Notes under the pieces: model-generated
What the model saw: only the letters and a program-made list of their open reading frames with translations
What the model was told of the DNA's origin: nothing
Databases searched by the model: none
Translations under genes and position numbers: made by a program
Shown: positions 1 to 64,000 of the stretch, piece after piece
Layout: each line of letters opens with the position of its first letter
Numbering within the stretch: position 1 is the first letter of the stretch
DNA from: Methanosarcina barkeri MS
GTDB lineage: Archaea > Halobacteriota > Methanosarcinia > Methanosarcinales > Methanosarcinaceae
DNA: 64,000 bases
Assembly (NCBI RefSeq): GCF_000970025.1
Contig: NZ_CP009528.1
Span: 496,001-560,000, forward strand
Direction: 5' to 3'

Positions 1-454
1 GGGCAAATCGACATTGTTCCCTATTCTTGCTGGCATGTAGAAGAAGATGTTTTAGATCCACAAACAGTATTTAACTACTTGACTGAAAAAACCAGTAAGG
101 CTCTCGCTAGTGGATACGATGGTTTGAGGTATAGTGGAAACAGTTTTTCTGGTCACGAAAAATTACTGGACTCTGCTATAGGCAAGTATTCAATGATGGT
201 TCTTTGCACTTATCCAATTGACAAATACAGTGCAGTTGAAATTCTTGACATTATCACAAATCACCAGTTTGCTTTGACTAAAAAAGAAGATAAGTGGGAG
301 CAGATAGAATATTCCTGTCAGAAAAATACTAAGGAATGCAGGCAGGTTGAGGACGCGCTGAGTGCGAGTGAAGAGCGTTTTTGTACTCTGGTGACGGCAA
401 GTTCAGAAATGGTATATCGCGTGAGCCCGGACTGGAGCGAGATGCGTTATCTTT

Positions 455-1593
455 TAGGAGTTACGCAGTTGGCTCCTAGCATATTGTTTTTTCCAAACTT
501 TCAAATATTTGAATTAATTTAACGTGTATTGGGGATTCCTTAAGTATTCTGTCACTGCCACTCTTCTAATTTTCATAGCACTTTCAAACCAGGATATTCC
601 ACTTTTGATTCTTTGTAATTCCAGTCTAAGAAAAGCTCTTAATGAGAACATTATATGTGCTCTTTGTGATTCTTCCTTTCTTGCCTGACATTTTTCGACA
701 CCACAGAACTGTTTTATTCCCCTATGATATTCCTCAATTTTCCATGACTTCTTTGCCAAATCTTCACGTTTTGCTTCATCCATCTCTTGCACATCTGTAA
801 CCCAGTGTTGCGTGTCTCCATTTTTTGAAACTATCCTAAACACCTTTACAAATCCATATGCTTTGAGGTGAACCACACGTCCTTTTGGAGGAATATCTAC
901 TGTTTCAAGTGGCACATTTCCCTTGTTGTCAGGATTTACCAAACGATTATTTTTCAATCTTGTAAGGAAATGCCACTCTTTCTGTCTAATGGCTTTAAGG
1001 TTTTTCACACTTGCATACCATGTATCAAATAAAACGAATTTGGGATTAAAACCACGTTCTTCGGCCTTGTCAAGCATATCACGGAAATGGTCATTCTTTG
1101 TTTTGTCGTCTACATCGATGTTATAAATTCGAAAATCGATAGGTATAACGGTTGTACCGTCAGTCCAAACTAAGGTAACCAGGCCTATTCCCTTTACAGT
1201 ACGATGATGTTTTCCACTCCACATACGACGAACAAAAGCAATTTCTTCTGCGTATGGTTTATCTAATGTTGAATCATCAACAATTAGGTATCCTCCCTTA
1301 AGCTTGACATAACTTTTTACTTCCTCCCATAGTGCTTCCGTGTCTGGAGGTTGCCTTTGAAGGCAACGAGTAAAAGCATCATGAGAAGGAGCATTAGCTA
1401 TGTCTGGATAACATCTAGCAGCTTCAGTACAGCTAAAAACGTTAGAAGCCGCAATGAGAAAATTAATGTAGTCAATGTCGGTACACTTAGGTGGATTTAT
1501 GTCCATAACTCCGTACGTTTTTAGAGAAACACTAAGCCATAAGTATATTTATAAAGATATCAAGTTTTCGGCATTTTAACTGCGTAAGTCCTA
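455..1593 (-). mobile_element. 1139-bp insertion sequence, copy 1, with 5-bp target duplication TCTTT
   Basis: The ends are imperfect inverted repeats: TAGGAGTTACGCAGTT on the left and, read inward from the right, TAGGACTTACGCAGTT. The flanking duplication TCTTT is at 450-454 and 1594-1598. One transposase gene fills the element on the minus strand. A second copy of identical length at 13414-14552 confirms the ends. I see a single base difference between the copies (740 versus 13699). The near identity points to recent transposition within this genome. Confidence 0.97.
514..1506 (-). CDS. DDE transposase of the IS (IS4/IS701-like), copy 1
   Basis: This 330-residue protein fills its IS. It has an N-terminal region, then a catalytic core with a DDST motif near residue 78 (first acidic residue), DTWYAS near residue 164 (second Asp), and a C-terminal EEYHRGIK segment near residue 258 resembling the Y-R-E-K type signature of IS4-superfamily enzymes. 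The length is usual for such elements. It differs from the copy at 13473-14465 by one residue (Lys256 here, Arg there). No frameshift is seen, so it is probably active. The exact IS family cannot be settled by eye. Confidence 0.93.
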   Translation of the reverse strand: MDINPPKCTDIDYINFLIAASNVFSCTEAARCYPDIANAPSHDAFTRCLQRQPPDTEALWEEVKSYVKLKGGYLIVDDSTLDKPYAEEIAFVRRMWSGKHHRTVKGIGLVTLVWTDGTTVIPIDFRIYNIDVDDKTKNDHFRDMLDKAEERGFNPKFVLFDTWYASVKNLKAIRQKEWHFLTRLKNNRLVNPDNKGNVPLETVDIPPKGRVVHLKAYGFVKVFRIVSKNGDTQHWVTDVQEMDEAKREDLAKKSWKIEEYHRGIKQFCGVEKCQARKEESQRAHIMFSLRAFLRLELQRIKSGISWFESAMKIRRVAVTEYLRNPQYTLN

Positions 1594-3019
1594 TCTTTAT
1601 GGTCGAGGTTTTCTTGTCAATACGGAAAGCCCAAATCGTAACTGGCTTCAGGAATATGTTCCTCCGGAAGATCAAACGCATGTAATGGCAGTCATCAATG
1701 AAGCTATTCGGACAAAGAGCACTTACGAACTGGAACACAGGGTCCGTCTAGCAGACGGCAGTTTGGGATGGATTTTCTCGCGTGCGGTTCCGATGCTGAA
1801 TGCGAATGGCGAGATTGTTGAATGGTTTGGTACCGCCAGTGACATCACAGAGCGCAAAAAAGTGGAAGCTAAACTGAAAGACACACTCGATAATTTAGAT
1901 AAACTGGTTAAAGAACGTACAGTAGAACTTCAGAATGCTTATGATTCATTGAAACAGAGTGAAAAAAGTCTTGCAGAAGCTCAAGAAATAGCTCATCTTG
2001 GAAACTGGGAAATGGACTTTGCAAGCAATGAATTTCGTTGGTCTGACGAAATGTATCGTATTTTTAGACTTACGCCGCAAGAACTGAAAGTAAATTATGG
2101 TATCTTCTTAAGTTATGTGCATCTGGATGATCGAAACTGTATAAATAATGCCGCTAAGGATGCATTGAATGGAAAGCCTGCTGATTTTGATTTCAGGATA
2201 ATTCTAGCGAATGGAGAAGAACGCATAGTTCATGCAAAATCTGAAGTTGTTTTCGATGAGAATAATAATCCTGTTCGGGTTAGAGGAACAACTCAAGATA
2301 TAACAGAGCATAAAAAGGCAGAAGAAGCTCTTGCAAAGGTAGAACAAATCCGCATAAAGGAAATTCACCACAGGATTAAGAATAACCTGCAGGTAATCTC
2401 ATCCTTACTCGATCTTCAATCAGAAACATTTTCTAACCGTAAAATTTGTAAAACTCAGGAAGTTGTTGAGGCTTTTAGAGAAAGTCAGGATCGTGTAGCT
2501 TCGATGGCTCTTATTCACGAAGAGCTGTACAAAGGAGATAATATCGATACCCTTGACTTTGCAGCTTATCTAAATAAACTAACTGAAGATCTTTTCAATT
2601 CATATGATCTTGGAATTAAAAGTATCAGGTTGAAGTTGAACCTTGACCAGATATATCTTGGCATGGATACTGCAATCCCTCTTGGAATTATTGTAAATGA
2701 GCTAGTTACAAATTCTTTTAAGCATGCTTTTCCTGAAGGACGGAAAGGAGAAATCCGGGTGAATCTTCGCAGAAATGAAACTTCTGCTGCTCAGAGTGAG
2801 ATGTCCAGTCCAGATAAAGGTTGCAAAGATAGCTTCAATTACATATTAGAAGTATCGGATGATGGAAAAGGAATTCCAAAAGTGATAGTCAATAAGAGTT
2901 CAAATTCCCTTGGACTCCAGCTAGTAAACATTCTTGTTGAGCAAATAGACGGCTGTTTAGAAATTAAAAGTGGTATCGGTACGCAATTCACCATCTGGTT
3001 TAACAATATGGGAATATAA

Positions 3020-3512
3020 AACCACTATCTTCATTTAAGAATGATAATTTAAAAGACGGCTAATAAATCTGTACTTAATACTGGTTTACTTGCAATTCAA
3101 CGAATTTATTTGTACTAAGATGACTATTTTTCATAAATGTTGTTTATTTCTAATTATTTCATATATCGTGTACGGGTAACCCACTATGCCACTTTAACCC
3201 AGAATTTATTTCACTTTACTCGATCATTCTTCCCTACTAAAAAGAAGTTGGAATTCACTCAATACTTAACTTTTGCATTGTCTGCTATTATAGTCTGCTA
3301 TTATTATAGTCTGCTATTATAGTCTGGTGTTATATCATGTATCAAACTATAAAATTATTTAAAAGCTGTAATCTTATTTTAGGATACAACAAGTAAAGGC
3401 TGAATCAAAGCCAAAGTAAATTCAATAAAACATCACAGATCACACTTTGAGAAGTAGAAACTATTTTCCCGGAATAGTAATGTTTATTTTAATTTAGAGC
3501 AGATTTACTTTT
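3020..3512. other. AT-rich intergenic stretch
   Basis: No convincing gene. It holds a short imperfect tandem repeat of TCTGCTATTATAG near 3281-3325. A 61-codon open frame here has no domain, ribosome site or composition to support it. Confidence 0.6.
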
Positions 3513-4190
3513 ATGGGTATATCGGGGAAAACACACCTTAGGGGAGCTAATCTTATAGGAGCTAAACTTCAAGGAGCGGACTTTCAAGAGGCTGACCTTG
3601 TAAAAACTAACCTTGAAGGAGCTGATCTTCGGGGAGCTAACCTTAAAAAGGCTGACCTTCGAGGAGCCAATCTTTCAGATACTCACCTTCTTGAAGGTAA
3701 AGGAGCTAATCTTCAAGAGGCTAACCTTCAAGAAGCTAATCTACAGGGAGCTAGTCTTGTAAAAACTAATCTTGAAAAGGCTAACCTTGAAAGGGCTAAT
3801 CTTCAACTGGCAAACCTTCATCTGGCTAATCTTAAAGGAGCTAACCTTAAAAGAGCGAACTTTCAAGTGGCTAATCTCGAGGGAGCTTACCTTCAGGGAA
3901 CTAATCTTGAAGAGGCTGACCTATATGGAGCTGGTCTTCAAGAGGCAAATCTTCAAGAAGCTAACCTTAGAGGCGCTAATCTCTATGGGGCAGACCTTCA
4001 CAAAGCCTATCTTCTGAGAGCTAATCTTGAGGGAGCTAAACTTGAAGGAGCTAACCTCACTAGAGTTCATGATTTATCTATTGATCAAGCTTCTAAAGTG
4101 AAAACACTTTATAATGCAAAATTAGACGAAGAAATCCTGATTCCGTTAAAGGAGAAATATCCTGCCTTATTTAGAGGACCCGAGGAATGA
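3513..4190 (+). CDS. pentapeptide-repeat protein
   Basis: Almost the whole 225-residue protein is a run of A(N/D)Lxx pentapeptides (for example GANL, EADL, QEANL), about 35-38 units from residue 8 to about 190. A short non-repeat tail of about 30 residues follows (LTRVHDLSIDQASKVKTLYNA). Such repeats fold as a right-handed quadrilateral beta-helix. Some members mimic DNA and bind gyrase, but most have no known role, so none is assigned. There is no signal peptide or membrane segment. The start is the first ATG of the frame and the preceding ribosome site is weak. The underlying 15-bp DNA repeat makes copy-number change by slippage likely. It stands alone between decayed genes. Confidence 0.9.
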   Translation: MGISGKTHLRGANLIGAKLQGADFQEADLVKTNLEGADLRGANLKKADLRGANLSDTHLLEGKGANLQEANLQEANLQGASLVKTNLEKANLERANLQLANLHLANLKGANLKRANFQVANLEGAYLQGTNLEEADLYGAGLQEANLQEANLRGANLYGADLHKAYLLRANLEGAKLEGANLTRVHDLSIDQASKVKTLYNAKLDEEILIPLKEKYPALFRGPEE

Positions 4191-4363
4191 GGAGAGATTC
4201 AACATATTTCTACATATAAAATTTATATATATTTTTCTTTGGACTGAATGCTTTTAAAGATTTATAGCTAATTTTAGCTAGTAAGAGTCTGTATTTGCAT
4301 TTGTAGTTTCTATGTAATTCTAAGCTACTGATGTTCTTTCTAGTGTCTTATTACGTTGTAAAC

Positions 4364-4690
4364 TCAATGAAACATCACTGTTTTTTCCAGTCTTCTGATA
4401 GCTTTTCGATTTAGCAACTTTTTGATAAATTGTGGGAACTTAATACTATTAAGAATAAATTTTTTAAGAATGATGCCAATTAATACTGGACTTTCTGGTT
4501 GCTTTGGTCGGTGGTCAGAAAGTCTAAGAAATTGGTAACCGCGACCAGTAGGTGAATTGACATAGCCACCGATTTGACGATGGAGCTTATCTTCTGTTTG
4601 CATTATCTTATATTGATCAATGCAAGTTTGAAACAAATAGATAAGACCATCGCTCTGGTTAAGCAGATAAAAGAAAAACTGTGAGCCTGA
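4364..4690 (-). pseudogene. orphan C-terminal protein fragment, possibly a transposase relic
   Basis: The frame is open from 4690 down to the stop at 4364 but has no good start before a TTG at 4636. The peptide includes LNQSDGLIYLF, QIGGYVNSPTGRG and LRLSDHRPK and ends in a basic tail. I do not recognise the family. The lack of a start, the basic composition and the hairpins just upstream suggest the tail of a degraded mobile-element protein. This is inference only. Confidence 0.35.
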
Positions 4691-5344
4691 TCAGTTTTTC
4701 CCGAAAAACCGATAATTTGGAAAGAGTGAAATAAATCTTTCCAATTTATCATCCATTTGCTTAACTAATTAAGTGTTTAACCAATTATTTATCTAAAAGA
4801 ATTTGTCTAAAATAATAAGAGAATAAGCTTTTAAGCATCAAAAGCGTATTATAAACTCGAAGTGGCTATGTTAATTCGTTTGGTTCCGCTCAAATAGACC
4901 AACTGCAGAGATGCAGGATTTGAGCGGAAAATCCTAACGGTATGATTCTCTTTTCTTTAAATTTTTTCCGAAATTTCTATCATAGTTTTTGTTTTTCGTA
5001 TTATAAATGATAATTCAAAAATTTACAAAAGTGCCCCAGTAATTATTAAATATTGAAATGTCACTACCGCCCACTTTCCGCAGTAATTTTCGTAAATTCA
5101 TGTTTTTACTGCTATCGATTTTCAATCAAACGTGTAATTGGACTTTTATGTAGTAGGTAAAAGCAACTATGTGGTGTATTTAGAGGCAAAAAACGATATC
5201 ATTCAATTTTCACCAAATACCACTAAAAATCCAAATTATTTGCACTTGTTCAAAACCGCTATCAGGAAAAATATTGATTTTCGAAAAAATACTGCGGAAT
5301 GTAGGCTACTGGATGACCATGCGCCAAAACTGTCATGTCCAGGT
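4691..5344. other. gene-free stretch with three hairpins
   Basis: Three inverted repeats occur here: GTTTTTC/GAAAAAC at 4694-4709; a 15-bp pair with one mismatch at 4711-4725 and 4736-4750; and a perfect 11-bp pair TCCGCTCAAAT/ATTTGAGCGGA at 4885-4895 and 4918-4928, whose loop contains a further CTGCA/TGCAG pair. No convincing gene is present. A 76-codon frame at 5138-5368 looks random. The stretch may be the rest of the mobile element that left the fragment at 4364-4690. Confidence 0.5.
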
Positions 5345-5842
5345 TTACGCACTGTATTGCATTTTTAAGTCATGAATGACTACATTTGAACAGCCAGACA
5401 GGTAAACTCTTTTTTCATGCTCCCTACACTTGTTGCTTGCTGCATACATTTTACTTAAAGATCCCCAACTACCATCAATTAAAAAATTTGAAATTTCAAT
5501 ATCAGTAATACCATTACAGTTAATTATATTTTGAGTTGCAAAATTAGAGCCAGGATCGTCACAATAGATTACTGTCGCACCAATCCCATTTCCTTTAAGA
5601 GCTACTTCTGATTTCATGATTATGGGTGAACTTATGTGAAATGTAGTTGATTCAAGCTGTACAGTATCTCCTGAATTCGCTGATTGTATGGCAGCGTTAA
5701 TAACATTCTGGTCGTCTGAGCCTGTAAGATTAAAGGAAGTTCCTGGATCTACATTAATAATTGCACCTGAACAATTTTCAGAAGAAAAACATATAAATAA
5801 AAGTAGAGAAATTATAAGGTTTTTAGGTTCCATACTGATCAC
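5345..5842 (-). pseudogene. N-terminal remnant of a secreted parallel beta-helix protein
   Basis: The 165 residues start with a clear signal peptide (LIISLLLFICFSS) followed by INAAIQSANSGDTVQLESTTF and LKGNGIGATVIYCDD. These are typical of the first coils of right-handed beta-helix (pectate-lyase-like) surface proteins of Methanosarcina. The frame stops after IHDLKMQYSA, in the middle of the helix. Family members normally run several hundred residues, so the C-terminal part has been lost. The DNA beyond the stop does not continue the repeat in any frame I could read. Confidence 0.7.
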
Positions 5843-6114
5843 TAATCTTCATATAATTTTACTCTTTTATATTTTTTATTTTCACCGCCTTTTTATTATC
5901 AAAGTTAAAAGACAGGTTTCAAAATTAGTTACAGTCGTCTATCATTATGTTGTTGATGTTTTCATGATTAATTTTTCAGTGCTAGAAATGTCTTATGTTT
6001 TGTGCATCAAGCATGCCATTAACCTTGCTGAATTGCAATTTTTTCTTGTGAAGCTAATAAAGAAATAGATGAAAAACTTTAATATACATCCTAAAAGTTT
6101 TTCATCGAATATGT

Positions 6115-8436
6115 TCAAAAAGAAAGAGTACATATTAGTTCTCTTTCTTTTTTCTGTATCTCTTTACATCTTAATTCTTCTTCTATCTCAGTGTATTTAT
6201 TTATTAGTTTGTAATATTCAATTGCAAACGAAAATTTGAATGACCTAAAAACTTCATTAATTGCAGTTTCTTCATACTTGTTTTTAGGAGTCATTTTCTT
6301 ATCATGATCTTTGCAACATGTCTCACAAAAACAAACTTCACCTTTATCATGATCCATCTTCTTACCAGCCCATTGATGGATCATCTTGGAATCGGGAGTT
6401 TTATCTTTGTCTTTATATAATAGTCTATAGCTAACTTTTTCATTTGCAACGATATCAATATCTAAAAACTCAGTCGGATATTCACTTACTTTTTTACGAT
6501 CCTTAACTTCTAATCTTCCAAATGATTGAGCAGTATCACAAAAAGCTAATAAAAAGGCCATCGGAAAAGATTCAAATGAGATCCAAGTTGACCCATCTTT
6601 ACTTAAACCTTTTTCCCTCAAACCCTTGTAAACTTCAGGATTATGCAGCGAAATCGCAAGAGCAGCATATAGGCTCTCATTATAGTTTTTATATGGTACT
6701 TCTCTCGAGGCATGGATTAGTAAAAGAGCACTTAAAACTCCATGATCATGAAGACTAATCATTGCATTTAAGTAATTTTGAAGCAATAAACATGTATTTG
6801 TGCCATACTTACTAGAGAAAAATTTTAATAAATCACATATATGCTGTGAAAACGAATTCTCATTGGTTAATAATTTTTCCCAATCGAATTTAACCTTAAA
6901 AGGATAACCTAAAAGATTTAAGAAAAAATTTTCTAGTTCTTGATCAAGTTTTTGTAATATATACGCAAAATCATGATAAAAAGCTGTCAAAAACCATATT
7001 CTTAAGACATCAGCATCAGAAATCTCATACAATTTTTTATCCTTTTCACAGTCCTTTTCATACTGGGTTTTGTTATTTCTCAATATCCAATTCATACTTT
7101 CACTGATACTCGATTTAAAATTATCAATACCCAATTCATTTATAATTATATACCCAGTAACAAAAACATGAAATTGATGCATAAAATGGTCTCTATACCT
7201 ATCCAATCCTGAAAGTAGTAATTCTTCATGCTTTTTGAATTGATCTAGGTTATATTCAAAATAGTGAGTTATTTCTTCATTCAAGCCAAGTTTAGTACCA
7301 ATTCCCTTTACATAATGGATAACCCTTCTCAAAATTTCTTCATATCCAACATATTCATTTCTTTTTAATACTAAAAATAAGTGTAAAGTTGATTGGTATA
7401 TTTGATAATTAGTAGGGTGAACAGGTTTACCTGAAATTGGTTTTTTTGTTGAATCTAACTGTTCCACTTTGTCTTTTGGACCTGGAAACTTCATTTTTTT
7501 CAGATTTTCTAACAAACAAGCACCATTGAAAAGAGAGTCATAAGAGTTTTCTTGAAATAATTTTTTTGAGGACTTTATAAGTTTAACTAATAAAGGAATA
7601 TAACTTTGTACAGCTTTGAATTTAGGATCATTTTCGGTATACTTATAATGATAATGATCCAGGTTACATCCACAGTCTAAGTTATCAAGAAACCTTCTTT
7701 CTTCTGGAGTAGGTTCACATTTCTTATAATTTTCAGCTTTTAAGACACCAATCGTATTGTTTTTTTCATCCACTAATGGAAAACCTAGTAACAGCTGACA
7801 AGGTTGTGCGGCTATGCTTTTATTTCGATTTGAAAAAGCAACACTTGAATGTTCTTCAATTTCTTTGTGGCAGTTATAAATTTGTCTTGGATGCTTATCT
7901 CTAACCAAGTAGGCCGTCAGACCCTCACCTAAAATTACTTCATTTTTATTTAATTCTTTAAAAAGCACATACTTAGCTGGTCTGTTTTCATAATTTATAT
8001 TCCAGCCTTCGACATCATCTTTTTTTGCTATATCTATAAACTTCAAAATATCTATAGATTTTAGAATATCATCATCAAAATATGAATCGTAATTAACAGT
8101 TAATTTATCATTACTAGCTGAATTAACTTCATTATCTAACTCATGACGTTTAAAGTATAATTCATAACGTCTTAAGTATGGTGGAAGTATTAGTTCATCT
8201 TTTTCTTTCTGCTCAAATTCTTGTTCATTTTTTCTCACTTTTTCAGCAATGTATTTAGATCTGATGATCTTTATTCTTTGTGTTAAACAACATGATTTTT
8301 CATAGTCATCCATTTCTTCATTTATTAAGTATAAATAACAGGTATCAGTACCAAGTATTTCTCTAAAAAGTTCAAGAAACTCATGAATAGTAGACTTTAT
8401 TTTGCTCACATTATTTCCATCTGCTTTATCCATCAT
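6115..8436 (-). CDS. GAF-HD domain protein, candidate signalling phosphohydrolase
   Basis: This 773-residue soluble protein has an N-terminal GAF-like sensor (about residues 5-260, with LLGFPLVDEKNNTIGVLKAEN near 220-240), a long helical linker, and a C-terminal HD-type domain. The HD ligands can be read in order: RDHFMHQFHVF (about 412), FYHDFAY (about 485, the HD pair), SLHDHGVLSA (about 560), AISLHNPEVY (about 595) and FCDTAQSFG (about 630). A Cys/His-rich insert CFCETCCKDHDKK lies near residue 705. HD enzymes hydrolyse phosphoester bonds, often of cyclic nucleotides or dNTPs; the substrate here is unknown. An AAGGAG ribosome site precedes the tandem ATGs. The gene stands alone among remnants and AT-rich DNA, which suggests acquisition by transfer. 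Confidence 0.75.
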   Translation of the reverse strand: MMDKADGNNVSKIKSTIHEFLELFREILGTDTCYLYLINEEMDDYEKSCCLTQRIKIIRSKYIAEKVRKNEQEFEQKEKDELILPPYLRRYELYFKRHELDNEVNSASNDKLTVNYDSYFDDDILKSIDILKFIDIAKKDDVEGWNINYENRPAKYVLFKELNKNEVILGEGLTAYLVRDKHPRQIYNCHKEIEEHSSVAFSNRNKSIAAQPCQLLLGFPLVDEKNNTIGVLKAENYKKCEPTPEERRFLDNLDCGCNLDHYHYKYTENDPKFKAVQSYIPLLVKLIKSSKKLFQENSYDSLFNGACLLENLKKMKFPGPKDKVEQLDSTKKPISGKPVHPTNYQIYQSTLHLFLVLKRNEYVGYEEILRRVIHYVKGIGTKLGLNEEITHYFEYNLDQFKKHEELLLSGLDRYRDHFMHQFHVFVTGYIIINELGIDNFKSSISESMNWILRNNKTQYEKDCEKDKKLYEISDADVLRIWFLTAFYHDFAYILQKLDQELENFFLNLLGYPFKVKFDWEKLLTNENSFSQHICDLLKFFSSKYGTNTCLLLQNYLNAMISLHDHGVLSALLLIHASREVPYKNYNESLYAALAISLHNPEVYKGLREKGLSKDGSTWISFESFPMAFLLAFCDTAQSFGRLEVKDRKKVSEYPTEFLDIDIVANEKVSYRLLYKDKDKTPDSKMIHQWAGKKMDHDKGEVCFCETCCKDHDKKMTPKNKYEETAINEVFRSFKFSFAIEYYKLINKYTEIEEELRCKEIQKKERELICTLSF

Positions 8437-8650
8437 TGCCTCTCCTTCTAAAAAGGACTATATTTATATTCTCCATCTTATAAATTCCATTTCTTTTAAT
8501 TGACTCAGTTACCACTTTTTCAAAGACATATATATTACTTTCGTAAAAATTTCAATTAATAATAAAATATTTTTATAATATTTTTTATTAGTCATACAAT
8601 CGATATATTCAACCATTTTTTATGATGTCTGTATATACTAATTCCCCCTA

Positions 8651-8840
8651 ACTATTCAGCCTATATAAAACAGAATCAATAACTATCTTTATAAAGATTC
8701 AATACGCAAATATCTATAAATCGATTTTCTTGACCTGTTAGCGATTGACTTCGTTTCTTTCTTTTTCATATGTTGTTTCTCTTATTCCTCGTATTCACTA
8801 GAATCAATATTATCAGACATGTTTTGATAGGCTGAATAGT
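8651..8840. repeat. MITE-like 190-bp element with TA target duplication
   Basis: It is bounded by perfect inverted repeats ACTATTCAGCCTAT and ATAGGCTGAATAGT (8651-8664 and 8827-8840), with weaker pairing continuing inward. TA flanks both ends (8649-8650 and 8841-8842). There is no coding capacity. TA duplication is the habit of IS630/Tc1-mariner elements, so this is probably a non-autonomous derivative of one. Confidence 0.65.
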
Positions 8841-8974
8841 TACAATATATTTAATAAATTATTTTACGTATAACATAAATTTATTCAATTTTTACTCAAT
8901 TGTTATCCTACCCAACACAAACTAAAAGTTGTATGAAAGTTAACGACTAATTATTGACATGATGGAGACAAAAA

Positions 8975-9258
8975 ATGAAACGTTTTAGAAAATCAAAGCT
9001 CACAAAACTGCAAGCAAAACCAGATATATCATATACTTTAATAAGGCTGCCTCAATCTGAATTGAATCACGTTGGAGAAACTGGATATATATTCAAAATT
9101 GAATACAACCGGCAAGCCTTTATACATAATTTCCCTCGATGAAGAATTTTATGGGAAGATTAATGTTATACAACCCAAAGAAATATCTGACCTTGAAGCA
9201 AAAGTTGAACAGATGGAAAAAACTCTATGCGTTCTAAGAATCAGAAAAAAGAACAAAA
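8975..9258 (+). pseudogene. frameshifted small conserved-looking protein abutting the tRNA-derived repeat
   Basis: An ATG at 8975, with GGAG eight bases upstream, opens a 55-codon frame (MKRFRKSKLTKLQ, then YTLIRLPQSELN) that stops at 9142. The overlapping frame from about 9100 continues the same kind of sequence: GKPLYIISLDEEFYGKINV, then a coiled-coil-like ISDLEAKVEQMEKTL. Joining the two at about 9100 gives one sensible protein of about 95 residues, so a single-base indel is likely. The frame runs directly into the partial tRNA-Val. I do not recognise the family. Confidence 0.5.
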
Positions 9259-9304
9259 TAAGTGGGCCCGCTGGAATTCGAATCCAGGACCTCCGCCGTG
9301 TGAA
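9259..9304 (-). repeat. partial tRNA-Val (3' half), 46-bp direct repeat, candidate attachment site
   Basis: These 46 bases are identical, in the same orientation, to 13223-13268, which is the 3' half of the intact tRNA-Val. They cover the discriminator base, the 3' acceptor strand, the T arm and the 3' half of the anticodon arm. Identity ends inside the anticodon loop. The 5' half of the tRNA is absent, so this cannot be a working tRNA. Tyrosine recombinases typically use such 3' tRNA segments as att sites. Confidence 0.85.
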
Positions 9305-9534
9305 AGCTTTATTTCAGCTGTAAGTCCTGAAATTCAATTTTGTAAATATCATTGAGATTTCATGATCTTATTTTTACTCTTATCCTCTTTAATCCATTCT
9401 CCTGAACAAATATTCCCAGATTAAGGGAATATAAAGTCAAAAGTTATGAAAAGATTTAAAGGTTATCAATAAGTAATCTGTATTATTATATTTATTATGT
9501 TGAAAGAGAATGAAAGATAAGAAGGGGAAAATCA

Positions 9535-12500
9535 ATGAAGAATAAGGGGAAGTTGTATTCGATACATTTATTTTCAATATTCTTTGTTTTCGTTTTTTTA
9601 ATTTCCGTCTCATCTACGACACTGGCCGTTTCTACAGAAGGTGTAGAAAGCAAACTTACTATAACTGAAACTCAGATCACTACAAATAAGTCATTTCAGG
9701 ATTCTCCTGCAATTCATGGCAACAGAATAGTATGGTCTGACAATCGTAATGGAGACTGGGATATTTACATGTACGATCTCTCTACTTCCAAAGAGACTAA
9801 AATCACCACCAATAACTCGGATAAGTACTCTCCTGCTATCTATGGTAATAGGATCGTTTGGCTGGATACCCGTCGGAGTGGAAACTGTGATATCTACATG
9901 TACGATATATCCACTTCCACAGAAACTTATATATCTAGCGCATCGTGGTGTCCTCCTGCAATCTACGGAGACAGAATAGTATGGCAGAATGACTCTCTTT
10001 TTGAATCAGGGATCTGTATGTATAATATCTCTACGTCCAAGATAATCCAGATCACAAACAGCTCACTGGCATCTACTCCTAGTATTTACGGTGATAGAAT
10101 TGTTTGGATTGATATGCGCACTGGTGACTACAATATCTACATGAAAAATATCTCCACATCTAAGGAAGTTCAGATAACTACAAGTCGAACTGATAAAAAA
10201 GAATCAGCCATCTATGGTGATAGAATAGCGTGGAAGGAATATCGCAATGGGAATTGGAATATCTACATGTATAATCTCTCCACTTCTACTGAAACGCAGG
10301 TTACTACCAATAGGTCGCTTAAGTATGATAGTATTATTTCCAATGAAGACTTTGCTATCTATGACGATAGAATTGTTTGGAAAGATGATCGTGATGAAGA
10401 TGAAAAGTATGATATCTACATGTACAACCTTTCAACTTCAAAGGAGGTTCAGATCACAACCAACAAATCAAATCAGATAAAACCCGATATCTTCGGCGAT
10501 AGAATAGTGTGGGCAGATAATCGTAATGATAATTACGACCAGAGTACTAGAAATTATGATATCTATATGGCCACTATTTCAAACATCCCATTTGCTTCTT
10601 TCTCTGCAATTCCAACCTCTGGAATTGCACCATTGGAAGTTAGTTTTACTGATAATAGTACTGGATTATTCACTTCACGGAAATGGGATTTTGGAGATGG
10701 AATATCCTCTGTAGAAGAGAACCCTGTTCACATATACAATGAAGCAGGAAAATATGTTGTTAACTTAACAGTAAGTAACGGAAAAGACACTTCCTCAAGA
10801 ACTCTAAAAATCGATGTGCAGGAAGCTGTAGCTCCTCCCAAAGTATATTTTAAAACAAATGTTACAAGTGGCTATGTTCCTTTTCCTGTTATGTTTACTG
10901 ACCTTTCACAAAATGCAACAACAAGGGTATGGGATTTCAATAATGATAGTATAGTTGACTCTACAGAAAAAAATCCAGTTTATGTATATACAGTTCCAGG
11001 GACCTATACTGTTAACTTGACAGTAAGCAACACGAAAGGTGTTGCCTCAAAACAAACTAATGTAATAGCATCTCCTGCACAATGCGTAGATGGTCAATTA
11101 ATTCTTACGGAAAGTCGGATTACCACTAATGAATCAATGCAAGCAAATCCTGATATTTATGGTGATAAAATTGTCTGGATGGATTGGCGTAGTGGATTAG
11201 ATATTTACACGTATAATCTCTCTACTTTCAAAGAAACCCAAGTTATGAGCTATCTTGATTCAACCAAAGGAGATCCTCATATATATCGTGATAAAGTAGT
11301 GTATATAGATATGCGTAGTGGAAGAAATATCTACATGTACGACCTCTCTACTTCCAAAGAGACTCGAATCACAACTAATAACTCAGATCAGTACGGTCCT
11401 GATATCTACGGTGATAAGATAGTATGGGAAGACTATCGAAATGGAAATTGTGATATCTATATGTATAATCTTTCCACTTCCACGGAAACTCAGATCACTA
11501 ATAATAAATCATCGCAGCAGCCTGCTATCTATGGGGACAGGATAGTTTGGCAGGACACTCGTAATGGAGAAAGCTGGGATAAGCATGGTAACCTCATTTC
11601 TTACTGGAATATCTACATGTATAATCTCTCCACTTATACTGAGACTCAAATTACTACGAGTGGATTAGCGCAGCACCCGGATATCTATGGTGACAGGATA
11701 GTATGGATGGATAAACGTAACGGAAATTGGGACATCTACATGTACGACCTTTCTACTTCCAAGGAAACCCAAATAACTAACAATGAATTAATTCAGCGAT
11801 ATCCCTCTATTTTTGGTAATAGAATAGTATGGGAGAGTTATCATGAAGATAATGAGGCGGAAGTTATTGAGCCCGATAATTACAATATCTATATGTTTGA
11901 CATCTCCAGATTCAAAGAAACGAAAATAACCACAGTTGAATCTTATAAAGCTAGTCCTGCTATTTACGATGATAAAATAGTATGGACAGACTATCGTAAC
12001 GAAAATCCCGATATCTACATGTGCACTATTTCGGAAAGAGAACTGGAATCAAAACTACCTGCAGCAAACTTTACAGTAAATCAGACAGGTGGATGCTCAC
12101 CCCTTACAGTTCTCTTTACTGATACTTCAAAAAACTCAACATCTAGGAGTTGGGATGTTAACAGCGATGGAATCGAAGACTCAGATAAATCAAGCTTTGT
12201 TTATGTGTATGGTTCTGCAGGAACTTACGCGGCTAAACTGACTGCAATCAATGCAAATGGTACTGATACAAAAACTGCTCAGATAATTGTAGACAGAAAG
12301 AGCAGTGGTGGAACAGGTGGTGGCGGAGGAGGCAGTGTGTCTCCAGAACCTACAAAGAATATTGAAGTAAAGGAACTCTGCAAGGTTTTCATCACAAACG
12401 GCAATCCTATAAAGTTTGATTTCACAAATAATGCAACCTGTGTTGTATCTGTGAGCTTCGATGCTAAGAAGACCGTTGGAAAGACCACAACCATTGTTGA

Positions 12501-12999
12501 ACAGTTAAAAAACAAATCCACGCTTACCTTTAACCTGACCGAAGGAGAGGTCTACAAGTACTTCAATGTCTGGATAGGAAACAGCGGGTTTGCAAGCTCA
12601 GATAACATAGAAAATCCCGCTATCTGTTTCAAAGTTGAAAAGTCTTGGATTCAAGATAATAAGATAAATCAGGCTTCTGTCCTACTAAACCGTTACAGCA
12701 ACAAAACATGGGAACAACTAAAAGTCAACCTTTCAGGGGAAGACAGTGAGTACCTGTACTTTACAGCCAATGTTTCAGGGTATTCTTTCTTTGCAATTAC
12801 AGGGAAACCATGTGCCTCTCCTGAAGAAACTGTAACTGAAATACAGTCTGACGATTTAGATAACTCTAAAAATAAGGTAAATCTAGGGTCAAAAATTAAT
12901 ACGGAACCCGAAGAGGAAAGGAAAACAGGCATTCCAGGTTTTGATATGGTTTATGGAATAGCCGGTTTGCTTGTCGTGTTCCTATATAGAAGGAGATAA
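9535..12999 (+). CDS. secreted beta-propeller/PKD surface protein with PGF-CTERM anchor
   Basis: This 1154-residue protein has a signal peptide (residues 1-31). A first TolB-like propeller follows (about 45-350, repeats of IYGDRIVW ... DIYMYNLSTSKETQIT), then PKD domains at about 355-435 and 440-520, a second propeller (about 525-840), and a third PKD (about 845-925). A Gly-rich linker, a PGF-pre-PGF-like domain (about 945-1090) and a C-terminal PGF-CTERM tail (IPGFDM, hydrophobic stretch, RRR) complete it. In this family an archaeosortase removes the tail and joins the protein to membrane lipid, so it should sit on the S-layer side of the cell. An AAGGGGAAAA ribosome site precedes ATG 9535. 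It is the only complete gene between the two tRNA-Val repeats. Confidence 0.93.
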   Translation: MKNKGKLYSIHLFSIFFVFVFLISVSSTTLAVSTEGVESKLTITETQITTNKSFQDSPAIHGNRIVWSDNRNGDWDIYMYDLSTSKETKITTNNSDKYSPAIYGNRIVWLDTRRSGNCDIYMYDISTSTETYISSASWCPPAIYGDRIVWQNDSLFESGICMYNISTSKIIQITNSSLASTPSIYGDRIVWIDMRTGDYNIYMKNISTSKEVQITTSRTDKKESAIYGDRIAWKEYRNGNWNIYMYNLSTSTETQVTTNRSLKYDSIISNEDFAIYDDRIVWKDDRDEDEKYDIYMYNLSTSKEVQITTNKSNQIKPDIFGDRIVWADNRNDNYDQSTRNYDIYMATISNIPFASFSAIPTSGIAPLEVSFTDNSTGLFTSRKWDFGDGISSVEENPVHIYNEAGKYVVNLTVSNGKDTSSRTLKIDVQEAVAPPKVYFKTNVTSGYVPFPVMFTDLSQNATTRVWDFNNDSIVDSTEKNPVYVYTVPGTYTVNLTVSNTKGVASKQTNVIASPAQCVDGQLILTESRITTNESMQANPDIYGDKIVWMDWRSGLDIYTYNLSTFKETQVMSYLDSTKGDPHIYRDKVVYIDMRSGRNIYMYDLSTSKETRITTNNSDQYGPDIYGDKIVWEDYRNGNCDIYMYNLSTSTETQITNNKSSQQPAIYGDRIVWQDTRNGESWDKHGNLISYWNIYMYNLSTYTETQITTSGLAQHPDIYGDRIVWMDKRNGNWDIYMYDLSTSKETQITNNELIQRYPSIFGNRIVWESYHEDNEAEVIEPDNYNIYMFDISRFKETKITTVESYKASPAIYDDKIVWTDYRNENPDIYMCTISERELESKLPAANFTVNQTGGCSPLTVLFTDTSKNSTSRSWDVNSDGIEDSDKSSFVYVYGSAGTYAAKLTAINANGTDTKTAQIIVDRKSSGGTGGGGGGSVSPEPTKNIEVKELCKVFITNGNPIKFDFTNNATCVVSVSFDAKKTVGKTTTIVEQLKNKSTLTFNLTEGEVYKYFNVWIGNSGFASSDNIENPAICFKVEKSWIQDNKINQASVLLNRYSNKTWEQLKVNLSGEDSEYLYFTANVSGYSFFAITGKPCASPEETVTEIQSDDLDNSKNKVNLGSKINTEPEEERKTGIPGFDMVYGIAGLLVVFLYRRR

Positions 13000-13226
13000 A
13001 GCAGGTTAACTAGCAAAGTGATTGATCAAATCTGGTAAACAATGTGGATATACTGCTTGCCAGATTTAAAACTATTTTTTGACAAAAATTTTTCTGCAGT
13101 TCTGCTGAGTCAAAGTTTAAACATGGACCGCTAATATAATCCGAAAATTCGTCCTAGAAACAAGAGTTAAAGCACTATATAAGGAGACTCATAATGCCTC
13201 TAAATCAAAAAACAAGAATAATTAAG

Positions 13227-13300
13227 TGGGCCCGCTGGAATTCGAATCCAGGACCTCCGCCGTGTGAAGGCGACGTCATAACCGTCTAGACCACGAGCCC
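13227..13300 (-). tRNA. tRNA-Val (anticodon CAC)
   Basis: A full 74-base cloverleaf can be drawn on the minus strand. The acceptor is GGGCTCG/CGGGCCC with discriminator A. The D arm contains TGGTCTAGACGGTTATGA. The anticodon stem TCGCC/GGCGG closes a seven-base loop TTCACAC, giving anticodon CAC. The T arm is CTGGA TTCGAAT TCCAG. CCA is not encoded. Its 3' half is duplicated at 9259-9304. Confidence 0.95.
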
Positions 13301-13413
13301 ATATTGTTTTTGAAATCTAAAAAGGAATAAGCACCATAAAATAGAACTTCTTATGTATAAGCTTATCGCTTGTTAACGATGTTAGGGGCTGCCCCGATGC
13401 ATTATGAAATTGT

Positions 13414-14552
13414 TAGGAGTTACGCAGTTGGCTCCTAGCATATTGTTTTTTCCAAACTTTCAAATATTTGAATTAATTTAACGTGTATTGGGGATTCCTT
13501 AAGTATTCTGTCACTGCCACTCTTCTAATTTTCATAGCACTTTCAAACCAGGATATTCCACTTTTGATTCTTTGTAATTCCAGTCTAAGAAAAGCTCTTA
13601 ATGAGAACATTATATGTGCTCTTTGTGATTCTTCCTTTCTTGCCTGACATTTTTCGACACCACAGAACTGTTTTATTCCCCTATGATATTCCTCAATTCT
13701 CCATGACTTCTTTGCCAAATCTTCACGTTTTGCTTCATCCATCTCTTGCACATCTGTAACCCAGTGTTGCGTGTCTCCATTTTTTGAAACTATCCTAAAC
13801 ACCTTTACAAATCCATATGCTTTGAGGTGAACCACACGTCCTTTTGGAGGAATATCTACTGTTTCAAGTGGCACATTTCCCTTGTTGTCAGGATTTACCA
13901 AACGATTATTTTTCAATCTTGTAAGGAAATGCCACTCTTTCTGTCTAATGGCTTTAAGGTTTTTCACACTTGCATACCATGTATCAAATAAAACGAATTT
14001 GGGATTAAAACCACGTTCTTCGGCCTTGTCAAGCATATCACGGAAATGGTCATTCTTTGTTTTGTCGTCTACATCGATGTTATAAATTCGAAAATCGATA
14101 GGTATAACGGTTGTACCGTCAGTCCAAACTAAGGTAACCAGGCCTATTCCCTTTACAGTACGATGATGTTTTCCACTCCACATACGACGAACAAAAGCAA
14201 TTTCTTCTGCGTATGGTTTATCTAATGTTGAATCATCAACAATTAGGTATCCTCCCTTAAGCTTGACATAACTTTTTACTTCCTCCCATAGTGCTTCCGT
14301 GTCTGGAGGTTGCCTTTGAAGGCAACGAGTAAAAGCATCATGAGAAGGAGCATTAGCTATGTCTGGATAACATCTAGCAGCTTCAGTACAGCTAAAAACG
14401 TTAGAAGCCGCAATGAGAAAATTAATGTAGTCAATGTCGGTACACTTAGGTGGATTTATGTCCATAACTCCGTACGTTTTTAGAGAAACACTAAGCCATA
14501 AGTATATTTATAAAGATATCAAGTTTTCGGCATTTTAACTGCGTAAGTCCTA
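13414..14552 (-). mobile_element. 1139-bp insertion sequence, copy 2, with 5-bp target duplication ATTGT
   Basis: This element has the same length, ends and orientation as 455-1593. Flanking ATTGT occurs at 13409-13413 and 14553-14557. It lies between tRNA-Val and the prepilin peptidase and breaks no gene that I can recognise. Confidence 0.97.
13473..14465 (-). CDS. DDE transposase of the IS (IS4/IS701-like), copy 2
   Basis: This 330-residue protein is identical to the transposase at 514-1506 except for Arg at residue 256, caused by one T-to-C change at 13699 on the plus strand. It shows the same DDST, DTWYAS and EEYHRGIK motifs. The change lies just before the conserved C-terminal segment and is conservative, so activity is probably kept. 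Confidence 0.93.
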   Translation of the reverse strand: MDINPPKCTDIDYINFLIAASNVFSCTEAARCYPDIANAPSHDAFTRCLQRQPPDTEALWEEVKSYVKLKGGYLIVDDSTLDKPYAEEIAFVRRMWSGKHHRTVKGIGLVTLVWTDGTTVIPIDFRIYNIDVDDKTKNDHFRDMLDKAEERGFNPKFVLFDTWYASVKNLKAIRQKEWHFLTRLKNNRLVNPDNKGNVPLETVDIPPKGRVVHLKAYGFVKVFRIVSKNGDTQHWVTDVQEMDEAKREDLAKKSWRIEEYHRGIKQFCGVEKCQARKEESQRAHIMFSLRAFLRLELQRIKSGISWFESAMKIRRVAVTEYLRNPQYTLN

Positions 14553-14760
14553 ATTGTTATTATATTTTACTCGGTCTGGATTTCAGCTTTTTTTGGTTAT
14601 TTTATCAAGTCCTTTTCAGCCTTTTATCGCTCTGCTGATACTTTATATAGAGAGTGAAATCCTTAGTTGCTCTGCAGGAGATTTTCAATTACATAACCAA
14701 TAAATTAAATAAGTAATAAATGTAAATAACTCTAAAAACTAATTTCATTGCAGGGTTGAA

Positions 14761-15525
14761 ATGATAGAAATCCTTAAAATCTTCTTCAGTGTGCCCTTTT
14801 TACTGTACTCGTGTTATTCTGACCTTAACTCCCGCAGGGTCTCAAATAAGGTCTGGAAATACATGCTCGCATCGGGTTCAGGGTTTGTTTTTTATGAAAT
14901 TCTTACAGACGGACTTTCCTACCTTATGCCTCTTCTTTTATCAGGAGTTCTCGTTTTTACGGCCGTATATCTCCTTTTCCAGTTTGGGGCTTTTGGAGGT
15001 GGGGATGCAAAGGGGTTGATCGTGCTTTCCATCCTTTTTCCTTCTTATCCGGTGTTTAGCTTTTCTGAAAAAATATATCCTCTGCTAGGGGTTCCACAGA
15101 TAGGACTTTTCACTTTTACGGTACTGGGAAATGCCCTCCTGATGACAATACTTGTTCCCCTCGGGATGTTCGGCTATAATCTCCTTCATTTTTCGCCTGA
15201 GATGATCAAAAATCCGCTTTACATGTTTATAGGATACCGGACAGAGATTTCTTCTCTGAAGTACAAGAAACACCTTGGCCTGCTTGAAAAATTTGAGCTT
15301 GATGAAAGTGGAAGCCTCAAAAAAACATTTTCCCGTACAGGCCTCAACTTCGATGCGGACCAGAAACCGGAACTTGAGGAATATCTGAAAAAAGGTTTGA
15401 TTGAGAAAGATATCTGGGTTACTCCCGGCCTGCCGTTCATGCTTTCAATTACAGCAGGCTTTATTACTGCTGTTGTTTTTGGGGATTTGATCTTTTATGC
15501 GGTCATGCGCCTCATTGTAAATTAA
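14761..15525 (+). CDS. A24-family prepilin/preflagellin peptidase
   Basis: This 254-residue membrane protein is an aspartic protease of the GXGD type. The first catalytic Asp is in YSDLNSRRVSN near residue 21 and the second in FGGGDAKGL near residue 82. Several hydrophobic segments flank these, and a C-terminal helix follows a soluble stretch. The family cleaves class III signal peptides of archaellins and type IV pilins at the cytoplasmic face of the membrane. No pilin or archaellin genes are adjacent, so it probably serves substrates encoded elsewhere. It converges on the lipoprotein gene at 15748-16668. Confidence 0.85.
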   Translation: MIEILKIFFSVPFLLYSCYSDLNSRRVSNKVWKYMLASGSGFVFYEILTDGLSYLMPLLLSGVLVFTAVYLLFQFGAFGGGDAKGLIVLSILFPSYPVFSFSEKIYPLLGVPQIGLFTFTVLGNALLMTILVPLGMFGYNLLHFSPEMIKNPLYMFIGYRTEISSLKYKKHLGLLEKFELDESGSLKKTFSRTGLNFDADQKPELEEYLKKGLIEKDIWVTPGLPFMLSITAGFITAVVFGDLIFYAVMRLIVN

Positions 15526-15615
15526 ACCTCATGGTGTATTTTGATAAAATTGAAAACTTTGATGTTTTGAAAACACATATTATTAAGTAAGTGGTAACCT
15601 AGTAGACATCTCTAC

Positions 15616-15669
15616 TCCTCTCGATTCTTGTTTAATCGAGGGGGTAACGAAAATAACCCCTTGAGAGGA
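15616..15669. terminator. branched inverted-repeat structure between convergent genes
   Basis: The outer arms TCCTCTC/GAGAGGA (15616-15622 and 15663-15669) enclose two hairpins: GATT/AATC (15623-15626 and 15634-15637) and GGGGT/ACCCC (15641-15645 and 15656-15660). An alternative pairing CTCGATT/AATCGAG overlaps the outer arm. It sits between two convergent genes, so a shared transcript end is the simplest reading. Confidence 0.4.
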
Positions 15670-15747
15670 AAATTATTTTTTACGTTTAGATATCTAACTA
15701 TTTACAAAGTGTCTTGTGATAAAGGATGGTCAGGCTTTGGAATAAAA

Positions 15748-16668
15748 CTAATTATCACCTCGCCCTTCTATGACATCAATGATACGCTGGCCGATCAGTG
15801 GAGCGGCGGTAGCAGCAAAAGTGGGATTAGGGTGAGAATCCGAAGTTGATGCGGCATTTTCCGGCAAGAGGTATAGCCCGCCTCCGGTTTGCAGGTCGTG
15901 GAAATCCCAGATATAGATATTATCGCCAGGTTCATCCCAAGTTGTTTTGACCCAGTTCGCAAAGTCTCTTGATCTCTTTGCTTCTTCGGCATTGGTTGCA
16001 CTTTCGACTAAAGCCGGACCGGTCCAAACGATGAAGCGGTTATTCGGAAACTCATGCATCTTTGCTTTCAGGGCTTTGTATTGCAGCTTATAATTCTCTT
16101 CACTTTTGACACTGGAAGTTATATCCGGAGAACCGGTGTCGGCAACAACGCTGCTGACCGGAAAACAGTGCTTCCAAACGATAACGTCATAAGTCTGAGT
16201 CAGTATCTCTAAGGTCGGTTCTGTCTTATAGACAGAAGCACCAGCATGATTTACCCAGATGTTCCAATAATCGTAAGGATAGTTATTCCATCCATAGGGG
16301 TGTGATTTTGGAAATTCCATTTGTGTTATACTGTAGTTTGTGCCGTGATTAGTGTTGTAATTTGCAATAGTAGTGTCTACCCCACCGTCCCAGATGACTC
16401 CACCGGTGCTGTGATGTAGATAAATGACCTTTGCTGAACTCGACATCGATTCGGCATTTTCATTTTTCACGGCTGTAATATTGTTGTCTGTGTCAGTTAC
16501 GTTCGTTGTTGTAGTCGCGTTATGTGCAAATACTACTAACTGTTCATTTTCACTGGCGCTTGAATTATCCGTATCCGAGTTTGAACTACACCCCGATGTA
16601 GAGATAAATAAAATAGCAGTTAGCAATCCTATATATTTAATTCCAGAAATTTTACTGGTAAGGCTCAT
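15748..16668 (-). CDS. SGNH-hydrolase-like lipoprotein
   Basis: This 306-residue exported protein starts with a lipoprotein signal (FISTSGC, Cys near 27) and a Ser/Thr/Asn-rich linker to about residue 75. The catalytic-looking domain contains LHHSTGGVIWDGG (about 85-97, possible nucleophile Ser), KHCFPVSSV, WTGPALVES, and near the C-terminus SDSHPNPTFA with the D-x-x-H pattern expected of SGNH/GDSL esterases. The substrate is unknown; cell-surface glycan or ester cleavage is possible. A GGGGGATTGTC ribosome site precedes the ATG. The family assignment rests on motif reading only. Confidence 0.6.
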   Translation of the reverse strand: MSLTSKISGIKYIGLLTAILFISTSGCSSNSDTDNSSASENEQLVVFAHNATTTTNVTDTDNNITAVKNENAESMSSSAKVIYLHHSTGGVIWDGGVDTTIANYNTNHGTNYSITQMEFPKSHPYGWNNYPYDYWNIWVNHAGASVYKTEPTLEILTQTYDVIVWKHCFPVSSVVADTGSPDITSSVKSEENYKLQYKALKAKMHEFPNNRFIVWTGPALVESATNAEEAKRSRDFANWVKTTWDEPGDNIYIWDFHDLQTGGGLYLLPENAASTSDSHPNPTFAATAAPLIGQRIIDVIEGRGDN

Positions 16669-16871
16669 GACAATCCCCCAGGCAATTACTTATTATTCTT
16701 TTATAAGATGACGTTACTGTCGGTAAAAGTGAATTTGCTCACAACTTACTTAAATTCATTGTTATGTTTACTACAATAAGAACGTTGCCTTACCATTCAA
16801 CTATACAAAAATAGTAAAGGATTTTATTAGTGAAAAGTAATAATGTTTTTTAAGAATTAATAGGAACCTAT

Positions 16872-17139
16872 ATTCGGCAGGTCGACATTTCATTTTTGAT
16901 GATTTTTAATGATGGCGATTTTGGAATGATATTTCCTTATTGTGTGTAGTTATTATGTTTACATATGATCTAAACATAATCTCCCATACTAAACTTTAAT
17001 GGAAAAATGATTCAGTGTTTATATGTGTCGTGGTCGTTAAGCTACACGTTAACCAGTTTTAAATCTAATGTAAATTAATTAAATGTTTAAAAACGATATC
17101 AAAAAAAATATTTAAATTCCTTATATCGACCTGCCGAAT
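16872..17139. repeat. 268-bp element bounded by 14-bp perfect inverted repeats
   Basis: ATTCGGCAGGTCGA (16872-16885) and its exact complement (17126-17139) bound a non-coding AT-rich core. Outside the element a 22-bp sequence, AATGTTTT followed by AAGAATTAATAG, occurs once on the left (about 16842-16863) and twice on the right (about 17151-17194). No clear target duplication is seen directly at the repeat ends. It is probably a MITE or a decayed IS end pair; a structured RNA is possible. Confidence 0.5.
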
Positions 17140-17241
17140 CCAGGATAGGAATGTTTTCTTAAGAATTAATAGCAATGTTTTCTAAGAATTAATAGCGACA
17201 TTTCTTATATAACATCGCTACTCTGTCTACTTTTCAAAGAA

Positions 17242-17829
17242 TTACCTTTTTTGTACGACAAGCAGTCCGTAAAGAATCGTTCCCGGAACCGGCGGATTTT
17301 CAGGCGTGCCTTTTGCAATTCTTTCTTCAGGATAACCAAGGTTTTCGCAGGTATAAAGTTCAGCTTCAATACCCAGCTCTTTAAGAATTTCTGCGACCTC
17401 AGGTGAGCCAAAGTTTTCTTCCGGCAGCAGGAAGATATTTCTTCCGTTCTTTAACTCCCGGATCAACTCGGCTTTTGCAGGTTCCGAGTCCCTGCCGTGG
17501 GCTGTGATTGCGCAGAGGTTGGTCAGGTTTACTTTTGTACGTGCACAGGCCACCTGTATTGAAGAAATCCCAGGTATAACGGTGTCTTTCTCCCTTGCGA
17601 ATTTTCCGAGCCCTGAAAACATGGGATCGCCTGTAGACAGGACGACTGCATCGGCTGGCAAGAGATGAAGTGATTTATAGTCCTTGATCGGTTTTGCTTC
17701 GCATGTGATATATTCCTGTGCAATCTCAATAGCTCTTTTTGCACCATAAACCACAGAAGCTTTCCTTATAGCCTTTATTCCTTCTTCCGTAAGCATTCCG
17801 GGCCCGACTCCGACTCCTACGACGATCAT
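17242..17829 (-). CDS. cbiE: cobalt-precorrin-7 (C5)-methyltransferase
   Basis: This 195-residue protein belongs to the tetrapyrrole methylase fold. It has the N-terminal VGVGVGPGMLTEEG SAM-binding loop, VLSTGDPMFSG near residue 72 and GISSIQVACART near residue 96. CbiE methylates C5 of the corrin ring with S-adenosylmethionine in the anaerobic cobalamin route. The length matches stand-alone archaeal CbiE without the CbiT decarboxylase domain. It lies 28 bases after cbiD on the same strand and is surely co-transcribed with it. Cobamides are essential to methanogens as methyl carriers. Confidence 0.92.
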   Translation of the reverse strand: MIVVGVGVGPGMLTEEGIKAIRKASVVYGAKRAIEIAQEYITCEAKPIKDYKSLHLLPADAVVLSTGDPMFSGLGKFAREKDTVIPGISSIQVACARTKVNLTNLCAITAHGRDSEPAKAELIRELKNGRNIFLLPEENFGSPEVAEILKELGIEAELYTCENLGYPEERIAKGTPENPPVPGTILYGLLVVQKR

Positions 17830-17857
17830 TATTTTTCTTCCCCTTTTCCTGTTTTTA

Positions 17858-18877
17858 TTAACTCTTATTCTTACTGTCCATCAGTACCGACCCATCTCTG
17901 TCGATTACCACAATTCTTGCACCTTTTCCTTTCTCGATTGCCATCTCGAAGGCTTCTTTCAGGCGCACATGTTCAGGTTCTTTTTTAAGCATCTCGACAA
18001 CGGTTGCATATCCGCTGCCTTCAAGCATCTTGGGATTTCCCCATTTAAGGACAAGGCCTGGAAGCCCGCAAATAATTATATCGCCAGAAGCATAATCAAG
18101 CCCTTCCGAGATCCTGCTTCCGACCATAACAACTGTATAATCTGGAAAAAGCATGTGGGAATAGCGCATTCCTATCCGGCCTGTAGTCAGTACCACTCTG
18201 TCCGTGCAGCGGATCAGGTCTCCTCTCGTCTCTCCCAGATGGTCGTTCCATGGCTCAACAAAACCTGTGCTCCCAAGTACGGAAATTCCGCCTTCAACCC
18301 CTATCCTGCTGTTCAGGGTTTTTTTTCCGATCTTCTCTCCATCTGGAATTGAGATTGTAACCTCGGCTCCTTTCAGGCCCAGTTCTTCTATAGCTTCCTG
18401 TACTGCAGCCCTTATTTGTTCCATCGGTTTTGGGTTAATAGCTGGCTGGCCTTTCGGAACCTGTAGCCCGTCCCTTCTGACGATTCCTATACCTTTTCCT
18501 CCTAAGATTCGGATTCCTTCAGTTTCCTTTGCTTCTCCCACAAATTCAAGCCCTCGGGTAATATCAGATTCGTGGTCGTTTTGAATCTTTTTCACAACTG
18601 CGCGCCCCTGCGAGGCTTCACTGACCTCCATCTGGGCTCTCAGTCCCACAGGCGTCGGGACGGATACGTTATCAACCGTTTTCTTGAGGGAAAGGACTGC
18701 GGCTTTTGCAGCAGCACTTGCTGTAGTTCCTGTAGTATATCCTCGTTTGAGGATAGACCCATCACTCAGAACCACAAGCATCCCGGATGCTACTTTTGTT
18801 TCAAGTTCTTCCCTGGGAAGCCCTGTGCGGGCAATCCAGTCTTCAGGGATCTTGAAATTGTTAACAGGATCTATCAT
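17858..18877 (-). CDS. cbiD: cobalt-precorrin-5B (C1)-methyltransferase
   Basis: This 339-residue protein shows CbiD hallmarks: [16 protein letters not shown] near residue 45 and, further on, [16 protein letters not shown] and [17 protein letters not shown]. CbiD acts in the anaerobic corrin pathway at the C1 methylation step that accompanies loss of the C2 unit of precorrin-5. It is the first gene of a two-gene unit with cbiE. A 21-bp tandem repeat lies about 185 bases upstream of the start (19062-19124). The other cobalamin genes are not in the window. Confidence 0.93.
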
Positions 18878-19061
18878 GGAAGAATACTCGGAGGTTTTTT
18901 ATTATAAATGTATTGACATGGAAATCGGAAAGGAACCTGATTGGTTTTGGATAAGCTTTGCCTTCTTTTCTGGTTTTACTGCATATGATAAAAGTAACTG
19001 ACATCAAATGTATATTAAAAAGATAGAAAAGAGGTGGCATCATTCCAGGAGTGGGGATTTA

Positions 19062-19124
19062 TTTTTTGGAAATGGGGTTTTGTTTTTTGGAAATGGGGTT
19101 TTGTTTTTTGGAAATGGGTTTTTA
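19062..19124. repeat. 21-bp tandem repeat, three copies, upstream of cbiD
   Basis: The unit TTTTTTGGAAATGGGGTTTTG is repeated at 19062, 19083 and 19104. It lies in the 700-bp gap between cbiD and mutL (18878-19579), in which I see no gene. Confidence 0.9.
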
Positions 19125-19579
19125 TCCTGGAGTCTGGAACGATTGGGGATTCGTTCCTTCTTTAGGGTGTTGGGGTTGGTGTGTGAAAAATAACCTTAGG
19201 AATGATGCCTGTTTCAGATGCCGGCACTTGCCTGGCACAACTACTACATCTTAAGTTCTATTATATAAATGTATAGGAAACTAAGGATGATCTTTCAATA
19301 TAGAAGTATATCGATTGATTATGGACATGTCAATTATGTATTCCATAATATTTCCATATAATCCTCATATTTTGGTCTCTCAACTGCATTTTCTAACTTC
19401 GCTGAAACAAACTTCTCTTTGGAGTATATACTCATTCAACTTTAAAATAATAGTGTATAAGAGGGAAGGCGCTACTGGACTTTATTCCGGAAATCCGGGG
19501 TAAATTAAAGTCCAGGAAATATTAAACTCCAATAGATGAATAAAAACCTGACTGTTATTTTTTCAGGTTACAGACCTTT

Positions 19580-21643
19580 TTACTGGATTCTTGCAAACAT
19601 GCGGTCCAGTTCCCCTTTCGTAAATGTGATCACAGTGGGCCTGCCGTGTGGACAGGAGTAAGGATTTTCAGCTTTCTTAAGCTGCTCTATTAGCTCTTCC
19701 ATCTGTCTGAGACTGCAGGCAGCTCCACCTTTAATTGCAGCTCTGCATGCGAGGGTCTTGCAGATCTTTTCTGAAATTCCTGTATCTTTTTTAACTTTTC
19801 CTGAAGCTAAAAGGTCCGAAACTATGTCGTGGATAACCTCGGGGTCTTCAAGCCGTCCGAAGATCTCAGGTACGAAGGTGACTACGTATGTATTGTCCCC
19901 AAATTCTGAAATCCCGAAACCGAAATCTTCCAGATAAGGAATATACTCTTCCATAAGCACTTTCTCTTTAGGTGTAAGGTCTATGGTTACAGGTGTGATC
20001 AACTCCTGCACTCTGGACTTTTTCATTTTCAAGACCTGCTCATAAAGAATTCTCTCGTGAGCAGCATGCTGGTCGATAAGCACAAGATCTTCTCCCCTTT
20101 CGGCAAGGATATAAAGCTTAGATACCTGCCCTATAATTCTCAGGTTTTCAAAAGAATCCGTGTTCGATTTTTGTATCGGCTTTTGCATCTTTTCGGCATT
20201 TATAACCTCAAATTTCTTTTCTTCTGAACCTGTTTTTTCAATTTCATTCTCTTGAATACCTGTTATTCTCTTTTTACTTTCTCCTTCTTTCTCTCTTTCC
20301 TGCTCGATTTTATTATCCAGCTTTTTATCACCTGTTTCCTGCGTTCCTCCCTCTGCAGTAAAGTCCAGAAGGCGCTTGGAACGTTTTAGCCTCCTCTCGG
20401 TATCTTTTACCGGATAAACGTAGGTCTCAGCCTTATTTCTCGGGGCCCTGCCCTTTTCAGTAAGACCGGTCTCCAGAATCCCTGTGTCCTTTCCAGCTTC
20501 CTTCCTTCCAAAAATTTCCGCAGCTTCGGAGACCTGCAATCGATCTGAAAAACCTGAAACATCGAAAGTTTTCTGAAAAGCTCTGTCTTTTTTTCCCCGA
20601 ATTTCAGGAGCCAGAGCATTTTTAGAGAGTACTTTTTCTATTGCAAATGTGACTGCATCCCCAAGCTCTTTCTCCCGGCTGAAACGCACTTCGGCTTTTC
20701 GGGGGTGTACATTAACGTCTACTTCTCCAGGATCGACAATAAGAGAGAGCACTGCCACAGGATAGCGCTCTTTTGGAATTTTGGTATAGTATCCTTCGCG
20801 AATAGCTTTATTGATGGCTCTTGAGGTTACAGGGCGGGTATTTACAAACAGGAAAATTTGGTCGCTTTCTCTTCGAGTGGTTTCAGGCTTTGAGATGTAC
20901 CCAAAGATTTCAAAATCTTCTGTCCTATACTCCAGGGGGAGCATTGAACGAGCTGTATCCGGGCCCAGAAGATTTACAATACTTTTGAAAGACTCACTTG
21001 AGCCCGCATTTCTTATGACTGGCTTTCCTTCACTGAGCAGAGTAAAGGAAATATGCGGATTTGCCAGAGCAAGCTGCGTTACCGTCTCTGTAATATGGGC
21101 AAGCTCGGTACGGTCACTTTTGAGGTATTTCTGCCTTGCCGGAGTATTGTAAAACAGGTCTTTTACATGCACAGACGTACCTGGGGCCGTACCCGCATCC
21201 GAAGTTTCCAGAACTTTTCCTCCATTGATTACTATTCTGGTACCTGTAATTTCTTCCGGAGGCCGGGTAAGTATCTCCACCTTTGCAACCGCTGTAATAG
21301 ACGAAAGAGCCTCTCCCCTGAAGCCCATTGTAAAAATAGTATCGAGATCTTCAATCCGTGTGAGCTTGCTAGTTGCATGCTTTTTATATGCAAGCAAGGC
21401 ATCTTCCCTGTCCATTCCGCACCCGTTGTCCCGGACAAGAATGGAGCGTTTTCCACCTTTTTCTACTTCGATGCGGATGTCTATAGCTCCTGCATCGATT
21501 GAGTTGTCTATCAGCTCTTTTACTACGGATGCAGGGCGTTCAATTACTTCTCCGGCCGCGATTTTGTTTATCGTATCTTTATCAAGGAGCCGAATTTTAT
21601 TTCCCTTATCTTTTTTCTTCCCTTCAATATGTTCTTCCATCAT
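19580..21643 (-). CDS. mutL: DNA mismatch repair protein MutL with endonuclease motif
   Basis: This 687-residue protein has the GHKL ATPase N-terminus: ELIDNSIDAGA near 46, DNGCGM near 75, and MGFRGEALSSI near 106. A low-complexity charged linker spans about 380-490. The C-terminal dimerisation domain carries DQHAAHERILYE, a full DQHA-x2-E-x4-E metal site, plus ACR and CPHGRP boxes. This is therefore the nicking type of MutL, not the E. coli type. It works with MutS after mismatch recognition. It lies 97 bases downstream of mutS in the same direction. This pair is widespread in bacteria but patchy in archaea, being typical of Methanosarcina and haloarchaea. Confidence 0.96.
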   Translation of the reverse strand: MMEEHIEGKKKDKGNKIRLLDKDTINKIAAGEVIERPASVVKELIDNSIDAGAIDIRIEVEKGGKRSILVRDNGCGMDREDALLAYKKHATSKLTRIEDLDTIFTMGFRGEALSSITAVAKVEILTRPPEEITGTRIVINGGKVLETSDAGTAPGTSVHVKDLFYNTPARQKYLKSDRTELAHITETVTQLALANPHISFTLLSEGKPVIRNAGSSESFKSIVNLLGPDTARSMLPLEYRTEDFEIFGYISKPETTRRESDQIFLFVNTRPVTSRAINKAIREGYYTKIPKERYPVAVLSLIVDPGEVDVNVHPRKAEVRFSREKELGDAVTFAIEKVLSKNALAPEIRGKKDRAFQKTFDVSGFSDRLQVSEAAEIFGRKEAGKDTGILETGLTEKGRAPRNKAETYVYPVKDTERRLKRSKRLLDFTAEGGTQETGDKKLDNKIEQEREKEGESKKRITGIQENEIEKTGSEEKKFEVINAEKMQKPIQKSNTDSFENLRIIGQVSKLYILAERGEDLVLIDQHAAHERILYEQVLKMKKSRVQELITPVTIDLTPKEKVLMEEYIPYLEDFGFGISEFGDNTYVVTFVPEIFGRLEDPEVIHDIVSDLLASGKVKKDTGISEKICKTLACRAAIKGGAACSLRQMEELIEQLKKAENPYSCPHGRPTVITFTKGELDRMFARIQ

Positions 21644-21740
21644 TCCTTTACTCCGTCCAGACCAGAAAAATATTCATTGGACATACTTTACTCGACCTTT
21701 AATCCAACAATTAATTGATCCTTAATCGACCTTAGCCCAG

Positions 21741-24443
21741 TCAATCCAGCAGCCTTTTGAGCTCATGAAGCTTGTTCAGGGCTTCTATTGGCGTCATTTC
21801 TTCCACATTCAGTTTTCGAAGAGCTGTTTCTAAGGGGCTGGGCCTGTTTACCTTTGCTGCATTTCCGCCGCTGTCTCCAGGGTCAAAAAGCATCATCTGG
21901 GTATAACGCGCTGTAGCCTTGCTTTTTCTCTTTTTCCCGTTCTTGCCGTCTTCAACCTCTTCGAGCACGTTCTCTCTTTCGAGTTCTTTAAGAATTTCAT
22001 TTGCCCTTTCTATTACTTTTTCCGGAACGCCTGCAAGTCTTGCAACCTGGATTCCATAACTCCTGTCTGTTGCACCCGGCACGATCTTTCGCAGGAAAAC
22101 TAACTCATGACCTTCTTCTTTTACTGCAACATGATAATTTTTGACCCTTTTTAATTTCTCTTCAAGGGCTGTGAGCTGGTGGTAATGAGTTGCAAATAGA
22201 GCCCTTACTCCCACTTTCCCCCGGTTATGCAGGAATTCCACAACAGCTTTTGCAATGCTGTACCCATCATAGGTACTTGTTCCCCTGCCGATCTCATCAA
22301 GAAGCACAAGACTTCTTGGACTTGCATTATTCAGGATATTTGCAAGCTCAACCATTTCTACCATAAAGGTACTCTGCCCGCTTGCAAGGTCGTCAAATGC
22401 CCCAATTCTTGTAAATACCTGATCAATAATCCCTATTGAAGCATAGGATGCAGGAACAAAAGAACCAACCTGAGCCATAATAGCTATAAGGGCAGTCTGA
22501 CGCATGTAAGTGGACTTGCCTGCCATATTCGGGCCTGTTACTAGCAAAAACTGGTTTTCCTTGCAGTCCATTTCGGTATCGTTCGGGACAAAGCCACCAT
22601 GTACGGTGTTTTCAACTACCGGATGCCTCCCATCCCGGATAAGGATCTTGCAGTCATCAGTAAGCTGGGGCCTGATATAATTGTTATTTTCTGCTACTTC
22701 AGCCAGATTCGCAAGGACGTCAAGCGTGCCTATTCTTTCGGCAGTTTCTTGAAGTTCTCTTGAATGGGCTGAAAGGGTCTGCACAATTTCTGTAAAGATT
22801 TCGTACTCGAGAGCTATAGCTTTTTCATTGGCTGTCAGGATAAGGCTTTCTTTTTCCTTGAGTTCAGGGGTAAAAAAGCGCTCGGCATTTGCCATGGTTT
22901 GTTTTCTGATATAATCGTCAGGCACCTGACTGCTGTTGGCATTTGTTACTTCTATATAATACCCAAAAACTTTATTATATCCCACTTTCAGGGACTTTAT
23001 GCCGCTTCTTTCTCTTTCCTTCTGCTGAAAATTTGCAATCCACTGCCTGCTGTTACTTGCAATATCCTTGAGTTCATCGAGTTCTGTATTGTATCCAGAC
23101 TTTATCATGCCTCCTTCCCGAACTGAGATCGGAGGCTCATCAACGATCGCTCTATCTATCATTTCAGCCAGATTTTCAAGTTCGGAAAACGATGCAAGTC
23201 CGACTGCAATATCATTTAAAATTGTGGATTCAATGTTTTCTAGAAGGGAATCCCGGACAGGAGTCAGAGCTTCAAGGGATTTTTTCAGGGCTACAAGGTC
23301 TCTTGCATTTGAATTCCCATATACTACCCTGCCTACAAGACGTTCTATATCCCTGACATCTGAAAGCCAGTTCCGGAGATCATAACGGAGCAGAGGCTTT
23401 GCTGTCAGTTCTTCGACAGCATCTAGCCGATGGTTGATTTTTTCTACGGAAAGCAAAGGTTTCAAAAGCCACTTTTTAAGGGTACGGCTTCCCATCGGCG
23501 TTTTCGTACTATTCAGAATGCGGTAAAGGGAATTTTCGTCCCCTTCATCTCGCACGTTTTTTACAATTTCGAGATTACGCAGGGTGACGGAATCAAGGAT
23601 CATAAATTCGGAATTTGAGTAGGTTCTCAGGGTATTGATATGGGTAAGCTCCCGCATCTGCGTAGTCTGTGCATATTCCAGGGCAGCCCAGGCCGAATAC
23701 ACTGCAAAATCCAGGTTCTCACAGCCCATGCCCTCAAGGGTTGCAACCCTGAAATGTTTTTTCAACCTTTCTCCAGCTTCCTTTGATCCTGAAATATCGG
23801 GGGCAAATTCCTCCACAATCGTTTGGGCTCTCAGCCGCTCGGCAAGGGCGGTGTTTTCATACAGGGACGAAGGCAGAATGCATTCTGAAGGCCGCATGCG
23901 AGCAAGCTCGCTTAGAAGCTTTTCAAAATTTTCTGAGTCTCTGAATTGTGTTGTAAGGAATTCACCAGTAGAAATGTCGAGAAACGACACCCCAATTTCG
24001 AATTCGTTTTCAGCATTTTTCCCGGGCTTTCCTATTTCTCTCCCAGCAACTGCCATGAGGTAATTGTTTGAGGCATCTGAAAACATGGAAGAATCAATTG
24101 CCGTACCTGGCGTGACAACCCTGACAACACCTCTTTTTACAATTCCCTTTGCCTTTTTCGGGTCTTCAAGCTGTTCGCAAATTGCCACTTTATACCCTTT
24201 AGTTATAAGCCTCGGTAGATAGGTGTCAATTGCATGGTAGGGTATTCCTGCAAGCGGCATTCTCTCTCCTGATTTGTCTTTGCCACGAGCTGTAAGCGTG
24301 ATCTCGAGTTCTTTTGCAATAGTTTTTGCGTCTTCTCCAAAAGATTCGTAGAAGTCTCCCATACGGAAGAAGATAAGTGTGTCAGGATATGCCTGCTTGG
24401 CTTCGTAGTACTGGCGCATTGCAGGGGTCATCATTTCAGTCAT
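21741..24443 (-). CDS. mutS: DNA mismatch repair protein MutS
   Basis: This 900-residue protein has the mismatch-binding N-terminus MRQYYEAKQAYPDTLIFFRMGD followed by FYESFGEDA (the Phe-x-Glu reader), connector and lever domains, and a C-terminal ABC ATPase. The ATPase has Walker A GPNMAGKSTYMRQ near 622, the Walker B LVLLDEIGRGTSTYDG near 695 and the ATHYHQL switch near 737. The family is MutS1, which binds mispairs and small loops. It ends in a short helix-rich tail. It is first of the mutS-mutL pair and divergent from the zinc-ribbon gene at 24691. Confidence 0.97.
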   Translation of the reverse strand: MTEMMTPAMRQYYEAKQAYPDTLIFFRMGDFYESFGEDAKTIAKELEITLTARGKDKSGERMPLAGIPYHAIDTYLPRLITKGYKVAICEQLEDPKKAKGIVKRGVVRVVTPGTAIDSSMFSDASNNYLMAVAGREIGKPGKNAENEFEIGVSFLDISTGEFLTTQFRDSENFEKLLSELARMRPSECILPSSLYENTALAERLRAQTIVEEFAPDISGSKEAGERLKKHFRVATLEGMGCENLDFAVYSAWAALEYAQTTQMRELTHINTLRTYSNSEFMILDSVTLRNLEIVKNVRDEGDENSLYRILNSTKTPMGSRTLKKWLLKPLLSVEKINHRLDAVEELTAKPLLRYDLRNWLSDVRDIERLVGRVVYGNSNARDLVALKKSLEALTPVRDSLLENIESTILNDIAVGLASFSELENLAEMIDRAIVDEPPISVREGGMIKSGYNTELDELKDIASNSRQWIANFQQKERERSGIKSLKVGYNKVFGYYIEVTNANSSQVPDDYIRKQTMANAERFFTPELKEKESLILTANEKAIALEYEIFTEIVQTLSAHSRELQETAERIGTLDVLANLAEVAENNNYIRPQLTDDCKILIRDGRHPVVENTVHGGFVPNDTEMDCKENQFLLVTGPNMAGKSTYMRQTALIAIMAQVGSFVPASYASIGIIDQVFTRIGAFDDLASGQSTFMVEMVELANILNNASPRSLVLLDEIGRGTSTYDGYSIAKAVVEFLHNRGKVGVRALFATHYHQLTALEEKLKRVKNYHVAVKEEGHELVFLRKIVPGATDRSYGIQVARLAGVPEKVIERANEILKELERENVLEEVEDGKNGKKRKSKATARYTQMMLFDPGDSGGNAAKVNRPSPLETALRKLNVEEMTPIEALNKLHELKRLLD

Positions 24444-24690
24444 TTTTTACTCACTGTCGGCCTTGAATTATTCTGTTAATACAATTAAGAAAATAAAATT
24501 GGGATTTTTATTGGAAATTTCGGTATCTCAGAATTCCTCAGATGCTGGGTAATGTCTGTATTAGGATTCCATAAATACTGGCTAATACCTTTAGATATTA
24601 ATTAGTAGATACAACATCTTTATTAAAATCATCCTTCTTATATATATTTAACAATTCGATATTGAAAGCCGTTTTGAAGGAGGGATTGTT

Positions 24691-24909
24691 CTGGACCAGG
24701 AAAAACTTATCGAAGTTTGCCCTGTCTGCGGAAATGCAGATTTATATTATGAAGTTGGCGGGTATGCAGGTTCGGTTTACCACTGCAAAGAATGCGGGTA
24801 TGTAGGAGCTTTTGTTATTGAAGCTAATGAAGAAATGATCGAGAAAATCCGGGAAAAGTACAGGCGTGAAAGAATGAGTCTAAGTAATAAAGAAAGCGAA
24901 AGTGAATGA
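24691..24909 (+). CDS. small zinc-ribbon protein with apparent CTG start
   Basis: This 72-residue protein has two Cys pairs, CPVCG (residue 10) and CKECG (residue 32), that form a zinc ribbon, joined by DLYYEVGGYAGSVYH. A charged C-terminal helix follows (EEMIEKIREKYRRERM). The frame has no ATG, GTG or TTG before the first Cys. A strong AAGGAGG (24677-24683) lies seven bases before CTG at 24691, giving (M)DQEKLIEV. ATT at 24685 is the other in-frame option. A TATA-like stretch at about 24646-24657 fits a promoter. The function is unknown. It is divergent from mutS. Confidence 0.75.
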   Translation: MDQEKLIEVCPVCGNADLYYEVGGYAGSVYHCKECGYVGAFVIEANEEMIEKIREKYRRERMSLSNKESESE

Positions 24910-25346
24910 AAGTAAATGAAATAATAAACTACCAATTAGACAAATATATTTTTGCACATGTAGTTGACTCTGTTCCAAAATCTAGTGATTTTTGCATTTC
25001 TTGATTGAAAATCTGAATCCGTAAGAAGAGTCAGGTTTTCATCAAAATCAATATTCGACATCTAAAGACTTCAATCCCAAAATTGTATTTCAAGGGTGGG
25101 GACCAATTACAAAATCGAGTGATTTTTTATTTTATGTCCATAACTGGATTTTGATACTGAATCTATAGTTTACGGGTTTATTAAATATTTTTGGGAACAA
25201 CTTTTTTAGTTGTGTTTGGTGTTGCGAGAATAACGATGAGCTCTTCATAGATGAAGAAAGCAATAACATGGGAGATATGTATGCAAAAAAGCGGTAAGCT
25301 GCCATTCACCACCTTCTCATCATGTTAAGCTCAACCATAAATTGCT
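24910..25346. other. intergenic stretch without a gene
   Basis: No coding frame or RNA is supported. Two imperfect copies of a phrase like CAAAATC(T/G)AGTGATTTTT occur near 24975 and 25110, perhaps remnants of a repeat. Confidence 0.5.
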
Positions 25347-26048
25347 TTACGTTATGATGAGTTCTTGAAGAAGTTTATGCGCAATATATAGCCCTAAGAT
25401 AAATACACATGCAGTAAATATATTAACTGTAAAGAGTGTTTGCCTGCCAACCCATGCAATTATTAAAAAGACAGCCATTAGGCCTCCGCCTATAGCTCCA
25501 CCTATTATGAACTTTTTTATCTTACTTTGATTATGCTTTTTTTCTGGCTTTAGTAAATTTTTGCCAATAACATGAACAATAAGAAAAACAGTTGCAATGA
25601 TAATAACATAGGATAACAAATCACCGCCAGAAATAGAAATCTGAAAATTCAACTGTTGACCTGTTACTGCATTATAAATTAATTTCATCGTTTCTTTGGA
25701 AATGACAATATGGATTACTCCAAGAATGAATGTGGACAAAAGAAGTGTATCAATAAGATCCAGGACTCTCTCTTTTTGGTTTTTCTGTGGTAGTGCGGCT
25801 ATTACCTCATCACAGAAATATTTATAGTCTTCACCGATCAGTGTATTAATATCTTCGCCACGTTCTTGAGCGGACAGGACCATTTGTAGCAAATCCTGCC
25901 TTACAACTTCCTGATCATGCTCTGAAATGTTTGCAAGGCGCAGGTAGCATACCATGTCGGTCATGACAACATTGTTTTCTTTGGTTAACCGCTTATCCAG
26001 CTCATTATTTTCTTGATTCAGTATTTTTGTCTCAGTCTTCATCATCAT
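25347..26048 (-). CDS. DUF1048/DUF1129-like membrane protein partnered with PadR
   Basis: This 233-residue protein has a soluble N-terminal half with DLLQMVLSAQERGEDINTLIG near 70 and YFCDEVIAALP near 95. Four predicted membrane spans follow (about 108-128, 143-165, 183-203, 208-228). The N-terminal pattern resembles DUF1048/DUF1129 proteins that are commonly encoded next to PadR regulators. Its ATG overlaps the end of the padR-like gene in an ATGA junction, so the two are translationally coupled. The role is unknown; sensing or handling a membrane-active compound would fit the family context. Confidence 0.7.
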   Translation of the reverse strand: MMMKTETKILNQENNELDKRLTKENNVVMTDMVCYLRLANISEHDQEVVRQDLLQMVLSAQERGEDINTLIGEDYKYFCDEVIAALPQKNQKERVLDLIDTLLLSTFILGVIHIVISKETMKLIYNAVTGQQLNFQISISGGDLLSYVIIIATVFLIVHVIGKNLLKPEKKHNQSKIKKFIIGGAIGGGLMAVFLIIAWVGRQTLFTVNIFTACVFILGLYIAHKLLQELIIT

Positions 26049-26368
26049 TCCCCGCCATGAAATAATTGATTTACAGCATGATTGAGCTCTTGCCAGTTAT
26101 TTACGAATGTCTCCAATTCTTTTTCTCCCGCTTGTGTGATGGAAAAATATTTGCGTTTTGGCCCAAGAGCCGACTCACGATATTTTGCCTTTATGAGATC
26201 GTTCTTTTCAAGGCGTAGTAGGAGCGGATAAATCGTGCCTTCTGAAATACCTGAAAAGCCATATTTCTTCAATTGCTGTGAAATTTCATAGCCGTAAGTT
26301 TCTTTACTGCTAATTATTTTTAATATACAGCTTTCCAATATTCCTTTGAGCATTTGCGATGGTATCAA
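26045..26368 (-). CDS. PadR-family transcriptional regulator
   Basis: This winged-helix protein of about 107 residues begins MIPSQMLKGILE and contains ISSKETYGYEISQQLKK, SEGTIYPLLLRLEKNDLI and KRKYFSITQAGEKEL, all classic PadR features. I choose the TTG at 26368 as start: GAGGTG lies nine bases upstream and the product then begins where PadR proteins normally do. An in-frame GTG at 26392 would add eight unusual residues. It is co-transcribed with the membrane protein at 25347. A perfect palindrome upstream (26443-26472) is the likely autoregulatory site. Confidence 0.9.
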   Translation of the reverse strand: MIPSQMLKGILESCILKIISSKETYGYEISQQLKKYGFSGISEGTIYPLLLRLEKNDLIKAKYRESALGPKRKYFSITQAGEKELETFVNNWQELNHAVNQLFHGGE

Positions 26369-26401
26369 TATGCTGCACCTCTTTTCGCACACTACATTTC
26401 A

Positions 26402-26472
26402 TAGCAATATAATATCTATCTTGCAATACAAGGTAGTTGTATTAGCAATATAAGTGTATCGGTATATTGCTA
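26402..26472. promoter_or_regulatory. candidate PadR operator: palindrome plus extra half-site
   Basis: TAGCAATATA (26443-26452) and its exact complement TATATTGCTA (26463-26472) are separated by 10 bases. The same half-site TAGCAATATA recurs at 26402-26411, 34 bases from the proposed regulator start. PadR dimers usually bind such spaced palindromes in their own promoters. Confidence 0.7.
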
Positions 26473-26705
26473 ATTAATTCGTGATCATGCCGGTTTTTGT
26501 TGAAAGCATGGTTTACTCTGTTTTGTAAGTACCTTGTAAACTCTGGCAAAAGTCAAGGCAAATCATATAATGTCCCTACCAAAAGTAACCAATGATGAAA
26601 TAACACATGTAATGCATCCAAGCTCAAGAAGCAACATGTCAAAATAAAAGTCGGTTTTCCGTGATTTTAACGAGCCATAGTCATCCACAACAGCTTGATT
26701 ACAAT

Positions 26706-26824
26706 TAGGATTTACGCAGTTGAACTGAAAAAGCAAGAACATTATACTGTTAACTGTTTAAAATGTGACTTTAATCCATAATGTTTGCTGTAATTGATTT
26801 TGTTCCTCAAGTGCGTAAGTCCTA
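26706..26824. repeat. 119-bp MITE with 5-bp target duplication ACAAT
   Basis: The left end is TAGGATTTACGCAGTT and the right end reads inward TAGGACTTACGCACTT. ACAAT flanks both sides (26701-26705 and 26825-26829). Ends and duplication length match those of the 1139-bp IS in this window. There is no coding capacity. It is probably mobilised by that IS or a close relative. Confidence 0.85.
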
Positions 26825-26857
26825 ACAATCTATCATTAACATAAAAGGTATAGTAAC

Positions 26858-27001
26858 TAGGACTTACGCACTTGAATTTCCATAAGATTTACGCAGTTGA
26901 ACTGAAAAATCAACAGCATCAGACCATTAACTGTCTAAAATGTGACTTTAATCCACAGTTTTTGCCGTAATTGATTTTTTTCTTCAAGTGCGTAAGTCCT
27001 A
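26858..27001. repeat. composite of a second 119-bp MITE and an inverted end fragment
   Basis: Bases 26883-27001 are a diverged copy of the 119-bp MITE at 26706 (left end TAAGATTTACGCAG). An extra inverted right end, TAGGACTTACGCACTTGAA, lies at 26858-26876 and pairs perfectly over 19 bp with 26983-27001. I see no flanking duplication. It may come from one-ended transposition or nested insertion. Confidence 0.7.
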
Positions 27002-27060
27002 TTATAATATGAGTAAACTCAAAAACCCCAGGAGGTTTACAACCGTTTTCAAAGTAGCAG

Positions 27061-29334
27061 TCACTTTGCCACTTTTATATATTTCCATTTTAATTTTGTA
27101 CTACTTCCTGCTGCATTTGTTGCTGTGAGTTTAACCGTGTAAGTTCCGGCAGATGAATATGTGTGTGTTGGACTCTTTTCTGTTGAATATTTACCATCTC
27201 CGAAATCCCATTTCCATGAGGTTGGCGATCCTTTGCTTGTCTCCGTAAATTTTACCTTTAGCGGAGCTTTTCCTGATAATGGCCAGCCCCAGAAATCTGC
27301 AGTTGGAGCTTGCGAAGTTCCTGTCACGGTTATATACTTTGATTTTGTTGCTGTGTTGATGCCTACAGCATTGGTTACTTTAAGGGTTACTGTGTACTTT
27401 CCTGCTTTTGAATACTTATGAGTTGGATTCTGGTGGAATGACTTTGTTCCATCTCCAAAATCCCATTTCCATTTCGTTGGTGATCCGGTACTTTTGTCAG
27501 TAAATTTAACGTTTAATGGTATTCTTCCTGAGGTTGGAGATGCAGAGAAGGCAGCAACGGGTTTTGATGTCACGGTTATATACTTTGATTTTGTTGCTGT
27601 GTTGATGCCTGCCGCATTGGTTACTTTAAGGGTTACTGTGTATTTGCCGGCTTTTGAATACTTATGCGTTGGATTCTGGTGGAATGACTTTGTTCCATCT
27701 CCGAAATCCCATTTCCATTTCGTTGGTGATCCGGTACTTTTATCCGTAAATTTAACGTTTAATGGTGATTTTCCTGAGGTCGGAGATGCAGAGAAGGCAG
27801 CAACGGGTTTTGATGTCACGGTTATATACTTTGATTTTGTTGCTGTGTTAATGCCTGCTGCATTGGTTACTGTAAGTTTAACAGTATAAACTCCTGCTTT
27901 TGAATACTTATGCGTTGGATTCTGGTGGAATGACTTTGATCCATCTCCAAAATCCCATTTCCATTTAGTGGGTGTTCCTGTACTTGTGTCGGTAAATTTA
28001 ACGTTTAATGGAACTCTTCCGGAAGTAGGAGATACAGAAAATGCAGCAACGGGTTTTGTTACAACTTTTATAGAATCTGCTTTTGTTACTGTGTTGCTGC
28101 CTGCAGAATTTGTTACTGTAAGTTTAACAGTATAAACTCCTACTTTGGAATACTTATGCGTTGGATTCTGTTTGGTTGAAGTTGTTCCGTCTCTAAAATC
28201 CCATTTCCATTTCGTTGGTGTTCCGGTACTTTTGTCAGTAAACTGCACTTTCATTGGGGCTTTTCCTGAGGTTGGAGATGCAGAGAAGGCAGCAGTTGGC
28301 AGGTTTGAACTGGTGAGAGTACCCATGTAGACATTGGGTTTTTCATTTTCCCAATCCGACCACACTATCTTATCACCATACAAATCAAATCCTAGACTAA
28401 TTGATGTATTATTAGTATGAGTTTCCTCTTGAGTTGAGAGGTTATACATGTAAAATCGGTCACCCAGCCAAACTATCCTGTCCTTGGAGATTGCAGGACC
28501 ATAATAAAATTTTGATCCGTTGGCAATTTGAGTTTCCTTCTTAGTGGAAAGATCATACATGTAGATCTCGGAGTGGTAATCTTCATCATCTCCCATGCGC
28601 CAATCTGCCCACACTATAATGTTATTGTCAATATCAGGACTGAATGCTGAATCGCTGCTGGAAATCCGAGTTACCTTCTGAGTGGAGAGATCGTACATTA
28701 TGATCTTACCCGGGCGTCCCTCCAGATGAGATGTATACACTATTATGTTACCGAAAAAAGCAAACTGATATATTGGCATATCGTCGATATGAGTTTCCTT
28801 CTGAGTGGAGATATCATAAATGCAATAATCATATGTGCCACCATACAGTATCCTGTTCCCGGAGATACACGGCCCGAAGGAAAAGTAACCAAAAAATATT
28901 GTTCTATTGGTTATCCGAGTCTCTTTGTGAGTGGAGAGATCGTACATGTATACATCAGATTCTTCCTCGTAAGAGTTATCATCTCGGTACCCATTATGCC
29001 AGTCCCGCCATACTATCCTGTCACCATATATAGAAGGACCCCATGCTGATCCACTGGTAGTAATTTGAGTTTCCTTCTGAGTGGAGATATTGTACATGTA
29101 AATATTGAAGGGTCCGTCATCCCGGTTCCCATTACGCTAGTCCGTCCATACTATTCTGTCACCATATATGGAAGGAACCCCTGCTGATCCACTGGTGGTT
29201 ATCTGAGTTTCATTGATAGTGAGCGAAGCGCCTGGCTCAGTAGTTGCGGATGCCGTAGATGAAACCAGAATTAAAAATAAAATCAGAACTGCTGATGCTA
29301 AGGCCACTGAATACGATTTTTTGTTAATTTTCAC
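27061..29334 (-). CDS. secreted beta-propeller/PKD surface protein with in-frame UAG at codon 66
   Basis: From a GTG at 29334 (AAGGAG upstream) the frame gives a signal peptide (about 1-32) and a propeller of IYGDRIVW/YMYDLSTQKET repeats. Five C-terminal PKD domains follow (each beginning like AAFSASPTSG), ending at IKVAK. Codon 66 (29137-29139) is TAG, at VWTD-TAG-RNGN, where sister repeats have Tyr or Trp. Frame, repeats and composition continue unbroken on both sides, with 757 codons before the stop. The UAG may be a nonsense mutation, or may be read as pyrrolysine as in Methanosarcina methyltransferases. No PGF-CTERM tail is present. PKD domains 3 and 4 are almost identical in DNA, a sign of recent duplication or conversion. 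Confidence 0.85.
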
Positions 29335-29789
29335 CTATCCTACTCCTTAATCTTTAATTTATTTTTCATATAAAAAATGTTAATAATTTAGATATATACA
29401 TTTTTAAACTTTGTTATTTAAGTTAAAAATTTAGGAAAATGTGTAATTTTAGAAAATTTGTTTTGAGAAGAAGAATAAGTTTGCAGTAAATCCGTACATA
29501 AATAGCAAAATTTTTCGGTATAAAAAAGATAAAAGAAAAACTTTTGAAAATTTCAAATGAGCTTTAAAAGAGTCAAAAAATTAGATAGAGAACGCTACTG
29601 AAAATCACAAAATTAAAATCTTTCTAAAAAATGACCAAAAAGCCGGATGAGCTCACTTTTAACTATCAAATCAACAACTTCAGGTAAGAAAACACTTTCA
29701 GATAAGAAATAAGGAACAATGAAAAAATGAATAAAAAGAGTGAGCAAAAGAGAAGAGAACAGTTTCCTGTTCACCTTCTTCTAGACATA
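29335..29789. other. AT-rich intergenic region between gltX and the surface-protein gene
   Basis: No gene is supported. The side near 29335-29420 should carry the promoter of the minus-strand surface protein. The rest is A-rich with no repeat that I can define. Confidence 0.5.
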
Positions 29790-31505
29790 TTATTTGTGGG
29801 CAAAGTAAGCCACAATTTCTTCTTCACTTACGGTATCTATCCTGCAAAAACCGAAGCGCTCAAACTGTACAATGTTGTCAAGCTCGGTTGCAATCCCCTG
29901 CTCACCGATACCGTTAAGATCGCCTTCGGGGCCGCGTACTTTCACATTTATTCCGTCAAGTGGGACCCAGTGGATGATTTTTGCCTTTGCTTTTTTAAGG
30001 GCTTCAAGAGAAACATCTGAGAGTTTTGCCTGAAGTGGGGAAAGAGAAGTAATCTCTATATTGCAGAAATCTTTTAAGCGGATAATAGAGCCCACTTCCA
30101 GCTTTTCGACATCCTCCGTGCAGACAAGTACTTTATTTCCTACAGCAATTTCTCTGAATCCTCTTTTATGGTCAGTAGGGTGAAGAGGAAGTTTAGCAAC
30201 TGTCGGTTCAGCATCCGTAATTTCCAGTTCTACCGGATTCCAGACAAAGAAATAGCGATTTGCAATAGGGTCCACGATTTTGCGGTTTTCGGCGTAGAGA
30301 GACTCCATGCTTATGCTTACGTCAGTCATTCCGACTCCCATCTCTATCATGAACTTCTTGAGAGCTTCGGCCTGGATTCCACGGCGCCGGATTGCTCTAA
30401 TTGTTGGAAGCCTCGGGTCATCCCAGCCGCTGTATTCTCCTGCTTCAATAGCTTTTCTCAGGGTACTCGTACTGAACTTTCCAAATTCGTGGATCTTGAC
30501 CCTGCCCCAGTTGGTTGTTCTCGGGTATTTCCAGCCGAAGTATTTGTAGATATAACCCTGCCGCTTTTCGCTGTCTATAAGGTCTTTACCCCGGATGATA
30601 TGGGTCATTCCCAGTTCGTGGTCTTCGATGGCCCCTGCAAAATCAAGAAGTGGCCAGACAATGTACTTGTTCCCAATTTCAGGGCGGGGATGCGACATCT
30701 TTCTTATCCTGAATGCTCCCCAGTCCCTCAGTGCAGGATCCTTGTGCTTTATATCGGTCTTGATCCTCAGTACTGCCTGCTGGTCTTCATATTCCCCGGC
30801 AAGCATCTTCTCCCAGTGCATAAGGTTTTCTTCAGGGCTTGTATCCCTGTGTGGGCAGGCCTGCTTTGCATCCTTAAACCGCTTGAAATCTCCTCCTTTA
30901 CAGAAGCAGACATAAGCCTTTCCCATCTCGATAAGTTTTCTTGCGTAATCGTAATACATAGGAAAATGATCAGAAGCATAGACAACCTGGTCAGGCACAA
31001 CCCCGAGCCATTTGAAGTCATCAAGATACCAGTCATAAGCTTGAAGCAAAGGTCGTTTTATATCAGGATCGGTATCATCGAAACGCAGGACAAATTTTCC
31101 TCCGTACATTTTCACATATTCGGAATTAACTACCATGCCTCTTGCACTGCCAAGGGTTGCAGGCCCGTTTGGATTCGGGGCAAAACGCATTACAACCTTG
31201 CCATTTTCTGCTCCTTCAAGAGGTTTTAAGCCTTTATCAGGTTCCTTTTTTACGCTAAGGGCTTCAATAAGTTCAGGGGCAATTTCCGAAAGCTTTGCCT
31301 CCCAGGTTTCAGGATTTCCCTTTGCAATCTCGGGAATAATAACTTTAAGAGCCTCAGATACTGCATTTGGGTCGGATCTGAGTTGAGGGCACTCCCCCAT
31401 TACTTTGCCCATTACAGCTTTGGGTTGGGGGGCTTTCCCATATTTTACAGCATTTTGATAGGCGTATTTTTCAATTGTCTTAAGATCTTCAGGACTTAAA
31501 GTCAT
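29790..31505 (-). CDS. gltX: archaeal glutamyl-tRNA synthetase with unusual signature motifs
   Basis: This protein of about 571 residues charges tRNA-Glu, and in archaea usually also tRNA-Gln. It also supplies Glu-tRNA to the heme genes upstream in the cluster. ATG 31505 is chosen because GGAGA precedes it by seven bases; an in-frame TTG at 31535 adds ten residues. The N-terminal archaeal helical domain leads to RFAPNPNGPATLGSARG, where the class I HIGH motif should be (here TLGS). LRFDDTDP follows, and the KMSKS site reads GKFSTSTLRKAI. The overall fold and the archaeal beta-barrel C-terminus look complete, so the enzyme is probably functional despite the altered motifs. Confidence 0.92.
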   Translation of the reverse strand: MTLSPEDLKTIEKYAYQNAVKYGKAPQPKAVMGKVMGECPQLRSDPNAVSEALKVIIPEIAKGNPETWEAKLSEIAPELIEALSVKKEPDKGLKPLEGAENGKVVMRFAPNPNGPATLGSARGMVVNSEYVKMYGGKFVLRFDDTDPDIKRPLLQAYDWYLDDFKWLGVVPDQVVYASDHFPMYYDYARKLIEMGKAYVCFCKGGDFKRFKDAKQACPHRDTSPEENLMHWEKMLAGEYEDQQAVLRIKTDIKHKDPALRDWGAFRIRKMSHPRPEIGNKYIVWPLLDFAGAIEDHELGMTHIIRGKDLIDSEKRQGYIYKYFGWKYPRTTNWGRVKIHEFGKFSTSTLRKAIEAGEYSGWDDPRLPTIRAIRRRGIQAEALKKFMIEMGVGMTDVSISMESLYAENRKIVDPIANRYFFVWNPVELEITDAEPTVAKLPLHPTDHKRGFREIAVGNKVLVCTEDVEKLEVGSIIRLKDFCNIEITSLSPLQAKLSDVSLEALKKAKAKIIHWVPLDGINVKVRGPEGDLNGIGEQGIATELDNIVQFERFGFCRIDTVSEEEIVAYFAHK

Positions 31506-31663
31506 AGAATTTCTCCAAAAATAAACTGGATCCAATGATTTAGAGTGATTATGATTGAGGAAAAAACATGTAAATAGAGTTATAAAAAGTCACCGAAGCG
31601 GAGGAATTCCTTGCAAAAACTGAAAAAAGCTTTCAGAAAAGCTTCTCTTGAATGCAGGAACCT

Positions 31664-31969
31664 TTACTTGGGAATGGAAGCTTCGATTTCCTGGATGCGG
31701 GATACTTTCTCATTGATTTTCTTAAACTCGAGATCAAACTCCTTCAGGAATTTTGGAACCGCATCTCCGGGTACGGCACCCTGAGCAGAGGGCTTGATAA
31801 GGTTAGCCTGTTCAAGGACTCTAAGCGAGTAGCGCACTTTATGGTTCTGCATTCCGGTGACTTCTGAAAGTTTCAGAATCCCAATAGGAGCTTCTTCAAT
31901 CACTTTCTTAAGCACCAGAAGATGGCGCTCGGTAAGTTCAAGTTCATTTCCGATAGGCTCAAGCAGCAT
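31664..31969 (-). CDS. small winged-helix regulator
   Basis: The 101 residues form an archaeal winged helix: LTERHLLVLKKVIEEAPIG, then LSEVTGMQNHKVRYSLRVLEQANLI (recognition region about 38-62), followed by a C-terminal coiled-coil-like stretch (FKKINEKVSRIQEIEASI). The start overlaps the stop of the FAH-family gene (TGATG), so the two are coupled. Its target is not known. Its place at the end of the heme/pyr operon makes control of neighbouring genes possible but unproven. Confidence 0.75.
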   Translation of the reverse strand: MLLEPIGNELELTERHLLVLKKVIEEAPIGILKLSEVTGMQNHKVRYSLRVLEQANLIKPSAQGAVPGDAVPKFLKEFDLEFKKINEKVSRIQEIEASIPK

Positions 31970-32703
31970 CAGACAACCTCGTTTCTAAGTGTTCCGATTC
32001 CCTGGATCTCAACCTCCACAATGTCTCCACGCTGAAGTTCTCCAACGCCAGGAGGAGTTCCTGTAGCAATGACATCTCCTACTTCCAGGGTCATGATCTC
32101 GGTGATAAATTCAATAAGATAAGGAATGTCAAAAAGAAGGTTTGAAGTGCTGGAAGCCTGCCTGGTTTCCCCATTTACCCTGCAGGCAATCTTTGCATTC
32201 GTAATATCAACTTCGCCGGGAGAAGCAAGATAAGGCCCGAAAGCTGCAAAGGTATCAAAGCTCTTTGCCCTTGTCCATTGCCCATCTTTTTGCTGGAGGT
32301 CACGGGCGGTCACATCATTAAAGCAGGTATAACCTGCAATTACATCTATGGCCTTTGAGGCTGAGATGTTCTTACAGCGTTTGCCTATAACGACTGCGAG
32401 TTCAGCTTCATGTTCTACTCTGGAGCTCGATGCCGGATAAATTATCTTGTCCCCATGCCCTATAATAGCTGACGGAGGCTTTAAAAAGAGCACAGGGTTT
32501 TCCGGGACTTTCATGTCCAGCTCTTCAGCATGATCCCGGTAGTTAAGGCCGACACACACAATTTTCGAGGGAGACGCCGGAGGAAGGACGCGAAGCTCTG
32601 AAAGGTCAAAAATCCCGGCAGGAGTCCCTCCTTTTGGATACACGCGCCCATTTTCGATATCTCCATAAAATATTTCATCTCCTGATCTGAACCTTCCTAT
32701 CAT
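31969..32703 (-). CDS. fumarylacetoacetate hydrolase-family protein
   Basis: This 244-residue protein has the FAH fold, with VGLNYRDHAEEL near 50, the metal site HEAELAVVIGKRCKN near 92 (E-x-E pattern), FNDVTARDLQQKD near 130 and TGTPPGVGELQRGD near 215. Family members hydrolyse or decarboxylate beta-diketo acids, and a divalent metal is bound by acidic residues. The physiological substrate in methanogens is unknown; oxaloacetate or acylpyruvate are typical for the small single-domain type. It is coupled to the winged-helix gene by overlap and lies 73 bases after pyrK. Confidence 0.88.
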   Translation of the reverse strand: MIGRFRSGDEIFYGDIENGRVYPKGGTPAGIFDLSELRVLPPASPSKIVCVGLNYRDHAEELDMKVPENPVLFLKPPSAIIGHGDKIIYPASSSRVEHEAELAVVIGKRCKNISASKAIDVIAGYTCFNDVTARDLQQKDGQWTRAKSFDTFAAFGPYLASPGEVDITNAKIACRVNGETRQASSTSNLLFDIPYLIEFITEIMTLEVGDVIATGTPPGVGELQRGDIVEVEIQGIGTLRNEVV

Positions 32704-32776
32704 GCCTCGGTCTTCTCCTGCTTTTTGGGATGTTTTCGCTTGCTTTCCTTCATTTTTTTAAAGGATATATTCAAAC

Positions 32777-33556
32777 TTAAATTTTAACTCTTCGCCCACT
32801 GGCATCCCGTGCATATTTTCCCAGTTCGGAATCCAGGAGCTGCACACCTGAAAACACAGGTCCGTCCCTGCAAACCCTGAGCCCGGACTTGTCTATACAG
32901 CATGCCCCACAGACTCCTATACCGCATTTGAAATAACGTTGAAGGCTGAACTCAGACTTTTCAAGAACCTGTCTCTCTTTAAGGAGCCTGAAAACCGAAG
33001 ATATCATAATCTCCGGCCCGCAGACTGCAATTCTGTCATAAACCGAAAGGTTGAGGCTATTGAGCACATCAGTCACAAAACCCTTTGTTCCCTTTGAGCC
33101 GTCATCCGTAGAAATGTAGACCTCACCTGCTTCTGCAAAGCGCTTTTCAAAAAGCAGGTCGCCTGCACTCCGCGCTCCAAGCACTGTATGAACTTCCGAG
33201 CCTACACTCCGCGCTGCCTCGGCATAAGGAGCAAGGGGAGCAGCTCCAACTCCACCTGCAATAACTAGAGTTTTTTCTCCCTCCGAAGGCAGAGAAAAAC
33301 CATTTCCAAAAGGTCCTCTGAGCCCGAAAGAATCTCCTTCTTTCAACTCAAAAAGCTTTGAAGTTGCCTCTCCCACTTTCTGGACAGTTATGGAATTTTT
33401 ACTTGAGAGGCCCATGGGTACTTCGTCCACGCCCCTGACCCAGACCATTACAAACTGGCCGGGTTTCATAGTCTCAAACTGGAAATCAAAGAAGAAAGTT
33501 CTGACCGCAGGAGATTCTTCATTTATCTGTACTATTGTAGCATTAAGAGGAAGCAT
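32777..33556 (-). CDS. pyrK: dihydroorotate dehydrogenase electron-transfer subunit
   Basis: This 259-residue flavoprotein passes electrons between NAD and the PyrD catalytic subunit. It has an FAD-binding barrel ([11 protein letters not shown] near 33), a nucleotide-binding domain ([14 protein letters not shown] near 93) and a C-terminal [2Fe-2S] site with Cys in [10 protein letters not shown] and a later RVC (about 212-230). The start overlaps the stop of pyrD in a TGATG junction. Together they form the PyrD-PyrK (class 1B) enzyme of pyrimidine synthesis. Confidence 0.93.
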
Positions 33557-34461
33557 CAGACCATCTCATGGGCAAGCCCTATTAATTCTTTTACATCCGA
33601 ATAGCCTTTCCTCTGTAGAAAAGCTTCGATACCTGTACTGATCTCGGAGAATACATCAAGCCTGTCGTAAACAGCCGATCCTACCTGGACAACCGCAGCC
33701 CCTGCCATCATCATTTCTATCGCGTCCTGCCAGGAAGATACTCCCCCTACCCCTATTACAGGGATCTCCAGAGCAGTATAAAGGTCATAAACACATTTGA
33801 CAGCTACAGGCTTGACGGCTTTTCCTGAAAGCCCACCTGAACGGTTCCCCAGGACCGGATATCCTGACTCTATATCTATAGCCATCCCTTTTAAGGTATT
33901 AATTGCAACAACCGCATCTGCTCCCCCTGCTTCTGCTGCATTTCCTATGCACGTAATATCAGAAACATTAGGTGTAAGCTTAACCCACACAGGCACACTC
34001 ACTATATCTTTTACTGCGGCCGTAATTGCTTCCACAAGGCAGGGGTTAGAGCCAACTGCTGCTCCGTATCCTTCTGCATGAGGACAGCTCACATTTAGCT
34101 CAAAAGCATCGGGTTTCGCAGGGAGCAGACCCTTGGCAACTTCCTTAAATTCAGCAGGACTTCCGCCGAAGATGCTTGCGATTACTGGGACTCCGGAGTC
34201 CTTTTTTGCAATTTCGAGTTCCTGGAAAAAGCTGGGATAGGAAGGGTTCGGAAGTCCCATAGCATTCAAAAATCCACAGTCAAGTTTGACCATGCTTGGG
34301 TTGGGATGCCCGGTTTTAGGTATAGGACCTATGGATTTGGTCACAACTGCCCCAGCTCCTCCTTCATGTGCAACCCTGCAAAGCGATGCGCCGGTTGTGC
34401 CCAGTATCCCGGCTGCAAGAATGGTTGGGTTCTTCAGTTTAAGTCCGGTAAGAGTATACAT
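33556..34461 (-). CDS. pyrD: dihydroorotate dehydrogenase catalytic subunit
   Basis: This 301-residue FMN barrel oxidises dihydroorotate to orotate. Visible motifs are the N-terminal [16 protein letters not shown], the catalytic loop [11 protein letters not shown] near 130 (Cys base, class 1B), [11 protein letters not shown] near 165, and the FMN phosphate site [11 protein letters not shown] near 246 with VQVGSAVY after it. It lies 65 bases downstream of hemC on the same strand and is coupled to pyrK. The heme and pyrimidine genes thus form one apparent transcription unit. Confidence 0.95.
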
Positions 34462-34526
34462 AGCTGGCTCCTTTCTGCCCCATTAGAATATCATTTGCAT
34501 TAATCATTCGTGTTATCATTTAGTGA

Positions 34527-35477
34527 TTATTCGTGTAAATCATCTGAGTCGCATGAATCTCCGGAAAGCTGCAGGAGCGCCTCATCAGCAAGTTTCTTTC
34601 CGCCCATATGTACAAGACTGCTCCCGAGTTCCCTGGCTTTTTCAATGCCTCCTGCCATCGGGATAAATTCATTTATACCGATAGTTTCCTCACCGTCAAG
34701 GGAAAGGACCTCAGCTCGCACATGGAGTTCTTTTCGGTCAGGCATAATTTCGGCATAAGAACCTATAGGAGTAGTGCAGCCTCCCCCAAGTTCGGAAATT
34801 AGGATGCGCTCAATTTCGGTGGCAATCCTGCTGTCAGTATGGTCAAGTATGGAAACCGCAGCTTCAGCCTCAGTGCCTGCTCTTGTGACAACTGCAATAG
34901 TACCCTGATTGGGAGAGGGGCAGAAGAAATCAGGAGAAAGAATTTCTCCTTCAAGTTCCCAGCCCATGCGTTCAAGCCCCGCTTTAGCGAGCAGGATGCC
35001 GTCATATTTCCCTTCTTTCAGCTTCCTGAGCCTTGTATCAATATTGCCCCTTAAATCCTGTGTAACAAGGTCAGGCCTGTAGCGTTTGATCTGGGCTGCT
35101 CTCCGAAGTGAACTGGTACCTATAATGGACTGTTCGGGCAGCTCGTCCAGAGGGGTCCCATCATAAGTCAGCAGTAGATCAAATGGGGTGTCCCGCTTCA
35201 GAACGGCTACGGTTGGAAGTGTCGGTGGACGAATCGTTGGCATATCCTTCATGGAATGGACAGCGATATCTATTTTTCCTTCAAGCATAACTTCGTCCAG
35301 TTCCCTGACAAAAGCTCCAACTCCACTTGATACTGCGTGTAGAGGCCGGTCAGTAAACCGGTCTCCGCTGGTTTTTATAATTTTCAAGCTGGTTTCAACG
35401 CCTTGTACTTTCAAAAGGCGTGCAACAGTCTCGGCCTGGGCAAGTGCAAGCTGGCTGCCCCGCGTACCTATAATCAT
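34527..35477 (-). CDS. hemC: hydroxymethylbilane synthase (porphobilinogen deaminase)
   Basis: This 316-residue enzyme joins four porphobilinogens into hydroxymethylbilane on a dipyrromethane cofactor. The start IIGTRGSQLALAQAE, the HSMKDMPT box near 77, ILLAKAGLERMG near 160 and the cofactor Cys in LGGGCTTPIGSY near 232 are all present. It lies 48 bases after hemL. No hemD (uroporphyrinogen III synthase) follows, so that step must be encoded elsewhere. Confidence 0.96.
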   Translation of the reverse strand: MIIGTRGSQLALAQAETVARLLKVQGVETSLKIIKTSGDRFTDRPLHAVSSGVGAFVRELDEVMLEGKIDIAVHSMKDMPTIRPPTLPTVAVLKRDTPFDLLLTYDGTPLDELPEQSIIGTSSLRRAAQIKRYRPDLVTQDLRGNIDTRLRKLKEGKYDGILLAKAGLERMGWELEGEILSPDFFCPSPNQGTIAVVTRAGTEAEAAVSILDHTDSRIATEIERILISELGGGCTTPIGSYAEIMPDRKELHVRAEVLSLDGEETIGINEFIPMAGGIEKARELGSSLVHMGGKKLADEALLQLSGDSCDSDDLHE

Positions 35478-35525
35478 ATAGAATCCTCGTTTTCAAAGAT
35501 GTAAATCCGTTCAAAATAAATCCGT

Positions 35526-36800
35526 TTAAAGATTTTCGGTGTATGCTTTAAGGGTTTTTTCGATGTCCTCATCGCTATGGGCTGCGGAGACGAAGTTGGT
35601 TTCAAACTGTGAAGGAGGGAGGAAAATTCCGCTTGCAAGCATCCTGTGGAAGAAAGCAAGGTAACCCTCCTTATCGCACTTCAGGGCTTCCTGATAGTTG
35701 TGAGGTTCGGCTCCAAAGAAAATCTTGAACATTGAAGCAATTCCGCATACACTGTAATCAAGCCCTTCATCTTCAACAATTTCTGTAAGTACAGACCGTA
35801 TGTAATCGCCTTTCGAATTAACTTTTTCGTGAATCCTTTCTTGTTCCAGATAGTCAAGTACTGCAATGCCCGCAGCCATGGAACACGGGCTTCCGCTGAA
35901 AGTTCCTGCCTGGTAGACCGGGCCGGATGGCGAGATCATTTCCATGATTTCACGCTTTCCTCCAAAAACCCCTATAGGCAGCCCTCCACCCACAATCTTT
36001 CCAAGGGTAGTCATATCAGGAACGACCCCGAAGTATTCCTGTGCTCCTCCCATTGCGAGCCTGAATCCGGTGATAACCTCATCGAAGATAAGAAGCACGT
36101 CGTTTTCCAGGGTAAGCTTCCTGAGCTCTTCCAGGTATCCGGGCAGGGGCGTTATCGGACCTATGTTTCCGAGCACGGGCTCTATAATGACTGCGGCCAG
36201 CTCATCTCTGTTTTTCTCCACAAGCTCTGTCATTGCTTCGATATCGTTATAAGGAGCTTGCAAAGTGTATTTTGTGAAATCTGCAGGTATTCCCAGGGAA
36301 TCAGGTTCTCCGAGAGTTGTAGCTCCTGAACCTGCTTTTACCAGCACTGCATCATGAGCCCCATGAAATCCGCCTTCAATTTTGATGAATTTGTTTCTGC
36401 CCGTAAAACCACGGGCAAGTCGAAGAGCGCTCATCGTGGATTCAGTTCCCGTAGATACGAAGCGAAGCATATCGATACTGGGATAATACCCTGCAATTTT
36501 CTCGGCAAGGTTTACTTCAAGCTCGGTAGGGGTTCCGTAGAGCCAGCCTTTGTCGAGCTGGGCTTTAATAGCTTCTTTTATCACAGGATGATTGTGCCCA
36601 AGGAGAGCAGGGCCATAAGCCAGGCAGTAATCGATGTATTCGTTCCCGTCAAGATCCTTTATTTTTGAACCGTTAGCTGATGCCGTATAGAACGGGTAGG
36701 GTTTTATTGCGCGTACAGGGCTGCTTACCCCACCAGGAATAAAGGTCTTTGCTTTCTCATACATTTGTCTGGATTTCTCAAGTGTTGCCTCAGATATCAT
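35526..36800 (-). CDS. hemL: glutamate-1-semialdehyde 2,1-aminomutase
   Basis: This 424-residue PLP enzyme converts glutamate-1-semialdehyde, the HemA product, to 5-aminolevulinate. Visible are the N-terminal [11 protein letters not shown], the [16 protein letters not shown] cofactor loop near 118, [11 protein letters not shown] near 240 and the PLP-binding Lys in [14 protein letters not shown] near 267. Length and motifs are standard. A 19-bp tandem array begins 50 bases upstream of the start (36851-36964). Confidence 0.97.
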
Positions 36801-36850
36801 GGAAATCTCACCGGATTGGACTGAAAATCTGTAACAGTTATTCCTAAATT

Positions 36851-36964
36851 TAAGTTAAGTTCTGGACGTTAAGTTAAGTCCTGGATTCTAAGTTAAGTCC
36901 TGGACTCTAAGTTAAGTTCTGGATTATGAGTTAAGTTATGAATTCTAAGTTAAGCTCTTGACTG
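36851..36964. repeat. 19-bp tandem array, six copies, just upstream of hemL
   Basis: Units like TAAGTTAAGTCCTGGATTC start at 36851, 36870, 36889, 36908, 36927 and 36946, with a few substitutions each. It lies in the hemB-hemL gap (36801-37269), which has no gene. The rest of that gap is AT-rich, with repeated ACTGAA phrases. Confidence 0.9.
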
Positions 36965-37269
36965 AACTTAAATTGCACATAGAACTGAATTTATACTGAA
37001 CTGAATTCTGTTTTATACTGAACCGAATTATGTTGAACTAAATTAATATTATATAGATTTTATATATTAATCTGCACTTTAAAGTTAAGGCGTTTTACAC
37101 CTTACTGTATTACTTTTCTATCTTATAACAGAGACCCTCTCTATTAATCAGTTATTAATGAACTTGCTGGGTGTGTAAACGGAATCAGCAATAGTTTTGA
37201 AGGCAGGAAAGGTGGAAGAGGAAAAAACGGAACAAATCTGAAAAGAAGGAGCACCTGAAAAAGAGGTGC

Positions 37270-38244
37270 TTACTTCAACATGCGGGCAGCATCTTTTGCA
37301 AAGTAGGTAATGATGATATCGGCTCCTGCCCTTTTGATAGAGATGAGGGACTCATAAATTGCTTTCTCTTCGTCAAGCCAGCCATTAGCTGCGGCGGCTT
37401 TGATCATGGAATATTCTCCGCTTACGTTGTATGCAGCCGTTGGCATCCCATAATCCACCTTGACCCTGTAGACAATATCAAGGTAAGGAAGAGCTGGCTT
37501 TACAATTAGTATATCTGCGCCTTCAGCCACATCAAGAGTTACTTCTCTAATAGCCTCATCGCTGTTTGCAGGGTCCATTTGATAGGTAGAACGGTCTCCG
37601 AAGGAATATCCTGACTCTGCGGCTTCTCTGAAAGGCCCATAGAAACACGAATGATATTTTGCGGCATAGGACATGATCGGAATATTCTCAAATCCGTTAG
37701 TGTCAAGCGCATGTCTAATGGCTTCTACCATCCCATCCATCATACACGACGGAGCCACCATATCAGCACCTGCCTTTGCATGGCTCACTGCAATCTTTCC
37801 GATGACCTCAAGGGTGGGATCATTCAGGATTTCTTTCGTTTCGAAATCAACAATTCCGCAGTGCCCATGGCTTGTATATTCACACATGCAGACATCTGTA
37901 ATCACCACAAGTTCGTCTCCAAGCTCGGCCTTGATTCTCCGGACAGCTTCCTGAACGACATCGGTTTCCCCATATGCAGAACTGCCTTCCGCGTCTTTGA
38001 ATGCAGGCACTCCGAAAATGATCACTGCCGGAATCCCGAGTTCTGCAATCTCTTTTGCCTCATTTACAACCTCAGAGAGAGGAATATTGTATATTCCGGG
38101 CATGGAAGGAATTTCAACAGCAGAATCAATAGTCTCATTCACAAAAATGGGCTGGACCAGGTCGTCTACGGATAAGGTAGTTTCACGCACAAGGTTCCTG
38201 ATCTTTCCTTTTCTCAATCGTCTTAACCTGACATCTGGAAACAT
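37270..38244 (-). CDS. hemB: porphobilinogen synthase (5-aminolevulinate dehydratase)
   Basis: This 324-residue enzyme condenses two 5-aminolevulinates to porphobilinogen. Schiff-base Lys residues sit in [15 protein letters not shown] near 195 and [12 protein letters not shown] near 248. The sequence [14 protein letters not shown] near 118 supplies the three Cys of the zinc-dependent type. It lies between hemA and hemL on the minus strand, in the order needed for the C5 route. Confidence 0.97.
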
Positions 38245-38333
38245 TTGATCACTTCTCTGCTAATTATCTGCGAATTATCTACGAATTATCTGTGAATTAT
38301 CTGCGAATTTTTGCAGCTTCTGATTCTTTTTTA

Positions 38334-39683
38334 TTAGTTACCTTTTTCAGAAACCCGATCTGTCGCACTCTCGCAATCGGGTTTCGTTTTTTCCAACAGT
38401 ATCTCACAATTGGGTTTCATTTTTTTCACTTTTGCTGTGTCTTTTTCGAGGCAGAAGACCCTTGAAACTACATCAAGGAACTCGTCGTTTCCGAGCTCTG
38501 CGGCCTGGCGGAGAACTTTGGTGGGCTCGGCAAGAATTTTGTTTGCGATGGAATGGGTAAGGTCATCAAGCACATCAGTTTCGATTTTCCCTATAGTATG
38601 GTAAGCACAGAGCCTGTTAACGGCTTTTTCCCTCTCCCGTATTCTTACATCATACACTTGCTTGTAAAGTTCAGATATAATCTTATCGGCTCTCTGGCGT
38701 TTATACTGGAGGTTTAAAAGCTTGATTTCTTCCTGAATTATAGCTTCGGCTTTTTTAGCTTCCTCTTTCCTCATTTTAAGCGTTCTCTCACTGATCACCC
38801 TGAGATTGTCAATATTGCACAGTTCCACGTTATCAAGTTCAGCAACTGATTCCTCGATGTCCCTGGGATTTGCTATATCAATTAAGAGGAGTTTACGGGT
38901 TTTATCTCGTTCTTTTATGGCTGTTTCAACCATTTCCCGGGTTAAAATGTAATGAGGAGCACCTGTACCACTAATTACAACATCAGCGTTTTTAAGTTGA
39001 GTCTGGACATCATTGAGCTTAACTGCGTGTCCTCCAAGTTCATAGGCAAGTTCTTCGGCTTTCTTGAAGGTACGGTTAGCAATGTAGATTGCCTCAATAT
39101 CCTTTGCAGCCAGGGCCTTTGCTACAAGAACTCCTATTTCTCCTGCCCCTATCACGAGCACGGATTTTCCTGTGAGCCCATTCAGAATTTCCTCTGCAAG
39201 ATCCACAGCCGCAGAACCTATGGACACCGAACCTTTATTGATTCGGGTTTCGTTGCGGATACGTTTTCCTACCTGAATAGCTTTATCAAAAGCAGTATCA
39301 AGGATTTTTCCGGTCGTTCCCGCTTTTTTGGAGTAAGCATAGAGTTCCTTTATCTGCCCCAGAATCTGGTCTTCCCCAACAATCATAGATTCAAGCCCGC
39401 CGGCAAGCCTGAGCAGGTGTTCAAGAGATTCATCATGCCCATAGAAGTCAATAATATGGGTGGAAGCTCCCATTTCCTTTGCAAAAGAGAAAAGTATACT
39501 GCTACTGGGGGAAACAACATAAATTTCAACACGGTTGCAAGTTTTTAAGACAACGCATTCATGAACATATTCATGATTATACAAGTTATGGAGCAGACCG
39601 TCCAGATCTCCGTGCCAGGCGGACTCCATTTCCTCAACTTTTGCTTTCTTATGGGATATAACCATACTTGAGATTTCTGTCAC
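38334..39683 (-). CDS. hemA: glutamyl-tRNA reductase
   Basis: This protein of 449 residues reduces Glu-tRNA to glutamate-1-semialdehyde with NADPH, the committed step. The catalytic Cys is in KTCNRVEIY near 50. GGLESMIVGEDQILGQIK near 90 and the NADP site VLVIGAGEIGVLVAKAL near 180 are present. I choose the GTG at 39683, with GGAGG six bases before it; an upstream ATG at 39776 adds 31 unlikely residues. The C-terminal tail has an acidic/basic extension (CEILLEKTKPDCES). Upstream lies a 17-bp tandem array (39869-39987). Confidence 0.95.
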   Translation of the reverse strand: MTEISSMVISHKKAKVEEMESAWHGDLDGLLHNLYNHEYVHECVVLKTCNRVEIYVVSPSSSILFSFAKEMGASTHIIDFYGHDESLEHLLRLAGGLESMIVGEDQILGQIKELYAYSKKAGTTGKILDTAFDKAIQVGKRIRNETRINKGSVSIGSAAVDLAEEILNGLTGKSVLVIGAGEIGVLVAKALAAKDIEAIYIANRTFKKAEELAYELGGHAVKLNDVQTQLKNADVVISGTGAPHYILTREMVETAIKERDKTRKLLLIDIANPRDIEESVAELDNVELCNIDNLRVISERTLKMRKEEAKKAEAIIQEEIKLLNLQYKRQRADKIISELYKQVYDVRIREREKAVNRLCAYHTIGKIETDVLDDLTHSIANKILAEPTKVLRQAAELGNDEFLDVVSRVFCLEKDTAKVKKMKPNCEILLEKTKPDCESATDRVSEKGN

Positions 39684-39868
39684 AGAGAGCCTCCGGATAG
39701 AATGAATACAGGAATAGAGTAATAATATAAGGAGCTGTAAATTAAACTTTGTCATAACTCCTAAGCCTTTTTTCACAAACGAATTTTATTTACAGATTAT
39801 TTTTATTTAAAGCTTCCATTTGCAGAATATTTTGATTCAGGTCGTCTTGAGATTCATATAGCATTGAA

Positions 39869-39987
39869 ATTTTGAGAGTACTGAGATTTTGAAGGTACTG
39901 AAACTTTAAGATTACTGAGATTTTGAAGGTACTGAGATTTTGAGAGTACTGAGATTTTGAGAGTACTGAGATTTTGAGAGTACTTTG
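39869..39987. repeat. 17-bp tandem array, seven copies, upstream of hemA
   Basis: Units of the form ATTTTGAGAGTACTGAG start every 17 bases from 39869 to 39971. The array is in the 358-bp gap between the precorrin-2 dehydrogenase stop and the hemA start. No gene is seen in that gap. Confidence 0.9.
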
Positions 39988-40041
39988 AAGGTTCTTAATG
40001 TTTATAGTTTCCGTCCAGCCCCTTTGATTCCTTTCAGGCTC

Positions 40042-40716
40042 TTATCTACTGGAATTATCAAGGTAACCTGAAACTATCGCGTACGCCCTTTCAGCTGCTT
40101 TTTCATAAGAATCGGAAAATCCATTCCAGACAGCTTCGCTTTCCAGGACTTTCCAGAGAATTGCTTTTCTCTGTCTCTGTTCTGCCACATGCTGTTTGAG
40201 ATAATTCCTCAGTTCATCTTGAAGCCGGATCATATCGGAATATTCGGGAGTAACCAGGCCTTCGATCTGCCTGCGGGTATATTTTGAGACTGCAGGACTG
40301 TGACCGAGAGTGGAAATCCCGATTACGAGGTCTCCTCTTTTTATCACTGATGGGATTACGACACTACCTAAAGTGTCTACCTGATTAATCAAAATATCGT
40401 TCTCCCGTGCGATAGCAGTGATCTCCTGGTTAAGTTCAAAATTGCTTGTTGCAGGGATGACAAGAAAAGCTCCTGAAATCAGTTCCCTGAGCTCAGAATC
40501 CGAAGCCGTAAGTAAGTCGAGCCGAACAAGCCGCACATGGCCTGAAGCTCCGAGCTCCTGCAGGCCCTGGGAGAATTCAAGGCTGGCAACAAGGGTATCT
40601 GCGCAGCCGGAAAAGAGTTTGGCTTTGCGTTCCCCAACCGAGCCTCCCCCAAAGATAACGATTTTCCTGCCAGACAGGTCAAGAATAAGCGGGAGAAAAT
40701 TGTTTGTTTCAGCCAT
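40042..40716 (-). CDS. precorrin-2 dehydrogenase (Met8/CysG N-domain type)
   Basis: This 224-residue protein oxidises precorrin-2 to sirohydrochlorin with NAD. It begins LPLILDLSGRKIVIFGGGSVGERKAKLF (Rossmann loop about 15-30), with LVIPATSNFELN near 82 and GISTLGHSPAVSKYTRRQIEG near 130. The CysG-type SUMT methylase domain is absent. Whether it also inserts iron (Met8 style) cannot be told from sequence. Sirohydrochlorin feeds siroheme, heme through Ahb enzymes, cobalamin and F430. An 18-bp tandem array lies 24 bases upstream of its start. Confidence 0.9.
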   Translation of the reverse strand: MAETNNFLPLILDLSGRKIVIFGGGSVGERKAKLFSGCADTLVASLEFSQGLQELGASGHVRLVRLDLLTASDSELRELISGAFLVIPATSNFELNQEITAIARENDILINQVDTLGSVVIPSVIKRGDLVIGISTLGHSPAVSKYTRRQIEGLVTPEYSDMIRLQDELRNYLKQHVAEQRQRKAILWKVLESEAVWNGFSDSYEKAAERAYAIVSGYLDNSSR

Positions 40717-40740
40717 AGCCAGGAACCTCGCAATAAAAAT

Positions 40741-40858
40741 CTTAATATTTGGACTTATCTTAATATTTGGACTTATCTTAATATTTGGACTTATCTTAAT
40801 ATTTGGACTTATCTTAATATTTGGACTTATCTTAATATTTGGACTTATCTTAATATCG
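40741..40858. repeat. 18-bp tandem array, six full copies, upstream of precorrin-2 dehydrogenase
   Basis: The unit CTTAATATTTGGACTTAT is repeated perfectly at 40741, 40759, 40777, 40795, 40813 and 40831, with a partial seventh copy. The perfection of the copies means recent expansion. It fills most of the 147-bp gap between ahbB and the dehydrogenase. Confidence 0.97.
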
Positions 40859-40863
40859 GAACT

Positions 40864-41322
40864 TTACAGTCTGACCCCGGTTTTTTTGAATTCTCTATCA
40901 CTGAAAAAAAGGGTATAATCCTTAATTCCGGTAGCTTCCGAGATCCTGACAGCTACTTTTTCACAGTCATCTGGAGTGTAAGAGTGAACCATAGTGAACA
41001 GATTGTACGGCCAGTCAGGATAGCGGGGGCGTTCATAGCAGTGTGTTACTTCGGGAAATTCAGCCATGATATTCCCTACCGTTTCGATCTGCTCATCAGG
41101 AACATTCCAGACACACATCGCATTGGCTACTATGCCTATGGCTCTGTGCCCGATTGAAGCCGCAAAGCGACGGATTTTCCCGGCTTTCTGGAGGTTTTTA
41201 AGCCTGTCAACAACCTCCTGTTCACTGATTCCAAGTTCAGAAGCAAATCCTTTGAAAGGAGAATGTGTGATTGGAATTCCGTCCTGCACGAGTTTTAGCA
41301 GTTTTACATCCGTTTTATCCAT
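40864..41322 (-). CDS. ahbB: siroheme decarboxylase subunit AhbB
   Basis: This 152-residue protein has an Lrp/AsnC-like winged helix (KLLKLVQDGIPITHSPFKGFA and LGISEQEVVDRLKNLQKAGKIRRFAAS) followed by an AsnC-type domain with CYERPRYPDWPYNLFTMVH. In the Ahb pathway AhbA and AhbB decarboxylate siroheme at the two acetate groups to 12,18-didecarboxysiroheme. They look like regulators but act as enzymes. The RRFAAS and HCYERP regions are typical of the B subunit. Only five bases separate it from ahbA. Confidence 0.9.
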   Translation of the reverse strand: MDKTDVKLLKLVQDGIPITHSPFKGFASELGISEQEVVDRLKNLQKAGKIRRFAASIGHRAIGIVANAMCVWNVPDEQIETVGNIMAEFPEVTHCYERPRYPDWPYNLFTMVHSYTPDDCEKVAVRISEATGIKDYTLFFSDREFKKTGVRL

Positions 41323-41327
41323 TTATT

Positions 41328-42936
<1,609 letters not shown>

Positions 42937-43335
42937 AAATTAGCTGTTTTTATTATAGCATTCAAAGTTTAATGAGATTTACAAATTAACGATAATTAGA
43001 AAGTTAAAATCCTGGTTTGAAGAGCAGATGAGGCCCAATTAGTTTTACCGGGATTTTCTCCAATTACCTGGATTTTCTTCGATTAAGATTTGAAATATCT
43101 GGATTTAAAACCTGAAAAGTCATATTAATAAAGTAATATTAATATTCTGCCATCTCAAATGAAAAATTACAAAAAGAAAAATATAAAATGTCAGGAATTT
43201 TTGTTACATCCATATTTCTTGACAATTTATTATCAAATAAAATATTTAAAAGTCAAAATGGTAATATAAATTCATTAATTAGTAACTGTAAATCCAAACT
43301 CTGACGAGCTTATTGAAAAGTAGGAAATTGCCCTT
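42937..43335. other. intergenic region carrying the likely ahb-hem promoter
   Basis: No gene is supported. Being upstream of the minus-strand ahbD, the part near 42937-43000 should include the cluster promoter. TATTAATAAAGTAATATTAATATT near 43120 is AT-rich but not clearly a TATA box. Confidence 0.4.
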
Positions 43336-43746
43336 TTAAACCGTAACTACCCCTATTATTATTGGAGTCTCATTGTCCCAGTATAAATTTATAGTAGCTG
43401 TGCTCCAGCGATGCAAAGATATCGAGGTTTTTTCTTCTGCAACTCCGTTATCTAATACAACTTTGAATGTATACTTTTTCTGTTCAAAAGAGTTTTTGAG
43501 ATTAAACGGTTTTGTTCTTGAGACTGATTCTTCTGGATGGAGCCTATATGATTCCTTAAATATGGATTCATTATGAGAATTGAGTATTTCAACCGATACT
43601 TCGTGGGTTCCTGCATCATGGTTATTTAACTCAAAAAAATTAGGTAAAGCTGGACCGCCCAGAATAAATATCAATGCATAATAACCCACAATTGCAACTA
43701 TGGGTATGATCAGCAAGATGAGAAGTATTTTTCTGATATTTTGCAT
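43336..43746 (-). CDS. membrane-anchored exported protein of unknown function
   Basis: The 136 residues begin with one hydrophobic segment (about 5-32, ILLILLIIPIVAIVGYYALIFILG) followed by an extracytoplasmic domain of beta character (THEVSVEILNSHNES, YTFKVVLDNGVAEEKTSISL). It ends ATINLYWDNETPIIIGVVTV. I do not recognise a family; an Ig-like or CARDB-like fold is possible. It is last in a run of minus-strand membrane protein genes. Confidence 0.65.
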   Translation of the reverse strand: MQNIRKILLILLIIPIVAIVGYYALIFILGGPALPNFFELNNHDAGTHEVSVEILNSHNESIFKESYRLHPEESVSRTKPFNLKNSFEQKKYTFKVVLDNGVAEEKTSISLHRWSTATINLYWDNETPIIIGVVTV

Positions 43747-43856
43747 GTGAAATCCCTCTATGACCGCGGGTTCAAAAGCTTATACGGTTTTTCTTTTATG
43801 CAGATTTGAGAGTTAGAATCATTCTCTTCATCTATATCTATAGTTAGACTTTAAAA

Positions 43857-44339
43857 TCAATTGATTCCACTTAAGAAAACCGGAATCCACAGAATTCCAA
43901 AAAAAATGGAAATAATAAGGTACTTAAATTCTCTCTTTGATGAAAAATACCCGGCTAAACCACCAAAAGTTGCCAAACTCACAGCATAGACAAGAATAGT
44001 CAAAAACCGGCTGATATTGAGATCGTCCTTATAGATAAGATTTCCAAAAAACAAATTTCCAAAAAACAAAAGAATGAAAATAGGAACTGTTCCAACTATA
44101 ATTACCCCAATCTTATCTTTTACAATCCACCCATAAATAATCGGAGTTACAGGGAAGATAAGTAAATTAATAACTGTCCCAAATATCTCACCATAAGTTC
44201 CAAATATCCTGTAAAGATCTATAGTTTCAAGACCAGCTACGATGCAAACAACTACAAAAGAGATTATCAAAGGATGAAATAATTTCTTTTGGAAATTAAT
44301 GTTTAAGCCCCCTAAAAATAGGAAAGATGATTTTTCCAC
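43857..44339 (-). CDS. multi-pass membrane protein of unknown function
   Basis: This 160-residue hydrophobic protein has about four to five membrane spans (around 22-42, 52-70, 78-100, 108-130, 138-158). No motif is recognised. Four bases separate it from the 79-residue membrane protein gene upstream, so the two are probably co-transcribed. Confidence 0.65.
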   Translation of the reverse strand: MEKSSFLFLGGLNINFQKKLFHPLIISFVVVCIVAGLETIDLYRIFGTYGEIFGTVINLLIFPVTPIIYGWIVKDKIGVIIVGTVPIFILLFFGNLFFGNLIYKDDLNISRFLTILVYAVSLATFGGLAGYFSSKREFKYLIISIFFGILWIPVFLSGIN

Positions 44340-44343
44340 ATTT

Positions 44344-44583
44344 TTATTGGTTAAGTGAGGAATATGGATTCCTTCTCATTAAAAAATAAATGGAAATTAT
44401 CATAATGTATCCACCGGCTATATTGAGAGAATAAGGGATAGTAATTTTAGATAAGAAAGTAATTATTGCTATAAAGAGCCACAGAATATAGCCTATTAAT
44501 GAGCTTTTCATACCGACGATGTCACTATTTTTTTCAATTCTGCTCATATTCTTACTATACAATAAATAGTGTCCAAAAATCAC
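44344..44583 (-). CDS. small membrane protein of unknown function
   Basis: This protein of up to 79 residues has two clear membrane spans (LIGYILWLFIAIITFLS and LNIAGGYIMIISIYFLM). The frame opens with GTG at 44583; ATG 44547 (MSRIEKNSDIVG) is an alternative that removes 12 residues. No family is recognised. It is linked closely to both neighbours. Confidence 0.55.
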   Translation of the reverse strand: MIFGHYLLYSKNMSRIEKNSDIVGMKSSLIGYILWLFIAIITFLSKITIPYSLNIAGGYIMIISIYFLMRRNPYSSLNQ

Positions 44584-44610
44584 AAAAAATAAAATAAGAC
44601 CTGTTTCAAG

Positions 44611-44796
44611 TCATTGATCTATTTGACCCCAATATTGAGCCGTGATTACTTCGGTGCCATTTACAATTTTCATTTCTGAAAAAAATGACATTTTTATATT
44701 ATTTACAAATATGAGCCAAGAATAAAATAATATAATTCCAAATAAAACTCCGACTACTTCCGTAATTTTATTTATAATTGAGGTTGTCTCTTTCAT
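44611..44796 (-). CDS. very small single-span membrane protein
   Basis: The 61 residues contain one strong hydrophobic segment (VVGVLFGIILFYSWLIFV) and a short polar tail. GAGGT lies upstream of the ATG at a suitable distance, which supports expression. The function is unknown. It sits 27 bases before the next small membrane protein gene. Confidence 0.5.
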   Translation of the reverse strand: MKETTSIINKITEVVGVLFGIILFYSWLIFVNNIKMSFFSEMKIVNGTEVITAQYWGQIDQ

Positions 44797-45014
44797 ACAA
44801 TAAAACCTCTCAATATTAAAATTGGGTTTATATGTTTAAGCTCCACTAAATATTTCCAAAGACATATTGTATAAATTGTAAAGTTTTTGACCAGATTATT
44901 AAACAATTTATGTTTAACTGCTGTCAGTATTTTCAATGAGAAAAAAAGCACCTTGAGACTTTATAGATGGGTTTTCCTGAAAACCACGATTCAGAATACA
45001 CCTTAAGGTTCCTC

Positions 45015-45539
45015 TTACGAAACTTCTGTAATTGTAGTTTCTGTAGTCCATTCAGGCAATTCATCCACCTTTTCAATCGATTTCACGGTCTCATTTGGCG
45101 TGTCAATAGTTATCATATAAAATTCTCCACCGGTCATTTGTGAAGAAGTGGATATTACGGTCCCGTTCAGGTAATCAGCTTCTTTACAGAGCTTTTCCTC
45201 GGAAACATCCGGTCCAAGGTTTTTTAATGTACCGTTTTGCAGCTCAACAGTTACTTCGTGAATATACCAGCCGTTAATCTGGATATATGCTACAGATTCC
45301 CCTGTTTCATTGAAAATTCCACCTGGACCTGAATAGTTCCCTTTTGTTAAGTTTTGAAAATCGCTATCATTTTCACATATTCTCTGCATTGTTACTAAGG
45401 GGTCTAATCTGTCCATTTCTCCACTGTTGCCAGTATCATTCATACCCAGGGGCAAATCGCCGGATTCATAGAGGGATAAAAGAAAAATTGCCGAGAATAA
45501 ACCGATAATTATCAGCGAAAACCATTTACTTCCATCCAA
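45015..45539 (-). CDS. membrane-anchored exported protein of unknown function
   Basis: The 174 residues start with a hydrophobic anchor (WFSLIIIGLFSAIFLLSLY) and continue as an acidic extracytoplasmic domain rich in Asn-x-Ser/Thr sites (NDTG, NLTKGNYSG, NGTVIS). Phrases such as AYIQINGWYIHEVTVELQNGTL suggest a beta-rich fold. No family is recognised. It follows the DUF3160 lipoprotein gene by 165 bases. Confidence 0.65.
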   Translation of the reverse strand: MDGSKWFSLIIIGLFSAIFLLSLYESGDLPLGMNDTGNSGEMDRLDPLVTMQRICENDSDFQNLTKGNYSGPGGIFNETGESVAYIQINGWYIHEVTVELQNGTLKNLGPDVSEEKLCKEADYLNGTVISTSSQMTGGEFYMITIDTPNETVKSIEKVDELPEWTTETTITEVS

Positions 45540-45704
45540 GATTATTCCTCTTTGACATTTGCTTTTAACATTCTGTACCTTACTTTTCGAGTTTTAGAAA
45601 TCTGGCACATCACCTATTTTTTCTGAACTACGCAGGTGCGCCCTTAAAACAAAAAACGGAAAAGATAAGCTATCTAGAATGGCATCTTTTACACGCAGCA
45701 TCTT

Positions 45705-48056
45705 TTACACCTTAAAAGACTCACCCCATTCCGGCCTTTCAGGAGGGTTATTTTTCAGCATATCTCTCCATTCTTCATCTGTCAACCTCTGTCCTGAGGG
45801 CTGCCAGAACTCATAATAGCTCATTACAGGGCCTGCTCCCAGCACAATCCTGCCATCGGGCTGTTTATAGGCTACTACTATCAGATTCAGTTTTCCGGTT
45901 CCTTCTTCCAGAACTCCATCAGGGGAAGTATAGACATCCGCAACCAGAATGGATCTCTGAGACATTATATCCACATTCTCAAGCATTGGAGAGATGTTTT
46001 GATCAAAATTCCTGATGAACTCATACTCTTCTTCTGTCAACTCTTTATTTTCAAGCTCTTTAATCGAGATTTCCAGTAGTTTTTCAAGAGTGTTTTCAAG
46101 AATTGTAAAATCTTTATCCGACTGCTCATCAAGGACTTTCATTTCAGCCAGCCCGTTATGTGCCATTTTTGTAAGGGCAAGCATCCTTGCATAGAATTCA
46201 GGCACTGGCTCTACATATCCCTGAACAGGCTTTTCTTCTGGGTTATAGGGTGCACCTGTAAAGTACATCTGCTTTGCATAGAGAATAGTATCATGCCTGA
46301 GCTCAGTCCAGGAAGCAAGGGCTGTGTTAAGCTGTTTATCTTCCCAGGCTTCAGTCTGCATGAAAGTGGGATAGCCCTCAGGATAGTTTACAAGAAGAGA
46401 CTTTAGAGCGTACAGTTGAGCCCAGTAGAGATTTTTGTTCCAGTCCTCTTCATCAAAAGCTCCAAATTCATTTTCCAGAGATGCGTGAGCTTTCTCGTAT
46501 TCTTCGTTTTCGGAAATACCTTGGTTCTTTAGGTGTTCTTTTGCTCGTTCAGAGCCAAGGAGATCCATAATGTTCAGGGCAGGAGGATGGAGTTTCCGGA
46601 GGATATAGGAATCTGGAGTGTAGCGCTGACCCATGAACCTGAATCCTTTTGTAGCCTCAAGAGTTTCGTTTTCAGTTTCAGAGCCTGCCTGAATTATTTT
46701 CCCTGTTCCGCCGTAGATTTTGGGGCTTTCATATTTTTCAAGTTCGGTTTTTAGTGCTGTAAGACTTTCGTTGTCGAAACGTACTCCGTTTCTATCATTC
46801 CCAAAAACAGTGTTTAGAGCTTTTGCATATTCATAAGGTCCAAGGTCGTCGGAAAAACCAACATAGAACGCCGTCACACTATAAATTCTATTCCATATAG
46901 TCTGGAGGTTTTTCTCCTTATCAAAATGGTCAGAAATTAAAAGAGCCTGTATGGTCTGAATTTTCGCTTCATCTTCTGTATCTTCTGAATTAATCATGTC
47001 TGACTGAAGGAGCATACTTATTCTACCGTGCCACATCATGACTTTGAAGTAGTTCTTCAATATTTCTGAATTAGTGTAGTGTCCTTTGGGCCCATACTGA
47101 GAGACCTCCGAGTTAATGTAATGTCCTCTGGGCACGTACTGAGAATAGTCTTCCTGATATTTGAAAATCGGAGAAATCGCAAAGCCTTCGTGAGATTCGA
47201 TAAGAGTTAATTCAGATTCGACATCATCATTTACAAACTCCGGAATCTCGAACTGATACTGCTTTGCTATATCTTCAGGAAGAAGGGACATATCCACAGA
47301 ACCGTAGGCATCTTCTTCCTCTTTCTGTATCTGCTCAGGTTTCGGTTCTAAAAGGCTCAAAGCAACTGCAAAGTATGCAACATTTCTTCTTGCAGCTTCT
47401 TTTTCTACCCCTGAAGTGCTGTTATAATCCTCTACAGAGGCTTCAAGGAGAGCTTTGTCAAGTTTCCACAGGTCGTCGTAAAATTCCTCAGCTTCTACCC
47501 TTTTTAGCGTCTCATCAAACTGGATGTGATAAAGATGAAGAAGAGAATCCGATGTGATGAAAACAGGAATATCAGCCACTTTCAGATCTTTGTAAGTTTC
47601 ATTTACCAGAGTCTGCCCTACTGTAAGTGGGTTTTCAGAAGTTCCATTTTCGATTACAATAAAACCGTTTTTGTATAGCAAATCCCTGTTTTCGTCCGTC
47701 AGGGGAATCTTTTGGGTAAACTGATAATAATTTGCAATTTCGGAATCCTGTAGAGGTAAAGAATAAGTGGGAACTGCCGCCTCGAACTGTAGATTTTCTT
47801 TATTGTAATATTTGGAAAAGGAGCTTTGCCCTTCAAGTTTAAGAGTATTATTGGTCTTTTCAGAAGAGTTCTCTATAGAAACGTCTTCTTCGGTGGAATT
47901 AAATGAACTAGTCTGATTGCCTGTTTCGCCCTCAAAGTTTGTTTCATTAACTGGACTTGTTTCATTAACTGGCTCACTGCTACTGTCAATGCAACCTGAT
48001 CCAGATATCAGTGATACTATAAGCAAGCAGATAATTATCAATGTCCTCATTTTCAA
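45705..48056 (-). CDS. DUF3160 lipoprotein
   Basis: This 783-residue exported protein has a lipoprotein signal peptide with lipobox SLISGSGC near 20-27, a Ser/Thr/Asn-rich linker to about residue 75, and a large DUF3160 domain. That domain includes FITSDSLLHLYHIQFDETLKRVE near 165, AYFAVALSLLEPKP near 225, KGFRFMGQRYTPDSYIL near 475 and LTKMAHNGLAEMKVLDEQ near 635. The final part (VADVYTSPDGVLEEGTG) is conserved in the family. DUF3160 proteins are large surface proteins of unknown activity, found in bacteria and Methanosarcina. The lipid anchor would place it outside the cytoplasmic membrane. Confidence 0.88.
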   Translation of the reverse strand: MKMRTLIIICLLIVSLISGSGCIDSSSEPVNETSPVNETNFEGETGNQTSSFNSTEEDVSIENSSEKTNNTLKLEGQSSFSKYYNKENLQFEAAVPTYSLPLQDSEIANYYQFTQKIPLTDENRDLLYKNGFIVIENGTSENPLTVGQTLVNETYKDLKVADIPVFITSDSLLHLYHIQFDETLKRVEAEEFYDDLWKLDKALLEASVEDYNSTSGVEKEAARRNVAYFAVALSLLEPKPEQIQKEEEDAYGSVDMSLLPEDIAKQYQFEIPEFVNDDVESELTLIESHEGFAISPIFKYQEDYSQYVPRGHYINSEVSQYGPKGHYTNSEILKNYFKVMMWHGRISMLLQSDMINSEDTEDEAKIQTIQALLISDHFDKEKNLQTIWNRIYSVTAFYVGFSDDLGPYEYAKALNTVFGNDRNGVRFDNESLTALKTELEKYESPKIYGGTGKIIQAGSETENETLEATKGFRFMGQRYTPDSYILRKLHPPALNIMDLLGSERAKEHLKNQGISENEEYEKAHASLENEFGAFDEEDWNKNLYWAQLYALKSLLVNYPEGYPTFMQTEAWEDKQLNTALASWTELRHDTILYAKQMYFTGAPYNPEEKPVQGYVEPVPEFYARMLALTKMAHNGLAEMKVLDEQSDKDFTILENTLEKLLEISIKELENKELTEEEYEFIRNFDQNISPMLENVDIMSQRSILVADVYTSPDGVLEEGTGKLNLIVVAYKQPDGRIVLGAGPVMSYYEFWQPSGQRLTDEEWRDMLKNNPPERPEWGESFKV

Positions 48057-48726
48057 CTAAGATCCCCTCGAAACTGCAAAAATAAACACAAACTCAATAA
48101 CTAACAATTTAAAATGAATAAATTGAACTCTATAATTTAAGTTAAGCGCATACTTTATAAGTTTTTCTAACCAAATCTTCGAACTTATTCATCTCATGCC
48201 GTTTTCAAATTATAACCATTATTTGATCTTTGATTGTTAGAGACTTTGCACAGAATTATTATATGACAATACAGACTGTAGTTATTTTCTGTGATAGAAA
48301 TTGTAGCCTCACAATTTTATGGTCTTTTACACGGCAGTTCTACCAATATAAAAAAGTTGGAATTTAGTCCAGTATTTTTCGGACTAAGATTTGGAAAAGA
48401 CAGGAAAATTCGACAAGAGGCAGAATTATCTAGTTAAACAATATCGTTTTCCAAGAGCAAAAAGAAAAGGATTTGCGGTGGAGAAAGTTGAAAAGAATTT
48501 ATGGTAGAGAAAGTTGAAAAGAATTTGTGATGGAGAAAGTTGAAAAAGGATTTTCGAAGGAGAATGCTTATTGTCAGAGTGAGTTCTAAAGGAAAAGTCA
48601 CAAAAAACATGGGTAAAGGCAAAGTTACCTTATTATTTTGGAAACTATTCTGAGAAGCTCTGACAATTTGGCATCATTTGGGATGGACATTTTAGTGGGT
48701 TTGAATACAGTTCCATTGCATCTTCT
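48057..48726. other. 670-bp intergenic region with a 26-bp triplicate repeat
   Basis: No gene is supported. A 26-bp unit beginning GAGAAAGTTGAAAAG is repeated three times at 48481, 48507 and 48533. The side near 48057 should carry the promoter of the DUF3160 lipoprotein. Confidence 0.7.
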
Positions 48727-49824
48727 TCATTCCAGCAGAGTTCTCGGATTAATAAACCCGCTCCTGAGCATATGATCAGCAATCACAAGGGCAACCATAG
48801 CTTCGGCAACCGGAACCATACGTGGAGGAATTGTGGGATCATGCCGGCCTTTTATTGCAATTTCAGTATTTTCCAGGGTTTTGAGGTCAACTGTCTGCTG
48901 AACTTTTCCTATGGACGGGGTTGGCTTTACTGCTGCCCTGCAGACAATGTCCAGTCCGGTTGAAATACCTCCAAGAATCCCACCTGCGTTATTGCTTAAA
49001 GTGGTTATTTTTCCTTCCTCTATTCGGAAAGGATCGTTCATTTCACTACCGCGCAGGCGAGCAGCTTCAAATCCGACTCCAATTTCAAAGCCTTTGACGG
49101 CAGGAATACTCATCAGAGCTTTTGCGAGGTCTGCATCCAGTCGGTCAAAGACAGGCTCTCCAAGGCCAGCAGGCACACCTCTTATAATAAGCTCGACAAT
49201 GCCTCCGATACTGTCTCCTTCCTGCCGAAGGGCCGCAACTTTCTCAAGCATTTTTTCAGCAACCTCAAGATCGGCACAGCGCACAGGGGTTTTTTCTACA
49301 TTTTCAAGAATTTCTTCAAAAGAAAGAGGTTTTGCGCGGATGGCTCCTAGTTCAAGCACATGTCCAACAATTTGTATTCCGAACCTTGAAAGCAGGAGTT
49401 TTGCAAGGGCTCCGCCTGCGACCCTGCCTATTGTTTCCCGGGCTGAAGACCTGCCTCCACCACGGTGGTCTCTCATTCCATAGCGAGCCATATAGGTAAA
49501 ATCAGCATGCCCGGGCCTTGGAGTGTCTTTAATGGCATCATAAGCCGAAGACCTGGCATCCGAGTTCCAGACAAGCATAGAAACAGGAGTGCCTGTACTC
49601 ATTCCTTCAAAAATTCCCGAAAGAATTTCCACTTTATCAGCCTCATGCCGCGGAGTTGAAACCTCGCTCTGCCCCGGGCGCCTCCTGTCCAGTTCTTTTT
49701 GAATATCAGCCTCGGAGAAAGGAAGCCCTGCAGGCACTCCGTCTACTACAACACCTACAGCCCTGCCGTGGGATTCACCCCAGGTAGTAATTCGAAACAT
49801 CTGCCCGAAAACGTTTCCAGCCAT
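48727..49824 (-). CDS. aroC: chorismate synthase
   Basis: This 365-residue enzyme converts EPSP to chorismate using reduced FMN. It has the N-terminal [20 protein letters not shown] (His near 18), the [11 protein letters not shown] region near 50, [21 protein letters not shown] near 117 and the C-terminal [17 protein letters not shown]. Length and motifs are standard. Its start lies five bases after the stop of the broken CDF transporter gene, so the two were probably co-transcribed. Confidence 0.97.
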
Positions 49825-49829
49825 GCATC

Positions 49830-50755
49830 TTAACTGGTTTTTTTGCTATTTGATCCTTGGGGTCGCTGGGAGGAAGGTTCAAGATGTACAACCACATCAG
49901 AGATATCTTTGTATTCGCTCTTCAGCTTTTTGCTGACTTTATGAGAAATAAGGTGAGCGTCCTCAAGTGTCATATCCGATTGGACAAGCAGGTGCATATC
50001 AATCTTAATATCCCCCATGCTCCCTCGAGTCCGGATTTTATGGCAGCCCTTTACTCCCTCAACTCCCATAACCAGGTCACAAATTTCTTTTTCTTCAATT
50101 CTAGACATGTCCAGAAGGTCCCTTGAACCTTCTTTAATAATCCTGTACCCGGCCCTGAAGATGATAAAAGCAATTACTATGGCTATTAAAGGGTCCATGA
50201 GAGGGAAACCGAGCTTTACGGCAGCAAGACTTACTATAACCGAGAGGGAGACATAAATATCACTTTTTGTGTGCATGGAGTCTGCTATAAGTACCTGGCT
50301 TCTGAGGGATTCACCTTGTTTATATTCGTATCGTGTTACCAGATAGTTAATACACATCGTTCCGAGAATTATGAGAAAACTTATAGCTGTGACCTCTGGC
50401 ACGCTCGGTGAAAGGAAACGGTTGAGAGCACTTTGTAAAATTTCAACGCCTACAAAAATCAAAAGTAAAGCGATAAAAATAGAGGCTACAGTTTCATACT
50501 TTCGATGTCAGTAAGGATGCTCGACATCAGGTGGGCGATCTCCAATAAAACTCCCAGCCAATCCTACAATATTGGATAAACCATCAAATAGGGAGTGATA
50601 GCCGTCCGCAGTCATGCTTAATGTGCTGGTCAAGGTTCCGTAAATGATTTTAACAAACGCAACTGCAAGGTTCAGAAATAGTACATAGATAAGAATTTGC
50701 TGTACTTTTTTGAATCTCTGTAACGTTGATCTGACCCCCTACATCGAATGCTCAT
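49830..50755 (-). pseudogene. cation diffusion facilitator with in-frame TGA and 5' frameshift
   Basis: A CDF-type metal transporter can be traced. MTADGYHSLFDGLSNIVGL and the HPY-x-HRKYE box lie in the N-terminal half, membrane spans follow, and a cytoplasmic C-terminal domain has GCHKIRTRGSMGDIKIDMHLLVQ. Codon TGA at 50508-50510 replaces the Gly of HPYGHRKYE. Near the start, MSIRCRG is out of frame with VRSTLQRFKKVQQ; one more G in the five-G run at about 50735-50739 would join them. Two independent lesions argue for decay rather than recoding, unless they are sequence errors. The remaining open frame from 50462 lacks the first membrane spans. Confidence 0.85.
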
Positions 50756-50992
50756 AACCGGAAAACAGACGGTAGATAAAACAATTAAAAAAATGAATAT
50801 TGAGAAAATTAATTCAGTTGCAGACTATCAAGAAGCTATCAATGATATACTGACTTATTTTCATATAAAATTCTCCGTTTTAAAAAATAGGTGAAAAATA
50901 AGAGCAAAATGAAAAAAAGTAAGGTGAATAAAATAAGACGAAAAAAGTAAGATGAAAAAAGTAAGTTGAAGAAAAGCGGAAGAAAAAAACTC

Positions 50993-51733
50993 TTATTTCG
51001 AGCCTGCCCACATCATATAAGCTTCGACTATTTCCTGCCCTTCCAGGAATACCAGCCCGTGTTCTTTGCCATACTCTTTTGAGTCTTCTTTAGAGCGAGC
51101 TTTCCCATTATTATCGTCAAGCATCTCGCAGACTACCATCGCAGGGGTAATGCCTGCCATACGGGCAAGAGCAACTGAAAGTTCAGTCTGACCTTTACGC
51201 TCGTCCAGAAGTCCTTCAGCAGCCCTTAGCAGTGCAACATGCCCAGGGGTTCTGAATTCATCTCCAAAATGAATTGCATCTCCGAATAGCTTTTTTTCCG
51301 TAATTTCTCCTATTTTTCGGATAGTGAGGGCTCTTTCGTTATCAGGAATGCCTGTTCTTGTGTCCCTGTGATTGACCCAGAGAGAAAAGGAAGAATGAGC
51401 ATCATATTTAAGATCGCCTTCTTTCTCTGCGATTTCCCCAAGCACATCACTGGTTTTACTGGCTTCCCGGACAAGTTCAGCCATAAAAGGCAGTTTGAGC
51501 TGTTTTGATGCAATCGGGTCAACCGCCACACAAATAAGGCCACCCGCATCTTTTCGCATCCATTTCACGTCTTTGAAAGTGACCGCTTTTGCAGGAATTA
51601 CGAGATCAGTTTCTCCTTCCCTTGAGTCCGAATCGTAAATTTGGATCATTTTTCCGGCTTTAAGGGCTTCCAGCGCCCGGTTGATATTCTCATTTTTGTA
51701 TGTAAGACTTTCGTAAACCGTACTTCCACTCAT
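50993..51733 (-). CDS. ribB: 3,4-dihydroxy-2-butanone 4-phosphate synthase
   Basis: This 246-residue enzyme makes the four-carbon unit of riboflavin from ribulose 5-phosphate. The acidic loop DSDSREGETDLVIPA near 35, GGLICVAVDP near 63 and RTPGHVALLRAAEG near 162 are present. No GTP cyclohydrolase II domain is fused, as usual in archaea. The start overlaps the end of rbkR by an ATGA junction, so both are made from one message. Confidence 0.95.
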   Translation of the reverse strand: MSGSTVYESLTYKNENINRALEALKAGKMIQIYDSDSREGETDLVIPAKAVTFKDVKWMRKDAGGLICVAVDPIASKQLKLPFMAELVREASKTSDVLGEIAEKEGDLKYDAHSSFSLWVNHRDTRTGIPDNERALTIRKIGEITEKKLFGDAIHFGDEFRTPGHVALLRAAEGLLDERKGQTELSVALARMAGITPAMVVCEMLDDNNGKARSKEDSKEYGKEHGLVFLEGQEIVEAYMMWAGSK

Positions 51734-52407
51734 TTCTGGTTCTCCGTACCCTGTTTTTTTAACGTTACCACAACTCTATCCCCATCGTTCAATTTCAGGG
51801 CGTCTCTTAACTTTACAGGCGCGATAATCTCAATTAAATCCGATGGGTAGTGCGTTCTTTCAGGAACGACTACAGCAGCTTCTATACCGCCAACGACAAC
51901 TGGATAGCATTTTCCGCCTCCGAATGTACGTTCTCCGTCATTGAAACCTTCAACCCGGATAGCCGGCGTTTCAAGTAAAAGGTTTCGAAGAGGCGAACTG
52001 CTTTCTGAAAGCTGTACGTTCAGAGTCCCGGGAAAAGGTACAAAATGCAACTTTTCTTCAAATTGCTTCCGGTATCCGGGTATATTTACATAATACTGGC
52101 CTTCACCTAGCCCCTTGAGCACCTTTCCTTCAAGTTCGAGAATATCGAGTTCTGGAGAAAAAATCCTGCTGTAATCGACGTATTCGTTCTTAAGAACTTC
52201 AATTCCTTTTTCTGTCATTTTTATCAACTGGCCACCGGGAACGATCTTCCTTTCGATCAGCCCCTCCTCTTCCAGCTGCTTTAGCTTTCTTGCCGTGGTT
52301 TTGGAGCTTTCCCCAGTATGCTTTTGAAACTCGCTCGATGAGAGCTTGATGATTTTATTTATTGCTCCTATAAGTGCGAGTTTTTTCAGGTATTCAATGT
52401 CAGGCAC
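51730..52407 (-). CDS. rbkR: bifunctional riboflavin regulator and CTP-dependent riboflavin kinase
   Basis: An N-terminal winged helix (about 1-75: GAINKIIKLSSSEFQKHTGESSKTTARKLKQLEEEGLI) is fused to the archaeal DUF120 kinase that makes FMN from riboflavin with CTP. Kinase motifs are GKVLKGLGEGQYYVNIPGY near 95, PFPGTLNVQL near 128 and HYPSDLIEIIAPVKLRD near 193. I choose the GTG at 52407, preceded by GGTAGGTG; the GTG at 52416 adds three residues. Archaeal RbkR proteins of this architecture repress their own riboflavin genes. Downstream ribB and the palindrome upstream fit that role. Confidence 0.9.
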   Translation of the reverse strand: MPDIEYLKKLALIGAINKIIKLSSSEFQKHTGESSKTTARKLKQLEEEGLIERKIVPGGQLIKMTEKGIEVLKNEYVDYSRIFSPELDILELEGKVLKGLGEGQYYVNIPGYRKQFEEKLHFVPFPGTLNVQLSESSSPLRNLLLETPAIRVEGFNDGERTFGGGKCYPVVVGGIEAAVVVPERTHYPSDLIEIIAPVKLRDALKLNDGDRVVVTLKKQGTENQK

Positions 52408-52427
52408 TGTCGGCACCTACCTTAATT

Positions 52428-52462
52428 TTGAGATGCGTCTCAATTATGAGATGTTATATAAT
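52428..52462 (-). promoter_or_regulatory. candidate RbkR operator and TATA box
   Basis: TTGAGA-TGCG-TCTCAA (52428-52443) is a palindrome with 6-bp arms, overlapped by a second one TCTCA-ATTA-TGAGA (52438-52451). On the minus strand a TATA-like ATTATATAAC (about 52453-52462) lies just upstream. The palindromes sit between promoter and start codon, as expected of a repressor site. Confidence 0.6.
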
Positions 52463-52677
52463 GAATTCCGCTATAATAAAACTTTTGATAGCAAATTCCA
52501 CTTGATACTTCTCCAGAAAACTTTTTAGTGCCTTCTAAGGTCGCCAAAGTTTGACATCAATTTCAATGGCAACTGACAACAATAAATCAAAAACTCGGAA
52601 AATAATAAACCAAATTTATCGTTTTTATTGATGCATAGTTTTCTGCATTTTGCCTGCTATAGTTGAAGGTTTTGAAC

Positions 52678-52893
52678 TCATTTTTTTAACTTCAAGCCTC
52701 TATTAGTCATTTCAGTTTCTACATCTTCAAGCAAGGTTTTGAGATCGACCATGACTTCGGTTAAATGAGAATCAGAAGTATTTACGAGTCCTTCATCAAC
52801 TGCATGCCTTATTCGTTGTAACATTTTTATTCTTTGATAGTTGAGAGTATTGGGATCTAGAGGTATAGAATGTTCTAATTTGTGATCTACCAT
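52678..52893 (-). CDS. small helical protein of unknown function
   Basis: The 71 residues are hydrophilic and helix-rich (QRIKMLQRIRHAVDEGLVN, then DSHLTEVMVDLKTLLEDVETEMTNR). There is no Cys, signal or membrane segment. AGGAGTT lies a few bases before the ATG, supporting translation. It may be a small regulatory or toxin-antitoxin-like protein, but nothing proves it. No partner gene is adjacent. Confidence 0.6.
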   Translation of the reverse strand: MVDHKLEHSIPLDPNTLNYQRIKMLQRIRHAVDEGLVNTSDSHLTEVMVDLKTLLEDVETEMTNRGLKLKK

Positions 52894-53464
52894 TCTTTTT
52901 AACTCCTCATATTTTTCAGTAATTACAGGAACACGATATACATAAATATATCAAAAGAATCAAAGAAAGGATATAGAAAGATAGTCTTTTTTGTACTCCC
53001 TTAAAGTCATTTTTGTTTGAGAATTGGAAGTTTCTCATATCACATAATCTTAACCATATAAGGTTTAAGCAGTTCAAATTTGAGTCATTCTTTTCAGATT
53101 TCCGTTTTCATATTTTTTACTCCTCTGCAGGAACGACTTTTTAAAAGAATGCTCATTTGAGTGAAGATTGACTATCTTGATGGTTTCATAGACATTAGTA
53201 AGCATATATTTAATAATTTTCAGCCGATATACTTAAGACAAAGCCATGGATTTTCTTTGCCCGTTTTTCTTCCATCCTCAGTACCTCCATATCGCCTGAC
53301 AATACGTCGGTAGATGTAGAGTCTTCGATAAATGTAAAGTCTTCGAGAATTTAAAATAATATTATTTAGTGGTGTGCATATAAAATGTTTATTTCCCGAA
53401 GACTATACAGAACCTTATAGTAATCTCAAATCAGGATTTCTACAGAGTATAATTTGAGTTTTGC
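52894..53464. other. intergenic region without a gene
   Basis: No coding frame or RNA is supported. A short imperfect duplication of the phrase GATGTAGAGTCTTCGA/AATGTAAAGTCTTCGA lies near 53313-53350. Confidence 0.5.
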
Positions 53465-53869
53465 TCAGAGCAATTTCTTTCCTGCGTCTGGGCCGGGAGC
53501 ACACTGGAAAACCTCGGTAATCTTTACTTCTATGAGGTTCTTTGCAGGAAGTCCGGGTTTTGCCGCATGCACGATTGCTTTCATTTTTTCAAATTTGTCT
53601 CCGGAACTAATAATTTCAGCTTTACCTTTTATCTGGAAGCAGCCACCAGTGTCTGGTCCCCATACATAGACTGCTACATTTGGATTTTCCTTAAGGTTTG
53701 CTAGGGATTTAGACATGAAGTTATCTGATATCCAGATTGTTTCATCATCTACAAGCTGGCAGAATCCTATAGGTACTACGTTTGGAATTCCATCCTTTGA
53801 GGCCGTAGCTACAGGAAAGATCTTCACCTTTGAAAAAGCGGTTTTCATCTTTTCATCTAATTTTACCAT
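53465..53869 (-). CDS. pyridoxamine 5'-phosphate oxidase-family FMN-binding protein
   Basis: This 134-residue split-barrel protein has FPVATASKDGIPNVVPIGFCQLVDDETIWISDN (about 17-50), SLANLKENPNVAVYVW near 55 and GCFQIKGKAEIIS near 75. These are typical of small PNPOx-like flavin binders of methanogens. Members bind FMN or F420. The true substrate is unknown, and a role in general redox or stress chemistry is the usual guess. It stands alone, with AT-rich DNA on both sides. Confidence 0.82.
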   Translation of the reverse strand: MVKLDEKMKTAFSKVKIFPVATASKDGIPNVVPIGFCQLVDDETIWISDNFMSKSLANLKENPNVAVYVWGPDTGGCFQIKGKAEIISSGDKFEKMKAIVHAAKPGLPAKNLIEVKITEVFQCAPGPDAGKKLL

Positions 53870-54417
53870 AGTATCACAATCAAGAAGATTCTAGTATATA
53901 TTAATATAGTTAAGCGTTATAATTCTGTATTGAACATTTACTTGTGTATTTTAGTGACCTTTCAAGACCAAAAAACCCAACGATTTCTGTAAAATATTAA
54001 GTAGATAAAAAGATGCCAAATAGAAAATACCTTTTTCAGGAAGGCTATAACTAATGTTTTAGAAACTTGTTATTATTCTCTGGTCTACAATTTCATCCTC
54101 AAATTATATAAAACAATAAAATTTTAATTTCATTGAAATAAATCCTTTTTAATGGGAAAAAACAAAATAATTAGTAAGTCAATAGTAAAAACGATATCTG
54201 AAGGCAATATATTAGTTCCTGTTACTAGAAAAGATAGAAATCTGGATGGATCATTGATTCTAACAAAATGAAAAGAATTTAATAAATTCGGATGAAGTTC
54301 TATCGTTCTTTTAAAATTCAAAAAGAACCCGAAAATATTTAAAAGATTGATCTTCAGGAAAAACGTCGCCGGAGAAGTTAAGTATTTAGTATCTTGAATC
54401 CATCTATTGATCATACC
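53870..54417. other. AT-rich intergenic region
   Basis: No gene is supported. A 94-codon minus-strand frame (54130-54414) is A/T-driven and overlaps the start region of the zinc-protein gene, so I do not accept it. Confidence 0.55.
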
Positions 54418-55053
54418 ATGACAAGAGAAATTGAAGTTGAGTGCCCATCATGCTCCCCTGAAGAAGAGGTAGGGCACGAGGTTCTGAAAGAGGGGCAGAG
54501 TCCGCTTGTTCGCTGTCTGGAATGCGGGCAGGTGCATGCAGTGAAACTTAAAACCCCTAAATCCGTTAGTTTGAAAGTGATAGTCAGTAAGATGGACATT
54601 TCAGACACTTACAAAACTGAACTGGATTCCGAGACTGTCCTTCAGGTAGACGATGAGCTGGTTGTAGATGATGAGGAAACAGGAGTAGTGGTGCCTATTC
54701 TGATTACTGCTCTTGATGCAGGAGGAAAACGAGTCCTGATTGCCCGGGCAGAAGATACCGAGACAATCTGGGGCAGAGCCATTGATGAAGTGACCGTAAA
54801 ATTTTCCGCACAGTCCGGGACTGAAAAAACAGAAGTTCTTGAAAAACGTGTGCCTGGCGATTATGAATTTGTTATAGGAGCCGAAGAAAGAGTGGGGAAT
54901 AAACGCCTTTTCATCAATAAAATCAAGGTAAGAGACGGTGCATTCCGGTCCAGAAAAGGCGATGTTGTGCTTGCAAAATACGTAAAACGGATTTTTGCGA
55001 GAAAGAAATGGGAAGGTTCGGGTCAGCGTGAATTCCGAAGAGGGCCGTGGTAA
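54418..55053 (+). CDS. HVO_0476-family zinc-finger protein
   Basis: This protein of about 211 residues has an N-terminal zinc finger made by CPSC (about 7-10) and CLEC (about 32-35). Beta-rich domains follow, with [22 protein letters not shown] near 75 and [19 protein letters not shown] near 107, and the basic C-terminus reads [18 protein letters not shown]. It resembles the HVO_0476 family, in which no activity is established; RNA or ribosome association is plausible from the basic tail. ATG 54418 is preferred over a TTG at 54394. It overlaps the start of pcm by 26 bases. Confidence 0.82.
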
Positions 55054-55738
55054 AGAAAAAAGAGAGAAAGAAGAGGAAGAAAAACTCGAAGCAATGCGCA
55101 GGCGCCTTGTAGATAATCTTGAGGCTTACCTGCTGCTGAAAGATAACGTCCGCGAGGCTATGCTCCGTGTTCCAAGGCATAAGTTTGTTCCGGAATATGA
55201 GCAAAAAGCAGCTTATATCGACAGACCCCTTGAAATCGGACACGGGCAGACAATCTCTGCCCCGCATATGGTTGCGATGATGTGTGAACTCCTTGACCTC
55301 TCGGAAGGGCATAAAGTCCTGGAAATAGGAGCTGGGTCAGGGTATAATGCTGCAGTGATGGGAGAGCTTGTCGGAAAAAATGGGCATGTGTACACGGTTG
55401 AACGTATAAAAGCCCTTGCAAATTTTGCAAGGGATAACCTGAAAAAAACAGGATATAGCAATGTCACAGTGCTACTTGAAGACGGTTCAATGGGTTGTTC
55501 TTAGTATGCCCCTTATGACAGGATAGCTGTAACATGCGCAGCTCCTTATATCCCTGAGCCTTTGCTGGAACAGTTGAAGCCTGGAGGCATAATGCTTATT
55601 CCTGTGGGAGATTATTTTCAAGAGCTTTATAAAATTAAAAAAGACGGCAAGGGGCATATACATAAAAAGAAAACAGGCGAGGTCGTTTTTGTACCCCTGA
55701 TTGGTAAACATGGCTTCCGAAAAAGACTGGAATGCTAA
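55028..55738 (+). CDS. pcm: protein-L-isoaspartate O-methyltransferase with in-frame UAG
   Basis: Pcm repairs isoaspartyl residues by SAM-dependent methylation. The frame has [31 protein letters not shown] and the SAM loop [17 protein letters not shown]. At 55502-55504 it meets TAG within GSMGCS-TAG-YAPYDRI. The same frame continues with [32 protein letters not shown] and a C-terminus at 55738, all standard for the family, about 236 residues in total. TAG sits in a loop just before the conserved APYDR strand, where relatives vary. It may be a nonsense mutation or a pyrrolysine codon. Without readthrough the last third is lost. GTG 55028 is the likely start; TTG 54995 is the alternative. Confidence 0.9.
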
Positions 55739-55907
55739 AGGTTCTTGTAGGAATAAGGTCTAACCTGAATTCCTGATTGCTGCCTTGAGACCAAAACCGA
55801 CCTGAAAGTTCTGATAAAAGAAGCTGAATTTGATCTTTAAGTAGTATTTTTAATATATTTATAAAAATTAAATTAGGTATTAATAAGTTTAAAATCATGT
55901 ATTAAAT

Positions 55908-56372
55908 ATGGACATCGGCGCTTATGAGGATTTTGAGGAAATTCGAGTCAGGGATGTTTATATAGTCGATGTTTTTACAGACCCGACTCCTGTAGTGCTT
56001 CTTGAAGATCTGCAGGGAAATATGCTACCTATATACATAGGGCATCTCGAAGCTCTCTCAATAGGAAATGTAATTAAAAATATTTCTCCGCCCAGGCCTC
56101 TGGCTCATGACCTTATGCTCACTATTTTTGACAGGCTCGGCATAAAAATAGAGGGAGTCTTGATTGATGAAAAGGTGGATAAAATCTATTATGCCCGGCT
56201 CCTGATAAAAAAGGACAACACTGTCATGCAGTTTGACGCAAGACCAAGCGACTGCATTGCCCTTGCCCTGCGTGTTGGAGCTCCGATAAGAGTCAGAAAA
56301 AAAGTGCTAGAAAGTTCTGAAGTTGAGATGTCAAGGCTTGAAGGCGCCCAGGTGATAAATATCTTCGGTTAG
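55908..56372 (+). CDS. bifunctional nuclease-family (DUF151) protein
   Basis: The 154 residues match the DUF151/bifunctional nuclease family. VVLLEDLQGNMLPIYIGHLEALSI lies near 30-53, then RPLAHDLMLTIFDRLGI near 67 and the C-terminal DARPSDCIALALRVGAPIRV near 112. Plant and bacterial relatives cleave RNA and DNA; the archaeal role is not established. Translation starts at the first ATG after an AT-rich promoter-like stretch, perhaps as a leaderless message. It ends in a natural TAG; only about 15 codons follow before TGA. Confidence 0.88.
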   Translation: MDIGAYEDFEEIRVRDVYIVDVFTDPTPVVLLEDLQGNMLPIYIGHLEALSIGNVIKNISPPRPLAHDLMLTIFDRLGIKIEGVLIDEKVDKIYYARLLIKKDNTVMQFDARPSDCIALALRVGAPIRVRKKVLESSEVEMSRLEGAQVINIFG

Positions 56373-56430
56373 ATTCTACTGGAGCATGCAGATTTCGTGT
56401 TCAGATTTATTTCCTGAGCTGGCGACTTTC

Positions 56431-56550
56431 GTTTACTTTCACTCATTTTTGTTTACTTTCACTCACTTTTGTTTACTTTCACTTACCTTCGTTTACTTTC
56501 ACTTACCTTCGTTTACTTTCACTCACTTTTGTTTACTTTCACTTACCTTC
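56431..56550. repeat. 20-bp tandem array, six copies, upstream of hisF
   Basis: Units like GTTTACTTTCACTCACTTTT start at 56431, 56451, 56471, 56491, 56511 and 56531. Variation is mainly at CTCACTTTT versus CTTACCTTC. The array lies in the 397-bp gap between the DUF151 gene and hisF. No gene is seen there. Confidence 0.95.
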
Positions 56551-56769
56551 ACTTATCTTCTCTTAATTCCGTTTTTTAAGTCTGCAAAAATTGATCCGTG
56601 ATCTTCAATCAGATACAGCAGGACTGCTGTTGATAGAGACTAATATATAAGACTCATTGATCTAATACTGCCATTGATCTTACTGCCGTTAATCCAGGAC
56701 TGGTATTATGACTGGCATTGACTTAATTTCAACAAGCTTTTAATAAAAGTTAAATTTATTATCCCATAG

Positions 56770-57591
56770 ATGCTCACCAAAAGAATAATACCATGCCTTG
56801 ATGTGACCCTTGACAGAGCAGGTGGCTGTGTTGTTAAGGGTGTTGAGTTTGTGGACCTGAAAGAAGCCGGAGACCCTGTGGAACTCGCCAAGCGCTACAA
56901 TGAAGAGGGTGCAGACGAACTTGTTTTTCTGGACATTACAGCTTCGGCTCAAGGCAGGAAAACTATGATCGATGTGATCGAAAGGACTGCAGATGAGGTT
57001 TTCATTCCTCTTACGATTGGAGGAGGAATAAATTCCATTGATGCAATTCGCCAGATTCTTAGGGCTGGGGCAGATAAAGTCTCAGTAAACACTTCTGCAG
57101 TCAAGAATCCTGACTTCATCAAAGAGTCCTCAGATATATTTGGTGCCCAGTGTATCGTCACTGCGATTGACTGCAAGCGAAACACTGACATAAAGAATAA
57201 TCCCGACAAAACTATTCTGGAGCTCGAAGACGGAACACCTGCCTGGTATGAGGTTGTAATTTACGGAGGCAGAGAAGCTACAGGAATCGATGCCGTGCAG
57301 TGGGCAAGAAGGGCAGAAGAATTGGGTTCCGGAGAAATCCTGCTCACAAGCATGGACCGGGACGGCACTTGTGCCGGTTATGACCTGCCTATTACGAAAA
57401 AGCTCTCAGAAGAACTCGACATCCCAATTATAGCCTCAGGAGGTGTCGGAAATCCTCAGCACATCTATGAAGGATTCTCAATTGGAAAAGCCGATGCCGC
57501 ACTTGCAGCAAGTATCTTCCACTTCAGGGAGTACTCAATCAAAGAAGTCAAAGAATATCTGAGGGAAAGGGAAATTCCTGTAAGGCTCTGA
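56770..57591 (+). CDS. hisF: imidazole glycerol phosphate synthase subunit HisF
   Basis: This 273-residue (beta-alpha)8 barrel is the cyclase subunit of histidine synthesis. It uses ammonia from HisH to turn PRFAR into IGP and AICAR. Catalytic Asp residues are in [14 protein letters not shown] (about 11) and [11 protein letters not shown] (about 130). Phosphate sites read [12 protein letters not shown] near 80 and [11 protein letters not shown] near 225. An insert around [13 protein letters not shown] is typical of the family's loop variation. No other his gene is adjacent. Confidence 0.97.
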
Positions 57592-57726
57592 AAGAAAAAG
57601 CAGAAAAAGATGGGAGTGGGGAAGACAAATTGAGATCTCAGAATTTCAGAGACCCATGTCCGAGATTTATGTGCGTAATGACCGGAATCGTCTCTTTTCG
57701 TTCAAGCCTTTTTTGAAAATGGGTTG

Positions 57727-57960
57727 ATGCCCGAACTGTATGCGCATAATGACAGGGAGAGAGGATTTAAGGCTACCATGTTCTGGCTGGTTGAGAAAAT
57801 TGGAGATTGCCGAAGCCATACTCAGGGAAGAGCCAGAAAATATAGAAGAAGAACTTGCGGATGCTCCACCTAGATAAGGGCACTTGCCAATTTTTACGGT
57901 GTGAACCTTCGAAGAAGCCTTCTTTAAGAAGTATCCTGGTATGTACCCCGTACCTGTAAA
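57727..57960 (+). pseudogene. frameshifted MazG-like nucleotide pyrophosphohydrolase remnant
   Basis: Pieces of one MazG-like protein occur in successive frames: MPELYAHNDRERGFKATMFWLVEKIGD, then IAEAILREEPENIEEELADA, then ALANFYGVNL, then EEAFFKKYPGM. The metal-binding E-x2-E...E-x2-D pattern is still visible in EEELADA. At least three indels separate the pieces, so no working protein can be made. MazG enzymes hydrolyse non-canonical NTPs. Confidence 0.75.
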
Positions 57961-58013
57961 CAGAAGCTCTGTATCTGTACGGACTTACGGTAAGCATATC
58001 TTATTTGAGAATC

Positions 58014-58118
58014 CTGATTTTCAAAAAGCTGATTTTCAAAAGGCTGATTTTCAAAAGGCTGATTTTCAAAAGACTGATTTTCAAAAGACTGATTTTCAAA
58101 AGACTGATTTTCAGAATT
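58014..58118. repeat. 15-bp tandem array, seven units, upstream of the 133-residue protein
   Basis: CTGATTTTCAAAAGG-like units start every 15 bases from 58014 to 58104. Because 15 is divisible by three, both strands stay open and translate as DFQKA or FENQP repeats. No signal supports translation. Confidence 0.92.
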
Positions 58119-58267
58119 CGTCATCTGGACCTTGCGATCTCGACTTTCGTCTTTCCGGTGATTTTTTTCATATTTGCTTTCATATATTTTGAGATACTTT
58201 TTTATTTCTTAGAGACAATTTCTTATTCGGAATTCGTATCCGGATTCTCCATTATCGGGGGATATAT

Positions 58268-58669
58268 ATGTCAGAAGCCGAAACCATGGAATTTCTTGAG
58301 AGCTTGCAGTTGAAGATTCTTAATAACACTGACGAGGATCTTGTACTTCAGGCTGAGAGAATTGAGAAAGGGAAATTCAAAAAAGGCCAACGTGCTCCAG
58401 CTAAAATTGAATCTTATGAGGAAAAGAGCTTTGAGCTCATTGCATGTGAAGGGAGCTGTGAAGGTGGAGCGGACATTGAAGGCTGGGTTAAGTATGGGTT
58501 GGGGTGTATGGAAGGATACTGCAAAATACACTTCAGACACGTGGGAAAAACAGATAAACTCGGCTACTCCTGTGAATGCCATATGCCTGATGGAAAGATG
58601 CTCTGCGAGGCTTCAAAAGATGAGAAAGCCGGGAGAACTGTGAACTTCATAATAGGGCCGAAAGCATAA
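58268..58669 (+). CDS. small Cys-rich protein of unknown function, aegerolysin-like pattern
   Basis: The 133-residue protein lacks a signal peptide. It begins with beta-type sequence LQLKILNNTDEDLVLQAERIEKGKFKKG and continues FELIACEGSCEGGADIEGWVKYGL. A Cys-rich core follows (CMEGYCKIHF, YSCECHMPDG). Layout and DIEGWVKY recall aegerolysin-like or sphingomyelin-binding beta-sandwich proteins, but the match is weak and I assign no function. GGGGGAT precedes the ATG. A hairpin terminator follows the stop. Confidence 0.65.
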   Translation: MSEAETMEFLESLQLKILNNTDEDLVLQAERIEKGKFKKGQRAPAKIESYEEKSFELIACEGSCEGGADIEGWVKYGLGCMEGYCKIHFRHVGKTDKLGYSCECHMPDGKMLCEASKDEKAGRTVNFIIGPKA

Positions 58670-58685
58670 TACAGAGACATATTAT

Positions 58686-58717
58686 CCAGCCTGTCCGGCA
58701 AAGATCTCTCAGGCTGG
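58686..58717 (+). terminator. hairpin followed by T-rich tract
   Basis: CCAGCCTG (58686-58693) pairs perfectly with CAGGCTGG (58710-58717), and T-rich DNA follows. It starts 17 bases after the stop of the 133-residue gene, which suits a transcript end. Confidence 0.6.
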
Positions 58718-58776
58718 ACTTTATTCGTTCTTATCTCTTTTTATCCTTTTTAATTGTTATTTTTTCATGAGTTATG

Positions 58777-58846
58777 ACTATTGAATCCTTTAACTATTGA
58801 ATCCTTTAACTATTGAATCCTTTAACTATTGAATCCTTTAACTACT
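58777..58846. repeat. 16-bp tandem array, four copies, upstream of the U32 gene
   Basis: ACTATTGAATCCTTTA is repeated perfectly at 58777, 58793, 58809 and 58825, and a fifth partial copy starts at 58841. It ends 65 bases before the U32 start codon. Confidence 0.95.
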
Positions 58847-58910
58847 GAGTTCTGCAGGCAAGAAAAGTATGCCAAAGTTTAATTAAGGACAGGATCTCTA
58901 ATCCCATCTG

Positions 58911-61517
58911 ATGAAGCCTGAAAAACCGGAACTGCTTGCCCCGGCAGGAGGCATGGAAGCTTTTATTGCAGCCGTAGAAAATGGGGCAGATGCCGTGTAC
59001 CTCGGAGCTCGGGCTTTTAGTGCTCGGGGGTATGCGTCAAACTTTTCAGAGAAAGAGCTTGAAGAAGCCATCGATTATGCTCATCTGAGAGGCGTGAAAG
59101 TATACGTAACCGTAAATACGCTACTTAAGGAAGAAGAAGTAGAAAGCGCACTTAAGTTGCTTTCCTGGCTGAGAGAAATTGGGACTGACGCAATAATAAT
59201 TCAGGATCTAGGGCTTATCTCTCTTGCAAGAAAATATCTGCCTGACCTTCCGCTGCATGCGAGCACGCAAATGACTTTACATAATAGCGAAGGGGTCGGA
59301 TTTGCAAAAAAAATGGGAATCGAAAGGGTTGTGCTCTCAAGAGAATGCTCGCTTGAAGAGATAAAAAGAATTAAAGAGAGAACAGGGACTGAAATCGAGG
59401 TTTTCATACATGGGGCTCTCTGTATTTCCTATTCCGGCCAGTGCCTCCTGAGCAGTCTCATAGGGGGGAGAAGCGGAAACCGGGGTTTCTGTGCCCAGCC
59501 GTGCCGTAAAAAATACAGGTTGTACTGTGAAGGGGAGAAAATCAAAACAACCGGTAGTTACCTCTTAAGCCCAAAAGACCTGAACACAACCTCCGGCCTG
59601 GGAGCTCTTATAGAAGCCGGGATTGGATCTTTTAAAATAGAAGGCCGAATGAAAAGGCCGGAATATGTTGCGGGTGTTGTCAGGATTTACCGCCGCTTGA
59701 TTGACAGGTATATTGAAAACCCTGCAGAGTATTTCGTTTCCGAAGAAGAGCAGGAAATACTCACCCAGCTCTTTAACAGAGGTTTTACTCAGGGTTACTT
59801 TTTTGAAAACCCGCGTTGGGAGCTCATGAACAGGGAAAACCCCCACAACCGTGGAGTTCCAGCAGGTACGGTTACAGGATATGATAGGCGTTTAAACCGT
59901 CTTCGGGTAAAACTTTCCCGACCTCTTCGTCTCGGAGACGGGATAATGGTTGAAAATGCAGAGACCAGCCCTGAAGATAAAGGAAAAATCATATCCTCAA
60001 TGTATACCAGAAAAGGTCCAGTATATAGTGCAGGAGTAGGAGATATGGTGGAGATTCCCTTTGATTCAAGAGCACCCTCAGGAAGCACGGTATACAGGAC
60101 GCATGACAAAAAGCTTATGGATTCCCTAAAAAAAGAAAGCGAGTCCGGAAACCTGAGGCCTAAAATCCCTGTATATATCACGGCAACCATTTCATGTGGA
60201 AGGCCTGTCAGGCTTGAGGTAAAAGACAGGGATTCCAATACAGTAACAATTGAGTCCGAGTATCTTGTCGAGAAAGCCGAAAAGCAGCCAACTTCAAAAG
60301 TCCGCATCGAAAAACAACTTTCAAAACTTGGAAATACGATTTTTGAGGCTGCTGAACTTCATGTCACAATGGAAGAAGATGTTTTTATTCCTGTAGGGCA
60401 GTTGAACGAGCTGAGGACTACAGCAATAGAGCAGCTTGAAAATCTGCGGATTTCCAGATGGAAGCGGAAACCTCTTGATACTCTACAGTCCTACGAATCT
60501 GGAGAAAAGGGGTCAGAAAAAAGAGAATCAATAGATAAGGGATCAGAAGAAAGAGAATCAGTAGAAAAGGCATCCCAAGAAGCCGAAAAAACTATTCAAG
60601 GGCGCCTTCCGATACATCCGACACTCTCTGTTTCCGTTTATTCTCTTGAAGGACTTGAAGGGGCACTCGCAGGCGGAGCCGATAGGATTTATTTCGGCGA
60701 AGGGCTTTTCAGAAAGCCGAAAAAAACAGAGCAAGAAGATGGCTCGGCAAAGGGAAAGGAATCTGACTCCGTTTTTGAGAAAGCAGTATCAGAGACTCAA
60801 AAGGCAGGCAAGGACATCTATTTCATTACTCCAAAGCTTGTTAAAGATTCCAAAATGGAGTCAGTAAAAAAAATCTTCTCTCGTGTTAGGAAATTGGGAG
60901 CAGACGGGGTCCTTGTTTCAAACCTGGGAACCCTTGGCCTCGCAAAAGCTGGGAAAATCCCTTTTATTGCGGACAGTCCTCTGAACATCTTCAACAGCCG
61001 CACCTCTGCTTTTATATTGCAGAAAGGTGCTCAGATGGCTGTAATTTCTCCGGAGCTGACCCTTGAGGAATTAAAAAGCATTGCGTCTCATGGGCCTGCA
61101 GAGTGTATTGTTTACGGCAGGCTTGAACTGATGGAGTCCGAACACTGCCTTACAGGTGGGCTGCTTGGGAACAATAAAGGGCAGTGTAGTGCCCCATGCA
61201 GGTCAGGAAAGTTTACACTGGTAGATGAGAAAAACTACGAATTTCCCCTGCTCATGGACTATGAATGCAGGATGCACCTACTTAACTCAAGATCGCTCTG
61301 TATGCTTGAATACCTCCCTGAAATCCTTGAAAGCGGAGTTTCAAGCCTCAGAGTTGAAACTCTGGGAATGGATAATCCAGACGAGATCCGAAAAGTGACC
61401 CGGGCTTACAGGAGAGCAATTGATACTTACCTTGAAACAGGGAAAAAGGGGCCGGTAAACTGCGAAAAGCTTGGAAAAGGCTTTACTACAGGACATTATT
61501 TCAGGGGTGTACAGTAA
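58911..61517 (+). CDS. U32 peptidase-family protein, two-copy archaeal form
   Basis: This 868-residue protein starts with ELLAPAGGMEAFIAAVENGADAVYLG and carries the U32 signature EVFIHGALCISYSGQC near 165, with CAQPCRKKY after it. A middle DUF3656-like region follows, then a charged low-complexity linker (about 530-565). A second, diverged U32-like half follows (SVYSLEGLEGALAGGADRIYFGE near 575, then YGRLELMESEHC and GQCSAPCR near 735-765). U32 proteins are now mostly linked to RNA hydroxylation or cofactor chemistry (RlhA, TrhP, UbiU/V) rather than proteolysis. The Cys sets could bind an iron-sulfur cluster. The substrate is unknown. Confidence 0.9.
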   Translation: MKPEKPELLAPAGGMEAFIAAVENGADAVYLGARAFSARGYASNFSEKELEEAIDYAHLRGVKVYVTVNTLLKEEEVESALKLLSWLREIGTDAIIIQDLGLISLARKYLPDLPLHASTQMTLHNSEGVGFAKKMGIERVVLSRECSLEEIKRIKERTGTEIEVFIHGALCISYSGQCLLSSLIGGRSGNRGFCAQPCRKKYRLYCEGEKIKTTGSYLLSPKDLNTTSGLGALIEAGIGSFKIEGRMKRPEYVAGVVRIYRRLIDRYIENPAEYFVSEEEQEILTQLFNRGFTQGYFFENPRWELMNRENPHNRGVPAGTVTGYDRRLNRLRVKLSRPLRLGDGIMVENAETSPEDKGKIISSMYTRKGPVYSAGVGDMVEIPFDSRAPSGSTVYRTHDKKLMDSLKKESESGNLRPKIPVYITATISCGRPVRLEVKDRDSNTVTIESEYLVEKAEKQPTSKVRIEKQLSKLGNTIFEAAELHVTMEEDVFIPVGQLNELRTTAIEQLENLRISRWKRKPLDTLQSYESGEKGSEKRESIDKGSEERESVEKASQEAEKTIQGRLPIHPTLSVSVYSLEGLEGALAGGADRIYFGEGLFRKPKKTEQEDGSAKGKESDSVFEKAVSETQKAGKDIYFITPKLVKDSKMESVKKIFSRVRKLGADGVLVSNLGTLGLAKAGKIPFIADSPLNIFNSRTSAFILQKGAQMAVISPELTLEELKSIASHGPAECIVYGRLELMESEHCLTGGLLGNNKGQCSAPCRSGKFTLVDEKNYEFPLLMDYECRMHLLNSRSLCMLEYLPEILESGVSSLRVETLGMDNPDEIRKVTRAYRRAIDTYLETGKKGPVNCEKLGKGFTTGHYFRGVQ

Positions 61518-61572
61518 AAGTCGGAATTGCCGGAAAGGATGTACAATAAAAGTCGGAATTGCCGGAAAAATT
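61509..61572. repeat. 32-bp tandem duplication spanning the U32 stop codon
   Basis: A 32-base unit starting GTACAGTAAAAGTCGG is repeated at 61509 and 61541. The U32 stop codon lies in the first copy. The next gene starts 21 bases after the second. Confidence 0.9.
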
Positions 61573-61592
61573 GACTATAGGGTGGAAAAACT

Positions 61593-62051
61593 ATGGAAAA
61601 ACTGGAGAAAATGGAGATTTCGGAAAAAAGAAGCAAAAAAATCTTTTTGTCGGGCTCGATCCGTGGAGGGAGGCAACTGCTTGAGACGTACAGGTTTATG
61701 TTTGATACCCTCGAAGAGGCTGGAGCTGAAGTTTTGAGCTGGCACGTTGCAGACCCTGAGCTGGAAAAAACCGAAATGAAAATGACAGAAGAAGAAATCT
61801 ATGCCAGAGATATGGGGTTGCTCGTAAAAAGCGATGCCCTGATTGCAGAAGTAACAGTGCCTTCTACGGGTGTGGGTTACGAAATCTGCAGGGCGCTTGT
61901 ACAGGGAATTCCCGTACTCTGTCTTTACAGCCCTGGTGCCGCAGTTTCGGCAATGGTACTGGGAAATCCCAACCATTTACTTGAGGCAAGAGCTTATCTG
62001 GACAAAACCTCTCTCAAAAAAATTATTACTGAGTTTATCCAGGCTTCCTGA
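61593..62051 (+). CDS. nucleoside 2-deoxyribosyltransferase-like / deoxynucleotide N-hydrolase family protein
   Basis: The 152 residues show the fold of the deoxyribosyltransferase superfamily. [14 protein letters not shown] near 15 is the base-proximal loop. [29 protein letters not shown] (about 69-97) has the catalytic-type Asp and Glu, with the V-x-x-PSxGVG-x-E pattern of DNPH1/RCL enzymes. Those hydrolyse 2'-deoxynucleoside 5'-monophosphates. The exact substrate cannot be told from sequence. It follows the U32 gene on the same strand. Confidence 0.82.
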
Positions 62052-62196
62052 GGAAAAAAAGTCTGTGGTGATCCTTATTTTTGGAATAAACGTTATTAGG
62101 CGTCCTACCAAGCCAGAATTGTAATCTTTATGGCTCATAACTGTATTATAAAACTCAGTGATGATTATAAATAAGTTGAATCCCTAAGTATGATTT

Positions 62197-62454
62197 ATGG
62201 TAGTTGGAATTATAGAAGTTTTAGTACTGATTCTGGCAATCTTAGCGGCCTATATCTTGTATAAAGTCCTGCAGACCGCAACCAGTCTTGCAATAAATGC
62301 AGTACTTGGAATCTTAGTCCTTATGGCGGCAAAACTTTTGCTTGGACTTGAAATCGCAATTACCTGGGTAGCAGTTCTTATCTGCGCAATCGGGGGTATT
62401 TTCGGAGCGCTTGTTATAATTGTGCTGAGTTATTTGAAAATAGCTTTCGTATAA
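62197..62454 (+). CDS. BofA-like small membrane protein
   Basis: The 85 residues are almost wholly hydrophobic, with two to three spans (VGIIEVLVLILAILAAYILY, INAVLGILVLMAAKLLLG, TWVAVLICAIGGIFGALVII). The NAVLGILVLM...GGIFGALVIIVL pattern matches the pro-sigmaK processing inhibitor BofA family, which is common in archaea that have no sigma factors, so the archaeal role is unknown. Confidence 0.8.
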   Translation: MVVGIIEVLVLILAILAAYILYKVLQTATSLAINAVLGILVLMAAKLLLGLEIAITWVAVLICAIGGIFGALVIIVLSYLKIAFV

Positions 62455-62529
62455 ACCGCTAGACAAAAAACTGTACGGAAGACTGAAAGCTACATGGAGA
62501 ATTTTTGATAAAATTTAAAGGGAAGGCAT

Positions 62530-63210
62530 TCAAGTTTTCCTAAAGATTCCTTTTATCAGATGCCTTCTATAAACTTTCCCTTTGAAATTTTTTTCTTTTA
62601 TTACATCTTCCAGCTCCATAATTTCAAATCCCTTGAAAAGTGTTCTGACTTCTTCTTTAGTAAAGTAGTGGTAGATTATCCCGTTTTGTCGGGAAAAAGT
62701 CCTTTCTTCACAATGGATTGAAGGTTCTCCTCCACAACGCATATCTTTATAGCCGAATGCCTCGAAGAAGAAAAAACCGCCTTTTCGGAGTATAGAACTG
62801 AACTCTTCAACAGCGGATTCCCTTTCTTTTTTAAAGAGATGCTGAAGTACTCCGTAACAGAGAATTCCATCAAAAGTATGGGTTTTGAAGGGCAGGTCCA
62901 AGATACTTGCACCAAGGTGTTCAGCAAACCTGCCGCTCCTTGAAAGCCGAGCTCTGGAACCATTAAGAGCCGTTATAGAAATATCAATTCCTACTGCGTT
63001 GTAATGCCTTGCAAGTTCCCCAAGATATCTCCCATTTCCTGAACCTGCATCAAGAACCGTGGATCCGAGCAGAAGATAAGCCTGGATATCCCGGATAGGG
63101 GCAGGACCGCCCCATTTCAAGTGGGTATATTCTTTGTCCCAGGCCAGAAAATGATTTTTCGTGGAGCTTGCCTGTGAATCTTCTAAGTTAAATGTATCCA
63201 ATTTATTCAT
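62530..63210 (-). CDS. class I SAM-dependent methyltransferase
   Basis: This 226-residue protein has the Rossmann SAM site STVLDAGSGNGRYLGELARHY (about 49-69), the acidic AVGIDIS strand after it, and the DGILCYGVLQHL motif near 113 with FSSILRKGGFFFFEAFGY near 138. The substrate is unknown; the architecture fits small-molecule or tRNA/lipid methylases. The upstream DNA, starting at the ATG itself, is a 17-bp tandem array of 12 copies. Confidence 0.85.
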   Translation of the reverse strand: MNKLDTFNLEDSQASSTKNHFLAWDKEYTHLKWGGPAPIRDIQAYLLLGSTVLDAGSGNGRYLGELARHYNAVGIDISITALNGSRARLSRSGRFAEHLGASILDLPFKTHTFDGILCYGVLQHLFKKERESAVEEFSSILRKGGFFFFEAFGYKDMRCGGEPSIHCEERTFSRQNGIIYHYFTKEEVRTLFKGFEIMELEDVIKEKNFKGKVYRRHLIKGIFRKT

Positions 63211-63411
63211 TTTTGCGATTTATCCATTTTTGCGATTTATCCATTTTTGCGATTTATCCATTTTTGCAATTCATCTATTTTTGCGATTTATCCATTTTTG
63301 CAATTCATCTATTTTTGCAATGCATCCATTTTTGCAATGCATCCATTTTTGCAATGCATCCATTTTTGCAATGCATCCATTTTTGCAATTCATCCATTTT
63401 TGCAATTTATC
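63208..63411. repeat. 17-bp tandem array, 12 copies, directly upstream of the methyltransferase
   Basis: The unit CATTTTTGCGATTTATC and close variants start every 17 bases from 63208 to 63395. Two sequence types (GCGATTTATC and GCAATGCATC) are grouped in blocks, showing stepwise expansion. The array touches the start codon of the methyltransferase gene and ends five bases from the LysRS stop. Confidence 0.97.
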
Positions 63412-63415
63412 GTGT

Positions 63416-64000
63416 TTATACGTTTATTTCAGGACTGTAATTTGAAGCTTCTTCAAACCTTTCTACCAGAAATTCCTTCTCAAACGAAGATAAGAACCAA
63501 CCGGCTTTGGGGCCTGAACTCTGCCCAAGTAATGAAATATAGATAGCCTTGAAAAGCTCCCTGGGATCAACCTGAGGAGCATGAGCATTCAGCTTTTCTG
63601 CAATCCGTCTGTTCAATTCGGAACCTTCGTCCTTTGCAGAATAGACCAACATATGGTATTCTTCTCCACTAATTTCGTCTCTGGATTCAATAAGGGCTGC
63701 AAAGGCTGAAAGAAAAGCTCTCTGAAGCTCGGACAGTGTTGCTGCCTGTACAGGTACTTTTTCTTTCACTTTAAACTTGGCAAAGGGTGGAGCATAGAGT
63801 TTTAGCCATTTCGATACGTTATCTGCCAGTTCTTTTATACACTTTTTATCTTCAGTTGAAAAACCTGAACGTTTTACGATTTTCAGTACCTGGTCAAAAT
63901 CTCCCCTTGCTACCTGATATATAGTCACCATCTGCTTGAAGGGAATTTCAGACTGGCAGACCCCGGTTGCCCTGGAAAGTTCATACACTCTTCCCTGAAA
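63416..64000 (-). CDS. lysK: class I lysyl-tRNA synthetase, C-terminal part
   Basis: The frame is open to the right edge, so the catalytic N-terminal part lies outside. The visible 190 or so residues include [43 protein letters not shown] and the C-terminal block [29 protein letters not shown]. All are typical of the alpha-helical anticodon-binding end of archaeal class I LysRS. Methanosarcina species carry both class I and class II LysRS; the class I enzyme is the one here. Confidence 0.93.

Follow-up and report, generated by a model that had tools for sequence, protein, structure and literature searches.

The surface-protein gene and its in-frame TAG

The window analysed here is a stretch of 64,000 nucleotides from Methanosarcina barkeri MS (hereafter the host; contig NZ_CP009528.1, positions 496,001 to 560,000). 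On its reverse strand lies a surface-protein gene that is interrupted by a single TAG. Its features, in window positions, are listed below.

27061..29334, (-): surface-protein gene, 757 codons from GTG with one internal TAG; signal peptide, RIVW/beta_prop_Msarc propeller and five PKD domains
29343..29348, (-): AAGGAG, Shine-Dalgarno-like, 5' of the GTG start, read directly from the sequence
29245..29334, (-): putative signal peptide, residues 1-30, ...VLILFLILVSSTASA, recognised by eye
28315..29229, (-): beta-propeller domain, approximately residues 36-340, from the AlphaFold2 model and PDB propeller matches
27064..28314, (-): C-terminal part with five PKD domains (Pfam PKD_4, 326 bits)
29137..29139, (-): in-frame TAG, codon 66 from the GTG, read in the sequence; TGG (Trp) in 7/7 homologues compared by codon alignment

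The frame opens with GTG at 29334 (-), and the TAG at codon 66 is the only stop inside it; the remaining 756 codons are open, and coding sequence with homology flanks the stop on both sides. The sequence-only reading had described a 757-codon frame with an in-frame UAG at codon 66 and no other lesion, and this description holds. The ORF list made with table 11 represents the gene by the part after the UAG alone, from the ATG at 29097. An internal restart at this ATG was considered and rejected: a surface product would be unlikely to arise in this way because the signal peptide is dropped and no evident Shine-Dalgarno sequence is seen on inspection.

The N-terminus is hydrophobic, with cleavage likely after ...STASA at residue 30, and the AlphaFold2 model places a helix at residues 5-24, within the putative signal peptide. 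The UAG had been located just after the signal peptide, which is loose wording for a distance of about 35 residues between the cleavage site and the UAG. The propeller repeats score 184.6 bits against NCBIfam beta_prop_Msarc (TIGR04275), and they look like the RIVW repeats known from Methanosarcina surface proteins (PMC2447325). In the AlphaFold2 model, built on an alignment of four sequences, the propeller has a mean pLDDT of 79.8, and the PDB propellers that match it include 2gop, YncE and TolB. On the whole, the product has the beta_prop_Msarc repeats, the PKD domains and the putative signal peptide by which the Methanosarcina beta-propeller/PKD surface proteins are recognised. Propeller/PKD matches are numerous in the genome, and the gene is one of a large set of paralogues.

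The copy number at the locus varies. Next to gltX, the sister species carries the gene twice in tandem (G030:C2:660977-665541), while the host has one copy (window 27061-29790). Because the coding part of the host gene resembles one sister copy and its upstream region the other, one copy was probably lost by recombination in the host lineage, and the remaining copy looks recombinant.

Ancestry of codon 66

The codon alignment at codon 66 comprises seven homologues from five genomes, two of which (G030 and G004) give two copies each. Since TGG is found in 7/7 of them, TAG66 arose from a Trp codon by a single G-to-A transition in the host lineage. This agrees with the earlier remark that the Tyr and Trp codons of neighbouring repeats lie one base from TAG; the same reading had named alignment with orthologues as a check on its proposal, and the outcome goes against a shared UAG, none being present in any homologue compared. 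Among 31 Methanosarcina genomes, the nearest homologue is stop-free and has 88% identity over the first 340 residues, and a scan of genome contigs returned one homologue only, from M. spelaei (72%). Neutral Pyl acquisition of the Thg1 type is recognised by a single-step mutation of a sense codon still present in the homologues, and TAG66 shows this pattern. As for programmed readthrough, which is recognised by a conserved stop or a downstream cis element, neither was found in the homologues compared or in the RNA-fold check, and the sequence 3' of UAG66 has no special RNA fold (z = 0.19).

Residue 66 is placed by the AlphaFold2 model in a propeller loop that follows the strand 60-65. At the equivalent position, 25 such repeats of the sampled genome have M, N, Y, W, T, K, D, S and other residues. 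The claim that neighbouring repeats carry Tyr or Trp here is right in part: Trp is frequent within this protein, but the position is very variable across the 25 repeats. Because it varies so widely among sibling repeats, the loop position looks tolerant, and Pyl would probably be tolerated there. Among 28 pairs of homologues, the propeller gives dN/dS values between 0.24 and 1.15, a pace of evolution too fast to reveal selection after the mutation. Polarised changes on the gene's own branch (18 nonsynonymous and 6 synonymous) are indistinguishable from those on the sister branch (21 and 10).

UAG as a sense and stop codon in the host

The host genome (4.57 Mb, two contigs) has a complete pyrrolysine system, namely pylT (tRNA-Pyl), pylS, pylB, pylC and pylD, with PylS, PylB, PylC and PylD each over the NCBIfam cut-off. 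Both of its mtmB genes (2/2) carry one in-frame TAG, as expected. Because of this system and of the TAG in both mtmB genes, UAG in the host is to be regarded as an ambiguous sense/stop codon. It terminates 29 of 848 ORFs of at least 200 aa (3.4%) in a 1.66 Mb sample; about 4-5% is given for UAG terminators in Methanosarcina (PMC4153887), where the pyl cassette is also reported to be constitutively expressed (PMC4153887). In M. acetivorans, 20-30% readthrough with Pyl is reported for a UAG introduced into a reporter, and no special RNA element is required (PMC2933860).

Two further genes bear on the use of UAG as a sense codon:

54995-55738 of the window, (+): PCMT (protein-L-isoaspartate O-methyltransferase) gene; PF01135 spans the stop, 240 bits
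55502-55504 of the window, (+): in-frame TAG of PCMT, the window's other amber
G000:C2:3816591-3818339 (L131:16591-18339), (-): accessory ATP-dependent DNA ligase gene with two UAGs, codons 32 and 139

The sequence-only reading had counted two ambers in the window, and its first is very probably the TAG of PCMT. At least 10 other Methanosarcina species also have TAG at this codon, and the remaining species have a sense codon there. In the three species compared, dN/dS 3' of the TAG is 0.09-0.17, similar to that upstream. As early as 2005, the draft genome of M. barkeri included a PCMT among its Pyl candidates (PMC1242214). For the ligase, a search of the genus finds one TAG in nine other species, and the five that were aligned all have it at codon 32 (5/5). 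Codon 139 is TAG in the host only, with CAG or CAA in the other aligned species, and is best explained as a second UAG gained by a lineage-specific CAG-to-TAG change. Downstream dN/dS of the ligase against the five aligned species is 0.095-0.147. The host also has a second, intact ligase, and the accessory copy of the sister genome is decayed. A literature search on a UAG-bearing accessory DNA ligase found no paper. Overall, the conserved UAGs of PCMT and the ligase, with strong purifying selection downstream of both, support translation of UAG outside the methylamine methyltransferases in the host. The earlier suggestion of a tolerated or translated UAG is thus supported by the full pyl operon, a concrete cause that it had not named, and also by the mtmB TAGs, the rarity of UAG terminators and these conserved codons.

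Other genes with in-frame TAG are also observed. A MatE transporter gene (L108:16069-17574) and a pyridine-nucleotide oxidoreductase gene (G000:C2 near 2520350, (-)) have one TAG each inside a Pfam domain. An IS66 transposase with in-frame TAG occurs in four copies (G000:C2:343324-344778, 1094595-1096049, 2197448-2198902 and 2654568-2655932), three of which are about 100% identical, so the element has spread together with its UAG. Two genes with in-frame TAG, MtbB-like and MttB-like, lie a few kb beyond the window at G000:C2 562550 and 566684; by length and UAG position we take their frames to be MtbB (355+111) and MttB (333+161). At another host locus, MtbB is confirmed by Pfam Dimeth_Pyl.

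A genome count of interruptions by UAG versus UAA/UGA had been proposed as a check, and we carried it out on 1.66 Mb (36% of the genome), accepting stops spanned or flanked by a Pfam match or a homologue and excluding the methylamine methyltransferases. UAG interruptions are found in six families, i.e. the surface gene, PCMT, the ligase, MatE, the oxidoreductase and IS66, the last being counted though its stop separates two domains of a single transposase. There is one UAA interruption (a HATPase fragment) and one by UGA (an IS66 copy that also holds two UAGs). Against an expected UAG share of 38% of nonsense mutations, derived from codon usage with transitions weighted fourfold, 6/8 gives P = 0.04. 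The proposed excess thus appears in this count, but with two unverified UAA/UGA cases it falls to 6/10 and P = 0.14, and a P-type-ATPase-like fragment with UAA (2697820, recognised by eye), which was left uncounted, would weaken it further. Many of the candidates taken from coding potential proved to be neighbouring genes that share a frame, or antisense shadows of PKD repeats; these were discarded by Pfam or by eye. A homology-based comparison of interruptions with the sister genome covered 162 genes, in which interruptions were too few for a test. The excess of UAG is suggestive only, because the filters were chosen by hand and altered between rounds, one of them missing the surface gene itself; the conserved codons of PCMT and the ligase are to be taken as the stronger evidence.

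Interpretation of UAG66 and relation to known systems

We consider it probable that UAG66 entered neutrally from a Trp codon in a redundant surface protein and is partly decoded as pyrrolysine; expression and readthrough of the transcript, Pyl at residue 66 and a share of full-length product are predicted. One transition in the host lineage turned a TGG in a propeller loop into TAG, and Pyl-tRNA and release factor would compete at this codon. The share of ribosomes that terminate would give a 65-residue stub, of about 35 residues after signal cleavage, while the remaining ribosomes would insert pyrrolysine at residue 66 and complete the 757-residue protein. Pyl at this variable loop position would probably be tolerated, and the change is likely neutral or nearly so. 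What counts against Pyl readthrough is that UAG66 is lineage-specific and that the family is large.

The same two facts fit a plain nonsense allele, i.e. a surface gene on its way to a pseudogene, with paralogues covering its function and Pyl readthrough incidental. Loss of the gene would be cheap because the family is large; moreover, its propeller is a fast-evolving domain and copies come and go, as the two tandem copies of the sister species and the single one of the host show. On the other hand, no second lesion has accumulated in 757 codons, genome-wide Pyl decoding makes UAG leaky by default, and other UAG genes of the host are still under selection downstream. We regard this alternative as unlikely, though it deserves serious weight, and it is compatible with neutral entry and partial decoding rather than exclusive of them.

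It had also been proposed that readthrough at codon 66 controls secretion of the surface protein. If true, the Pyl supply, as set by growth on methylamines, would determine the amount of the protein through UAG66; its display would depend on Pyl-tRNA supply and the cell coat would respond to methylamine growth. The UAG is early enough for termination to leave almost no product, and the MtbB-like and MttB-like genes are near the window. The proposal is not supported, given the absence of the UAG from the homologues compared, the lack of a special mRNA fold downstream and the large paralogous family; the pyl cassette is moreover described as constitutive in Methanosarcina (PMC4153887), and we consider a regulated switch very improbable. 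Similarly slight is the chance of an assembly or sequencing error hiding a real TGG at codon 66: one genome of the host species was examined and every homologue compared has TGG, but the two-contig assembly is near-finished and 99.88% complete.

Under neutral entry with partial decoding, the surface gene would be a clear example of a Pyl-decoding archaeon absorbing nonsense mutations to UAG. PCMT and the accessory ligase, whose UAGs are kept across species under strong downstream selection, indicate that the sense use of UAG in Methanosarcina reaches far outside the methylamine methyltransferases. Genes of this kind are likely to be labelled broken by standard annotation.

Among known systems, MtmB, MtbB and MttB share with the surface gene an in-frame UAG in the same genome and the same pyl system. 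The UAG of the methylamine methyltransferases is conserved and catalytic, whereas that of the surface gene is a lineage-specific substitution in a loop. The RIVW/beta_prop_Msarc PKD surface proteins (TIGR04275; PMC2447325) have the same architecture and repeat family as the surface gene, which carries a UAG while the homologues compared do not. A further close parallel is Thg1 (tRNA-His guanylyltransferase) of M. acetivorans, whose UAG was gained by neutral evolution (Heinemann 2009, as related in the review PMC2933860). The two genes are alike in having a lineage-specific in-frame UAG that their homologues do not have, in a Pyl-decoding Methanosarcina and at a residue that is not essential. 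They differ in gene, codon and function, and also in that Pyl translation has experimental support in Thg1, according to the same review, and is inferred for the surface gene. By this analogy, decoding of UAG66 is probably the known mechanism of the Thg1 type, extended by drift to one more gene.
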